The notes beneath the pieces were generated by a model. That model saw nothing but the letters and a program-made list of their open reading frames with translations, searched no databases and was not told the DNA's origin. Below, one piece after another: positions 1-64,000 of a stretch of DNA of 64,000 nucleotides. Made by a program: the position numbers and the translations under genes. The DNA comes from Branchiostoma floridae (Eukaryota; Chordata; Leptocardii; Amphioxiformes; Branchiostomatidae). Within the stretch, counting starts at the first letter, position 1; each line of letters opens with the position of its first letter. The stretch spans positions 28,946,548 to 29,010,547 of the forward strand of contig NC_049982.1 of the NCBI RefSeq assembly GCF_000003815.2, read 5' to 3'.

Positions 1-118
1 GGGCGGCGGGGGGGGGGGGTGCCGGGTTGGGGGCTGTGGGGGGGGCGCGGGAGGGGGGAGCGGGGCGGGTGGGGAGTGCATGGAGGGATGAGGGGTGGGC
101 GGGCAGCCGTGGTCTGAG
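1..118. repeat. G-rich low-complexity sequence
   Basis: Almost pure G with a few C and T. It reads like a simple G-rich tract, or a poorly resolved contig end, rather than a gene. Nothing codes here. Confidence 0.6.
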
Positions 119-445
119 TTAAGCGCACAACCCGCCGTACGTGCAATTTTTCCGTACGTTTTTTGGGAGGCCACGTCCGCCATGTATTTTTGAAAACGTT
201 CGGACTGTACAAGGCAGGCGTGTCGACAGTACTGGCACGTACGGGGGCGAATCCGCAGCCCGATGGTACACAAAGTTTTGCCTGCACGTAAAGTTCTACG
301 GCGTGCTCCAAAATACGTCGGATTCCCTACGAGTTTGTACGGCGGCGGTACTTACCACTTACGGATCCCAAAAGACTGCCCACGTTTTGGCACGTAGACA
401 ACACTTATCTGCACGTATGGCGGGTTGTGCCCTTAGCTTAATGAG
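119..445. mobile_element. CGTACG-rich MITE, copy A
   Basis: Left end reads TTAAGCGCACAACCCGCCGTA and the right end is its inverted counterpart, TACGG/ATGG CGGGTTGTGCCCTTAGCTTAA. The body is rich in CGTAC/TACGT words. The same body recurs at 1428-1742 and 58442-58732. No transposase is present, so this is a non-autonomous terminal-inverted-repeat element. I could not assign the superfamily because the target duplication is unclear. Short ORFs across it are not conserved between the copies. Confidence 0.7.
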
Positions 446-571
446 GCTGATTAACGTGGGGATTCCCATCCAAGACTGTCCGGATCTTAACTTTTAAGCG
501 TTGCTTAACTTTCGGGATCGAGGGATCGGGTGTATCCAACGCGTCACACGGCCGTAGTCAAAAAATGTTTT

Positions 572-644
572 CGCCCAACGTGGGGCTCAAACCCACGACC
601 CTGGGATTAAGAGTCCCATGCTCTACCGACTGAGCTAGCCGGGC
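572..644 (-). tRNA. tRNA-Lys (anticodon CTT), possibly defective
   Basis: Read on the minus strand, 644 to 572 gives a 73-nt cloverleaf beginning GCCCGGCTAGCTCAG, with anticodon loop CTCTTAA (anticodon CTT) and an acceptor closing with GTTGGGC plus discriminator G. It is almost identical to the vertebrate tRNA-Lys-CTT. The single obvious change is in the T loop, TTTGA where TTCGA is near universal (position 56 C to T). This also weakens the B box of the internal promoter. A run of six T follows about 7 nt after the 3' end and would serve as a Pol III terminator. There is no encoded CCA, as expected in eukaryotes. It is either a functional variant or a recent pseudogene. Confidence 0.9.
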
Positions 645-727
645 CGATACAATTTATCACAAAAATGCAAGTTTGATACTTAGACCCCATTTCTTGTTTA
701 GTACAGTACAGTCTCTCTATAGGTACC

Positions 728-938
728 GTCTCACTGGACTTGCGTCAAGCTTGCGTCGCTGCGAGGTTCGAAAATACTCAACAAATTTCAGAGAAAAAGA
801 ACGAATTTTCTTACTTTTTCTGTATTTTGTCGTCTTCTAGGTCATACCTTTACGTATTACGCAATATCTAAATTATAACGATTCAGAGAAAATATGAAAA
901 CTGTGACGCAAGCTTGACGAAAGTTCAGCGAGAGTGAC
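728..938. repeat. Short inverted-repeat element
   Basis: The word TCAAGCTTGCGTC near 747 is repeated inverted near 904, and the surrounding sequence (GTCTCACTGG... against GTCACTCTCGCTG... read from the right) also pairs imperfectly. It is about 210 bp with no coding capacity. Probably an old MITE. Confidence 0.45.
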
Positions 939-1427
939 CTTTTCTCCGCGTTCAAACAAGCGGGGTTCGCGGTCTAAGACATTTGTCGATTTGAGATTGA
1001 TAGAAAGGCCCTGGTTGCGTACGTTGCAGGTGGTTGGAAAATGGCAGAGGAGTGGCCGTCTGGCCGTTACCAAAAACATATTCAATTGCTTAAGTAACTG
1101 CTATTTGGCTTTACATTATATATAGTAGTTCTGTACTTCGAAATTCAAACACATAAAAATCCAATTTCTCCCCAAAGTCCGATACTAGCACCTGTACAAC
1201 ACTTTCTGCGCTCCCAGTTGGAATCTGGAATGAGACCCTATTGGCCTGTAAGCTCGAGTAAACGATCGCAAAGGTTTGTTGCAGCTTATGTTATAAGTGC
1301 CACCTTTGTCTAATATATTATATTACTCTAATGGATATCATATGACCCAGGTGTGCGTAAGCTAAATGTGTACCACCGTTGCTTGAGGGGTAAATTTGAT
1401 GTTCAAAGTCTCCCGCTATTGTACTTA
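939..1427. other. Unannotated spacer
   Basis: No ORF with recognisable protein similarity, no RNA gene and no clear repeat seen. Confidence 0.5.
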
Positions 1428-1742
1428 AGCTAAGGGCACAACCCGCCGTATATTTGTGCAATTTGCCCGTACGTTTTTTTTTTTTTTTTTTTTTTGTTTG
1501 TTTGTTGAGAGGCCACGTCTGCCACGTATTTCTAAAAACGTTCAGGCTGTACAGGGCAGCCGCGTCGCCCGTACTGGCACATACGGGGGGCTAATCCGCA
1601 GCCCGATGGTACACAAAGTTTTGCCTGCACTGAAATTTCTACGGCGTGTCTACGTGCTCCAAAATCCGTTGAGTTCGTACGGAGGCGGTACTTACCACTT
1701 ACGGGTCCCAAAAGATTTTGGCACGTTGACAGCACGTATGGC
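1428..1742. mobile_element. CGTACG-rich MITE, copy B (right end truncated)
   Basis: Begins with TAAGCTAAGGGCACAACCCGCCGTA and follows copy A through the internal words GGCACATACGGGGG and CGATGGTACACAAAGTTTTG. A long T run expanded near 1478-1496. Similarity stops near AGCACGTATGG, so the right terminal inverted repeat is lost. Confidence 0.65.
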
Positions 1743-2325
1743 ACTCGGTGGTTTTATTCGGTGGTTATAGCAAAGGACCAGGCGTTATGACACCATATAC
1801 ACCTCGGGGCGGGTCATTAACCCTTAATTATTGACCAACCGAGCTAAGTACAGGTCATAACAAGGACAAAACATATATGTTAAAGAATCGATCCAGATTC
1901 CAGCATATCACGTTAGAGTAAACGTTCAGTTTTTTCCTGATTTTTGGTAAGGGTGAAAATGTAGGATTGTAAGAGTCGTTGCCTTCCTTAACGGTCGTTG
2001 CCATATCGCTGACCAGTCGTTACCATATCCGAGCTTGGTTCATAACATTTCGTAGGACTGACTAGAAGCAAAACAAAACGTATGTATAGAACAACATTAT
2101 TATTACAAATGTTCAACAATACCATAATAAATAGTAAACAAAAATATTTAAAAAACATACCTTTGCCAAATAAACCAGGTTTGTTATGTAGAATGATGTC
2201 TGAAGACATAAATGTGCTACTCATTATATTTTATTTTATATGCCTGGAGTTGGTTCATAACATTTTGCCATTGCTTATACAAATTAGATCCCTATTTACA
2301 TACTAATATTAAATTGTATCAAGCA
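1743..2325. other. Unannotated AT-rich spacer
   Basis: Nothing recognisable. The phrase TTGGTTCATAACATTT occurs twice, near 2035 and 2250, and may be remnants of an old repeat. Confidence 0.4.
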
Positions 2326-3480
2326 TCACTTAAGCTGTCAGCATACCAAAAATCATGATGATCCATTCAATCCCTTCTTGACTTATCATCTTTCAAAGTA
2401 GGAAACTAAACCGGCTCCTGCAGGTCAAGAAAAGATGTTAGCGGACCCAAACATACACCTCTTACTCTCTGCCATCTTTCTCAGTTGCATATGTGACAAG
2501 TCTGAAAGTCCTATCACGGAATACAGTGGATTTATCAACTTTTCTCATTAATTATGCAAATTAGCTGTTAATTTGCATAACTGGTATCTCATTATGTAAC
2601 GTTTTACTTAGGCTATCAACATACCAAAAATCATGACGATCCGTCAGCACGTTCATATTCCCATTAATTATGCAAATGAGATCATCATCTGCATAATTAA
2701 TTTGTATTGATATTTCTGTCTTTCTCAGCTGCACATGTGACAAGTTTGAAAGTCCTATAAAGGAATGCAGTGGATTTACACATTTTCCTAATTAATTATG
2801 CAAATTAGCTGTTGATTTGCATGATTAGAATCCCATCATGTAAGTCTTCCCTTTGGCTATCTACATACCAAAAGCCATAACGATCCATCAATGCGTTTAT
2901 ATTTTCTCATTAATTATGCAAATGAGGTCATCATTTGCATAATTAACATGCATTGATATTTCTCTCTTTCTCATCTATACATGTGACAAGTTTGAAAGTC
3001 CTATCATGAAATGCAGTGGATTTATAAACTTTCCTCATTAATTATGTAAATTAGTTCCTGATTTGCATAATTAGTATTTCATAATGTACATTGTTACTTG
3101 GGCTATCTACATACCAAAAATCGTGATGATTCATCAACACGTTCTCGAGTTATTCTCGTCCAAAGTTTGAAAGGAAATCGGCGACTGCAGTTCCAAACAA
3201 GTCGCTAGGGGGTCCAAACTTATAGTACTTACTCTCTGCCTCAAGGGCTATCTACCAGTCAAAAATCATAACCACAGCATGTCCAGAACACGAGATATCA
3301 AATATTGAGGTTCTGCTGCAGTACCTTAGCAAGCCGCTAGGGGGCCCATTATCGAACTTGAACTTCGTTTTCCCGACCCCTATCCACCTACCAAATATCA
3401 TCGGGATCCATCCAAGGCTTCTCGAGTTATACTGTTAACACACAGACAGACAGACAGACTCACAAGCCTAAAACATAACC
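2326..3480. repeat. Tandem ~235-bp repeats rich in octamer palindromes
   Basis: Diverged units carry the phrases ATGTGACAAGTTTGAAAGTC, TTAATTATGCAAAT, ATTTGCATAATTA and TACCAAAAATCATGACGATCC. Units begin near 2485, 2725 and 2967. The ATGCAAAT octamer appears repeatedly in head-to-head pairs. The right end runs into CAGACAGACAGACAGAC and then a different sequence, which looks like the tail of a dispersed element. No coding content. Confidence 0.65.
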
Positions 3481-4536
3481 TTAGCCATTCTGGCAAAGGT
3501 AAAAAAGAAAGTTCAATACTTCAGGTTCCCCTAATCAAACTCGCCACAAAACGCTTGCCAATGCACTTCAAGTGACGGAGTGTGCTAAGGTTATGTCCAT
3601 TTGATGCGAGCGTGCAAATAAGAAAGTTAGACCAAAAAAGTTGTCTTGTAAAATCTAATTAAGTGATCATGAAGGTTGAACACTCGGCTTAACACATAGA
3701 ATATATTACATTGAACAATAGCTTCTTTATCTTTGTTCTTTGACTTGGAATATTCTATCATCATCATCATCATTATTCTATGATATTAGAATACGTTTTC
3801 CAATGTTTGTTGCTGAAATCCATGGCAAATATTTGCTTATGTCGAAGCTGCTTTGCACGATTTACAATATGGTTGAAAACTTTTTAAAACGTTTTTGGAA
3901 ACAGCCGAAAATTAATGCACGCACGGATGTCATCTATGTATTCAAATCAAAATGGCATAATGTACATAAAAAGGCGGCAACTGTTTCGAAAGCCAACGGC
4001 CAAACGAAACGGACGATTGCGGGTGCCCCAAATCCATCGAGTTTTCTCAGGAACGATAACTACGCCGTACGGAAGCGGCCTTGAAAGTAAGAATAGAAGC
4101 ACCGTGGGAAAAGAAGAATCACATTAATCTTACAGTACCCGCTAAGTGTCAGAAAAGTGTGATGGAACAATTACCTGTAACGGCCAAGAGAGTGATAGCC
4201 ACTAGCAGGGCCGCTGAGGACGTAGATGACTTCATCTTTGGTTTGAGCGATCTGGAAAACAGAAAAAAATATGATATGTCATTGCATATGACATTTATGG
4301 ATCAAGGAATTTTTTGTTGGTATTTTACGTTTATAGAAATACATGTACATATTCAACAACAATGTGGGAATTTAGGTAAGGCATGTACAGTCGCATATTT
4401 TTTCGAGCAGGTATATCTTTGGACTCCAGCAAATTCCAAAAGGCATTGGCAAGTGGACCACACTTTCTCGCATCATAAAAAGATTATGCAACTTTGTGAC
4501 GATTCAAAAATACGGTACCGTAAAAATGAATTGCTA
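3481..4536. other. Spacer with unrecognised short ORFs
   Basis: Overlapping plus-strand reading frames between 3740 and 4557 (up to about 158 codons) have no recognisable domain. The longest uses a TTG start and runs into the mariner end. I do not support any as a gene. A short CAT repeat lies near 3760. Confidence 0.4.
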
Positions 4537-5113
4537 CGAGGGGCGTTCAATAAATAATAACTCTGACTCATTTCCCATAGCAGAAGATTAATGAAACTTG
4601 TCACAGTTATTAGTCTTTCTCTTCATAGGAACCACCCAGAGTTATGCATTCTCCCATCGTTTGATGCAGCTCTGGACACCGTTTTTGTAGGACACCCCAG
4701 GTTGGTCCTCCAACAGATGCCTCATCAATGGCAGAAGAGGAACGACCAGGTCTGAGAGCTGTTTCCACAGACTTCCGGCCATGTTTGAATTCAGGATGCC
4801 AGCGTTTTACAAGGTCATATGATGGGGAATCATCACCATAAGTTTCTTTCCTTTCATCAAAAGTCTCCTTTGGTGTGCGTCCTTTCAAATACAAAAACCG
4901 GATCACTGCCCGACACTCAACTGGCTCCATTTCACACCTGGTTTATTTCACACCTAACTCAGTTCAAATACCAGTAAATCAGAAACCACAATTAGTTCAG
5001 AGCTCTTCTTCCCATCAAAAACTATAGAAATATAAATCATTACACATGCAAAATTTCATCTAGATCAGACAACTAAAAGTTGGTCAGAGTTATCACTTAA
5101 TGAACGCACCTCG
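4537..5113 (-). mobile_element. Deleted mariner element with TA target duplication
   Basis: Terminal inverted repeats read CGAGGGGCGTTCAATAAAT on the left and, inverted, CGAGGTGCGTTCATTAAGT on the right. Each is immediately flanked by TA (4535-4536 and 5114-5115), the mariner/Tc1 target duplication. At 577 bp it is less than half the usual ~1.3 kb. The minus-strand ORF 4930-4610 (106 codons) keeps the N-terminal helix-turn-helix, with the family words ECRAVIRFLYLKGRTPKE and YDLVKRWHPEFKHGR seen in mariner/SETMAR transposases. The catalytic DDD domain is gone. Confidence 0.88.
4610..4930 (-). pseudogene. Mariner transposase N-terminal remnant
   Basis: An open frame of 106 codons starts MEPVECRAVIRFLYLKG, the classic first helix-turn-helix of mariner transposases, followed by a GDDSPSYDLVKRW-type second helix and the RPGRSSS linker. 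Full-length proteins are about 345 aa. The DD34D catalytic half is missing and the last ~30 residues do not resemble the family, so the protein cannot transpose anything. It lies wholly inside the TA-flanked element 4537-5113. Confidence 0.85.
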
Positions 5114-5299
5114 TACACTCGCTGACACAGACAAACTGTGACTCAGCAAAGCCCCTGTCACACATAGCCGAACATGACCTCCCAACCCTCCCTACACTAA
5201 GGTTGGGAATTATTCGACATCTGTGGTTGGGATTTGGTCGGCAAGGTTGCTTACGAGTCTTTAAAAGTCTCCTGCACCAGCCGACTATGAATTTTGACA

Positions 5300-6845
5300 A
5301 ATCAAACTCATGTCCATGTTAGATACGAGGAAAGTCATGTCCATGTTAGATACGAGGAAAGTCATGTCCATGTTAGATACGAGGAAAGTCATGTCCATGT
5401 TAGATACGAGGAAACTCATGTCCATGTTAGATACGAGGAAACTCATGTCCATGTTAGATACGAGGAAACTCATGTCCATGTTAGATACGAGGAAAGTCAT
5501 GTCCATGTTAGATACGAGGAAAGTCATGTCCATGTTAGATACGAGGAAACTCATGTCCATGTTAGATACGAGGAAACTCATGTCCATGTTCGATACGAGG
5601 AAACTCATGTCCATGTTAGATACGAGGAAAGTCATGTCCATGTTAGATACGAGGAAACTCATGTCCATGTTCGATACGAGGAAACTCATGTCCATGTTAG
5701 ATACGAGGAAACTCATGTCCATGTTAGATACGAGGAAAGTCATGTCCATGTTAGATAGGAGGAAAGTCATGTCCATGTTAGATACGAGGAAAGTCATGTC
5801 CATGTTAGATACGAGGAAAGTCATGTCCATGTTAGATACGAGGAAAGTCATGTCCATGTTAGATACGAGGAAAGTCATGTCCATGTTAGATACGAGGATA
5901 GTCATGTCCATGTTAGATACGACGATAGTCATGTCCATGTTAGATACGAGGATAGTCATGTCCATGTTAGATACGAGGATAGTCATGTCCATGTTAGATA
6001 CGAGGATAGTCATGTCCATGTTAGATACGAGGAAAGTCATGTCCATGTTAGATACGAGGAAAGTCATGTCCATGTTAGATACGAGGAAAGTCATGTCCAT
6101 GTTAGATACGAGGATAGTCATGTCCATGTTAGATACGAGGAAAATCATGTCCATGTTAGATACGAGGAAAGTGATGGCCATGTTAGATACGAGGAAAGTC
6201 ATGTCCATGTGTAGATACGAGGATAGTCATGTCCATGTTAGATACGAGGAAAGTCAGGTCCAGGTTAGATACGAGGAAAGTCATGTCCATGTGTAGATAC
6301 GAGGAAAGTCATGTCCATGTTAGATGCGAGGATAGTCATGTCCATGGTAGATACGAGGAAAGTCATGTCCATGTTAGATACGAGGAAAGTCATGTCCATG
6401 TTAGATACGAGGATAGTCATGTCCATGTTAGATACGACGATAGTCATGTCCATGTTAGATACGAGGATAGTCATGTCCATGTTAGATACGAGGATAGTCA
6501 TGTCCATGTTAGATACGAGGATAGTCATGTCCATGTTAGATACGAGGAAAGTCATGTCCATGTTAGATACGAGGAAAGTCATGTCCATGTTAGATACGAG
6601 GAAAGTCATGTCCATGTTAGATACGAGGATAGTCATGTCCATGTTAGATACGAGGAAAGTCATGTCCATGTTAGATACGAGTATAGTCATATCCATGTTA
6701 GATACGAGGAAACTCATGTCCATGTTAGATACGAGGAAACTCATGTCCATGTTAGATACGAGGAAACTCATGTCCATGTTAGATACGAGGAAAGTCATGT
6801 CCATGTTAGATACGAGGAAAGTCATGTCCATGTTAGATACGATCT
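5300..6845. repeat. 27-bp satellite array (~57 units)
   Basis: Unit is GTTAGATACGAGGAAAGTC plus ATGTCCAT (27 bp), repeated head to tail. Three main variants differ at the AAAGTC / AAACTC / ATAGTC positions. Because 27 is divisible by three and the unit lacks stops in several frames, long ORFs appear on both strands; they are artefacts. Single-base insertions (GTGTAGATAC near 6208 and 6290) break every frame. A block of 19 units with the same order of variants occurs twice (see findings). Confidence 0.95.
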
Positions 6846-6979
6846 GAAGAGAGAACTGAAGCTAGAATAGGAGGGATTCTAGACTGCTCCCGATCTAGTG
6901 CCGACCCTGCGACCTTGGTTGAGGAGTGGTCGGTAGCAAAGTCGTGAATATACGTGTGCCAGGAGCTTGTACAGATTTA

Positions 6980-7525
6980 CATAGAATATACATACCTTCT
7001 TTGGGAGTATATCTGACAGATCTCACAGTGAAATCTTGGAGGAACTTTTTGGTAACGTTTTTGCGCTCACACAACTTCTGACTTCCCTTGCAGACTGTGG
7101 TCTTTATACAAATAAACATGGAAGAGACATGCCTTCTTTGGAGTATTTCTTCTCTGAGAGTGAATTGTTTGAGCAGCTTTATAGTAACTTGTCTTTGCGC
7201 TCACACAGATTCTGACTTCCCTTGCAGTGTGGCCTTCATACAAGTAAACATGGAAGACACATACCTTCTTTGGAAGTATTTCGTCTCACAGAGAGAAATC
7301 TTGGTGGAACTTTTTGGCAACTTGTCTTTGCGCTCACACAAATTCCGACTTCCCTTGCAGTGTGGCCTTCATACAAATAAACATGGAAGACACATACCTT
7401 CTTTGGGAGTATTTCTTCTCACAGAGAGAAATCTTGGAGGGACTGTATGGTAACTTGTCTTGGCGCGCACACAAACGTTAACTCCGACCTCCTTTGCAGT
7501 ATGGTTTTTATACAAATAAATCGCT
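6980..7525. repeat. ~133-bp tandem repeats, about four units
   Basis: Units share ATACCTTCTTTGGGAGTAT, TTTGCGCTCACACA and CTTCCCTTGCAG followed by ATACAAATAAACATGGAAGA. They begin near 6990, 7128, 7261 and 7394. No protein family recognised. Confidence 0.75.
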
Positions 7526-8024
7526 ACTTAGGCAAAGGCGTATTGTTGGTTTCTCAAGCGTAGACTGTTGAAGGAGTAAGGACCCTTCTCCGTCCTCTTC
7601 TCTCCCCACTAAGACGTCTTGGTTTCCATAGCGACCTTTTCAGTCCTTAATGGCAACTCTGTTGGTCCTTGAGACTTCGTTCATGCTTGGTGTTTGAAGA
7701 GTGAGTGTACCAGTGGAGCGTAAAAATTATTTTAAGGAGAACCAAAAAAAACAAATGACAGAAATTCGTTCGCAAGCGCAGGTATACTATTTCACTAGAC
7801 TGTGCCAAGTTGCACTAGAAAATTGTGCCAACTTCGTAAGAAATAATTTTTGCCAATTTTCCCTTGCGGTCACACTGACGTTCAAACATTTGCATAGAAA
7901 GCCCAGGTAAAACATGAACGGTCTAAAAATGTGCACAACAGCACACGCAAATTCATCTATTCGTTCAGACACTTCTAGTGACCAGTAGTACACAGGGCAA
8001 TAAGTTTCCTTGCTATTTCATTGA
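7526..8024. other. Unannotated spacer
   Basis: No gene, RNA or clear repeat recognised. Confidence 0.4.
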
Positions 8025-8217
8025 CAACAGGGAGGGGTTGCAGGTCCTTCCCCTTCATCGTGCTTATTAATTTTAATTAATAAGTGCCTTAAAACGCACT
8101 GAACATGGGACCTTCCGAAAGATGGGTGCATTCCCAACAAAGATGCCCTGCCATGGATCTCCCAGTTACTAATCAGGAGCTGATGTGTGGCTGCTACCAG
8201 TCGAGCTACAGGGACAT
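8025..8217 (-). mobile_element. tRNA-derived SINE fragment
   Basis: Read on the minus strand from 8217, the sequence starts TGTCCCTGTAGCTCGACTGG, a tRNA-like head with an A-box (TAGCTCGACTGGTAGC). It continues into GGAAGGTCCCATGTTCAG and a tail containing GGGGAAGGACCTGCAACCCC. The B box is degenerate. This is a SINE copy, not a functional tRNA. Confidence 0.6.
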
Positions 8218-9629
8218 TCCAATTTACCTTTATAGTAAGGACAAATACAACAGAGAAAAGCAAAATTCAAACACATTATAGAGTAGCATGCTCATATTTT
8301 ATTAACATAAAACTTAGACATAAGAATGATCCTATAGAATTCACAAACACAATATGAAATGTGGATAAACTGTCCATTTTTAGGGGAAAAAATCATTACA
8401 TTTTTATTTTCATACATTTTTCCTAGTATAGGATTCAATTTAGTAAAATAGGGGGAAAAGGAACTACAGTATTGTATTTGTAGGTCTTGCATTGTGTTTA
8501 CATCAGTCATGCTAGTTTTTACTACGAGTATACCATTTCCTTTGTAGTTTTGTCATAGAATTCATGTTTACCAACTGTCAAACTTAGCACAAAAGGTTTC
8601 TGGCATTCTTTACAAGATACCAATTGGCCCTGGGGTACCAGTGTTGCCAAAAAGAAGCCATGTTTAGCCAAGTAAATCTATACCAAGAACTGAGTTTTGC
8701 TGAAACTGTATAAATAAAAGTGGACTTTTATATACTTTTGTATTTGCAATCACAAAATGAAGAGTACAATAAGCATACAATAAATTTAAAAGTTAGCCAG
8801 AATAACGATAGCATCTCATTTCTATAATACAAAAAAGTATAATGTATATAGCCTTTCGATGTCCATTTTTCTTGGCAACTGTTCATGCAATGTTTTAAAT
8901 AATGTATATACTTGATAATAATCATTTTCATTCAGGTATGCTGGAAAGACTAAGTAACATGATAAACTTCATGAAAGAATTCCAATCCTTTTCTTAACTA
9001 GTAGTTCCTCCTGACATCTATAGACTGAGATAGACTGATTTGGAATGTTGGATTTCTTGCACATTTTGTGAGGGTATCCCACTGGACTGCACAAAATTGC
9101 AACACCCTTTCTTGCGCTCAAACTTTCGTGCAATGCATGGGTAAAGTATGTGACCTCTTCAAAGAAAATAGCCCTCAACAATCTCAGTTTCAGCTCTAAT
9201 CAGATACAAGATAACTTTCTTTGACAATCACAGTGCCACAGAAGCTGCCACAAAATTAAAAACCAATTTGAAATGACGAAAAGGAGATTATCAGTGATTG
9301 CGTCATTTTGCAAATTGCGAAGTTTGCAACAAATTGTGTTGATTTTCACAAAATTTGTACTTGTTAGCATCGACATATATATAAAGCACACTTTTTAAAT
9401 GAGTACAGTATAAACAGTCCGCAAACGTTATTGCACAAAGGGTATACAGATATATAAACAGTCCTGCACAACTTTCCGCAAACACAAATTAAGATGCATA
9501 ATATTGGCACAAAGATGCATACGTTCAACGAATCAATCTACTGGTGCGCCAATGAAAGTTAGACACCCAGATATTGCATGACATTATACAAACAATTAAA
9601 TAAACCGGATTATCTCAAAAGAGTCAAAT
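8218..9629. other. AT-rich spacer, no gene seen
   Basis: AT-rich sequence with only short unrelated frames. I see no RNA gene and no repeat family here. Confidence 0.45.
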
Positions 9630-10215
9630 CAGGGGTGCCTAAGCATTTGCACGAACCCTATGAAATTCGTACGAATATTATGTGATACACACGAATCTCT
9701 ATGCAAAAACGCACGAATATTATGAAATTCGCACGAATCACTATGTGATTCACACGAACCTTATGACATTTGCACGATCCTTATGCAAAAGCGGCGGCCG
9801 GGAGAAGGCTTGATTTTGAGCGTTTCTACCTGTGATATTTATATTTTAAGGCATGGAATGGACATTTACCGTCGCAAAGATGTATTTGATAGCCTGTGAG
9901 CTACTGTTTTGCTTCATTTCGGCGTGTTACATCGTATTTTCCGTCGCCGCCGATCGAAGCCGCCAACTTGAAAATCCCGCTCCGTCTGTCACGTGACCCC
10001 GGCAGTGATTGCGCAATTTCGCATAAGGATCGTGCAAATCTCATAAGGTTCGTGTGAATCACATAGTGATTCGTGCGAATTTCATAATATTTGTGCGTTT
10101 TTGCATAGTGATTCGTGCGAATTTCATAATATTCGTGCGTTTTCGCATAGTGATTCGTGTGTATCACATAACATTCGTACGAATTTCATAGGGTTCGTGC
10201 AAATGCTTAGGCACA
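9630..10215. mobile_element. Foldback element with ~170-190-bp inverted arms
   Basis: Both ends read GTGCCTAAGCATTTGCACGAA inward. Each arm is itself built from iterated ~21-22-bp modules of the form CACGAATNNTATG. The left arm is about 9630-9790 and the right arm about 10018-10215. The ~225-bp centre is GC-rich (CGGCGGCCGGGAG, CGTCGCCGCCGATCG) and codes for nothing. The structure is typical of foldback or subterminal-repeat MITEs. A degenerate relative of the module lies near 35140-35200. Confidence 0.8.
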
Positions 10216-10669
10216 TCTGCAAATGTTTGAAATATCTCTTTGGTGAAGGTAAAGGTCCCATATCCTTTTGCGGCTGTAGGGGCAGTGGTTATCTACTGTG
10301 TCTAGGGCACAGTATCTAGAAGAGTTTTTGACTCTTTCGAGAATTATCTAGTTGCTCGATTCACTTTGTACCAATGCAAACTATTGGAAGTACAGCATTT
10401 CAATACAAATCAACTTGTTTAAGACCAAGTATGGCACAAATTCACAATTGCTCATGCAGCGCATATATAGAGCACACAAGTTTTACAGTTTAAACTGCAA
10501 TAAAAACTATCCAACTGACCACCAATATATATAGTATTGCGTAAAATATTGCATACACTTAACATCATTGGGACCAAAACATTAATACAATCACAATGAA
10601 CAAATTACTAAAAGTTCCACAAACTAAATTAAGCACATTTTACTAACGTAATAAACCTTCACTTGTGGG
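10216..10669. other. Spacer with a short SINE fragment
   Basis: About 10235-10330 carries GCGGCTGTAGGGGCAGTGG followed by CTACTGTGTCTAGGGCAC, a piece of the SINE family also seen near 25100/25549. Otherwise nothing recognised. Confidence 0.4.
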
Positions 10670-10925
10670 CTGTCGCACTTTTCAGTATCTTAACTCCGTA
10701 TGATTTGCATCATTTTTCATACGCAGTTGTACACACAATATGTTTTTTATACCCGTCTTTGTAAGTTTTGTTGTGTATACAGGCATACGCTCAGTATGGC
10801 CCAGTACATCTGATAGTTTTGGACATGCACAAAACTATCGTACTTTACATATTGTGTGTACCACTGCGTATTAAAAAATGTCAATACGCAACTCATACGT
10901 AATTAAAATACTCACCAGTGTGACC
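10670..10925. repeat. Inverted-repeat element (probable MITE)
   Basis: GCAGTTGTACACACAATATG near 10723 is mirrored by CATATTGTGTGTACCACTGC near 10849. The flanks also pair (CACTTTTCAGTATCTTAACT against the inverse of TTAAAATACTCACCAGTGTG). About 255 bp, non-coding. Confidence 0.55.
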
Positions 10926-12105
10926 ACCCCTTCGTCCTAAACAAAATCAAATAAAGTCTATTTTCACTGCTTCCTTTTAAACAGAGAACTATTGTCATGT
11001 GTACATAAATTGTGAATCATCATGTATCATCGTAATGGTAAACTTCATTGTTCTTTTAAGTGTGCTTCCTGTAAGTTAGATGCATTTGCAATAAGCATGG
11101 CTTTTTTTGAAAAAGAAATTTCAAAATGTAATATTTTGAAATTCTTGATCTTTAATTTTCTATTAGTTATTACTGCCTACCTAATTTTCATGATTTACAT
11201 TAAATTTTGTATTAACCCTTGTCCTACTAATGTATGGTGTGACCGATACATTTTGTCATCAGGATGCATCCTTAGGAAGTAAAGGTTAATAATACTGCAT
11301 TTTGTAGAACTTATGATGGCAATGAAATGACATGATATCTGGCTAAGCTATTAAAGAGGTATTTTCTAACCGTCTTCCTGCAACCTTACCCTGTATCCTA
11401 TACAAATTTTGTGACAAAAGGCTTCCTTGGCAGGATGAAAGTTAAAAAAAGATAGGTAGATTGATGTTTGTTCCACATACCAATTTCTGTACTTGTGTAA
11501 GAGTTAGGTCCAGTTGAGTTTAGAATTGAACTTCTTGAATGGCTTGATCTTGGAGAAATTAAAATTCCTATTTCTATAAAATTCACACTTCCCTTTTCAG
11601 AATATACAGTATAACTATTTAGGTTGTGGAGTTGTGGAAAAAAAAAAAATTCGTATTCATTCTGCCACAAAGGATGGACCTCGACAAGTGTAAGACTAAA
11701 TCTTGGTTGAAAAAGAACGGGCCAAAACAATATTGCCAACAAGCCATTTTACACTTAGCATTATACAAATATATAAAAAGGAATAAAAAAAGTTCTAATT
11801 TTTTTTGTATGTTTGTAGCAGATATTTGGGGACTTTTTGGGGACAATTTTGCAGCAAAATGGCCATATGATTATGAATAAATTATACATTCGAAATCTTA
11901 ATGCTTAATATGTACCATGAATTCTTATCATAGAATGAGCTGACAGATTTTTACACAAATTGCACTACGTTTCCTTAAGGTTCCCGGCATATTACAAATG
12001 CCTCCAGCCAGAATAATACTCCACGTTTTATTGTAGGCGAGTTCACTCCATATTTGGAAGTACTTCCAATATGGAATTTCATGGCCCTTACTGCACATGC
12101 ACAAT
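10926..12105. other. AT-rich spacer, no gene seen
   Basis: Short frames only, none with a recognisable family. Confidence 0.45.
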
Positions 12106-12248
12106 GAAATGCATTGTGGGTAATATGTCAAAGGTGAAAGCCCCTGAGACATAAACAAAACATATTTGGCCATGTTTTATGCAGTCTAGGCAAGAACTGT
12201 TTACAAGTTAGGGGCTTTAACCTTTGACATGTTACCCACAATGCATTT
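12106..12248. repeat. Inverted repeat, ~37-bp arms
   Basis: GCATTGTGGGTAATATGTCA near 12111 is matched inverted by TGACATGTTACCCACAATGC near 12226, and the pairing extends through AAAGCCCCT / AGGGGCTTT. A probable small MITE. A related phrase (TTTGACATATTACCCA) occurs near 51090. Confidence 0.6.
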
Positions 12249-13222
12249 GGCTATACAAGAAAATTATACCCAAAGACTACCCCCCCCCCCATTTCAGATT
12301 CAGATTGGTAGCACCCTTCTGCCGTAGTCTTGTGGATTGTGCCATGTAAGCCCGTCTCCCATTGGTGGATGTGAAGATGGGAATAAAACATGTCTCCAAG
12401 ACCTGCGGGAAAAAGTCGGGACAATTTTTCTCTTTTGGTATCTAAGGCAAACATCTCGGCAAGTACCCAAAATTCAAGGTATTTATTGCTAGCTAAAGCC
12501 ACAGCAAGCAAAATTTATGGATGACACCCTCTAAATACTCTACTACATCTAATGCAAGAACACAAAAGAAGTCAAGATGGTAAAAAAAAAAGGGCTTAAG
12601 TTTTGCAACACAGAAACACTACTGTAAGAAGAATTTGAGTGACAACAGATGATATCACAGTTAAAATGTCTTTCATACTTGTATTCAGTCATAAAGCCCG
12701 CCTTAATGCATGAAAATTGATTCTGATTCTGTGAGCTCTAAACAACATTTTTGGAAGTATCATACAATCATATGCCTGGGGATTTCTTGAACACTGCACA
12801 TTATTAGTTACAAAGTTCACAAAACTAGTGCAGAGATGAAAAAGATTATTTTTGAGTACCGGTATATTTTGTCTACCAAAGAAAAGGCCCAGAAAGTCCC
12901 CTTTAATGACATATTTTGATGTTACCTCCAAACTAACACAGAGAACAGCATATACACAGTGTAGGCTGGATCAGAAGAAAAATGATCAAAATACTAATAA
13001 ATCTAATGAACTATGACGGACCATTGCCGGAATGGAAAAAAAGGATATTTGACTATTTTGTCTATCGAAAGAAAATGCCCAGCAAATCTCCCTTTCGCCG
13101 ACATAGTTGGAATCCAAAGTCCAAACCAACAGCAGCAAATAGAGTAAATAATGTGTAGATGGGATCAAAAGAAAAATGACCATGATACTAATCTACTTCA
13201 ACTTTCCACATTAAGACTGGTT

Positions 13223-16200
13223 CTAAGAAAGATGATACGGTAATAACGAATGAGCCGTCACCCACCTGCCATTTGTCAAACCTAGAAACATTTTCCAGTT
13301 TTTCCTGGGGCCGTAGTCGTAAGGGTTTCTGAACACCTGGGCCAAGAAGAAAGTTGATAAGAAGAACGTAAAACACTGAAACACTGCCAGAAGCTATGGC
13401 AGAGTAAGTAATGGCTTGAACTATTGCATTAAATTCCAGAAGGTATACTGTTAGGATCAAGTCTAGCAATACCATACCATATATTTTGTGTAAGATAAGC
13501 ATTCTATATATATATAGTTACATTCACAACTAAGCTCTGCTCCATAACTTAACTTGCAGGGAATATGTAATGATGTGGTATTTTCTAAGTGAATTCCCTT
13601 TTCTATATTTCTTAATCAATGCAGAAAAAATACAACTTCTACCCTCCAATTGCTTTGAGATTTGGAAAGTTTTTACCATATATTGAACAGGGAGAGAACG
13701 TCTTAGACAGGTACATTTGTCTATAGTATGCTATTTTAAAAGCTATCCTTCATCAGATAGAGGAAATATAAAAACATGATGAATAAGTTTGGGAAAGTGA
13801 GCTCTGCGAATAAAAAGTATTACTTCTTCTGCAAGAATATACATGATGAATTGTGCCAAAGTAAATGTGCTTAAGACAGATCACATGTTGTATGTTTCTG
13901 CATCGTAAGATTACTGTTGAAAGGATTTGTCTTATCTATAGGTGCAACTATATATCATATAATGTTATAATTGTATTGCGCAAGAATTTTACAATGTCCA
14001 AAGTATCTACTGATACATATCTATAGTTTCATAATATATATTTACAGGTGTATACCTCATTAAAACCAGAGGTTTTGTTTTTGTTTGTTTCCTGTGTGTT
14101 TCCAAGGGGACTCTAACAAGAGGTTAGGTCAAAGGTCCAAGTAATGGTTGTCAAAGGTTACCTCATTTCCTGTCTTTAACTTCCTGCTATATGCATGTCC
14201 TTTGCCTTATGGGGGCCAGTGGCCAGTGGGAGAATGCATATTTGACAGAACAGCAAGAAATTCAAATAATGAATAAAACAAAGTCCAAACAAATACTTAA
14301 CTTAGATGTGAGATCAACTTGTTGTTTTGCTTTGTAAGAACTGCTTACCTGCCCCTTCTTTTGAGCCCTTTTACTTTCTTTCTTGTTGATGTGGACCTCT
14401 ATACTGGTTTGTCCATGTGTGATGAGTCTGGCATGCCATACAGACAGGCCCCCTACAGCAGCACCTGCACCACTGGGAAATAAAATGGATCAGTCAATAG
14501 AAAACTGGCCGGGCACCGGACAAAATAAAACTGATGGGGAAGGGATGGACATATTATTTTTCTAGGTTTTGAAATGATAGATGTAATGTGTCTGAGGAAA
14601 TATGGCACCTAATAGTATGCAATTCCTTTCCATACTACTAATTGGACTATTTAATCCTGCTAGTTAAATCCTGCTACAGCAATACTGAACTTGATGCTGA
14701 TTCAATGCCATCTCTGGTGCTGATTGGACTACACTACACCTGTCTGTGGTGCTGATTGGCCTATACCATCCCTGTCCCTGGTGCTGATTGGACAATACCA
14801 TCCCAGTCCCAGGTGTTGATTGGATTATACTAATACTGTCCCTGGTGCTGATCGGACTATACATGTATCATCCCTGTCCCTGGTCTGATTGGACTATATC
14901 AGCTGTGTCCCTAATGCTGTTTGGAATATACCATCCCTGTCCCTGGTGCTGATTGGACTACACCAGCTGTGTCCTAGGTGCTGATTGGACTACACCAGCT
15001 GTGTCCTAGGTGCGGATTGGACAGTACCACCACTGACCCTAGTGCTAATTGGACTATACCAGCTGTGTCCCTATTGCTAATTTGACTATACTATCCCAGT
15101 CTCTGGTATTTTATTGGACAATCCTGTCTCTGCCCTTGCTAAATAAAATCATACCGACCTGCACAGAAAGAAGAGGTAGATAATGAGGTTGTGCTGAGCC
15201 CTTTCCCACATGGTGACTGGCTCCTGCACAAATGTCTGGTTGGCTGGGTAGGAGAACTCTGATGCTGCGGTGTCCTGGCCCTGGGGCTGCCGTAACTGTA
15301 ACTGCAGAGGGAAAGAAAATCATTTTGGACTACATTATCCCCGTCCCTAGTCCTGATTGGCTTATGGGGGCACACCCCAGTTTATTTGGGGTTTCAAATG
15401 GAGGCAGCACACCCTCAAGTCTAGCGACTTTCTCTTCCAGGGAATTATCCTGAAGCAAAATAACTGTATATGGGGTGAGAGCATATTCCTTCAGCTACAA
15501 GACCAACTGAGTTTCGATCCTTCAACTTCTTTAATTTTGAAAAATTATAGGGAAAAACCATTATTTTCATGTCAAAAATGATGCACAAAATCGGGCATTT
15601 TCGCATTGGATAAAACAGATGAAGCAGATTTTTCCGGCAAGCATGACTGATACTGCCAGAAAGAGGAAAGTCTAAAGAGTAATATAGCCAATTATGAAGA
15701 AAATTCTAGTACTACAGTTTTTTTAATCATCCAAGACGCGCGGCATTACAACTTGGCTTAACACAGTGCTTCAGAGGTCAATCTAGGTCACTGGCCTGTT
15801 TACATTCAGGCGTAGGAATATCCCGGAAGTAAGGCGCGGACCAAAACACAATTTGCACCAAAAACACACCATTTCCTACGCTTTTCAGCCATGTAACCGT
15901 TAAATGTCATTTCGCAGAAAATAATGAGAAATCTCAACTCAAACATAGACCCTCGGAAGCCTTTTGTCACTTTTTTGTCGTGCACTACCACGGACCCCGG
16001 TGGCGGAAGAACTGGGGTGTGCACCGTTATACCAACCCTGTCCTTGGTGCTGATTGGCATATGCTGTCCTTGCAACTGATTGAGCAATACTAACCTGACT
16101 TTGTTGCTAATTGGTCTATTTGGTCACTTTTCTGATTGGCTTCTATCAACCTTGTCCTTGGTGCTGATTGGATTATACCATCCTTGTCCTTGCTGCTAAT

Positions 16201-19200
16201 TGGATTATCCCTGTCTTTGATGCTGATTGGGCTATATTATCAATCCCCCAGGCACAGATTGATATACTCTACAATCATGTATCTTTGTTCTTGCAATTGG
16301 TTGGATCAAACCATTCAGTTTTTTTTGCTAACTTGACTTGATTATCCCCTTTCTTGGTACTGATAGAGTGATGCCATCCCTCCCCTTGGTACAGAATGGT
16401 AGACACACTACCCATGGTTTTTCTACTGAATGGGCCTCAGCATTCCTGTCCCTGGTTTTGATTGGACAATTGCATTCCTGTCCTCAATGCTGATTGGACA
16501 ATAACATTATTGACCCTGCTGCTGATTGGACAATTCAATTTTCTTTCCTTGGTACTGATTGGATACATCTTTAAGGCATAAATCTGTACAATACAAGGTT
16601 AGAAAACAGCAACTTACTGCAGCAGCTTGGATACTATCCAGTGGTGACAGCAGGGAAAACTTGCCACTGAAAAGGTATTTCTGAAAAAAAAAAAAATTAT
16701 TTTCTTTTTATATCAGCAAATTGTGCACACTACATTATGTATTAAAACATCTTGGGCAAGTACATTGACTGTTTTCCTTTTCACACTGGAATATTAACAT
16801 ATACAATATTAATACAAAAGTAAATTATAAACAATAGCTTCCTCTGAGAAAGGTGAACAGTTACTATTGAATTCCAAGTAATAATCTGTAAATAGTGCAT
16901 CAAGAAAACTTCTCTTGATTGTCAAGATAACTTTTTTTTTAATATCTAATACTAAGGGACTTGTGTTGGCTCTAAAAAGTGTAACTATTTAATATAATAT
17001 AATATAATATAATATAATATAATATAATATAATATAATATAATATAACATAATATAATATAATATAATATAATATAATATAATATATATTAAACAAAGTC
17101 ATTTCCAAACCTCAGTTCAATAGTTGAAACTCAGAGGAAACTCAGAGATATCTCCTGTGTGTATACTGTTTTTCCCTAGTCAGGAATTTCTAATGTTTGC
17201 TTTTAAGAGGATGATATTATTTATCTGACAAGTCTTGTTTTCACCAATTAGAGTCTGTAATTCCCATGTGTTTCTCATGAGTTTCATGGTAATTAATCAC
17301 TCCTAGGACTCTTGCCAGCCTGCTGTCTGCTAAATACAGTATATGCTATATGCCCTTGAGCCTCCTAGGCTAGGAGGCTCAAGGGCATATAGCATATACT
17401 GTATTTAGCAGACAGCAGACTGGCAAGTCCTCGTGTTTCTGTGGGTGAGGTAGTTGGTCACAGATTTTAGCTAATATAATGATTCCATAGGATTTTGCAT
17501 GTGTATGTATTTCAGTATCTGTCTACTGTTACAGTATGACAAGAGTCTCAGACGTTTAAGGAGGTCCCATGTTTGAGGAGGTGCATATAAGGAATGGTAA
17601 TAAAGGAGAAGGGTTAGCAACCCCCTCTGTTAAACTATAACCTGATTCTGAAATTTGCAAACCAATGTGACAATACACCTTTCTCATGCAGCAGCCATGA
17701 TAGATTCAAAATGAAGCCAATGTGGCAAACAAAAGACTGCCCATTAGCAGTTCAACCAATGACAGCATGGCTATTAGGGAATCAACCAATAAGAGATTGG
17801 CTGCATGTCCGTCAAATACTGGCATTTGTTATTATGATTCTACTTTCCCTATCTTAAGGGGCTATAGTATCAGTTAAATCTAAATTGCTACATCTTTGGT
17901 GCAAAACACTAGTAATAATGTTCATTATTTGATCTTATCTTGTGAAAATTTGTGTGGTTTGGGGGAAAACTAAGTTCTGTCTGTTTGCCTCATTGACCTA
18001 GTTATTGATCTACCATGGCCGCTGCGTGAGAAATGTGTATAGGCACTACAGGGTAAACAACAACAACAACAAACGACAATCTAAAGATGTACTCACGAAT
18101 CACAGTAACCTTACCTCAGAGTTATGGAAGTGGTCTAAGAAGACGTCGTATGTGCTGTAGCAGACATAGCAGCATCCCACAAAGATGTAGACACAGAAGA
18201 GGAAGAAGTAGCGGTGGTTGTAATGTCCAACACAGTTGTTCAGCCATGCTGACATATGGTTAAGGAAATTCTAGATAAATCCACACTGATTTGACTGGTA
18301 CACTATCTTCATTATAAATATAGAATACAACACGGTGTATTCCGTATCACCCAAGGTATCAGCCCGACCGCGGGTCGGATCGCCCGACGGCCGGAGGGTG
18401 ATACGACCCGCGGGAGGGCTGAGACCAAGGGTGATGTGGAATACACCGTGTTGTATTCAATTTATGTCATACCCACCTGAGAAAACCCATGTTTTGATGC
18501 GAAATGCGCCAGAAGTTGAACAAATTTGTTGCCCTCGAAAAAAAAAAGTGTTGCAACAGTAATGTTCCAACGTCCGAATCAGGTATTCGAACTTTCGATG
18601 GCGCCGTACTCGGCTCACTCGAAACAATTCGATTTATTTGATTTATTCAAATGGAGCCCATGTGATAAGCCCGGGCCGTACGGAAAGTTATCAGCCGGTC
18701 CGGAACACCCGTATTGAACATTTTCGCGTCACAGGTATGACATAAAGGTTAATACATTCTACTGATATTTGTTCAATTTTGTATCGTATATATACAACGT
18801 GTTGTATTTTATCTATGTCATACTCACCTGAGAAAACACATATTTCGATGCAAAATGCACCAGAAGTTGAGAAAATGTTGCGTCCTCAAACAAAAGATTG
18901 TAACAACAGCAATTCTAGCATCCAAATCCGGTATTCGAATTTTCAACCGTGCCGTATTCAGCCCGTTTGAAATAGTTCGATTTACTAGAAGGAAGCCCGT
19001 ATGATACGTGTGTGGCCCAGGTATGACATAAATGTATGTATGTGGCCACGACAGCAGCCTGCTGCCCATGTGCCCAGATTGTATTGTTTATGTCGTAATT
19101 TTAATAAAGTCAAAGTCAATATATTTTGGGTAGCATTTGTGCGTATGTTTGTATGTATGTGAATAGATATGCAGCATAACTTTGCATTGAATTTGTGGGT

Positions 19201-22200
19201 CATTCTGTAGTAATTTGTCCATGCATAAAGGTGACCTTTTTAGAACAATATTGGGTGTCCCTTGAAAAATGCCAAAATCTCTGTATATATTCAGAGGGTC
19301 TCTTACTAGTATTCCAACTATCTGTGTACCTTCCTTAATATCTGATAGTCACTTGACTGCTGTTGTTAGCTTACAGACCCTACCGTTAGCAAGAAATTGA
19401 GCACGGCGTTGGTCATACAAACAGTTTTGGTGCTGCCATTTTACATTGACCCACTTTCAACTTCTTAAATCACAAATCTCAAGATGATAGTAGTCCTTCA
19501 AACTTTTTCTATATCTCCCTAAATGAGTCATAGTCATTTGACTGCTTTCTAAAACTTATCCTGACTACCTTAATCGCAAGAAAGAGTGCCATATACATAT
19601 TAGGAGTAGTTTCGGCACTTTCAACTTCTTAATCGCAAATCTCAGTATCCCAAGATGAGATATTCTTCCAAGTTCCAACCTTTCTTGTATCTTTCCAAAA
19701 TGTGTCATAAACTTTCTAAAACTTATCCTGACTATCATTAGCGAGAAAGTGTGTCAAAAGTTGGCTATATGCAAGCAAAGTTATACGTATACTGTGCAGT
19801 ACATTAGAAGCGGGTCCATATGGGGGTATTAGGATTTCAAAAAGGATTAATATTTAATTGAAAAGATGGATGAGGTAATCTAAGAAAAAGTAGGGAGAAT
19901 TTGTACCTCCCCAAAATATCATCTTTCAGAAAATAACAGTCACGGTAGTCAGGATAAGCTTTACAAAGCAGCTAAGTGACTATCACATATTTAAGGAGAT
20001 ACAAAAAAGTTTGATGACTTATAATCCCATCTTGGGCTACAGAGATTTGAGCACTTTAGTAAAAGACATTGAAAGTAGTTCAACATAAAATGTCAGTGCC
20101 AAACCTACTTCTGTGACAGACATCGGGCACAATTTCTACTAACGGTAGGGTTGCTAAAGGGGCATTCCACTCCAGAAGGGAGTCTTGTTTTCCAATAGAT
20201 AATGTGTCAATGAATACATAATCAGCCGAATTCTGTGGAATTCACCTTGGGATGAATTACGTGATGTGTGTTTTATAAAACAATAATGACACTCACTAAA
20301 CCCATGCAGACCCTAACCATGCATTCCCTATACGCATAGACACTTTGTTTATCGTACATATTTTCGGGATAAATGAGGTACGCTAAGCACACCGAGAAGG
20401 CAAATTGTTCATAAGATAGCAAAGAATACAAGAACAAGACGAGAATTTCTTAGCGAACCTGAGATTAGTTTTGTAACCTTACCTAAAAGTTTAGCATTGT
20501 ATTCAGCCATAGGATTAATTCAACTAGAGGGTACTTGGGGAGTTTAGTGGAAGAGTGAATGCTTTTGAGGCATGTGGAGCAACTGGGTACTTTATCGTAT
20601 AATGTGAAGTAGTAATGCAGTTATCACTTCCTAAAATTGATATCTATCGGAAAATTACACTCCCGTGTGGACTGGAATGCCCCTTTAAGCTAACAACAGC
20701 AGGTGAGTGACTATCAGACATTTAGGAAGATACACAAAAACATAGAAGACTAGGAACCCTTGGAATACAGAGATTTGGCCCCTTTTTATGGACCATTTTG
20801 CTATCTAAAAGGGCTACTTTGATACAAGGACAAATTAGTACAGAATGACCCAGAAATTATTTAATTGAAACGTGTTGGCTGGCAGTTCTGATGACGTTTG
20901 TGCACACACAGTTTAATAGTATACAAAAAAAAAAGTAATCCTAAATAATACTGACTCGAAAGAAATACCAGTACCAACCTCCAGTATCTGTTCCCATGGT
21001 CAATGCCCTTACCACCAGTGCACAATTGGAAGGGTCCTCAAGGGGAATTCAAGAACTCATCTGCTACAATGCCCTGTGTTTAGGCTTGAACTTTTGGTAA
21101 ATTTGTCCAAACAAACTTGATTCAAGCATAACTATTTATTCTCATTACATATACACTTCTTGAGTGGAATGCCCCTGTAAGGAACACCCCTGGCAATTGT
21201 CACAAGACTTAGCAATTGACTTTGCAATAAGGTACGTTCATCAATATTTCAAAGCAAACTTCCCTTTGAAAATCGTGCCGACGGTGCTTTCAGGCTCTAA
21301 GGAAATGGATGGTATTAAGGCAGGGGTCTCTTAAGAAAGGATACGACAGTGATGATCCATCTTCAAGACACAGCTGAAAGAAAAAAAGACATATATCGGA
21401 TTAAAGTCTTAAGGTCTATCATCTGATACAGCACCCAAGGCAACTTATTGGATTTAACTGTCAAGTGGTGTTCCAAGGCTGTTAAATTTCAAAGCATATT
21501 TTTATTACTGATAATTCTATTGTGACTTTTGCTTAAGGTCTACCATTTGATACAGCACCTAAGGCAACTTATTGGATTTAACTGTCAAGTGGTGTTCCAA
21601 GGCTGTTAAATTTCAAAGCATATTTTTATTACTGATAATTCTATTGTGACTTTTGCTTAAGGTCTACCATTTGATACAGCACCTAAGGCGTCTTATTGGA
21701 TTTAACTGTCAAGTGATGTTCAAAGACTATTAAATTTCAAAGCATATCTTTACTAGTATTAATATTACTGATAATTCTATTGAGGCAAACTTTTGCTTAA
21801 GGTTGTTTGTAAACATTGTGTTTGACAAAACTGTGTAAGATAGTTGCAGGTAAAGTGATAAATATTTTACAGACATATGAAAATAACTATCTGTGTGCTA
21901 GTTATCTCCCAGTGTAATAAACATTGCATGGGGTATATATTATGTAGTATTTCTTATCTATAACTTAACTATAAATCGTATTGTACATTTTACAGCAATG
22001 ATAAAATTGCAACATATTTATGGCTACAAAATGCATCCTTATTTATGACACAAATGTCTAACAGAAAAAAAAACACTTTTGTGTTCAGTAAAAGAAGAAA
22101 TTGAATATTTGAAACTACCTGAAACATTCACTTTTGTGCATTTCATGTTTTATTTGTCATTGTGAATTTGTCGCTGATTCTGTCAAAATGCATTTTTCTC

Positions 22201-25200
22201 CATTGGTTCTCATAAGCCAACAGACAAGCAGTTAGCAGGACATAGAAGACAGGAAATGTGATAACCTTTTCTGGGACCTTTGACCTAACTTCCTGTTAGT
22301 GTTCCCAAAGTGCCTAGCATGTGGAAACTAATTGGCACTAAACCATTTTGACTTAGATTTGACCACAACTACTTCCTTCATATTTCAGTGAAACCATTTT
22401 CCTGTCACTATTCTGTATTCAAAAAAAAAAAAAAAACACAAGCAAATACACAAACAGAAAACAAATCTTTCGTACTAGTAGGAGGTAAAAGATGTTCTCA
22501 CCATTTACAGACACTGCAGTGGTGTGTGCGCGGAGGCTTGGGTGAGATGCACTTTTTACACACGGTGGTGACCTCTGTGTTCAACCTGTCACCCTGTGGG
22601 AAAGTGGGGAGGGGGTACAGATATCAATGTTAGCCAGTGAAGAAGTTTTGTTCTTCATTCCTCAATAATGATTGGTTTATACTACCCATGGCAAATCATT
22701 TGTACTGATTAGTCTACACCATTCCTGTCCTTGGTACTGATTGGAATAAACCACCCATCTTTTGCCCTGAATGGACTAAGTCATAGATGCCCATTGATTG
22801 GACTATACCAGTCCTGTTCTTGGTGCTGATTGGACTATATCACCCTCATCTTTGGTACTGATTGGACAAAAAAAAACTGATGTCAGTGGTGCTGATTGGA
22901 CAATACCACCCCTGCCCTTAGTAGAGATGGGATGATATAATCCTTTTCCCTAGTGCTGATTGGGCTATATGATCAATGTCCTTGGTGTTGATTGGATAAT
23001 ACCATCCCTGTTCTTAGTACAGATGGGACAATATAATCCTTTTCCTTAGTTCTGAATGGACTATACCAACCCTGTCCTTGGTGCTGATTGGACTACAGCA
23101 TCCCCGCACTTGGTACTGATTGACTTATACCTTACCCACTCTTGGTGCTAATTAGTCCATACATTCTCTGTCATTTGACTATCCCACCCCTATCCTTGGT
23201 ATTGATTGGACTATTCTATCCTTGTCCTTGGTGCTGATTGGACTATACCATAACTGTCCTTGGTGATGATTGGTCTCTATCTTTCCGGTTCTTGGCACTG
23301 ATATTGGTCTATACCATCTCTGTCCTTGGTGCTGATTGGACTATACCATAACTGTCCTTGGTGCTGATTGGTCTGTGCCATCCTTGTTCTTGCCACTGAT
23401 TTGTCTATACAATCCCTGTCCTCGGTACTAATTGGACAATACAATCCCTGGCCTTGGTGCTGAGTAGTAAGGTAGGAGCTTATCAGTTACTTACCGAAGG
23501 AGGCTTTCCCGGAGATGTCAGTAGGGCCTTGAAGTAGTGGAAGAGGACGTTGACCGCCAGCCAGTTACCGAAGAAGAGATGAAAGGTCAAGGTCACGTAG
23601 CTACGTTCTCGCATGATGGGGAAAAACACCAGCCAGGCGATGCCTATCACACTCAGGACCAGTGAAACAACCACGAATACAAACACCTGTAAAAGTAAGA
23701 AGTATGTCAAGTTAACAGTCTGGGGAGTTTTGTAGAAAGAAATGCAAAGGGGAGCAATGCAATGGTTTAAGGTATCTCGGTTGGCTAAATTGGCATTTTG
23801 ACCTTCCACTGTTTTCTTATTAATAAATTAAGAACGAATGGAGCCGTAACGAATGTTGATAGATGGGCATGAAAGAATTCTAAATCTGATTTTTTGGGTA
23901 GTAATTAGAAAATGTTTGTTTTCATCTAATTAAAAAAATTTAATTCTTAATAACCACAGATCGTTAGTAGATAACAGTTTGCGCAACCGTGAGTTTGTAG
24001 TCTTCATCATTATGCAACGAAAAACGAAGTTTCATTACAGTGGTATGTAGCAAGGTGCTGTATTTTGTCATAGAAAAAATTGTATCAGAGGCAATAAAAA
24101 TGATGACGTCATCAATTTGGGCCCCAAAAAATCAGATTTAGAATTCTTTCATGCCAATCTATCAACATTCGTTACGGCTCCATTTGTTCTTAATTCATTA
24201 ATAAGAAAACAGTGGAAAGTCAAAATGCCAATTTAGCCAACCGAGATACCTTAAGGAGTGAAGCAACCAAGCTATGTATTTTGTACCATGTATGTAAAAA
24301 ATTGTGAACTATATAGACTTATGAATAGACTTATAAGACTCAATAGGACTTTACATGATGTACTCTGTATCTCTGTTATAATACTTAGACCCTTGCCCAC
24401 CCTCATGACCTCAATGAAAAGCGGCCTGCAGGCTTTCGGGAATAAAAAAAGTTTCAAACAAACAAGCTTTGCAAGGATATGAAGTTTAAAATGTTGGTAA
24501 AATTGGGTTTTAGAAATCAAAGTGATAATTTTTGCACTGATTGTTTAACCATATGTTTTGGATTGAAAACTTTATTTGGTAGTCCCTACCCTAAAAAGCG
24601 TAACAAAAACTGTACAAGGGGAAACATTTGCAGTGGATTTATTTTATGGTTTTTCATGTTGACATCTTAAATAGAAACTTCAAACCATTGCAAACATTTC
24701 CACTTCTGAAGTAAAACTCTACAAAAAAAAGTGTACATGTGACTGTGAGTTATAACTGTGAACTTAAAACCATGCAAATACTTCATTTTTCTTCTTACCC
24801 TGAAATTAAATCCCTGCAAAAAGTTCAACTTCTACAGTTTCTGTAGTACTTATAATATTACACAACACATAAAAAGTAGGGATTCTTTTACTCACAGGGC
24901 CGAATGCCTTGACCACCTTTTCCACAAACCATAGAAGAGGCTCCATTAGGGTATCCCACATCACCCATGGGGACAGGAAGGCATTGCAGAACAGTGACTT
25001 AAAAGTGAGGACCATGATGTACTTATACTCCTGAACCTTCCTCCTCCCTCGTTGTAGCCATCTGTAAGAGTGGTAAGGGGAGTAATGCTAAAAGTAGTCT
25101 TTTTGATGCCGTAGGGACTAGGGCTGGGTATCGGTACAGCGTACCGGTACAAAACCAGTTTTTCTTATTGGACCGGTCCAGAAAAACCGGACCTGAAAAA

Positions 25201-26668
25201 ATTAGGTGGACCAGATGTTGGACCGATTAGAAAATTAACAGATTATTTCATAAGGCATTCACACGTTTTGGCGCTTGCAGGTGGAAGAAAATAACAAGAG
25301 TGAAGTAGAGTAGAGTTTATAGTAAGTTTTACAACCATTCGTACAGGTGCAGTTAACGGTTGTAGGATTTTAAAACGCCAGTGTACTAGTAAGTCTAATA
25401 CTCCACCAAACAGATTTCTTTGTAGTGAAATGGACCATTGGTATGAGTCATACTGAATCAGGTCCAGGTTCAGGTCTGGACCTGGACCTGATCCTTTGGA
25501 CCTGAACCGGACCTGGACCTGATTCTTCTGTACTGGTATCCAGCCCTAGTAGGGACAGTGGGTTGTTATCCACTGTGTCTAGGACATGGTATTTGAAGGT
25601 GGAGCCCATCCCTCTCCTTTCACCCCCACAACTGAAGTCAGGTATCCTTTTTACACCTGGGTGAAGTGAGGAAGGTTGCATTTTGTGCAAAGTGCCTTTC
25701 CGAAGGACAGAACCTATAGGTAAGAAAGCTAGGAATTGAATCTGTGACCTCTTGATTTTTTATACGAAATCAAGTTGTTTAGTTCAGCTTCTACAGTGTA
25801 AAATAAAACGTCATAACCATAGAAGAGGAATTATAACAGGCTAATTTCTATGTAATATCTTTGGTTTATGAGTTTCAAGCTGACCGGTGCAATGGCCTAG
25901 TGGGTAGAGTGTTTGCCTTGCATTCGGTAGGTCATGAGTTCGATCCCCGGCCGAGTCATACCAAAGACTTTAAAAATGGTCCATGCTGCTTTCTCTGCTT
26001 AGCACTCAGCATTCGGGAAAGAGTATGGAAGTTGAACACACACCACTATCCAGTGGACTAGCCCCCTGCTGTAGTGATTGCGTTGTGTGGCCCAAGGGCT
26101 ACTGAAACGGAGATGGGCTCCGCCCTATCTGCCATCAGGCGCGGGAAGGACTTTAACTAACTAACTAACCATGAGTTTCAAGCTATGGTTAAGAAGAAGA
26201 AATACATCATGTGTTTACTACTGTAAATGCAGAAATGTTCGCGCGAACTTAAAACCACCGCGAACATTTATCCCTTATAATATTATGTGGCTACAGATGT
26301 CTATGGTGCTACCACAAACTTAAAACCACCTTGAACACTCCATTTTCCCTCTACCGGGAAATTATATCTGCGCGAACTTTACTGCATTTACAGTATATTG
26401 CTAGATCCATTAACAGTTTCAGCCTTTTACTCTAGGAAATACTGTTAAACTCACTTTCCGGTCCCTCTTTACTTAGGGATAAATAAGCACACTGACACAC
26501 ACATCTAAGTCCACGTGAGTGTATTCCCAGAATCTCCACATTCCAGACTAGGCTGTTCCATTCGTGAGGGGGGGTAGGCTATTCTAATCTAAGTAATCTA
26601 ACAATTAATATTATTAATTATTGTACCAACCTTCTGATGAAGGCGGGTGACCTTATGTATGCAGCCAT
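13223..26668 (-). CDS. ZDHHC16: ZDHHC16-type palmitoyltransferase (10 exons)
   Basis: A DHHC-family S-acyltransferase attaches palmitate to protein cysteines through a cysteine acyl-enzyme in Golgi/ER membranes. Coding exons in transcript order: 26668-26631, 25061-24896, 23686-23495, 22593-22502, 21373-21345, 18248-18115, 16680-16618, 15301-15159, 14472-14349, 13336-13223. Every junction has AG/GT borders and phases agree throughout, giving 364 aa, close to human ZDHHC16 (377 aa). Visible features are membrane segments near residues 69-90 and 101-120; the cysteine-rich domain from C144 with VCKKCISPKP and THHCSVC; the catalytic D169-H-H-C172 (the C172-P173 junction lies across exons 5/6); WLNNCVGHYNHRYF; two later membrane segments; a TSIE word (TTxE-like); and the NPYDYG...NWK C-terminal motif. 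The stop, TAG at 13223-13225, comes about 30 residues earlier than in vertebrates. The start ATG lies in a 38-nt first coding exon. Confidence 0.93.
14690..15120. repeat. CCAAT-bearing minisatellite, block 1 (ZDHHC16 intron 8)
   Basis: Imperfect tandem units of about 32-37 bp with the core GTCCCTGGTGCTGATTGGAC followed by TATACCATCC. Each unit carries TGATTGG, an inverted CCAAT box. It lies between ZDHHC16 exons 8 and 9. Similar blocks lie in two other introns of the same gene. Confidence 0.85.
16025..16570. repeat. CCAAT-bearing minisatellite, block 2 (ZDHHC16 intron 7)
   Basis: The same core (CTTGGTGCTGATTGG) repeats in more diverged form between ZDHHC16 exons 7 and 8. Isolated units continue to about 15360 on the other side. 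Confidence 0.8.
16988..17083. repeat. (AATAT)n microsatellite
   Basis: About 19 near-perfect pentamer units with one interruption (AACAT). Intronic. Confidence 0.95.
17306..17430. repeat. Near-perfect hairpin, ~60-bp arms, 3-nt loop
   Basis: Left arm 17306-17367 and right arm 17371-17430 are reverse complements apart from a 2-nt indel and one mismatch near the base. The centre reads GAGCCTCCTA-GGC-TAGGAGGCTC. It lies in ZDHHC16 intron 6. It could be a young inverted duplication or the source of a double-stranded RNA. Confidence 0.9.
18320..18740. mobile_element. Inverted-repeat dispersed element, copy 1
   Basis: GAATACAACACGGTGTATTCC opens the element and recurs inverted at 18438-18458. Inside is a second GC-rich inverted repeat (CCGACCGCGGGTCGG...GACCCGCGGG). 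The downstream part (ACCTGAGAAAACCCATGTTT, CCAGAAGTTGA, CAGGTATTCGAA) recurs at 18800-19030 in copy 2. No transposase. Confidence 0.65.
18790..19035. mobile_element. Dispersed element, copy 2 (partial)
   Basis: Repeats the right part of copy 1 with heavy divergence: CAACGTGTTGTATTTTATCT, ACCTGAGAAAACACATATTT, CCAGAAGTTGAGAAAATGTT and CGGTATTCGAATTTTC. The GC-rich centre is missing. Confidence 0.6.
19190..20865. mobile_element. Large foldback structure with a nested MITE
   Basis: The left arm from GGGTCATTCTGTAGTAATTTG (19197) and the right arm ending CAAATTAGTACAGAATGACCC (about 20853) are inverted counterparts. The phrases TGATAGTCACTTGACTGC, CTACCGTTAGCAAGAAATTG and AACTTATCCTGACTACC occur on both sides in opposite orientation. 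A separate TIR element (20157-20696) sits in the right arm. Intronic to ZDHHC16; no coding content. Confidence 0.65.
20157..20696. mobile_element. MITE with AAAGGGGCATTCCA termini
   Basis: Left end AAAGGGGCATTCCACTCC and right end GGACTGGAATGCCCCTTTAA form terminal inverted repeats about 540 bp apart. It is nested in the foldback 19190-20865. A lone related end, GAGTGGAATGCCCCTGTAA, lies near 21163. Confidence 0.65.
21411..21805. repeat. 124-bp tandem repeat, three units
   Basis: Units begin AAGGTCTA at 21411, 21535 and 21659. The first two are nearly identical (TTGGATTTAACTGTCAAGTG, AATTTCAAAGCATATTTTTA); the third is more diverged. Lies in ZDHHC16 intron 4. Confidence 0.9.
22660..23470. 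repeat. CCAAT-bearing minisatellite, block 3 (ZDHHC16 intron 3)
   Basis: About two dozen imperfect units around the core CCTTGGTGCTGATTGGACTA between ZDHHC16 exons 4 and 3. Same family as blocks 1 and 2. Confidence 0.85.
23771..24250. mobile_element. TTAA-flanked MITE with ~150-bp inverted repeats
   Basis: Flanked by TTAA at 23767-23770 and 24251-24254. Termini read GGTATCTCGGTTGGCTAAAT on both strands, and the arms pair over about 150 bp (through ATTCTAAATCTGATTTTTTGG). The 480-bp body has no ORF. A TTAA target fits piggyBac- or Kolobok-type transposition; the ends do not look like canonical piggyBac CCY termini. Lies in ZDHHC16 intron 2. Confidence 0.85.
25119..25548. mobile_element. hAT-like MITE with 8-bp target duplication
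   Basis: Termini TAGGGCTGGGTATCGGTACA and, inverted, TAGGGCTGGATACCAGTACA flank 430 bp. A perfect 8-bp duplication GTAGGGAC lies on each side (25111-25118 and 25549-25556), the length hAT transposases produce. The interior is dominated by GGACCTGGACCTGA-type palindromic words and has no ORF. It is inserted inside a SINE copy (see findings). Confidence 0.85.
25549..25765 (-). mobile_element. SINE (Deu/V-SINE-like), interrupted by the hAT MITE
   Basis: On the minus strand it carries a degenerate B box (GATTCAATTCC), GGAAAGGCACTTTGCAC and CCTCACTTCACCCAGGTG, the same core as the copies near 40300 and 56500. Its far end (GGCATCAAAAAG side) continues to the left of the hAT insertion, near 25090-25118. 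Confidence 0.65.
25878..26170 (+). mobile_element. tRNA-derived SINE
   Basis: A tRNA-like head with A-box TGGCCTAGTGGGTAGAG and B-box GAGTTCGATCC, then a body containing GTGTGGCCCAAGGGCTACTG and GAGATGGGCTCCGCCC, and a TAACTAACTAAC tail. A fragment of the same 3' end lies inverted at 37808-37905. Inserted antisense in ZDHHC16 intron 1. Confidence 0.85.
26217..26397. mobile_element. TA-flanked MITE, CTGTAAATGCAG termini (copy 1)
   Basis: Ends read TACTGTAAATGCAGAAATGTTC and, inverted, TACTGTAAATGCAGTAAAG, with TA on both sides. Internal words CGAACTTAAAACCACCGCGA recur in the copy near 30384 and in a decayed copy near 24660-24840. Confidence 0.8.
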
Positions 26669-26769
26669 ATTCTAGATGGTTGTTGTCTGTGCTGCATTCA
26701 TGCAACCCTTCCTGGTGCCTGCACTTCCGTTCCCTTCAGCCAGATGGCGTTGTCAAACAGCAGATTCAC

Positions 26770-26790
26770 CTATGCTATATAAATCTGGTG
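26770..26790 (-). promoter_or_regulatory. Possible TATA-like element upstream of ZDHHC16
   Basis: On the minus strand ATTTATATAGCATAG lies about 110 bp before the ZDHHC16 ATG, with no other gene between. Its position fits a core promoter, but there is no direct evidence of a transcription start. Confidence 0.25.
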
Positions 26791-27227
26791 AAAAACAAAT
26801 ACAGGCACTGTTAGGGTCTCATTGATGAGTTTTGTCTTCCCATAGACTTCTATGTTATGATTCGTTGTTTACATGCATGGGCGCGTTCATAATGAAGATA
26901 CGTAAAATTTTAGCATATTTTTCATTCTATGTTGAGCGCATTTCCCCTATATTGTGGGAAAAAATTGCCAACGTGAACCTGCCAATGGGAACTTAGATAC
27001 TGGAAAGGGGAAATGTTCACAGTTTCAATGGAAGCAACCACCTGGACTGCAGTATAGTCAAACCTGTCCAAGAAGACCACTCAGGGATCTGATAAAATCT
27101 GGTCTGAGTGGACAGGTGGTCACTAAACACGGAAAAGATATCACATTGACCAGGTGGTCATTATGTAGATGTGGTCACTACACGGTTGTAGCCAGCCAGA
27201 AACCATTTTCTGTCCCCTCGATTTTGA

Positions 27228-27283
27228 ATGGCTTTGGCGCAACGTTCCTACGGGGGTCCGTAGGAACGTTGCGCCAAAGCCAT
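27228..27283. repeat. Perfect hairpin, 26-bp arms, next to N gap
   Basis: ATGGCTTTGGCGCAACGTTC begins the left arm (27228-27253) and its exact reverse complement ends the right arm (27258-27283), with a 4-nt loop. CTCGATTTT before it and AAAATCGAG after the gap extend the symmetry across the gap. Confidence 0.9.
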
Positions 27284-27294
27284 AGCTCCGTGTC

Positions 27295-27394
27295 NNNNNN
27301 NNNNNNNNNNNNNNNNNNNNNNNNNNNNNNNNNNNNNNNNNNNNNNNNNNNNNNNNNNNNNNNNNNNNNNNNNNNNNNNNNNNNNNNNNNNNNN
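27295..27394. other. Assembly gap (100 N)
   Basis: Exactly 100 N, a conventional unknown-size gap. ORFs drawn through it are meaningless. Confidence 1.
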
Positions 27395-27817
27395 AAAATC
27401 GAGTTTTAAAGCCTAGACCCTCTGAAATGCTATTTCCTGCATTTTGAGGGTTACATTTTGAGGGCACATAGGACGGAATGGGCAAATTTTTTTCCGTCCC
27501 CAGCTGCAAAATTCCATCAAAGGACGGAAGGACGGGTGCTGGCTTTAACAGTGGGTCACTAGTATGTAGGTTTCATTGTAAATCAATGGTCGGATGGTCT
27601 TCTTTATGTAGAGGTAGTCACTACAGGTTTGACTGTACATTAGGCTACAGCAAGTAAATTTTATTATATGGATGACATCAGCATGCGCATTAATTTTCGC
27701 CTGATTTCAGAAAAAAAAACAATAATTTTTTCTTCTGCAGGGATGGTCAACATGACGATAAAGTATCAAAATGAGTAAATACATTGTGTTGTAGCCTACT
27801 GATTGTACTTACAGTAG

Positions 27818-28290
27818 AGGGCTGACGTCAGAGTTGCGTTGCGCGGTAGAGGGCAAAAAATGGGAAGACGATTTGGGTGTGACTTAAAATCCTTGAAAAT
27901 CCTTCTTTTCCTTGAAAATTTTTGCCCAATCTGGAGACTTTTTGAGTTAGAAGAGACAGGTAGGGTCTAAGCTTTCCTGTTTGGGTCAAAATTTGTTCAG
28001 TTCAGCAGTTCAGCTGGTGTAAGGACAGGTTTTAGTTATAGGGTGCTACTGGTTGTATCAGGAGGGAAAATGGGTCAAAGGTGAGGTTTCTTTCATAGAG
28101 CGAGCTTTTCTCCGAGAATGAGCCAAACAACCCTCTGTTTTCTTTGAATGCTTATAAACTAGACCCAAGTGACTTTCTGGTGGAGAAGAATTTTAAAGAT
28201 TGAACTATGGGTTAGTACTTTTTTGAAGCCTTCATTCAGTGTATTTCAACATGCTTGTCAATGGGCAGCCCTAACTTCGATGTCTGACCT
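27818..28290. repeat. 473-bp direct duplication, copy 1
   Basis: Matches 29201-29673 with no indel (constant offset 1383) and no difference that I could see by eye. Starts AGGGCTGACGTCAGAG and ends CGATGTCTGACCT. Non-coding. Confidence 0.92.
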
Positions 28291-29200
28291 GTACTGCCCC
28301 CCACCCCCATTTTGCATTTGAGGCCTTTTGAACCATATAGCTGTCTCAGATTTGCTGAAACCATGTTGCAATATCGTATACAAGAGGTTTTGTCAAGTGT
28401 GGACCCAGTTTTGTGCATGAATTTCCCAAAAATGTAGCAAAAATGTGATATTTTGTGATTTTTTGCAGCATAAAGTATGTGCATGCATGTATTGGAAGCT
28501 GTCAGGAATAACTCAGATAGCATAGATTACTACAAAAGTGGTATGAATTCAATGAAAATGATGGACTTAATGATGATTTAGTCCCATGTAATTGTATGCC
28601 TTACCAATTAGGACCTGTCAATCATAATGTGCCCTACTGGTGTTCACACCCCCCCCCCCCCAGCAACACTGAATTGGATACTTTTTGATCCTATGAGACC
28701 CTAAAAAGAGGAGCTATTGCAAATAATACTCCTGAATGTAGTACAGGGCAATACTTGCTGTCCATTAAACAGGATTTTGCTGTATGTAGGGACATTTCAG
28801 CTGTGTAATGTTGTGTTTTGTGTGTACAGTTTGCCAATTTCATTGAAACAGCATTGTATGAAAACTATTAAAAAAAGTTGTAAAAAAAGAAAACCCTCTA
28901 TTGAAAAGTTGCAATTTTACATCAGAGATGTAGAACTGACTATGGTTAGTAGTTATTAAGACTTGATAAGAGATAAACACCTATGGATTTTGGAAAAGTC
29001 ACATGACTTTTGGTACACTACCCCACTGCTTTACATGCCTTATTGCATGGGGTAAGCTGTGGTGCACTGGGTATAGATTTGGCAATAAATTCCCAAGGGA
29101 GCAATCAATACAGTTCATCTTTGGGAAACGCTATCGCATCCCCTCCCTGTATCAGCTGGGATAATAATTTTTCCTCAACTCCCTTATTCGGGTACCCAGT
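28291..29200. other. Spacer between the two 473-bp copies
   Basis: No gene recognised. A C-run of about 14 lies near 28652. Confidence 0.4.
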
Positions 29201-29673
29201 AGGGCTGACGTCAGAGTTGCGTTGCGCGGTAGAGGGCAAAAAATGGGAAGACGATTTGGGTGTGACTTAAAATCCTTGAAAATCCTTCTTTTCCTTGAAA
29301 ATTTTTGCCCAATCTGGAGACTTTTTGAGTTAGAAGAGACAGGTAGGGTCTAAGCTTTCCTGTTTGGGTCAAAATTTGTTCAGTTCAGCAGTTCAGCTGG
29401 TGTAAGGACAGGTTTTAGTTATAGGGTGCTACTGGTTGTATCAGGAGGGAAAATGGGTCAAAGGTGAGGTTTCTTTCATAGAGCGAGCTTTTCTCCGAGA
29501 ATGAGCCAAACAACCCTCTGTTTTCTTTGAATGCTTATAAACTAGACCCAAGTGACTTTCTGGTGGAGAAGAATTTTAAAGATTGAACTATGGGTTAGTA
29601 CTTTTTTGAAGCCTTCATTCAGTGTATTTCAACATGCTTGTCAATGGGCAGCCCTAACTTCGATGTCTGACCT
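29201..29673. repeat. 473-bp direct duplication, copy 2
   Basis: Second copy of 27818-28290 in the same orientation. The flanks differ on both sides. Confidence 0.92.
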
Positions 29674-30381
29674 AGAAGTGACACTTGCCAGGTATCCAGG
29701 GCTGTAGTTGTAGAAATGGAACTTATTGGATAGTTGTAAAAGTGACACCAATATGGAAGCTATGAGTGTGGTTACCAACTTTGTTGGTGATGCCAGTCTA
29801 CCACACTAGTGTCACTTTTACCATACCAGTACATGTCTTAAATACAGGAATGAATGCCTTGTTGGCTATGATACCATCAGTTTTGTCCCTTTAATTCTTT
29901 TTACAACAGTCATCACAACTTTTTAATATGGTGTCTATTTTTGAAAATGTAGCCATCTTGTTTTTTTCACCCATCTTGTTTATTTTTGCCCTATCGCACT
30001 ATTTTTGCAGTCTGCAGAGGATGTCATCCATAAAATTTACTTGCTATGGCCTTACATGCACATTGAGAAATCTATAACAATTCTTCTACCATACAGCTAA
30101 CTCTGATAAAGGAAATTATTTTTGCATTGTCCTAGTCTGGGCAGGCCTTTTATGTAGTAAAATCTGAAATGTGAAACTAAAATGTAAACGTAAATGTAAA
30201 CTTGAAACACGTGTACATGATAAAAGTGAAAAACATATAAGCACAAAGAAACGATACACATACCAAATACACAAACATAGGGAAAATATAAAAATTGCAT
30301 TTTTAACATAGCTAGTGAATAAAGACACAACTTTTATGTCTGGTATTGATTCAGAAATACTTAACAGTTACAATTATCATA
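29674..30381. other. Spacer, no gene seen
   Basis: Includes a small inverted pair, GTAAAAGTGACACCA (29735) and TAGTGTCACTTTTAC (29807). Otherwise nothing recognised. Confidence 0.4.
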
Positions 30382-30383
30382 TA

Positions 30384-31182
30384 CTACATAAATGCAGAAA
30401 TGTTCCCAGTGGTTTTATATTAGCGGTTTTGGCGATGAAGTAAAAGTAAAACCACCGCGAAAATTTTTCAACTAACGTATTAGACTGCAGTCAGATGTAT
30501 AGCACTACCGCGAACTTAAAACAACCGCGAACACGTCATTTTCCTGCTGCCGCGAGAGTAAATTCCCACAAAATTAAATGCATTTAACGTAAGGTTACCA
30601 GTTTACGGTCGAATTATGGAAAATAATTATTGTTCTGAAATGCCTTGGCAGAATTAAATATTTAACCCATTTGAAGAAACAGTAGTTTGTCTGTTAAATG
30701 TGCATGGTAATTTATTTCTTCCCTCCATCTTTGGCTGCGCACCAACATGTAATAATGGAGTAGTTGGCAGTAAGAATTGTTCTAGGGTGACCAATTAACG
30801 GTCACTTGAGTCTTTCTCCTTGTAGTGCTCTACCTATAAGCATACATATTCAAACACTTCTTGCATAATATTACGAAAGTGGTAAACAAACAAATCACGG
30901 TAAAATTTTTGTGTCTACCCCACCATCTCCTTCAGTAGCGCCGTAGTGATGAATGAGGTTGGACCACCGATTTTGCCTCAGTAGAACATCACGTAAAGTC
31001 GACCCAGGCACCATGGGTCCATGATCTTTCATGAAAATTGTGCAAGGGTTTTCAATGTGAATAAAACATGTATAGTTTTGTTATAATTGACTAATTTTTG
31101 CATGGTGCACCTTGAAATGCAGCCATGTGGCTAACTGACCGTTAATTGGTCCTGCACGTTAACTGGTAACCTTACGTTACAG
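30384..31182. mobile_element. TA-flanked MITE copy 2, split by a second MITE
   Basis: Left part (TACTACATAAATGCAGAAATG, CGAACTTAAAACAACCGCGA) matches the 26217 MITE. Its right terminus GCATTTACAGTA is split into GCATTTA and TACAGTA by the element 30587-31177. Confidence 0.8.
30587..31177. mobile_element. MITE with ACGTAAGGTTACCAG termini, nested, TA target
   Basis: Begins ACGTAAGGTTACCAGTTTAC and ends AACTGGTAACCTTACGT. TA lies on each side (30585-30586, 31178-31179). A subterminal word GACCAATTAACGGTCA occurs near both ends. 591 bp, non-coding. Confidence 0.85.
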
Positions 31183-32371
31183 TAGATAACTATTATAACA
31201 AATATTTAAATTGTAATAAAAGATTGGAGCAAAGAATATGTACTTTAAGTTCATCACCATTCCTTTTCTCATTGTCTCATTTCTAATTATATTTCCATTC
31301 TAATCACGTAGGCTTGATAATGACATATTCTACTGAACATATCATATATAATAGCAAATTAATATTACATGATTGTTGTTGCCCTTTTCAGTGTGTCGTC
31401 ATCTATCATATCATAACGTTATCAATATTATCTTGTCAATACACTGTGTTCTTCTTTTCTACCGCTGCTGCTCTACCGCTGGCACGATTTTAAATTAAAG
31501 CTATGTCAAATTTGTAAATTTTCAGTGGTAAAAATAATAGTTGTAAACATAACGTAACGTTAGTACAAAATGAGCTTTCATCATAATGTACAACGCATCC
31601 GATTAGTGCTTTGAAAGGCGATTTAAATATCTATTGCTTAAGTTTGAAATATTCTGACGAAATAAGCAAAACGTCGTCTTCTTGTTACATTGATTTTGTA
31701 TCGTTTCTTACCTTTTCATAGTTTTGAAGCAGGTCGAAACGCGGGTATTTTCGTCCCGAGTCGTTTTCATATTTTTCTCGACGACATTTTGATGATGATT
31801 TGTGAAAGGCGATGCCTTTAGGAGCATGTAGACTAGTACATTACTCTAAAGGGGTAAAATATAAACTTGATTTTTAATTCTAATGCATTAGTGGTACAAA
31901 ATCAACAAATTATTTGTATTTATATTTTACTGTCTTTTAATATAATGTATTAATTAAAATTATGATGAGTTTGGTCGAATAATATGCATTAATTAGAATT
32001 GTATTAGGATGGGTACTCCCTCTTTTTCTTTTGATTGGATTAGTCCATATCCAAGATGGCTGCGCCCGGGTTTGTTGACACCCGCGTTTGACTTGTTTTG
32101 CTTTATTTAGACGTTATTTACGCAACTATTTGTACGGAAATAGCGTCAACGACATAAAGGCATATAACTGTTGCTTCAAACTGTAAAATATTTCATCAAG
32201 GCAGTATTCTTAGCTTGCAGTTGCGATTTAAAAGTGGGCCAAATATAATTTTAAGTGTTAGACCGATCGGCCTCAAATCAACATTCGTGCGTCCTTGTCC
32301 ATACTTAATCTGGACTAACCCCTAGAGAGAAATATTTGACCTTGGTTAGGAATATTTGACCTTGGAGTATC
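31183..32371. other. Spacer upstream of PTPMT1
   Basis: AT-rich to about 32030, then GC-richer. CCAAGATGGCTGCGCCCGGG at 32050-32069 matches the YY1-type AAGATGGC motif seen at many housekeeping promoters, so transcription of PTPMT1 may begin near here. This is an inference from the motif and its position about 300 bp before the ATG. Confidence 0.4.
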
Positions 32372-35067
32372 ATGTCAAACTTGTTAGCACGCACGCTCTT
32401 CTACCCGACGCTCCTGTATAATGTCGTAATGGAGAAGGTGACGTCACGTCGATGGTATGACAGGATAGACCGTACGGTGCTGCTGGGGGCACTGCCCTTC
32501 CGGTCAATGACACCGATGGTGAGACATCATCAATATGTCATTCTTTGTTTTTAGTCTTTGGATGTCTTTGTGTGTTCACATTTTTAATACAGTTTTGTAT
32601 AACTAAAGATCTTTGTGATGGATTTGTATGAAATATGGCATGTGAATAGTTATTGAAGTCCCAAAGAAAAATTGTGACTTTGGGCCCCCTAGTGGTATTT
32701 TCAGGCACTGCAGCATTACACCCCTTTCTTTAAGTCGTTCGGTATAGCCCATGAACAGATGGTCAGCTGATCGTCAGATACTCTTCATGGGGGTCAGTGT
32801 GGTGTAGAGGTTTGCGCCCGAGTCGTAAAAATTGTCCTTTCAGAAGGAAAGGTACAATATACCCTGTGGCCATATGTGTGAGGGTCAGCTTTAGGTTTTT
32901 AGCCTGTGTGAAACCTCTGCATGTAAAAGAACCCAACACACTTATTGAGAAGATTAGATGTTGTGTTTTGCTAAGGATACTTTGCAATTGTACAAATGGC
33001 CCTAGATTATAGTCTGGTCCCTTTTTGTAACAATTGATATGGATTATAATTGATATGGGATGCATTTCATATCGTGATTGTACGAAGTACTAAGATCTTA
33101 AGTTGTTTATCATGTCCTGTTACTTAAGTTAATATTTTCATCCCCACATAGCTGGTACAAGAGGAGGGTGTGAAGGCAGTGGTGACCATGAACGAAGACT
33201 TTGAACTCAAACGCTTCACAAACTCAATGGAGGTACAGTATAGTGTGTATACCATGTTTTCTTTCAATACTCTACCAATTTGCGAATCAAGAACTCTCAT
33301 TGTCTCTATCTTCACCTAAAGTTGCATACTTGTAAAGAACTCAATTCTAAAAATCTCCCACTGCTTCTCCCGCCATTGAGAGCCTTTCAACGTACATGTA
33401 ACACATAGTAAGGTTTTCTTCTACTCTAGTTAAAATAATTTTACTGTTCCATATGCATTACCCTCAAAAAGCTTCCTTCCTTTGACTGTCTATTATTAAA
33501 CTATTGAACTCTCTCGATGACAACTGTTTCCCTCTTGTGTACAATCTTCAAACCTTTAAATCCAGTGTTCACTGCTGTCTCCCAGCATAATAATGTCCAC
33601 TCTCCATCAGTTTATTCCGTTCATTGCCTAGAAGTGGTCAAAATTAAATGGCCTTGCACCCATTAAAAAGACTAGGTTGGATAATGCAAATCAATAGAAG
33701 AACTGCTTTACTATATTCAAACTTGTACATGTACACACACAAAAAAATGATAGCAGTAATTTAATAAGGGAGCAAGGGGGAAGTTGGCCACGTGTGACGA
33801 GAGAAGAACAAGAAATGGACTGTACTGTATCTAGATCGCATGTCTTGTAAAAAACTTGATTGTAAACCTTACAATGGCGTTATCGGCAGAATGATCTAGA
33901 GTCATAGAGAGTATGGCAAGAGGACTTAAGATTGGGAAGAGGGAAACCTCGAAATTGCTCCTGAAACTTTACTGCAAACCTAACAGTCAGAACAATATCA
34001 GTTGTTATACCTTTGATTAAGAGGTCTTAGATATTAGTACAGATCTAGTTTCTGTACATTTGTATTTCAAAGGAGTGGTCGCGTGCGGGAGTCGAGCAGC
34101 TACGACTGACTACGATAGACCTGACGGGAGTGCCGACCCACGAGCACCTGAAGCTGGGCGTGATGTTTTTACTGAGGCATCGCGAACAGGGAAACACTGT
34201 GTACGTACACTGTAAGGCTGGGAGGAGAAGGAGTGCTACAATGGTGGCTTGTTATCTCATGCAGGTTAGTGTGTTTCTCATGGTAGGTGAGTGGGTATGT
34301 TACAATATCCAAGCAGATCTATTGGGGGTAAGTTAGATCTGCATGCAGTCAAACAGGAAGGCTGCAACTTCTCGTGGCCATATACAATCATATTGAATAC
34401 AATACAAATACAAATATCTGTATTGCTTGTTAAGAAATAAAAGCGACTGGTATCTTTATCCTGGACAAATTCAGTGCCCCACGCATGTCCCAGGGGAAAT
34501 GTTAGTGCCTAACAGGACAAAGGGCAAATATCACCCAGTAGTACTAGTACACAGCGAGCACAGTTTAATTAGGTAACGATTCGGATATCAATAGCCTTAG
34601 TTTCTTTTTACCAAGGAGATTCTTTACATGTACCAACTTTGGGGCCCTTTCAGTAGTGCCTTTGCACCAGATCTTCTTGGAGATTAGGTATGTTGGTGCA
34701 TGAATAAGTTATTGGTGGGCAAGTGCAGTTGTGTTTGTGTGTGAAAATGATTGAAGGAGTGGGGCCATTTCTTTGCTTTGAAGAGCTTCCAAAGTGAGGG
34801 GCTTCAACAATATTGAGATAACTGGACATTATTAATAATAACCAGGTACTTTATGAATTTTATAGGATTGTTGTAACTCAAAACTGTTATTGGGGCTATA
34901 GGCTTATAGCTTTTGTTTTCTTCCTATAACCACAGTTACATGGATGGACCCCAGCAGAAGCTCATCTGTTCATCAAGGACAAACGTCCACACATAACCCT
35001 GGCTAGAGGCCAGCTCCAGGCACTGGAGAGATACTACACAACGGAACATATTGAAGAAAGAAGATAG
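32372..35067 (+). CDS. PTPMT1: PTPMT1, mitochondrial dual-specificity phosphatase (4 exons)
   Basis: PTPMT1 dephosphorylates phosphatidylglycerolphosphate at the mitochondrial inner membrane, a step in cardiolipin synthesis. Exons: 32372-32518, 33152-33232, 34073-34264, 34936-35067. All junctions are phase 0 with GT/AG borders. The product is 183 aa, slightly shorter than human (201). Diagnostic stretches are the N-terminal [38 protein letters not shown], the general-acid region TIDLTGVPT (D92), and the phosphatase loop [15 protein letters not shown] with catalytic C123 and R129 (human has GRSRS, here GRRRS). The C-terminal exon carries [18 protein letters not shown]. The N terminus is basic/hydrophobic, as expected for mitochondrial targeting. 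It is divergent from ZDHHC16 and convergent with the HEPN gene. Confidence 0.95.
32780..33000 (+). mobile_element. Degenerate SINE in PTPMT1 intron 1
   Basis: TCAGTGTGGTGTAGAGGTTTGCG resembles a decayed tRNA A-box head. GCATGTAAAAGAACCCAACACACTTAT resembles the V-SINE-type core. The boundaries are uncertain. Confidence 0.4.
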
Positions 35068-36157
35068 TAAAGACAGATGTTCATCAAAAAAGTATTGAAA
35101 TATTCTGTTGCAAAGTTAGTATTAAAGCTAAAACATTTTGAACCGCACAAACCGTATGAATTTTATGAAAAATGCACAAAACACTATGCAAAAATACATG
35201 AATCTTCTAAAAAAAGAATTTGATACATCTTTGTGACAATGTAGGGCACATACTTTTACTCAACAAAGCGGTGGTTGCATGAAAAAGGCTGTGCTTTCTA
35301 TAACAAGATTCTTGCAGATAATGCTTATTGTATTTTTTATAAAATTTGTCATCATCATCATCGCGGGCTGCTTGCCCGGACCAAGTCCACCCTCTCCTTC
35401 CAGACTTCTCTGTCCCCCATAGCGTTCTTGAATTTAATTTGTTATCCTCATAAATTGCTTAGGCCTCCCTGAGTATTGGATCATAAAAGAAAGCTTTCAT
35501 ATATGAAAGCTCTATGATGATAATATGCTTCTCAAATCAATCATAAATATATATCTTGATCTGCCAAGAAAGGGAACGCCACACCTGAACAGAATAACAC
35601 AAAACACAATCCAAAGGATCACCAGTATTTATTTACAGTGTGATAAAAGAAAAAAATAAATGAGTTCTGTAAGATTTAGAAATGGATTCTTTATAGACAC
35701 GTCATGTCTACATTTTACGGTAAATTTAGAAGACTGTATCACAAGTTAGTATTGTTGTTTTAGTTCTTAAATATTGGTCCATTTAGACATAGTAGCCTTC
35801 ATCATAACTTACAGTTCTCGAAACACAGCTAAAAACCTATGCCATTGGTTGTTTAAGGGTTAATGATCATGACAGGGTCCAAAGTGTTTACGGTGACATA
35901 AGGCATAGCCAGTGATCTATAGCCACAGAATAAACCATATTGAAGCGAAATAAGTAGTTTATGAGGTCGTTAGCCAGGAGTTATGTCACCTAAGATATGG
36001 AAAAGGTTTAAAAGTGCAACTGACATTAAAAAAAAGTGCAATCATACCTTACATTTTGGAATGTAGAATTGTTTTTCATGTAAAGTTGTACAATTCATTA
36101 GTTGATATTTTTCATGATACACAATCAACTGAATAAAGAAAAATTGTCTGTATGACA
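35068..36157. other. Intergenic spacer between two convergent genes
   Basis: Holds the 3' UTRs of PTPMT1 and of the minus-strand HEPN gene. Iterated TATGAATTTTATGAAAAATGC words near 35150-35200 resemble a decayed copy of the 9630 foldback module. TTTATT near 35623 could be the minus-strand AATAAA signal of the HEPN gene. Confidence 0.4.
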
Positions 36158-38862
36158 TCAGTATCCTCTTGCATGTCTCGCACTGTTAAAAACCCTGTCG
36201 ATTTCACCATCCTCCGCAGGCTTCAGCCTCACGTCAATGTACGCGTAGTCTTTCTCGCTCGCCGGCGTCTCGTTCTCGTCTTTGTACTGTCGCTGCATCT
36301 CCGCGAGAAACTTCACCGTGTCCTCGTCCACGAATTCCACCTCCATCTTGAATCTCTCGATCTCCGACTCCCTGAGTCCGAGCCTGATCAGCACCGCGGA
36401 CAGGTACGTCCACCATTTTGTAAAAACCGGCCCGCGAACGTCGCCCCTCGGTAGATGCGAGTACAGGACGTTGCGGAACTGTTTCAACCGGATGACGTCG
36501 AACTCGGGGGACTTCTCGGTGATGAGCGGAGCGCGGTCCCACCCGGGCCAGTCGCCGGGCCGCTGGCCACAAATATGGCGGATGAGATTGAAGAGGAGGT
36601 TGAAGCTGAAGAGGTGGGGGTTACAGGGGATGCCTGACAGGGGGTACAGCTGCTCGTACTCCTGCTGGCCTAGGACTTTCTGGTAACCACCTGTGGGCAA
36701 GAAAAGAGGTTATAAAAGTCCCATACAAACAAATGGCTGCAGTTCCAGTGAGAGTTGAAAGAGGGATGCCTGACAGGGGGTACAGCTGCTCGTACTCCTG
36801 CTGGCCTAGGACTTTCTGGTAACCACCTGTGGGCAAGGAAACAGGTTATAGAAATATTGTACAAGCAATAGCTGCAGTTCCTGTGAGAGATGAAAGAGGG
36901 ATGCCTGACAGGGGGTACAGCTGCTCATACTCCTGCTGGCCTAGGACTTTCTGGTAACCACCTGGGGGAGAGAGAAGAGAAGAGGTTATAGATTGTACAA
37001 GCAACCAAATCGGTGCAGTTCCAGTGAGAGATGAAAGAGGGCTCAAATTTCAGATGTTCCATACTCCTGCTGGCCTAGGACTTTCTGGTAACCACCTGGG
37101 GGAGAGAGAAGAGGTTATAGATTGTACAAGCAACCAAATCGGTGCAGTTCCAGTGAGAGATGAAAGAGGGCTCAAATTTCAGATGTTCCATACTCCTGCT
37201 GGCCCAGGACTTTCTGGTAACCACCTGTGGGCAAGGAAAGAGGTTATAGAAATATTGTAGAAGCAATAGCTGCAGTTCCAGTGAGAGATGAAAGAGGGAT
37301 GCCTGACAGGGGGTACAGCTGCTCGTACTCCTGCTGGCCAAGGACTTTCTGGTAACCACCTGGGGGAAAGAAAAGAGGTTCTAGAAGTCTGTTACAAACA
37401 AATAGCTGCAGTTCCAGTGAGAGATGAAAGATGGCTCAATTTCACTATGAAATAAAAGATTTTCCAGATGTTTTATAGAAACAAACAGCTACATGCAGTT
37501 CAAATGAGGGAATTAAAATTTCACCTCACTGTCTCTTTCAAATTAGACAAAATAACATCAACATAAAACAAAGAAATAGTATAGCAGTATTATAAAAACA
37601 CTTTTAGTGACTTAAAAAACTTTTTGGCTTGTTTTATGTAGCCAAGTTGATTGAAAAGGGTGTAGAGAATAAGATAAAAGTTATTATAATATTATTGCAT
37701 TCTTTCAAGTAAAGAGAGCCTTTATATTACAGATCTTAACTTTATCACAGTTGGTATTGACCAAAAACTGACAAAAATAAAATCTATTACTTGATTCTTA
37801 AGTTCAAAGAAAGTTAAAGTCCTCCCTTTATCAGATGGTGCAAAGGGCGGCGCCCATCTTCATTTCAATAGCCATGGGCCACACAACTCTTTACCAATCG
37901 AGACCTTACCAAATTTGAGATGTCCTAAACAAGTCACATGTTTTACTTGAAGCAGTAGTAAAATTCAGGAACACCTTTTTTTGTTGAAGATGTGATATGG
38001 CATGTATAATGAGATACTGACCTGTACCGAAGCGCAGGTGCTTGAGTAGGGGGCTGTACAGCTGCAGCACATGTCTCAGGTGGTGTGTCCTGAACTCATG
38101 GGTGCAAGGTATGCAGGGATTGTCATAATCATCGCACCTGGGTAGAAGAGATATTAAGAACATGCTTTATGTTTATAATGATTATGTGTGCAAAACTTCA
38201 ACTCAATGTAGCAACTTTTGTATACTCCACTAAAACATTCTGTTGAGAGGGAACGCAAAACAAACAGGCATATACAACATTTGATTTACTATGAGATTAG
38301 CGCCAGAGGCGTCGCCAAAAATTAATATTTGAAGCAAATGACGACGACACAGCCATTAGCGTCCTCTGGCAGAACATGACGAAACTGCACTTCAGAACCA
38401 CACACAAACAGGTGCACAGACTAGAACGGCAACGTTTGCAAGCACATACGTGACGACCTGGACCAGACGGCTGTCACCATGGTTACTGGTAAAATAGCAG
38501 AGACACTAGGTGACACTATGTAGCAAGTGGCAGGACAGCTGTTGAGGCTGGTCTCCATGGTTTGTGTGTATTTCAAGAGTAAGAAAAAACAGCAGTAGGC
38601 TAGACTTTGTGGTGGTAAGCTTTCTAGTTTTTACGTCTTTTTGGTCGCCGCCACCTACGCAAGCTGAAAGGAGAAAACAAAACCTGCAAATAAAGAATGC
38701 GACTCTACTTTGTTAAATCAACATCAAGACTTTGTTTCTTAGGACGTACCTCGGTAAATTGTCCAGCAAGTAGGTAAGTAGTGTAGGCGTTCCCTTCTTG
38801 ATCAGAAGCGCCGCCAGGCGGACGGAGTTGGCATAGTGCTCACTGTAGCGACCGCACGCCAT
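36158..38862 (-). CDS. DZIP3-like HEPN-domain protein (3 exons)
   Basis: Exons: 38862-38750, 38137-38022 and 36690-36158, with consistent phases (AG|G, then G|GT), giving 253 aa. The sequence follows the DZIP3/hRUL138-type HEPN family: NSVRLAALLIKKGTPTLL, CIPCTHEFRTHHLR, LLKHLRFGTGGYQKVLG, then FNLLFNLIRHICG, GWDRAPLITEKS and RLKQFRNVLYSH. The last contains R149-N150-x4-H155, the Rx4-6H signature of potentially active HEPN ribonucleases. No RING or death domain is visible, unlike larger members. HEPN domains often act in RNA cleavage or innate-type signalling; the role here is not known. The third-exon acceptor at 36690/36691 was chosen because only it continues into the HEPN core. Upstream look-alike acceptors exist (see 36745-37365). 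Confidence 0.87.
36745..37365 (-). repeat. Tandem copies of the HEPN gene's 3' splice site and exon head
   Basis: Five upstream copies repeat the start of the last HEPN exon plus the intron sequence before it. Acceptors plus GGTTACCAGAAAGTCCTA read on the minus strand at about 36828, 36963, 37101, 37225 and 37362, spaced about 120-140 bp. Three keep GAGTACGAGCAGCTGTACCC (one with a base change); two (near 37060 and 37190) have this replaced. Each reaches a stop within some tens of codons, so use of an upstream copy would truncate the protein before the HEPN core. Confidence 0.9.
37808..37905 (-). mobile_element. SINE 3' fragment
   Basis: Inverted copy of the 3' part of the SINE at 25878-26170 (GTGTGGCCCATGGCTATTGA, GAAGATGGGCGCCGCCC, GGACTTTAACTTT). 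Confidence 0.65.
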
Positions 38863-40139
38863 GTTTGGACAACGATGTTCAAATGTCTTTCCTTAAAAAT
38901 AAAAATAAATCATATGAATCACATGAAGAAGTTCTGAAACCCGCGGGCCGTATATTGGAGAACGCATGAGGTGTGTTAACAGCTTCTTCCTGTTGTTGTA
39001 CATAACAAAACACAACAATTTTTTTTGTGTGTGTAGCGATTGTAATTGGTACAGCATATGTCAAGTCAAGTTACCATTAACTTCTATGGTAAAACAACAC
39101 GAATTACGGACTATTGTACGCGTGTCTACTTGTTATTGTGAAGTCATTATTACAAGCAAAGTACCGTACCATGACCAAGTTTAAGACACGTAAAACAGTT
39201 AACGTACAAAATGTAGAAGACAGTTGCTAGAGACGTGAAGGAAAATGCATTATTTAGCAGTTCAACCAACTTTACTGAAGAATACAGACCATAGTATACT
39301 ATAAGCTGCCTTAACTAACCGTCAATATCCAATACTATAGACCGACCGTGCATGACGTGACTGGCTAATCCAATTAGCATTTCAACCAATGAGAGAATAG
39401 CAATTTTGAGAAGTGGAATCTGCTTAATAACAAACCGGGTTGAACCGGTTGGGGAATTCAGCCGTAAGGCATATGCCTAGGAAAATTATAGCTCTATTTC
39501 TGATTACGTCCTGTAGAAACATATGGTCGACTTTGGTAGGGATAGCTTTTGTTTTGTTGTTGTTGTTTGCCGAAATAGTCCAACAAATACAGTTTACCAA
39601 TGAAAAACTGAAATGCAACAGGACTCTGGTATTTTATATTCCTACAGATACACATATTTCTACGCCTAAACCAATTAGCGATTCAACCAATGAGAGAAGA
39701 GCAATTAGAGGGCCGGTGACCTATATTGGAAATAGCACTCTTCGAGAGCCCACCATTCACTTAAGTCACGCCATATCTACATTTACATATTTATCTTAGT
39801 CACAACAGAAGAATTGACACGCATTTTTGACAGATTTTCCATCCCCAGCCGTGCAGTTTTCAAACACGTTTTGTCTGACGTTTTGTGTCTTGCTATATAA
39901 TACTAATCTAGAAGAGAAAGGAAATCTATTCTTTTTATTTATAGTCTATATACATAGAGTGTGATGTAATTACACATTCAAATGTTCGCTAAAAAAAGAG
40001 GGACCGCCAACATTATGATTTCGCCATCGACAGAATCCGTGTATATACTTTGCTTACATTTCACGTGCACGCACTTGACATATAACACACTACGTTTGTA
40101 CTAAAGAGTACGAGTTACGTATGCAGACAGATTTATTTG
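38863..40139. other. Spacer with CCAAT-box words, no supported gene
   Basis: TTTCAACCAATGAGAGAA occurs near 39382 and TTCAACCAATGAGAGAAG near 39683; a relative (AGTTCAACCAATGA) is at 17750, so these look like a short dispersed repeat. A 119-codon plus-strand frame (39440-39799) has one hydrophobic stretch but no family that I recognise. Confidence 0.4.
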
Positions 40140-40440
40140 ATCTAACGTTACTCACACCGGGAAAGGACCCTACTCTTTTCGGTAAGTGCGGTGGGTTCTT
40201 TAACGTGTTCGAGGAGTGGCTCTCCTAAAACATGGGACCTCTACTCTAGATTTATGCCCTATACGCCACGACGTCCATAACCAAAGCTAGGAAATCATTT
40301 TCACCTGAGTGGGGAAATACCTTTCCCAACAGCAGAGCATAGATGTCGGGACCTGTTAGTTAGGGATTCTACTTCAGCACCTCAAGGTTTAAAGTCAACA
40401 GCCCCAAGCACTGGGCCACCATAACACTTCTAGAAGGAGT
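40140..40440 (-). mobile_element. Degenerate Deu/V-SINE-like copy
   Basis: On the minus strand: TTGGGAAAGGTATTTCCCCACTCAGGTGAAAATGATTTCCTAGCTTTGG in diverged pieces, and CGAACACGTTAAAGAACCCACC. Same core family as 56390-56612. The tRNA head is decayed. Confidence 0.6.
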
Positions 40441-41345
40441 ATAGGTCTTTACACGAACGCAAAAGTTACGTACTAAACAAGAGCTAGGATCCGGAAAACA
40501 CACAAGAGACCACCAACTGTGCCATGTTTACTACAAGAAAACACTCCTGCTTGTGACACCAAAAACAAGAGAGGCCTCTATGTAGTTCCAAACAATAGCC
40601 TTAAAAGAATAACTTGGACGACGAGATTTTAGTACGTTTGATCAGAAATATATCTCTAAAAAGAAGTTGAAGAACTCACCTTGTTGTGAATATACTAGTC
40701 CGGAGAAAGTGCAGGTACGCCTGTTGTGGTCCAGTGTGTGGTGGGTAGTATTAATTTACCGATATTTGCATTACAAAGGTCGCGGCGTCCCTGGCAACGA
40801 CCCCGATGTGAACGTAAGCGACACCTAGCGATTCATATTTGAACAAGTGTGTTTTTGCTGCACATTGCAAGGTGTCGCGAATGTTCGTGTCTTTGGGGCC
40901 TGTACCTTCGATTGTATGGCAAACATTTCAGGTCACCCATTATTTAAGACTGTTGGTATTTTCAGGGTTAACTTTTCAGACTATGTTACGCTATTCAACC
41001 TTTTTCCGCGGAGTAACCTATATCCGTTGTATATAGAAACAGACTATTTACGGATATCAGGTCGTCGGACGGTGGTTTCAAGTTGCAATATTTTCACAAC
41101 TTTGCAGTTTGAAACCACCAACGTCAGTCGACTTTATATCCTTGAACGCCCTGTTCTTAAAAACAGCAGATATAGGTATACCACGGAAAAAGGTGATCTA
41201 GCTTTAAATGAGTTTGCAAAAGTCTGAAACCAGCAAGTATCATGGCCTTGTAATAGAACAAGACAAAGTATTGCAGTAAACACACGTTGTATGCATTCGG
41301 ATAGCTTGCGATAGACATTAAAGACCTTAAAAATGTAGGCGCTGC
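40441..41345. other. Spacer, no gene seen
   Basis: Only unrelated short frames. Confidence 0.4.
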
Positions 41346-41510
41346 TTTTGCAGTGTCTGTGTGTGTATACATGTATGTATGTGTGTGTGTTTGTGTGTGT
41401 ATTTGTGTGTGTATGTGTATGTGTGTGTGTGTGTTTTGGTGTGTGTATGTGTTTGTGTGCATACATGTAATACATGAGTGTGACACTGTGTGTTTGTGTG
41501 TGTGTCGGTG
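41346..41510. repeat. (GT)n-rich microsatellite
   Basis: Interrupted TGTGTG tract. Minus-strand His/Thr-rich frames across it are artefacts. Confidence 0.9.
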
Positions 41511-41698
41511 CGTGCGTGAGAGCTAGAGAGAGTTGACTTTGCTTGTCTGTCTTTGTGTCTACTAGATATTTGTGGTCAGCATAACTTTAGAACCTCTAAA
41601 TTAATTGGGATGAGAAGACAAATGTCAAGTTTAATCTTTACAACCCCTCACCCCCATGTGTATAACCTCATCGAAACAATGAAACAAACTATAAAGTG

Positions 41699-41785
41699 AG
41701 GACAGAGAAAACGAATGAAATCACCATATTTTATTACACAACGGACAGAGAAAACAAATGAAATCACCATATTTTATTACACAAC
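41699..41785. repeat. ~46-bp tandem duplication
   Basis: GAAATCACCATATTTTATTA with its GACAGAGAAAAC lead occurs twice in succession. Confidence 0.85.
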
Positions 41786-42204
41786 AAACATTATTACAAC
41801 CAGTAATAGCAATAACAACTTTCGATTTGAATGCATGGCACTTCCCTGAATTATTCTATGGTCTGCATAGTTTTACATTTGTCACACCAATTAACAATGC
41901 TGAATATCTTTATTATTTGCATGTCATCGCCCATAGTACCATAACTATTTTAACCTCCTTGCTGTAAACAGTTGGCAATAGAAAATAAGATAGTTAAACA
42001 TATAAAACTTGCAAGAAAACACCTCAAACCACAATGAAAGGTGAAATTCGAACTTGAAATAACCGATACTAAAAAAAATTGTTTTGAAGTGAATGTTTTG
42101 CATGGCTTGGCCATGTGTTACATTATTAGCATGAGCACTCATCTGTGTTGATAAAGGACATAGGACATGACTAAACTTTAACTGACCAACACTATTAAGA
42201 TTAG

Positions 42205-42530
42205 TTGGGACTTACCCGAAATTTTTAGCCGACTCCGTCAGCCTTGGTCACGGAATGGACTCGTCTACTGTAGCGGAGACACGTGACTGCAGCAGAGGCT
42301 CATAAATGCCAGATAACCTGTGTCGTCCTCCGTCTCTGTTCCGTCTGGACTTCTTTGCAAGAGGAGTGAAGGAGGCTGTGTACATCCGCGCCCACCGTCC
42401 ATCGTTGAACAGAGCCGGGGGGCGACACAGGTTATCTGGTATTTACGACCATCTGCTGCAGTCACGTGTCTCTGAAGTCACGTTCCAGAAGCCACAGTAG
42501 ACGGGTCCATTCCATGAACAATGAGTTTTG
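42205..42530 (+). mobile_element. Penelope-like foldback fragment
   Basis: Plus-strand frame 42306-42500 contains RGVKEAVYIRAHRPSLNR followed by GGRHRLSGIYDHLL, which resembles the C-terminal end of the GIY-YIG region in Penelope-like retroelements. The fragment lies inside nested inverted repeats: GGAATGGACTCGTCTACTGT (42252) with ACAGTAGACGGGTCCATTCC (42495), and GACACGTGACTGCAGCAGA (42278) with CTGCTGCAGTCACGTGTC (42454). A related left edge (CCGAAATTTTTAGCCGACTC) occurs at 51470. No reverse transcriptase core is present. Confidence 0.6.
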
Positions 42531-42611
42531 ATAGTGTTGATCAGTTAATGTTTAGTTTATCCATAATGTGTTACATTGGACAGTCAGCTAATTGGTTGTC
42601 CCTTCCTTGTG

Positions 42612-43916
42612 TCACAGTTCGTCCCGTGGGCCCGGGTCCTCTCCAATTGGCCCGTGCGCCTCTTCTATCCCTCTGGCCACCCTTTTCAGGGTTTCAATGT
42701 CCATCGCTTGTATCTCTTCAGCAGTGATGTACCCCTTCTTGTCCTTATCCATGACGGAAAAGACCTTTCTGACGTGTTCCATATCTTCCTCTCCCAACTC
42801 TTCGCCCTCGTCTTCGTCCAGGATGTTGTGTTCGTAAAGTATCGCGAGTAACTCAGGCGTAAACTTCTCCATGTCTTCTTCCTTCATTAACGTAAGAAAC
42901 GTTTTCCTGATGATTTCCACGTTCATGTACCCCATGTCAATGACCTTGTCACCTTTCTTGTACGTCCACTGGAGCTTGACTTCATTGAACGCCGTGTATG
43001 TGTCAATGTCTCTCGTGGCGCAGTCCGAATCGTTGAACTCTGCGAATGGGTCCCACATGATCGTGGCGGCAACGCTGCGCCCGTACGATCGCACTTGGTG
43101 GAAATAACGCGACGGGATAAAGATACAGTCTCCCGGCTTGAGGGTCGCCCAGGTCCACGGCACCTCTGCAACCTCTGGGTTTTTCACGAGGTCTACTTTG
43201 TCAACGTTCATGTGAGTGAAGCCTGACCCGGATTTCTTCTTGTCAGCCAAGTCTAGTTTGTCTCCGTACTTGTTGTCGATCATGATGAAGTCTTTGCGGC
43301 CGGAGATCAGGCAATGTATGTTGTGGTCGGCGTCGTAGTGTAGAACTGACCTAGTCCCACCGGAAGACAACCACAGGTTTGACTCTAGAATGCTGTCCCT
43401 AAAATTGCCGCAGAGTAGTGAACGAGGAACCTGCATTTCTGCTCTCATGGGATCGGGTAGCAAGGATACCACGTACCACTGCTTGTGGTGGTAGTTGTCT
43501 AAGAACTCGCTCAGTGGCATCCTCAGGCGAACGGGGTGGTGGCGATCTTCGATCTTCTTCTCAATCAGGACGTCCAAGTCTCCATACTTCTCCCTGATGT
43601 AGTCATCACTCTGCCAGTTGGCGACCGCTGGGGCCTTGGCGATGGCTTGCCTGTACACGAGGGGTACGTAGGGTTCCCTGGCATGCTGTTCCCAGAACTC
43701 TGTCGGAGTCAGCGGCTGTGTGTACTCCTTCACGGGTCCTTCGGGTTCCCTTTGGTAGCCCAGCGGTAACAGGTGGCCGACTGGGAGTCCGGGCTCGCTC
43801 GGTAGGAGGGTGGGGGGAAACACAACGTCCTCGCTGCCCTCACCGTTGACAAAAATACTTCCCAACCACAACACGGAAGTAAATGTCCAAAACAGCACCG
43901 CCTTCTTTAGGGCCAT
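42612..43916 (-). CDS. ER-lumenal JmjC/cupin oxygenase with EF hand, intronless
   Basis: A single uninterrupted 434-aa ORF. It starts with a signal peptide (MALKKAVLFWTFTSVLWLGS, cleavage probably near 25). A cupin_8-type JmjC domain covers about 70-300: the iron ligands H193-Y-D195 in SVLHYDADHNIH and H273 in SRYFHQVRS are present, along with the family word LSSGGTRS and R281, which may bind 2-oxoglutarate. Near the C terminus is an EF-hand-like loop, D390-KDKKGYITAE-E401 (position 5 is Lys, so calcium binding may be weak). The protein ends RDEL, a KDEL-type ER retrieval signal. Together these suggest a 2-oxoglutarate/Fe(II) hydroxylase of the ER lumen; the substrate is unknown. Absence of introns contrasts with its neighbours. 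Confidence 0.93.
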   Translation of the reverse strand: MALKKAVLFWTFTSVLWLGSIFVNGEGSEDVVFPPTLLPSEPGLPVGHLLPLGYQREPEGPVKEYTQPLTPTEFWEQHAREPYVPLVYRQAIAKAPAVANWQSDDYIREKYGDLDVLIEKKIEDRHHPVRLRMPLSEFLDNYHHKQWYVVSLLPDPMRAEMQVPRSLLCGNFRDSILESNLWLSSGGTRSVLHYDADHNIHCLISGRKDFIMIDNKYGDKLDLADKKKSGSGFTHMNVDKVDLVKNPEVAEVPWTWATLKPGDCIFIPSRYFHQVRSYGRSVAATIMWDPFAEFNDSDCATRDIDTYTAFNEVKLQWTYKKGDKVIDMGYMNVEIIRKTFLTLMKEEDMEKFTPELLAILYEHNILDEDEGEELGEEDMEHVRKVFSVMDKDKKGYITAEEIQAMDIETLKRVARGIEEAHGPIGEDPGPRDEL

Positions 43917-45430
43917 TTGAAGTAGTCCAATTTAACAGGTGGTCGAAACAGAGACGTCTAGTTGAGTTGAATCGTTCACGGAAGCGCACACAAACAGATC
44001 TGTGAACTGTTTGGATATTTATCAGTTTCAGTTCCCAAGTAGACTCAAAACGTTTCCCGAGTGGGCGTTTTTGTTTACCTTTTCCTCTGATTCCTCAATA
44101 AAACTAGCTACCGACGGGGTTCACCTTAGTACAAATGCAGTCCGAATTTGTCCAACAAATGTCCGAGGTACACAGGAAAGATCCTTGCAGGCAACCACCT
44201 TGCCAGTTGTCTTCATACAAATGTGGATTGGTGACGGCGTTGTCTACACACTCATGTCGAGATTGTCGTCTGTGCGGTAATGCTGTCGCACCTGTTCGAC
44301 AGGTTGACCTGGTGACCTCACTTCCGGTTATCTTCGCAGGTGAAATAGCAACATTTCGGAAACGTTTATAAACCCTCCCTAGGTATTTACTATGCGATTC
44401 AAAACTAGGGGTCCTCATGTTTTCTGCCAACGGTGAATCCGACTAGGAAACGACGCTGTTAACAGACGCATCTGATCAAGGTACGATGGCCCCTACCCGC
44501 ATACCAATGATTTCTACTTCCGGGTCAGCATCATGACGTCATGACCGATCCATACGTACGGCATAAATTACGTGCATGGGAGCTCGTACATACGCGTTGC
44601 ATAGGCATTGGAAATGTAGGCACTCGTTTCATTGTACTCAAAATAGCATCTGAGATATACAACAACGAGTTTATTATATAATATTGTATCAAACTTTTGG
44701 ATTTAAAAAATGATGATTTCTAAAGTAGTTGCATGAATTTTACAAGTGTGTTCTTGGTTCAATTCGCTGAACTATAACATCTCTGTGCAACTGATGAATT
44801 TAGATAGAATAAGAGTTCTAAGTTATGCATTCGCATAGATTAATTATAGCTTCTTAGAACGCATGCGTGTTGTGTACTGTGTATGTAATACGGCGATTGT
44901 ATGACGTTGTATTATACAAATGGGAAAAAAATCAAACAACATCAGTATGAACGTTCATAGTTGTTGATAATAGTGACTGAATATTTTAGCAGGACGTTAT
45001 TTGTTATCTGTAATATCTGTTCATATTCGTTTACAAGAATAGGAAACATGTTCCGTTCAGACATTCAAATTCGTATTTTTACTTCGAAAACTTGCATATG
45101 ATGGATCAATGTAGTTCAACATGTCATTTAAAACAAAACAGGTATTCATTCGCACAAGTATCGCTAATTTAAAATCATTGTATTGTATTGTGATTAATAT
45201 CCATAAACAGATGCACGTATCATATCAGACCAATTGTATATTGTATATAGTACTAAAACAACTTTAAGACACACACAAAATAACACCACAACCATGGTGA
45301 TACCAACTTCGTTCAAAAAAAATCCTTAATTAAAATATGTAATTCCCTCATTTCAGCCCAGCTACTATACGCTCTAAGTATGGGATTGTTGACTGGATAA
45401 ATGCTAGTACTGAATGCTGAATGCGAGTGC
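43917..45430. other. Spacer upstream of the JmjC gene
   Basis: Presumably holds the JmjC promoter. Overlapping frames of about 100 codons between 44002 and 44430 have no recognisable domains and are not supported. Confidence 0.4.
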
Positions 45431-45434
45431 ACGT

Positions 45435-45655
45435 GGGGTTGCACACAGGCAAACACACACGAACACGCACACAAACATACACACAGACACACACACATAC
45501 ACACACAAGCGCGCACAGATGCACACACACACACACGTAGATACATACACACACACACACACACACATACATACATACACACATAAACACACACATACAT
45601 ACAAGCACACATATATACACACATAAGCACACTCACATAAACACACCCAAACAAT
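45435..45655. repeat. (CA)n-rich microsatellite
   Basis: Interrupted CACACA/CATACA tract; Cys/Val-rich frames on the minus strand are artefacts. Confidence 0.92.
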
Positions 45656-46213
45656 ACATGTACCTTCACTTTTCGGGGAAGTAAAAAAATGTAATACGTT
45701 GATTGAATGAGGGACTAACTTAGTGGCCTTATATGCACTTGACTCAAGAAGCAACGTGCATAATCAACATGGCTTAACACATTATTAAATGCAGCGAATG
45801 CATCTAACTATGGTTAAGGTTAACATCATTGGCATGGCATGGTGTACAAAGCTTAGGAGAAAAGGACTGTTGGCGTAAGTACGCGATCGATGAACGCTAG
45901 ATGAACTGTGAGACTTGTTTATATACTGTAAGTCAGACCTGGTCAAGTATGAAATGTCCCTTTAACAATGTTTTGCAACGCCTCGGGCTAATCCAAAACC
46001 TGTAGAACAACTATTGATGGTTAAATTATGTACTAGTGAATACTCAGTCCGTCCCAGCTGCTCGTGGTGTGCAATATCATTCAATCGGTGAGTACCGAAT
46101 CGATCGATTTCCAACTTCTCCATGGTGAAGCTAGCATACATCTTATCTCCAAGCCGATATAGATCTGAGAGGACAAGCAGCATCCAGCCAACCAAACAAA
46201 CTATACATCCAGC

Positions 46214-46585
46214 TTACGTCGACGAAGGTAAGACATCCAGGTTATAAGATAAGACTGAGTTCTCCCAGATCACTCCAGTGTCACTGACGAAAATTCGTGC
46301 CGTCGCTAGTTGAAACGTCTGGCCGTTGACAAAATCATATCCAGTTGCTTGAGTAACTGTTCTTTGGCGTATAATAACTGTCTGCCCAGTATGGATATTT
46401 GCTTGAAAATTTGCATAAATGTTTAGTAATGAGGCAGTATTCACCAAAGCGTCGAAATATTGAAGTGAGACATTGATACGATGAAACACAGAAAAGCATT
46501 CAGCATTTGTAGAGTCAGACGTACTAACTTTTGCTTCGATCTCATTTGCACCAGTGCCCGTTGGGGTGTAGCCCCGGTCGGGCAA
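46214..46585 (-). other. Open frame of unknown nature (possible exon)
   Basis: A 123-codon frame with ordinary amino-acid composition (for example HRINVSLQYFDALVNTAS and NGQTFQLATARIFVSDTG). A good donor, GTAAGC, sits at the 3' end just before the stop on the minus strand. It could be an exon of an unseen gene. No family recognised, and the 5' end overlaps a sequence that looks repetitive (ACCCGGCGACAAATGG region). Confidence 0.2.
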
Positions 46586-46974
46586 TGAAGCTATATATTT
46601 GTCCCGTTGGGCTACTAGATAGCAGAGTGAGTGCCCCTAGGCTACGGCTTCTGGTCCATTTGTCGCCGGGTCCCGGGGTAATTTTTAATGCGAGTCAAAA
46701 AAATACCAAATTCACTGTTGTTAGTTGTGTTTATATATTTCTCTTTCTGTCTTTCTTGTCAATTATTTTGCATTTTTATTTTGTCTTAATAGCAGCGCCA
46801 ATATAAGTTGTTTCAACTTGAGTGGGCCGCTATCTGTATTTTTATTATGTATGTTTTGTTCAGTATAAAATACATATCATCGGGCCCGTGTGTGCCCTAA
46901 AATAGTCCAGTAGACACAGGGTGCCCTCCGGTAACAATGTATTGTTGTAGCCAATAAAGCAAGGAAGGGAGAAG

Positions 46975-49900
46975 ATGCAGGAAGCCCAAGAAGACAACCT
47001 TCACCAGACCTTACTGGATCTGAAGGTGAAAACCTCTGTTTTAGAGGTTCCACAGGTGGAGCGGGAAAAGATGACCAGTAGGACCATGGAGATGGTCAAC
47101 ACGTATGATGACAACATCAGAAACCTGACCTGGGGACCGGTCAAGACATCGGACCAGGGAAGTCTTCCAGCTGTTGACGAAATTGAGGAAGGTCCATCTG
47201 AATATGGTATGGTGAAAAGAATTTTCATACTTGTGTGTAGACCGCTGCCTATGTGTCCACATTGTATTGCCCTTGTTGCAATTTGAATAAATAAAGGAAA
47301 TATAGTAGACAAAAAATAACGGTATGGCAGAATTGCCGCAGAAAGATTACTTTTTTTGCTAAGGAGGTTTCAGATCGTACTCCAGAACAAAGCTGATACA
47401 AAGAAGTTGAAAGAACTAACTTTTCTGTAGTATTTTCCAATTAATTATGATATTTTTCACAGTTTAGTGTGGTTTACAAGATGACAGAACTGAACAAAAT
47501 CACGTGTCAGAAAATGTGACTCCCTGCTTTTCTTTGATGGAAACATAACTGAGTTCACCCTTAGCAACGGCCTTAGCAAAACTTTTGCTAATGATTATGA
47601 ACATTTTTCTTCACTATGAACAACGTTGTACATCTCAACACGTATTCCTCATACNNNNNNNNNNNNNNNNNNNNNNNNNNNNNNNNNNNNNNNNNNNNNN
47701 NNNNNNNNNNNNNNNNNNNNNNNNNNNNNNNNNNNNNNNNNNNNNNNNNNNNNNNNNNNNNNNNNNNNNNNNNNNNNNNNNNNNNNNNNNNNNNNNNNNN
47801 NNNNNNNNNNNNNNNNNNNNNNNNNNNNNNNNNNNNNNNNNNNNNNNNNNNNNNNNNNNNNNNNNNNNNNNNNNNNNNNNNNNNNNNNNNNNNNNNNNNN
47901 NNNNNNGATATTGTCCCTATAAGCTGGCAGATGTGTCATTGTTCACATGGGGGATATGAGGATACCTGAAAATGAATTACCTTGATTTTACATTCTTTTT
48001 AATTTTTTACTCTATAACGTCCTTTAGTAGATCACTGCGTATATATCTATCTAGTATATCATACACAATGAAAAAGGCTCCTTATGGGGATGACAGGACT
48101 CCACATATGTGGCACCATTTAATACGTGTACACGGCACGTGGATGCAGGACTACGTCATGCATATTGAAAATTTATCTAGAAACAAGACCATAAGAAGGG
48201 TCCAGAACAAGGCTACTCTGAGATGAATACAAGTACATTGTAATTTTCTTGATCAAGTTCTCTGACGCATAATTTCGCTCCTGCCATCTTGATAGAAATG
48301 TGACAGTCTTGTTGACTTTTGTACAAAAGAGGGTAATCTTAAGAAAATAAAATTTAATGAGAAAACCAAGCAAACTATGCTGAGGTCGGAAGGTTGGGGT
48401 CGGTCATTCTTTGTGATTACGTATGTGGAACTATGAACAGTCATATGATTAAAGCCCTAGAGTTTTCTTCGTTATTGAGGTTTGGGGCCACCCTAAGAGG
48501 CCCTCGAAAATCAAGTTACCGTCGAAAATTACTGAAATTGCTACGGCTACCCTCATAAGATGCTCAAACAGAATCACGTTGTACAGTACTACGGCACAAG
48601 AAGAATTCTGTACTTTACTTTGTGTACAGATGGCAAGTGAGCTGCACGACAATTTATGCAGGCTATGGTCCGTACAGTTACGGCCCATGCACTCATATTC
48701 ATGGCACGGCCGTTTGTGTAACAGATCATTGTCAGTGCAGGAGATTAATTTAGTCACGTACAGGCATATCTGTTGGATCCGGACATTCAAAACAAGGCAA
48801 GGGGCCAATTATCATGCAAGTTCATTCAGTGTTCCGCATAGTATCTCATTCATAGCAAATAAAGTCATATTACCCGTCTAGATAGCTTCTAATTCATTAC
48901 CAATATCATAAATGTTACCAAGTATGATTAAGAAACTGTTAGAATTGAATGAGAAGTAGATTTAATCGAAAGGTGTTGCTATCGCGTAGTAAAACCCGAC
49001 AGGCCAACACCCCATGGCAGGATAGAAGCCCTGCTGTACATTTGCATATATATTAGGAGAGTCTTAATGAACAAGGCATTCGACCATTCCCTTCTTTACC
49101 GTCACCCCAGCATGGTCCGTACCGTGCTTATCTATGTAAACATTTACAAGTTACAAAAGCAGAACCGAGCGGTATGCAGGTCGCAAATGTTTACTGTTTT
49201 GTCCCATGACCATGACATGACCATGACCATTGCCGTACCAGTAACAGCTTGTGTACAAATATTCATGCCATGAATCTTTGTTTAACAGATCATTATCGGT
49301 GTTGAAGAAGTCACGCAGAAGCATATCTGTTAGATCTGGACGCTAAAAGCTATGCTTTGGTGTTACGCATTGTAACATCTCGTTTCGAGGAAAAAGAGCC
49401 GTTCTTACACTTTTAAACAACTGCTACTTAAGCTTCATAATCAATATCATAAGCGTAACTAAGTATGATGAATAGTGTTGGAATTGAATCAGAAGCAGGC
49501 AACCTAAGCAATATCACAATGTTAAAAGTGGAAATATTCTGAATAAGGCAGTCTGTATAATATTGACATCTAATGCACTATTTTAGCACGTTTACATCAT
49601 TATTTCATAAATTGAGCCGTTAAAAACAGCACGGGAATGAGTTGCACAAGGATTCCAGATCAAGTCCTTATTTTTGGGGGGTGCAATAACTAGGAATATC
49701 CTCGTGCAACTTGTCTCTGCGCTGTTTTTAACCACTCAAAGTATCAAATTATTATGTAAATGTGAGAATACAGTGCAGTAGATGTCAATATCATGCAAAT
49801 TGCCTTATTCAGAATATTTCCACTTTGACGCTGTAATATTGCTTAGGTTGCCTTTAAGTTCCGTTCGAGTTGTGATAAAAATTTTGAGGTCATGTGCCGT

Positions 49901-52900
49901 CATGGTTTACGTCTTGTGGTCATATGCTTGAAGCATTTTCCTTAAAACATGGTTTTATTCATGCCCGGGTAGTTTGTTATCTTAACCCTCAAACCACCGT
50001 ACCTTTTTTGTGACGTAGATTACCGTATGGGGTCAAAACTGACCCCATAACGTTTTGTACAAATACAGTTTTTTTGGTGACTCTTTTTGTGATTTGTATA
50101 TATGTATAGCTTCATTAATCTATGTGAGACAGTTTGACATGATTAGGTGAGAATAATTCTAGCTCATTATCATAAATTATGCAAAAGATCATGAGGACCA
50201 CATTTTGCACTAACGTTATTCAGACAGGGTAAGGTTTTTTTCATGCCCGCACGAACTTCAAAGTCACATAGCCCCTGAATAGCATATGCTAGGGCCACCA
50301 AAGTTGGTACCTTTTGAGAAAATGTTGATAGCAAGCAATTTAAGTGAATAAAAAAAAAATCATCATTTTTCATGTTGCCATGGCAACGGAATTCTGACAG
50401 GCATATCTATTACGCAGTTTTCTAATTTTGGCTTAAACATTCAAGTTTTAAGGTTTTCTTGGCAAACCACACTTGTTCATGACATCTTATAAAATTCAAC
50501 GTAAATTTCATGATTCAATATTCATAATTTAGGCTAATTAGATGACATCATCAGTCAAAGTCCAAGATGGCGGACAATTTAAGCTAAATGACGTCATGGC
50601 GTCGTCATATAACATGATAATGACACAAAAATTGTTACCATAAATTCGTTGCACAAGTACATCATTCTCTGTAAATTTCGTGATCATACGATAAGTAGTT
50701 TAGGCCTGGGTCTCAAAAGTTTGTTTAAAAAAATGCTGGGGTCAGTTTTGACCCCACTGACCCATACATAAACATTCTATGATAACTTAATTAACAATGA
50801 GCCAATCTCGGTAAAAACGTATGAGAAGCTAGAAGACATATATACAAACAAACTCATGGAAGGAATTTTGTTTTCAACCAGAAATGTCATAATGGCACAC
50901 ATTAATATACGTCTGGGGTCAGTTTTGACCCCATACGGTGGTTTGAGGGTTAAAGCAATATAACTTCTGCTTGGAGAGTAGCTAAATGTAATTGGCCCTA
51001 CTTTGCATAACACATGTGTCAGTTCAACAAGCCTTTTCACACTAGTTACCAAGCACGCGCAATGTTGATTTTCTGAGGGCCTTCAACTTTGACATATTAC
51101 CCAGAGTTCCTTTCACCCGCGCGTGCTTGGTAACTATTGTGATAGGGCTTATTTCAACGTTTTCGTAAGCTATAATTCTAGTTACGATGTCTCTACGCAG
51201 AATTGGTAATGCAAGACTTCAACGCTCACTTGGTGAATGCCGGAGTCAACCCAGGTCATCCGACGTTCTTTGGTGCAATTCCCACTGGCGGTGGCACATA
51301 TCCCGCTTCCTTGGGCGCCTTCATTCCCGCAACGTTTGCTACATACTCAGGTGTGTATCCTATGGCACATATACACACACTGTGACAAACCTTTTCATTC
51401 CAAAAGTAATTTAACAGAAAAAAAGTGATTTTTTGAACTAGTTTAACTAATATCCAACACAAAAATTGGACTCACCGAAATTTTCGACTGAATAGCATCA
51501 GTCTTTATCAAGGAATGGAGAATCCACTGCTACCTTGACGTCACGTGACTCAGTGAGCAGTGGATCATAAGTTGCAGGAAGTCTATGGCACCCACCTTCT
51601 CTGTTCATGGATGTTCTTAAGCCCTGATGTCACTGAGGCACGTGTTCTAACTGCATAACGTGGGGTCACGGCAGATGTCGAGTGTACATTCCTTGACAAA
51701 GACTGGTGCTGTTCAGTCGAAAATTTGGGTTGAGTCCAATTTCGTGCTGGGTATTACAGTTAAACTAGTTCAAGAATAACCTCTACCAACACAAATGAAC
51801 TTTCAAGTTTTGAAAAATGTATACTTAAAAAAAAAACAGGTGTCCATTTGAAGAGGACTTCAATTGTTGAGATGGAGAACAAACTGATCACGTGGGTGGC
51901 AGACCTGTTTGGGTATCCCGCAGGGCATGCTGGGAACATCTCATCAGGGGGTTCTCTCGCCACTCTCACAGCGTTAGCTGTCGCATGGGACAGCAGGGAG
52001 CTGAAAGCAGCAGACTTTCACAGGTAACCCTTTTGCCTTTCTTTTCACCAGCTTCTACCAGAGCCGCCAAACGTGTATGTCAGGCGATTGTCCTGGCGTA
52101 TCCGCCTGCGATTCGTCCATTTCGCTGCGCATGCGTTACAGCTGACCTGTCGTCAGCCAATCGTCTTACGGTCAAGCGGCATATTGATTGGTTGGTTGAT
52201 GGCCTACCGGTATACCCTCCAACAACAGGAGGGTGGGAATCTGGTTGGCTGATGGCTGGGTACGCCAGGGCTTTTACATGTCATTTACAAGCGGCTGGTC
52301 TAGCATACTCTATTGTTACGTTATTACTTTAATTCCATCTTATAGCTAGTTGTCTTATACAACACGTTTGCCTTACATTGTACCTGTTTTACAAATGTTG
52401 TGCAATAATATTTGACATAACTTGATCATAAACACTAGTCTGCAGATAGGTTTTGATGGGAAATCATGTTAATTTTTCTATGACTTCAATGATAATGGTT
52501 AATGAGGAAATACCACAATACTACTGAAATTCGAAAAATTAATAAATCTTGTTATGTCTTTCATTTCTCTCCGTCCAAAGATGCGTGATCTATTGTAGCG
52601 AGTTTGCCCATGATGCCGTAAAGAAGGGACTTCGAGCCGTTGGGATGAGGGAAGCTACTCTGAGGACAGTTCAGGTGGACAAGTTGTTCAAGATGACAGC
52701 AGCGGCTCTCGAAAGACAGATCTTGGAGGACAAGAAAGTAAGACAATTCTGTAACTACTGAACACTTTTTCAACATTACACATTCTCCTCCACATAAGTC
52801 TTATTCAAAGATTGTTGCTTTTAAGACTTACACTTACACTTCTTCACATTTACCCTATTTTGTACAATTACCTCTTTAACCTACGTGACTAGTTAAAAGT

Positions 52901-55063
52901 GACAAGAAAACAGAGGGAGTTTTTTCTAAGTCAACTTTCCTTCATGTAAGATTACCTTGCAGCAGAAATCTTGCTTTACTGTAACGCCCCCCCCCCCTTC
53001 ATTAAACTGGGATTTCTTTATTTCTTTATTTCTTTATTTGAATTTACCACATGCAAAAACAAGTGTAAGTGAGGACAAAACAGGTGTATCAACACCTTTA
53101 CATTTACAATGGGGGACGATATTGACTTCTAATCACTTTGACCCATTGTTGACGTCACGCTTGCATGGGTTCACGTGACTGAGCAATTGGGCCATCATTA
53201 AAAAAGGCCAAATCCATAGAGTGGTTTTCTGATGGTTAACGGTTCAACATGGAACATTGAAACCTATTTTTTACAATTCTCTGCGCATACTTAGGCAGGT
53301 TTGTTGCCCTTTCTGGTGGCGGCAACTGTGGGCACCACGCTGACCGGAAGTGTGGATCCTGTGAACGACATCGCTGACGTGTGTGACCGTCACCAACTCT
53401 GGCTCCACGTTGATGCCGCGTATGGAGGGTTCTTCGCTCTCTGTGACGAAGTGAAACAGCTGTTTGCTGGTGTTGAGCGGAGCGATTCCATTGTAGTTAA
53501 TCCACACAAAGGTGCGTATTTATTTATATTTATAAAGAAAAGGAACCAATTCTAATTTTACGTCTAATGCTTGAGAGACCATCGGTGGTTTGCCATTAAT
53601 GTATACACGTGAAATGTTTTCATACAAGATTTCGTGACTAGGGCCTTGGTCACACTTCGATCACACGATCGTAAAGCAATGCCATTCTTGGTCCAATCGT
53701 GAATGTACAATGTAAAATTCAAGATTGCATGTACATGCCGTGTATATGATGAGAAGACAATTGTCCAGGATTGGCGTCAGAGGTTGATCAAATCACAGCA
53801 TGTTTGGAATTCTACATCAAAATCGTACGCCGACCCGCAACGAATGTGGCCGTATAGTAAGCAACTACCCTTCTGTATCTATACATAAGAATATTACCCT
53901 TTGATTATAATGATTATTATCATCGTATTTATTTTTAGGGTTGTTTGTACCCTGTGGTGTTGGCGTTCTGGTGGTGAAAGATGGAAAGAAGCTCCAACAG
54001 TGCTGTTCCATGGATCACACACCTACCTACTTCAGGGGAGCTCCAATGTTTTCAGCTGAACATCTGTCTCCATCTGAACTCTCCTTTGAACTCACCAGGC
54101 CTTTCAGGTGAAAGTATCCTTTACTCGTTCAAAGCCATATATTTTCTTAACCGCATATTATAGTTTAGTCATAACCATCGAAAGAGACGCAGAAAAAAAT
54201 TCTAAACTTGAAGGTGATCTCGGAATAGACTAAGCTCTCAGTTAAGCTAGAATATAAGTCAAAATTATTCCCACAACTTTCGTGGTGTATATATCACCTC
54301 TTAAGTCCTTGGGCTACAGAGCTGTGGAATTACTAACAGCAGTGGTTGTTTAACTAACATTATCTTTATACTAAAAAGGAACAAATCGGCACTATTTAAC
54401 AGTATTTAAACTCATGACCATCTAATATATACCATCCTACAGGATATTGCACTGGTTGAATTAAGCTGTGCTCAATAACAGATTCAACGTTGGTATAGCA
54501 TAAAAATTGTCTTCTTCACAGAGGTGCTCAGATGTGGCTGCCACTGAAAATGTTTGGTGTTGGAGTTTTCCGTGAGGCGCTGAAAGAGAAACTTCTACTG
54601 GCACGGTACCTCTATGGGAAACTGAAAGGTGAAATTTTCCTTTGCTTTAGAATCACAGCTATGATTGTAATTATAAGCATATTTAACAACAAAAATGGTA
54701 AAAAAATGTGATTCAATTTTCTATTTTAATGTTCTTATTCTTCGTCAATAATATACGCATTTGTTGACGCATCGTACAGAAACGGGTCAGTTCGAGCTGC
54801 CACTGGAGCCGAAACTCACCGTGGTCCTGTTCCGTGCTACAGCGCCACCTGGCGTCGACAGCAACAACTTCAACCAACAGCTCTTTGACGGCCTGAATTC
54901 TGACGGGAAAATCTTCATGACGCCCGCCGTACTTTCCGATCAGTTTTACCTGCGTGTCTGTGTCCTGTGCTTCAGGACCCACATTGAACATCTTGATCTT
55001 TGCTTCTCTTTGATCCAAGAGAAACGTCTGCATATTTGGGAATTACTTCGCTGTGATGCCTAA
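46975..55063 (+). CDS. Group II PLP-dependent decarboxylase, HKG type (8 exons)
   Basis: Exons: 46975-47206, 51201-51350, 51840-52023, 52581-52737, 53295-53511, 53939-54107, 54522-54628, 54780-55063. GT/AG borders and continuous phases give 499 aa, a normal length. The ATG follows an in-frame TAG at 46948. Visible features: GHPTFFGAIPTGG, VEMENKLITWVADLFGYP, GNISSGGSLATLTAL, ICYCSEFAHDAVKK-like VIYCSEFAHDAV, AGLLPFLVAATVGTT, LHVDAAYGGF (D281 contacts the PLP ring nitrogen) and SIVVNPHKG with the Schiff-base lysine K313. Animal DOPA, histidine and glutamate decarboxylases have HKW or HKM here. HKG followed by LFVPCGVGVLVV is closer to bacterial tyrosine/diaminobutyrate-type enzymes. It probably decarboxylates an aromatic or other amino acid in the cytosol; the substrate is undetermined. 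Intron 1 (4 kb) contains an assembly gap, which could hide an extra exon, though the phases join without one. Confidence 0.92.
47655..47906. other. Assembly gap (252 N)
   Basis: A run of N inside decarboxylase intron 1. Frames crossing it are meaningless. Confidence 1.
47940..48125. repeat. Dispersed repeat, copy 1
   Basis: ACATGGGGGATATGAGGATACCTGAAAATGAATTAC and CACAATGAAAAAGGCTCC recur in diverged form at 61290-61470. The family is unknown. Confidence 0.6.
48640..48960. repeat. Diverged ~320-bp direct repeat, copy 1
   Basis: Shares TAACAGATCATTGTCAGTG, GGCATATCTGTTGGATCCGG and CAATATCATAAATGTTACC order with 49200-49497. Confidence 0.6.
49180..49497. repeat. Diverged ~320-bp direct repeat, copy 2
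   Basis: TAACAGATCATTATCGGTG, AGCATATCTGTTAGATCTGG and CAATATCATAAGCGTAAC match copy 1 in order. Confidence 0.6.
49498..49852. mobile_element. MITE with GGCAACCTAAGCAATAT termini
   Basis: The left end GGCAACCTAAGCAATATCAC and the inverted right end GGCAACCTAAGCAATATTAC pair. The arms continue through GTGGAAATATTCTGAATAAG. A second inner pair, AAAAACAGC(A/G)C...GTTGCAC, surrounds the centre. 355 bp, non-coding. Confidence 0.85.
49986..50949. mobile_element. piggyBac-like non-autonomous element (TTAA, CCCT ends)
   Basis: TTAA (49982-49985 and 50950-50953) flanks ends that read CCCTCAAACCACCGTA on both strands, as in piggyBac-type elements. A subterminal palindrome TGGGGTCAAAACTGACCCCA is present at both ends (near 50030 and 50912), with a further copy near 50735. 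No transposase ORF. It contains a unit (about 50345-50440) that recurs inverted at 60230-60330. Lies in decarboxylase intron 1. Confidence 0.85.
51037..51142. repeat. Small inverted-repeat element
   Basis: AGTTACCAAGCACGCGC (51045) faces GCGCGTGCTTGGTAACT (51120). About 100 bp, ending just before decarboxylase exon 2. Confidence 0.7.
51432..51778. mobile_element. Penelope-like solo foldback (inverted terminal repeats)
   Basis: Arms of about 87 bp face each other: left TTGAACTAGTTTAACTAA...CGAAATTTTCGACTGAATAG...ATCAAGGAATGG (51435-51521), right inverted at 51688-51775. Same edge family as 42205-42530. Lies in decarboxylase intron 2. Confidence 0.75.
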
Positions 55064-55183
55064 ACTTTTACAGTTAACTACCATTGTATGATATGGTGTT
55101 TAAAAAGGTGTTTTGACGAAACCTATACACTTCTTGTTTGTTTGTTTCTTTGTTTATTCACACAGCAAGGAAATGCATAAATC

Positions 55184-55189
55184 AATAAA
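55184..55189 (+). terminator. AATAAA polyadenylation signal, decarboxylase
   Basis: First AATAAA after the stop codon, 121 bp downstream. A second one lies at 55576-55581; either may be used. Confidence 0.45.
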
Positions 55190-56389
55190 CGGTAGATATG
55201 AACAAGTGTAGGTGGACGCCCATGTACGCATCACATATCCAAACAAACATACATACATACATGTATGTATACGTACACATCCCTGGCATTGCAGGTATAA
55301 ATTCGTTCACGTTGGAGTCTACTGTCTAATTGCTCAGTGATTGATTAATGTAGAAATGAGCTCTCTACACACAAAACGTTTTAACTTGAAGTATGACCAT
55401 GTTATATCATCGTGGACTACGTAACCCATTTGCTGTTAAATAGTTTTTTTATTGTTATTGTTACAGTATTTGTCTTTGTTACCTGCAATCTTTATTTTCA
55501 GAGGTGATGTTGATATTATCTACATTATCTGCTGTAGTTCATCATCTCTGCCCCCCCGTACATTCTTTGATGATCAATAAAAAAAGTCTTACCAACACTG
55601 CCCTTGCTGTTGATCTAACAGTCTTTTTCTAACAGTATTTAGTAGAACAGTTCTTGAAAGGTATCCTCATAGTTTGTGCTTGGCCTTGAAGTAAGCACAG
55701 TGTTATACTCTAAATGAATAGCAGGTGGATTCGTGGTCAATTGTGCAATCTTAGACAGCGCGGCTTTGCTTACAATTACAAGTCACTGTTGTAAGAATGT
55801 TGGGAATAGAAGATCAGTGTCGTACATTTTTGACTGATATAAATTTGTTTTTAATACCATCCAAGACCTCCAAAGTGATCTTAGGAACAAACAAGGCACA
55901 AGGAATCGGAGAGTATCAATTCGTCCTGTGACAAACCTTTTTATCATGGCATATTGAATTTTTCGTTAATTAATTATATCATTTTAACCCGTAGGATATC
56001 ATTTTAGTTTCCAATACTGTTCTCTAAATCAGCGTTTATGAATAGTGGTTTACTACCTATTGTTATTTTTTGTTATTATGATTTGTTTTTGGTATTGGTT
56101 TATTCAAATCGAGGATTTAGGATCATTCATCATCATCGATCATCGGTCGACGTGATCACACATGTTCGCACATGTTTACACACGGCGGGGTTATACCGCC
56201 CCTTACGGGGTGACATACCCTTTCGCTGGCTAATTACAAGACGGGAATGCGCCAGGTCTCCCGTCCGGGTGAATGATGTAAATCACCACGTGGCTGATAC
56301 GAGACAGAGGTTCGCCAGGCCACCATCCGGGTGATTTGAAGTGAATCACCAACTCCAAAAGGATTTGTACCATCTCACACCGCACCATC
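55190..56389. other. Spacer downstream of the decarboxylase
   Basis: No gene recognised. ACATACATACATGTATGTATAC near 55248 is a short simple repeat. Confidence 0.4.
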
Positions 56390-56612
56390 GCACGTGTGGG
56401 TGTGGCTCTCCCCATACACAGGACCTCCATTTAATGTCCTATCCGAGGGACGGCCCTAGCCGAAGCTAGGTACTCATTTTCACCTGAGTAAAGTGAGGAA
56501 AGTAGTGTAAAGTGCCTTTCCCAAGGGCACAAGATCGGTGATACGGCAGTCGGATTCGAACCGGAGACCTCTCGGTCCCGATGCGAACATGCTGCCACTG
56601 ATCTACCGGTCC
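56390..56612 (-). mobile_element. Full-headed Deu/V-SINE-like element
   Basis: Read on the minus strand from 56612: TGTGGGACCGGTAGATCAGTGG (A-box region), then CTCCGGTTCGAATCCGAC (an intact B-box). The body contains CCCTTGGGAAAGGCACTTTAC, CTCACTTTACTCAGGTGAAA, and GATAGGACATTAAATGGAGG. This is a tRNA-derived SINE with an intact Pol III promoter, not a tRNA gene. Confidence 0.85.
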
Positions 56613-57295
56613 CACAGGATCATTGAATTTGTCTACCACTACTTATATTGTATAAAATTAAGACTTCTCGAGTTTTTAGGTAAAGCAAATTTCAGTATGA
56701 ACACTGATGGTACTGGCTTTATTGTCTTTTGGGTCAAACAAAGTTTAGATTAAACTTTTGACCCAACCTGGCGCCAAAGCTGGACAGCGCCGTTTGTTTA
56801 CTGTTAACCTAGGTCTCTAAAAACATGGCTAGGGGCCCAGTTCAATTGGGGGACACAACGTATTTGCAAAGGCGATATCACGCCACGAAAACTATTCTCT
56901 AAAATGTTGATGGTCATTTGTGATTTGTCGTTTAAGCGTTACAGCAGTTAGAAGGCCCCATAAGCCCAGCCCCCGATCTCAGATTGATCAAAAAGTTGAG
57001 ATGACTACACGCTGTGATACGCTTCAGGAACAGAACAGAACAATGGTGACTGGCCAGTAATTAAGTGACGGTTTTCAAACCTGAAATCTAATTACTTGGA
57101 AAATAGTTAGAAGGAATATTCCACTATATCCTGTTTTTGGCTCTCAGTGTTGTCAACAAGCCTTTAGTACGCAGTGCGTGAATTGTTAGCTCACGAAAAG
57201 GGTCGTTGACATGACCTGGGGCAGCTCCAGACTCCACCATTTAAAACCACACAAAGGTTTTACAGTTCGATGGGAATTGTTAAAGCTTTAGAGAC
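56613..57295. other. Spacer, no gene seen
   Basis: The part near 57186-57300 (TCGTTGACATGACCTGG, ACACAAAGGTTTTACAG) resembles 58035-58105 (TTCATTGACATGGCCTTG, ACACAAAAGCTTTTAAACCG), a diverged direct repeat around the palindrome below. Confidence 0.45.
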
Positions 57296-57299
57296 TCAC

Positions 57300-57334
57300 A
57301 TTAAGGACGTCTTATTTGATATAAGACGTCCTTG
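57300..57334. repeat. Perfect small hairpin
   Basis: AAGGACGTCTTAT faces ATAAGACGTCCTT across a 5-nt loop. Confidence 0.85.
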
Positions 57335-57483
57335 GTGCTCACACGTAGACCTTGGAAAGCAGCGAGGCCTAAAGTCACAGCAGGTGTCAGTGCAGAGTTA
57401 TGGAAAGTATGCCAGTTTCTGCTTAAAAATTGGTAGCTCGCTGAATCTGAGGACATTTATATCGAGAGCTGCGGAAAGGATGT

Positions 57484-57793
57484 TACCCTTAAGGTTATAT
57501 CACTCAGTTCACCAAATGAACGCGCCTCCAAGTGTTTCCAAGCTCAACTAATTCGGTTGCCGCAGACCAAAAATAAGGTGTTGAACGTTAGGAATTTCAT
57601 ATTTTTGACACATTTCACTCAGGATTATGTAAGATGTTAACCTAATCCTGAGTGAAATGTATGTCAAAAATATAAAAATTCCTAACGTTTACCACTAACA
57701 TCTTACTAAGTATTCATGGTCTATTGCAACCGAATTAGTTGAGCTTAGAAAGACGCGTTCCTTTGGTGAAATGAGTGATATAACCTTAAGGGC
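57484..57793. repeat. Large palindrome, ~150-bp arms
   Basis: CCCTTAAGGTTATATCACTC opens the left arm and is inverted at the right end. Arms continue through AAGCTCAACTAATTCGGTTG and TTTCACTCAGGATTA, with a spacer of about 15 nt. Arms differ by scattered changes and small indels. Non-coding. Confidence 0.88.
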
Positions 57794-58254
57794 TAATCCG
57801 GATGCTAAAAGCGACGGCCTTCTTCGATCGCCTTCTAATCCATTAGACAACTGCTTGATGTCTGCAAAATAAGATTTTAAAATTCTAAACGACTGGCTTT
57901 TTCACTCTCCTCTTAATCAAAACGCGGTATTCTTCCACCACATTTTCTTTCATCTTGCTTCCATCACACTATAGCTAGTTGCGATTATGATATCTAAAAT
58001 TAACGAATTTGGTGCTATCTTCCGTAGCCTTGAAAGTTCATTGACATGGCCTTGTGTAACTCAGGATCACACAAAAGCTTTTAAACCGTTACGATTAAAG
58101 ACTTAGTGCATGTGGCCAGAGGCCATAACAATCTGGAGACACGTGTACCTACCATAGAGCCCACTCAAGGCTAGGGGGGCATGGTCAGGATTTCAACCAG
58201 ACACGCCCTCTTCAGATGGTATGGCGTAGCGTTTGTTTGTGGCGTAAGCAAGTC

Positions 58255-58412
58255 CTGATGCTATAAAAGGCGGACAGATCTTCGATTTGCGGCAGACTGC
58301 GGAGGGACTACTGGACTTGGAGAGGTCGCTACTTTGTATCTTGGTCAGCACCTGCACATCTGTACCCCATTAACACCGGGATAGTCTAAGAATACACAAC
58401 TGTGAGTAAAGT
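58255..58412 (+). promoter_or_regulatory. Candidate TATA promoter and untranslated leader
   Basis: TGCTATAAAAGGCGG at 58259 is a strong TATA match. About 145 bp downstream lies CAACTGTGAGTAAAG, a good splice donor. This could be a first, non-coding exon of a plus-strand gene or the edge of a retroelement. No downstream exon was identified inside the window. Confidence 0.3.
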
Positions 58413-58441
58413 ACTTATCGCTCGGCTCGTTATGCGCTTTC

Positions 58442-58732
58442 TTCAGTAAAGCTAAGTGCACAACCCGCCGTACGTACGTGCAATTTGTCCGTACGTTTTT
58501 TGGGGAGGTCACGTCCGCCACGTTTTTCTGAAAACGTTCAGGCTGTACGGGGCAGGCGATGGCACACAACGTTTTGCCTGTGCACGTAAAGTTCTACGGC
58601 GTGTCTGCGTGCTCCAAATCCGTCGATTCCCTACGAGTTCGTACGGAGTTATTTACCACTTACGGATTGCCCACGTTTTGGCACGTAGACAGCACGTATT
58701 TGCACTTACGGCGGGTTGTGCCCTTAGCTTTA
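58442..58732. mobile_element. CGTACG-rich MITE, copy C (complete)
   Basis: Both ends read GTAAAGCTAAG(T/G)GCACAACCCGCCGTA inward, the best preserved termini of the three copies. The body shares CAGGCTGTACGGGGCAGGC and CGATGGCACACAACGTTTTG with copies A and B. Confidence 0.78.
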
Positions 58733-60159
58733 CAGGTGACGCGCCTCTGCAGTTTTTCCGCGGTCGAAGCTCGCCTGCGAGCACATGTGGCCGCTGTGGG
58801 AAAATCCAGAACTGACGTGTATACATCGGCAGTTTTCTCTTACGTGTTTTGGGAATTTTCAAAAAGTTTTTTTTTCTAGTTTGGCTCTCCATTCTGTACT
58901 GTTTTCTTTATGTCCGACGGCCAAAACACGTTAAAAGATGCACTGAAGCTCTATTAGGAGTTTAGATACAGCGAGCGCTGCCGTGCTGACGCCACGCAGA
59001 CGACACGCTGCAGCTATTTCCCCTTTGCTGACGCTCGAGTTCTAGTTCCCCTCCGTAGGTAATTTAGCTAGGACACGGGAAAAGCATAATTTGGAGAAAA
59101 TTGTTTATGATGGTGAGAAACGGCCCGTTTGTACAATATGATTTTGGGTTTGAGCACATAATCATACAATTTGTGGAATAGTTAGTGAAGAACCACCGAG
59201 TAGTAAATGTGTGATTTCACCGTCAGAAAGATGATTAATGCCGAAAATATGTCGTACAGTCCTTGAAAGGTTGTCGAAGAGAATAAGACAAGAATTACTG
59301 TGCTAACGCTCGTTGTCCCACCGACACACAAAGACTACGCTTCGGCGGTTTACTCATACCAAGCCAAACTGAAGCGAAGGACGGGACCAATTAGCCCCTA
59401 GCAGCACTTAAGGTCAGACCTACATTACTCGGAAATACTTATACTGTTTTCAGTTCGGTAGGCGTCAGTGCCTATACCTAATCTGGTAGCTCACTGGACT
59501 GCGGTACGTTGGTGGCATTTTACTGCAGCAACTTTGTAGTTTTATGGACCTGTTGGCGGCGAATTTGAGTTTTATTTCATGCCCATTGGTGTCTATAGGC
59601 TCATAACGTTGGTACGTTGGGGGAATTTGCCACTTGCGGTGGGATTTTGAATCTTTCAAAAAAACGTAATTTCAACTGGCGCATGCCGTTCGTTTGCACC
59701 TGGTTCCGGCTAGTTAGATCCATTTGCATTTATCTTCAGTCAAATCTAATTCAGTCTAAAACCAGTCTCTTGAAACTAATTGTCTTTATCTGGTTGCCTC
59801 TCAACGTAAAGCCACAAGACTCGTGCACAATAAACTTCAAATGCGCATGCGTCTCAGTCATCTGAAAACGCGAGGTCATCTTCGCAGTGGTATCACAATA
59901 AAGGAGCTTAGAAACATTCACACCTGTTTTGCCATTTAATGTGCCCTATAGGCATGGTATCATGGCATGCAGAACGTCCTGAAGAGGGGCTTTACTGAAG
60001 TTAGACATTCCAGTCTAAATCTAAATGGGATTGGGAATTTCACGAGCAGCCTTCGTAACCTCTCCTTCTTTAAAACTATGGCCAGGAAAGAAAAGAATCG
60101 AGAAAGAAAGAGTAGGAAGAGTAGGTGCCAAGCTTCTGACTATTTGTCAAGTTGGTCCA
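58733..60159. other. Spacer, no gene seen
   Basis: Short frames without families. TAACGTTGGTACGTTGGGGG-type words near 59605 pair weakly with CGGTACGTTGGTGGCATTTT near 59500. Confidence 0.35.
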
Positions 60160-60164
60160 TGCCT

Positions 60165-60188
60165 TGGGGAGGGGGGGGGGGGGGGGGG
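60165..60188. repeat. Poly-G run
   Basis: More than 20 G with one A. Confidence 0.95.
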
Positions 60189-60224
60189 CTTCAAGGGTCC
60201 TGATTGCCAAGAAAACCTTAAAAC

Positions 60225-60335
60225 TTTAAATTTTTTGGCTAAAATTAGAAAATTTCATAATAGATATTCCTGTCAGAACTCCGTTGCCATGGCAACATGA
60301 AAATTATGAACTTACTTTATTCAATAAAAATGTTT
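60225..60335. repeat. Dispersed repeat with GTTGCCATGGCAAC palindrome
   Basis: GGCTAAAATTAGAAAATTTC...CCTGTCAGAACTCCGTTGCC matches, in inverse orientation, a unit inside the piggyBac-like element at about 50345-50440. Confidence 0.75.
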
Positions 60336-61289
60336 GCTATTAGTACAGGAGCCAGACCCTGAAAAAAATGATTTCGTTGCACCCACTTTACAGAAAAGGT
60401 TTGACCTAATTTTGTGGTAGAGGGGTCTTTGGTCCATCACCCAGCATGATTTTTATGCCCAAATTGTGGTATCACTTTTTTGCTAGCGAAGCATTAAGGT
60501 AGAACACTTAAACTGCATAAGCGAAAAATTCATTTTTCAAAGGGGGAGGGGCAAAAAATTAAACATCAATGATTTTCGATGAAAATTGGTAGGCATATAA
60601 AACTTTTCATTGGAATTACAAAAAAAAAAAAATGTTTCCCAAAATTGTACTTTGGTGTAAAATTATGGCCCTAAAAAGTTCATTTTTTAAGCAATTTTGG
60701 TACTAAAAAACGAGATGTTGACGTTACATAATCAGGCAATTATTTGTGTCACTTATGGGGCCTTGTTTGATACAATATTTGGAATGGCCTAAATATTCAC
60801 ATTATTCTAACCTTAAAATCATCGAATTCCGACTTTTCTATAAAAAGATATGAGCGTTTGAAGAATTACTTACCCTCAAGGCTATTGTCGGAAAAGCGTT
60901 GCTAGGGCCGTTGCTAAGGATGGTCTAGAAGGCTTTCCCACATAAATACGACTCCAGAACTAACTTTTGTGTCGTAATTTGCCGTAGTTATCTCAGTAGA
61001 AGTGTTAGGAAAGTTGTGGTAATGTAAAACATTTAACAGATGCATGAATATTGCGTTTGAATGTCATTTATTTCACAAACAAACAAACAAACAAACAAAC
61101 AAACAAGAATCATCAGCAAAATTGTTGCTAAGCCCGTTGCTAAGTGGGTAGTCATCATGTTTTAAGCAAAATACAGCAGAGAATCAAGATTTCTGACATA
61201 TTCTGCTCATTTCATATTGTGACCCATACATTACTTAAAATATCATCATCTATTGATGATATTGATTGATCAGAAATTTATTTTGGGCT
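60336..61289. other. Spacer with dispersed-repeat remnants
   Basis: GTTGCTAGGGCCGTTGCTAAGG (60900) and GTTGCTAAGCCCGTTGCTAAG (61122) relate to TTAGCAACGGCCTTAGCAAAA near 47561. A (CAAA)n tract is at 61077-61107. No gene. Confidence 0.5.
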
Positions 61290-61475
61290 CTACATGGGGG
61301 ATATAAGGATACTTGAAAAGGAATTACGCTGATTTTTCTCATTTTCATTGTTGCTCTCTAATGCCATTATGCAGGTACATGTGTACCTTACTAAATAACT
61401 GCTTATATCTACTATGTGGAACACAATGAAAAGGTTCTACATGGGGGTTTTCAGGGCACCACAAAGGTGATAACG
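61290..61475. repeat. Dispersed repeat, copy 2
   Basis: ACATGGGGGATATAAGGATACTTG and CACAATGAAAAGGTTC match 47940-48125. Confidence 0.6.
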
Positions 61476-61925
61476 TTGACTACATAGGAAAAATGGATAC
61501 AGAAATATACAACATGTTGAAAATCTATGTAGATACACAAAGTACTACGGTAGTAATACACATAATATGTACATTTGTGTGACAATAGTATTTTTAGAAT
61601 GAATGCACGTACATTGTACTTTTCTATGGGTGTACTGTGTAGTACTGGTGTGCTGCTATTGACAAGCTGCGGTACATACATACAGTACATTCTGTATAGG
61701 TGAACAATCGGTTTCCCAGGGGTAAATAATTTACACTAATTCTTTATTGACAAAGCCATTGCTATGGTGGCCTCTACGATCAATGTTGTGTGTAATCTGA
61801 ACACATTTTCGTCTACCTTTCTTTTCACTTGGAGTTTGACAATTGTCTTTCACAACTTAGTTAGTGATATATGAAATAACATATATGAAACTGGCAAAGA
61901 ACCAAACTAAGTACATCATCATCAT

Positions 61926-64000
61926 TTAAACACTGCTGGCCATGTCCACTAGTTTGTTTGGATTTTGGCAGTCGCACCCCATGCATTTACATGACTCCGT
62001 GCATGCTAGACCATGCACCCTGCATGAGCAATTAGCTCGACTACATGAAGTTGTACAACTGCATGTGTTCAACTCAATCAGACTCTTTGGCGCCGGATCC
62101 TTAGACATCAGGAGTGGAACTAGCACTGTCCCCTTGTCTTCCCAGCCGTGGCCATCTGGTTTGGGCATCTTCTGCATTCCTTTCAGTGACCTCCTCCACA
62201 GGCATGTTTGGTATGCACACCTTTGTAAGTGATGTCGTAGGCTGTTGGAAGTTGGTGGAAGTGCTTCATTCCTTTGTTTCTTCTGGCAGAAGATGAAGTA
62301 CCGCAATTCCTCCGTAGTGCACGGAGCTTTTCCGGATTCATAGAGATCACAGACAAAGTTCTCGCTATTCCTGAAGCACTCTTCTCCCAGCTTTGGTTCT
62401 TGACCAAAGACCGCCAAGTTGGACTGATGCTCAGGATTCTGGCGCAGAACGGACAACGCTTTCTTCTTCCCGATCCCATGAAAGCTCCCAGTTGAGTCAC
62501 AGCCAGTTATTGCATGAAATGCTGGTAGTGCCTGGCATAGTTGAGGTCCCAGCGACTGACTCAAACTGTGTACTGGTATGTACCTTGCCTTATCTTTAAC
62601 CCCTGTCCTGAACCATAGCTCGTCACAACCCAGCTCACTGCAGAATGACGTGCAGAGGACAGCTACATCGGTGTCGGGAGAATTGACAACTATACGTCTG
62701 CACTCTCTTGCAGCGTCTTGAACATGCAGCAGTATCCTTGTGTCGGCCTCCTCATGGTCTGAATAGAGGCACTTGAGATCTTCCGTGTGATTGTTTGTTA
62801 CCATTATAGCTCTTTGGCCATCTTCCAAGCCACCTCCTACGACTATCTTCTGACCAGGTTGAAGATGGCTCATTCCTAGTTCACAGAAACTTTGTGTCAG
62901 ATACGCAGATAGATTCTCCTTGTTCTTGGGATTGGCCACGTATTTCTTCCACTGTTTCGGTGTCGGTGTGGTGTGACCCTGAATCTTGACTTCAAGCGTA
63001 CTTTGCTGATCTCTTCGCTGTCTTTCTCCATCTTTGATGCTCGTCTTGTTGTATTGGTCGAACACCACGTCCACTCTTTGGCATTGCTGTCCGAGGTTCG
63101 ACGTCAGCATCCTGTAATGTAGCGTAGCCAGATCACCAAATAAAGCTGCACCTCCTGTCCCTACCGCCTGAATCGTGGCCATTCCATCAGAGATGTATGC
63201 AGTAGATATGTCATTTGTAACAGGTAAGCGTGCATGTACTTGAACTTCTTTCTCCAACTCTGACAGCAGCACACTTTTGCACGTCTTCCTCATCGTACCG
63301 TCGGGATGCACCAAGGAGAGAGGGACCGCGCACAGTTCGTAGGTTAGGACTTCTTTCAGGTCAATCTGACGAGACCTGGCTGCGATTACAAGACGACCGA
63401 ACAAATCGCGATCAGCACTGATTGTAACTACCTTCTCATTGGTAGTCATTCTCCTTTTTTGTGAAAGGGAGTGGAAGGTCTTGATCTTGAGGTGAGGTAA
63501 CGGCTCCCAAAAGCCTTTCTCGTTTGAATCGAGTCGTTGCCTCACAAACGTGGAGCATTGTTGTAGACCTATCTCATACGCACTGATCAGTCGTACGGCT
63601 GCGTCTTCAGGCATCACGACGCCAGTCGCGAAGTTTATCAGTGGGTGAATGTCTTGACTGACATCGACACAAAACGGATTTGTCATCAGTCCCACTTCGA
63701 ACATCGCCCGCATCTTTCGCACGTCGTCCTCATCTCTCTTTACCCTTCCGTCCCTGGCTTCTTTATGCGTGGCAATCAGGTCAGAATCGGCAATGCCGCA
63801 CATTTCTTTGAGCGCCGTCACCACTGCCACCCTTTCGTGTACCGTTGCAAACCATCGCTCAAGGGCGCCAGGCCTTTGGCTGATACCCACGATGCCCCCG
63901 CTGGTCTTGGAGTCTAGATTAATAGATTGTTCGAGGGCCATGTCCGTCCATACCTTTGCGAAGGGTTGGTTAGACCGGGAAATGGCATGGTCGCCGGCCA
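61926..64000 (-). CDS. FEN1/XPG-like nuclease plus CXC domain ORF (5' end outside window)
   Basis: The frame is open from the right edge to the stop TAA at 61926-61928. The first ATG is at 63941, but codons upstream (HAISRSNQPFAKVWTD) read as the same conserved protein, so the window holds only part. Numbering from that ATG gives 671 aa. Acidic motifs lie in FEN1/XPG order: ISD252GMATIQAV, VDVVFD295QYNKTSIKDGER (compare FEN1 VFDGKPPxLKxxE), HEEAD400TRIL, SPD423TD425VAVL, and ITGCD482STGSFHGIGKKKAL, which mirrors the helix-hairpin-helix GCDYTPGIPGIG of FEN1. The C terminus (627-658) is a cysteine-rich Tesmin/TSO1-type CXC half (TCSCTTSC...CKCMGCDC). Similar long ORFs occur in many copies in some invertebrate genomes, which suggests a mobile or domesticated origin. 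The intact frame suggests recent activity or selection. Confidence 0.88.
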   Translation of the reverse strand, partial: AGDHAISRSNQPFAKVWTDMALEQSINLDSKTSGGIVGISQRPGALERWFATVHERVAVVTALKEMCGIADSDLIATHKEARDGRVKRDEDDVRKMRAMFEVGLMTNPFCVDVSQDIHPLINFATGVVMPEDAAVRLISAYEIGLQQCSTFVRQRLDSNEKGFWEPLPHLKIKTFHSLSQKRRMTTNEKVVTISADRDLFGRLVIAARSRQIDLKEVLTYELCAVPLSLVHPDGTMRKTCKSVLLSELEKEVQVHARLPVTNDISTAYISDGMATIQAVGTGGAALFGDLATLHYRMLTSNLGQQCQRVDVVFDQYNKTSIKDGERQRRDQQSTLEVKIQGHTTPTPKQWKKYVANPKNKENLSAYLTQSFCELGMSHLQPGQKIVVGGGLEDGQRAIMVTNNHTEDLKCLYSDHEEADTRILLHVQDAARECRRIVVNSPDTDVAVLCTSFCSELGCDELWFRTGVKDKARYIPVHSLSQSLGPQLCQALPAFHAITGCDSTGSFHGIGKKKALSVLRQNPEHQSNLAVFGQEPKLGEECFRNSENFVCDLYESGKAPCTTEELRYFIFCQKKQRNEALPPTSNSLRHHLQRCAYQTCLWRRSLKGMQKMPKPDGHGWEDKGTVLVPLLMSKDPAPKSLIELNTCSCTTSCSRANCSCRVHGLACTESCKCMGCDCQNPNKLVDMASSV

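Follow-up and report, generated by a model that had tools for sequence, protein, structure and literature searches.

AcademX is reportedly a lineage of the Academ DNA transposons, treated by Kapitonov and Jurka in 2010 and by Kojima in 2020, and its nuclease is of the XPG type. The excerpts of PMC10045372, where the wording is only 'nuclease', give target site duplications (TSDs) of 3 or 4 bp for AcademX and of 9 or 10 bp for AcademH and tie these lengths to the encoded nuclease and helicase, and those of PMC9587614 list Academ among the superfamilies having a DDD/E transposase. In the literature searched, 'Academ' and 'XPG' did not occur together, each as a whole word, in any paper.

We report that an open reading frame (ORF) in the lancelet Branchiostoma floridae very probably represents the C-terminal half of the protein encoded by a DNA transposon of autonomous type that has moved recently; this transposon probably belongs to the Academ superfamily and there to an AcademX-like lineage. 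The window, i.e. the whole stretch of 64,000 nucleotides that was analysed, corresponds to C4:28946548-29010547, and the genome searched comprised 513.4 Mb in 431 contigs. An earlier note, made from the letters of the window, had described a long intact ORF running past the window edge, with a FEN1/XPG-type metal site and a CXC tail, and had taken it as the possible engine of a mobile element or as a domesticated host factor, in either case an undescribed system.

The ORF at 61926..64000 on the minus strand encodes 671 amino acids from the first ATG in the window and is open at the window edge (690 amino acids; numbering in the 690-residue frame equals that in the 671-residue frame plus 19). 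Both its length and its continuation beyond 64000 were borne out, since in the genome it extends uninterrupted to 1513 amino acids (window 61926..66467, end at 61926). The residues named in the earlier note, D252, VFD295, EEAD400, DTD425 and GCD482, then GIG and the cysteine tail, were all found in the 671-residue numbering. That the ORF is more than chance follows from the second copy also having 1513 amino acids, from dN being lower than dS and from the conservation of the acidic columns in relatives. The features of the ORF and its surroundings are (window coordinates):

61926..64000, minus strand: 3' part of the 1513-amino-acid ORF, which as a whole spans 61926..66467
63930..63944, minus strand: DMALE (D842..E846), whose D and E do not vary across the 11 rows of alignment A2
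62319..63251, minus strand: FEN/XPG-type nuclease core, residues 250-560 of the in-window frame, predicted from profile comparison and permutation controls
63186..63188, minus strand: metal-site acid 1, D271 of the 690-residue frame (D252 in the 671-residue frame); D in 10, E in 8 and N in 1 of 19 lettered rows
63057..63059, minus strand: metal-site acid 2, VFD (D314); D in 17/17 lettered rows
62742..62753, minus strand: metal-site acids EE-A-D (E416, E417, D419); E in 18/18, E in 18/18 and D in 17/18 lettered rows
62667..62675, minus strand: metal-site acids DTD (D442, D444); D in 18/19 and 17/19 lettered rows
62496..62498, minus strand: metal-site acid TGCD (D501), followed by G.GK (GIGKKKAL); D in 16/17 lettered rows
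61968..62063, minus strand: C-terminal CXC-like domain with 10 Cys, residues 646-677, assigned from the cysteine spacing and from the relative L040 (24.1 bits to PF03638)
61743..61748, minus strand: AATAAA, putative polyadenylation signal past the stop codon, read from the sequence

The acid columns were counted in a 23-row alignment (A1). Its rows are not independent, since among them are several from a single place or nearly identical to one another. Leaving aside D or E at acid 1, the departures are confined to rows L020, L026 and L035, where the frame is lost or misaligned. For the profile we used 15 core rows including the window; L020, L022, L026, L032 and L035 were left out by choice because they were broken, overlapped or had gaps, and L029, L031:1411 and L033 because they had <200 residues. 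Compared with five FEN/XPG sequences this profile gave a probability of 93.8 and a score of 58.7, the best of 200 column permutations being 26.8. With three PDB-checked sequences the values were 92.3 and 54.9 with EXO1 as reference row (200 permutations, ≤20.5) and 86.4 and 48.6 with Pyrococcus FEN1 as reference row, and as a control, three regions from elsewhere in the proteins of this family scored 15.5-22.0 against FEN/XPG. In the profile alignment VFD, DTD and GCD are in register with the FEN1/EXO1 acids, the window GCD being aligned to GTD in FEN1 and to GCD in EXO1, and the E-A-D pair is in part unaligned.

The tests on a single sequence were weaker. Here, hhalign scored 32.5, with 23.2 (core) and 30.0 (full ORF) as the best of 200 shuffles, and an ordered-block motif test, which is weak and misplaced the blocks, gave 29.8, a score reached by 17 of 1000 shuffles and by 0 of 43 real ORFs (best 29.0). 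Pfam gave no match in the window part of the protein at E≤1, searches of PHROGs, NCBIfam, PDB and Pfam with the protein returned no convincing family, and the 23-row profile had 0 matches against PDB up to E 10. Single-sequence structure models of the 690-residue frame and of the 311-residue core had mean pLDDT values of 34.0 and 32.8, respectively, and were unusable. It is the family profile that is decisive: as judged from it, the core is related to FEN/XPG at the family level with its metal-site acids conserved, which supports the metal site proposed earlier, and when conservation was checked across homologues EE.D, DTD and GCD were near-invariant with D or E at acid 1. The core shares with FEN1/EXO1/XPG (Rad2) the acid order D..VFD..E-A-D..D-x-D..GCD and the G-x-G hairpin that follows; the E-A-D motif is equal to that of EXO1, and TGCD..G.GK resembles EXO1 SGCDYLSSLRGIG. 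The window core differs from these enzymes in its large divergence and in being embedded in a 1513-amino-acid transposon protein.

We also considered that the FEN/XPG-like core may have lost its nuclease function and instead serve the transposase structurally or in DNA binding. Acid 1 is E in 8 of the 19 lettered rows, and the DUF6589 clade (see below) is on its own unrecognised by the FEN/XPG profile (probability 1.5, score 22.3, not above the negative controls), the remaining rows including the window scoring 51.2. However, EE.D, DTD and GCD are near-invariant even in distant relatives, the exceptions being L020, L026 and L035, and dN is well below dS, and we therefore find loss of nuclease function unlikely and refer to the core in what follows as a nuclease by homology.

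The CXC domain of Tesmin/TSO1 proteins has the cysteine pattern C-x-C-x3/4-C-x4-C-x-C-x6-C-x3-C-x-C-x2-C. The tail of the ORF shares this spacing with the Tesmin/TSO1-like CXC domain (PF03638), its 10 Cys at residues 646-677 fitting it, in keeping with the CXC tail of the earlier note, though Pfam PF03638 was unmatched in the window part of the protein at E≤1. Of the 23 rows 16 extend into the tail, and the first seven Cys are retained in each of these; L022 and L031:2155, which are from one place where the frame ends earlier, align other residues in these columns and five rows have few letters there or none. PF03638 was detected at E≤0.011 in four of eight relatives scanned, one of which, L040, lies above the cut-off of 23.5 (24.1 bits); a longer frame at the L040 place scored 21.2 bits, i.e. 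below it.

The ORF lies within an element of 8543 bp, window 60341..68883 (C4:29006888-29015430), as delimited by alignment of two copies, paired termini and the TSD. Its parts in the window are:

60341..64000, minus strand: in-window part of the 8543-bp DNA transposon, delimited as above
60338..60340, no strand: left copy of the TSD, TAT, 3 bp; the right copy lies just past 68883, beyond the window
60341..60955, plus strand: left terminal inverted repeat, 615 bp, starting TAGTACAGGAGCC, 97.6% identical to the right one

The right terminal inverted repeat, beyond the window, is 625 bp. The second copy, on C8, is 9085 bp long with inverted repeats of 614 and 625 bp (97.4% identical), and both copies start with TAGTACAGGAGCC and finish with its complement; identity between the two copies is 99.1% across 6186 alignment columns, 99.7% across 1958 and 96.9% across the final 819. 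A search with the terminal 164 bases (window 60337-60500) gave at least 41 matches in the genome (40 of 68 candidates were scored, hence the lower bound), and 18 of these, 5.9-13.1 kb apart and in opposite orientation, pair into 9 elements. In all nine an exact 3-bp duplication is situated directly outside the termini: TAT on C4, GTA on C8, GTA on C3, ATT on C12, TAT on C6, TAA on C10, ATA on C14, TCA on C9 and TGA on C16. Moreover, when the C8 flanks are joined with one GTA, all 300 bases are identical to C9:5340900-5341199, and C7, C10 and C6 have matches of 298-300 bases at 98-99%. The C9 match is an empty target site within a repeat, and because the joined flanks match it without interruption, insertion is shown for the C8 copy. 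Near-identical copies at two different sites, the inverted repeats, the 3-bp duplications and the empty site together show insertion. The view of the ORF as the engine of a mobile element is thereby upheld, and the shared terminal repeats and target duplications that were to be looked for were found.

In the C4 and C8 copies (L014-L017) the left and right repeats carry sequence variants at their outer ends, and between the two copies these variants have changed sides with respect to the coding interior, as would result from inversion of the interior through recombination of the repeats or from an exchange of the ends. The C8 copy (L016, L017) also has an internal duplication of about 510 bp spanning the ORF start.

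The C8 ORF, likewise a 1513-amino-acid frame, differs from the C4 ORF by 22 bases and 7 residues (dN 0.0020, dS 0.0148), and comparison with a C6 fragment of 262 codons, of which 175 residues are identical, gave dN 0.22 and dS 1.46. As dN is lower than dS in both comparisons, these data indicate past selection on the protein. Counting genomic copies, as had been proposed, gave at least 42 matches in a protein search, one of them the near-identical copy on another contig and others further diverged, some with stops; the relatives are mostly 17-34% identical to the 1513-amino-acid protein, with one fragment at 61%. Among the matches listed, C4 and C8 are the only two of the nine paired elements having a protein match, and seven related elements without one share the termini, being 87-96% identical to the C4 element over the terminal 164 bases; the interiors of these seven may carry other genes. 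At 12 end loci of sufficient length they match the first ~1130 bases of the C4 element with 73-75% identity. A relative on C13 (18874004-18881246) has 599-bp inverted repeats that are 94% identical, and a 4-bp duplication, ATAT, is one reading of its ends, though an ambiguous one because the palindrome falls within the matched repeat. In the region around relative L021 (C4:20945001-20962000), examined for ends, long inverted repeats were not found. Relatives were not found in phage records, IMG/VR or GTDB contigs, and tblastn of 10 pattern-matched loci gave the seeded motif or chance-level matches only.

A long intact ORF with dN lower than dS would also be expected of a domesticated host gene, as the earlier note had allowed. 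This is contradicted by the intact inverted repeats, the target duplications and the empty site, as well as by the near-identical copy on another contig and the diverged copies, some of which have stops. We rejected this reading, since the termini are kept, the gene is not single copy and TSDs are present together with an empty site, and consider it scarcely credible; the ORF is treated below as that of a transposon.

With respect to the rest of the window, two pieces at 47438-48017 match positions 768-915 (71%) and 952-1021 (81%) of the element in opposite orientations, flanking an assembly gap, and are probably a decayed relative. Nested inverted repeats at 57486-57792 form a palindrome-like unit of about 300 bp, possibly a small inverted-repeat element. 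Other features are an intact gene for a 434-amino-acid Cupin_8/JmjC-type protein with an EF-hand-like C-terminus (42612-43916, minus strand), a HEPN_DZIP3 domain (36158-36700, minus strand, E 3.5e-23), a 27-bp tandem repeat with 57 copies and 96% matches that is open in several frames on both strands (5304-6842), and a tRNA-Lys (CTT) gene (572-644, minus strand).

Of the N-terminal half, the last acidic motif is the one part that falls within the window. For this half, the Pfam family DUF6589 (PF20231) was over the cut-off in four of the eight relatives scanned (L037, L040, L045 and L047; 1.2e-11 to 2e-8), upstream of the same FEN/XPG-type core, and a fifth gave 0.024. On the N-terminal 858 residues of the 1513-amino-acid protein itself DUF6589 gave E=0.076, below the cut-off. 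In an 11-row alignment (A2) D593, H622, D842 and E846 are invariant, which is compatible with an RNase H-type transposase, no proof of one, and the DMALE motif may supply the final catalytic acid if the protein has a transposase of DDE type. The genome has 55 DUF6589 matches, of which by eye 8 are at places matched by the 1513-amino-acid protein, and further DUF6589 lineages are therefore present. No paper naming DUF6589 was found in the literature searched, and our data suggest that this family marks transposon proteins of an AcademX-like kind.

Given the nuclease-like core, the 3-bp duplications and the one long protein, the element is a probable new family of AcademX type, placed by architecture and TSD length with AcademX compared by description. 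It shares with AcademX an encoded nuclease, here by homology only, and terminal inverted repeats (615/625 bp in the C4 element), and its 3-bp TSD agrees with the 3 or 4 bp in the PMC10045372 excerpts. Taken together, the inverted repeats, 3-bp TSDs, DUF6589-related upstream half and nuclease agree with what those excerpts state for AcademX. An AcademH placement was rejected, the TSD being 3 bp and not 9-10 bp and a nuclease being present. The claim of an undescribed system was not supported, as a nuclease with 3-4-bp duplications is already stated for AcademX in the same excerpts.

It is also conceivable that the element represents a different, unnamed superfamily, which acquired a FEN/XPG nuclease independently so that the likeness to AcademX is a parallel one. 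The likeness rests on description and not on sequence, the N-terminal part of the 1513-amino-acid protein matches DUF6589 at only E=0.076, and according to PMC9587614 there are Kolobok lineages with diverse accessory nucleases. Against this, the nuclease and the 3-bp TSDs agree with the AcademX statements in the PMC10045372 excerpts, and L040 and L037, both with clear DUF6589 matches, align with the 1513-amino-acid protein over about residues 583 to 1498. We hold independent acquisition to be improbable and favour the AcademX-like placement.

For such an AcademX-like element we envisage a cut-and-paste mode of transposition, rather than another route, in which the DUF6589-related N-terminal half probably forms a DDE-type transposase that would bind the ~620-bp inverted repeats, excise the element and insert it with a 3-bp stagger. 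DNA binding is the probable role of the CXC tail. The FEN/XPG-type domain probably removes flaps or branches from the staggered ends while the element is excised or the gap is repaired, a role that would fit the short duplication and be in line with the remark in the PMC10045372 excerpts. Related elements having near-identical termini and no 1513-amino-acid protein were probably moved in trans.

Finally, the role of a FEN-type nuclease in transposition becomes testable with this element of AcademX type, which moved recently and for which the precise ends, the TSDs and an empty site are available. We put forward, as a tentative suggestion about which we have more doubt than confidence, that the FEN/XPG nuclease, and not the transposase alone, sets the 3-bp stagger by flap trimming and that in such proteins the transposase half corresponds to DUF6589. 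If true, a captured repair enzyme would be a working part of transposition.
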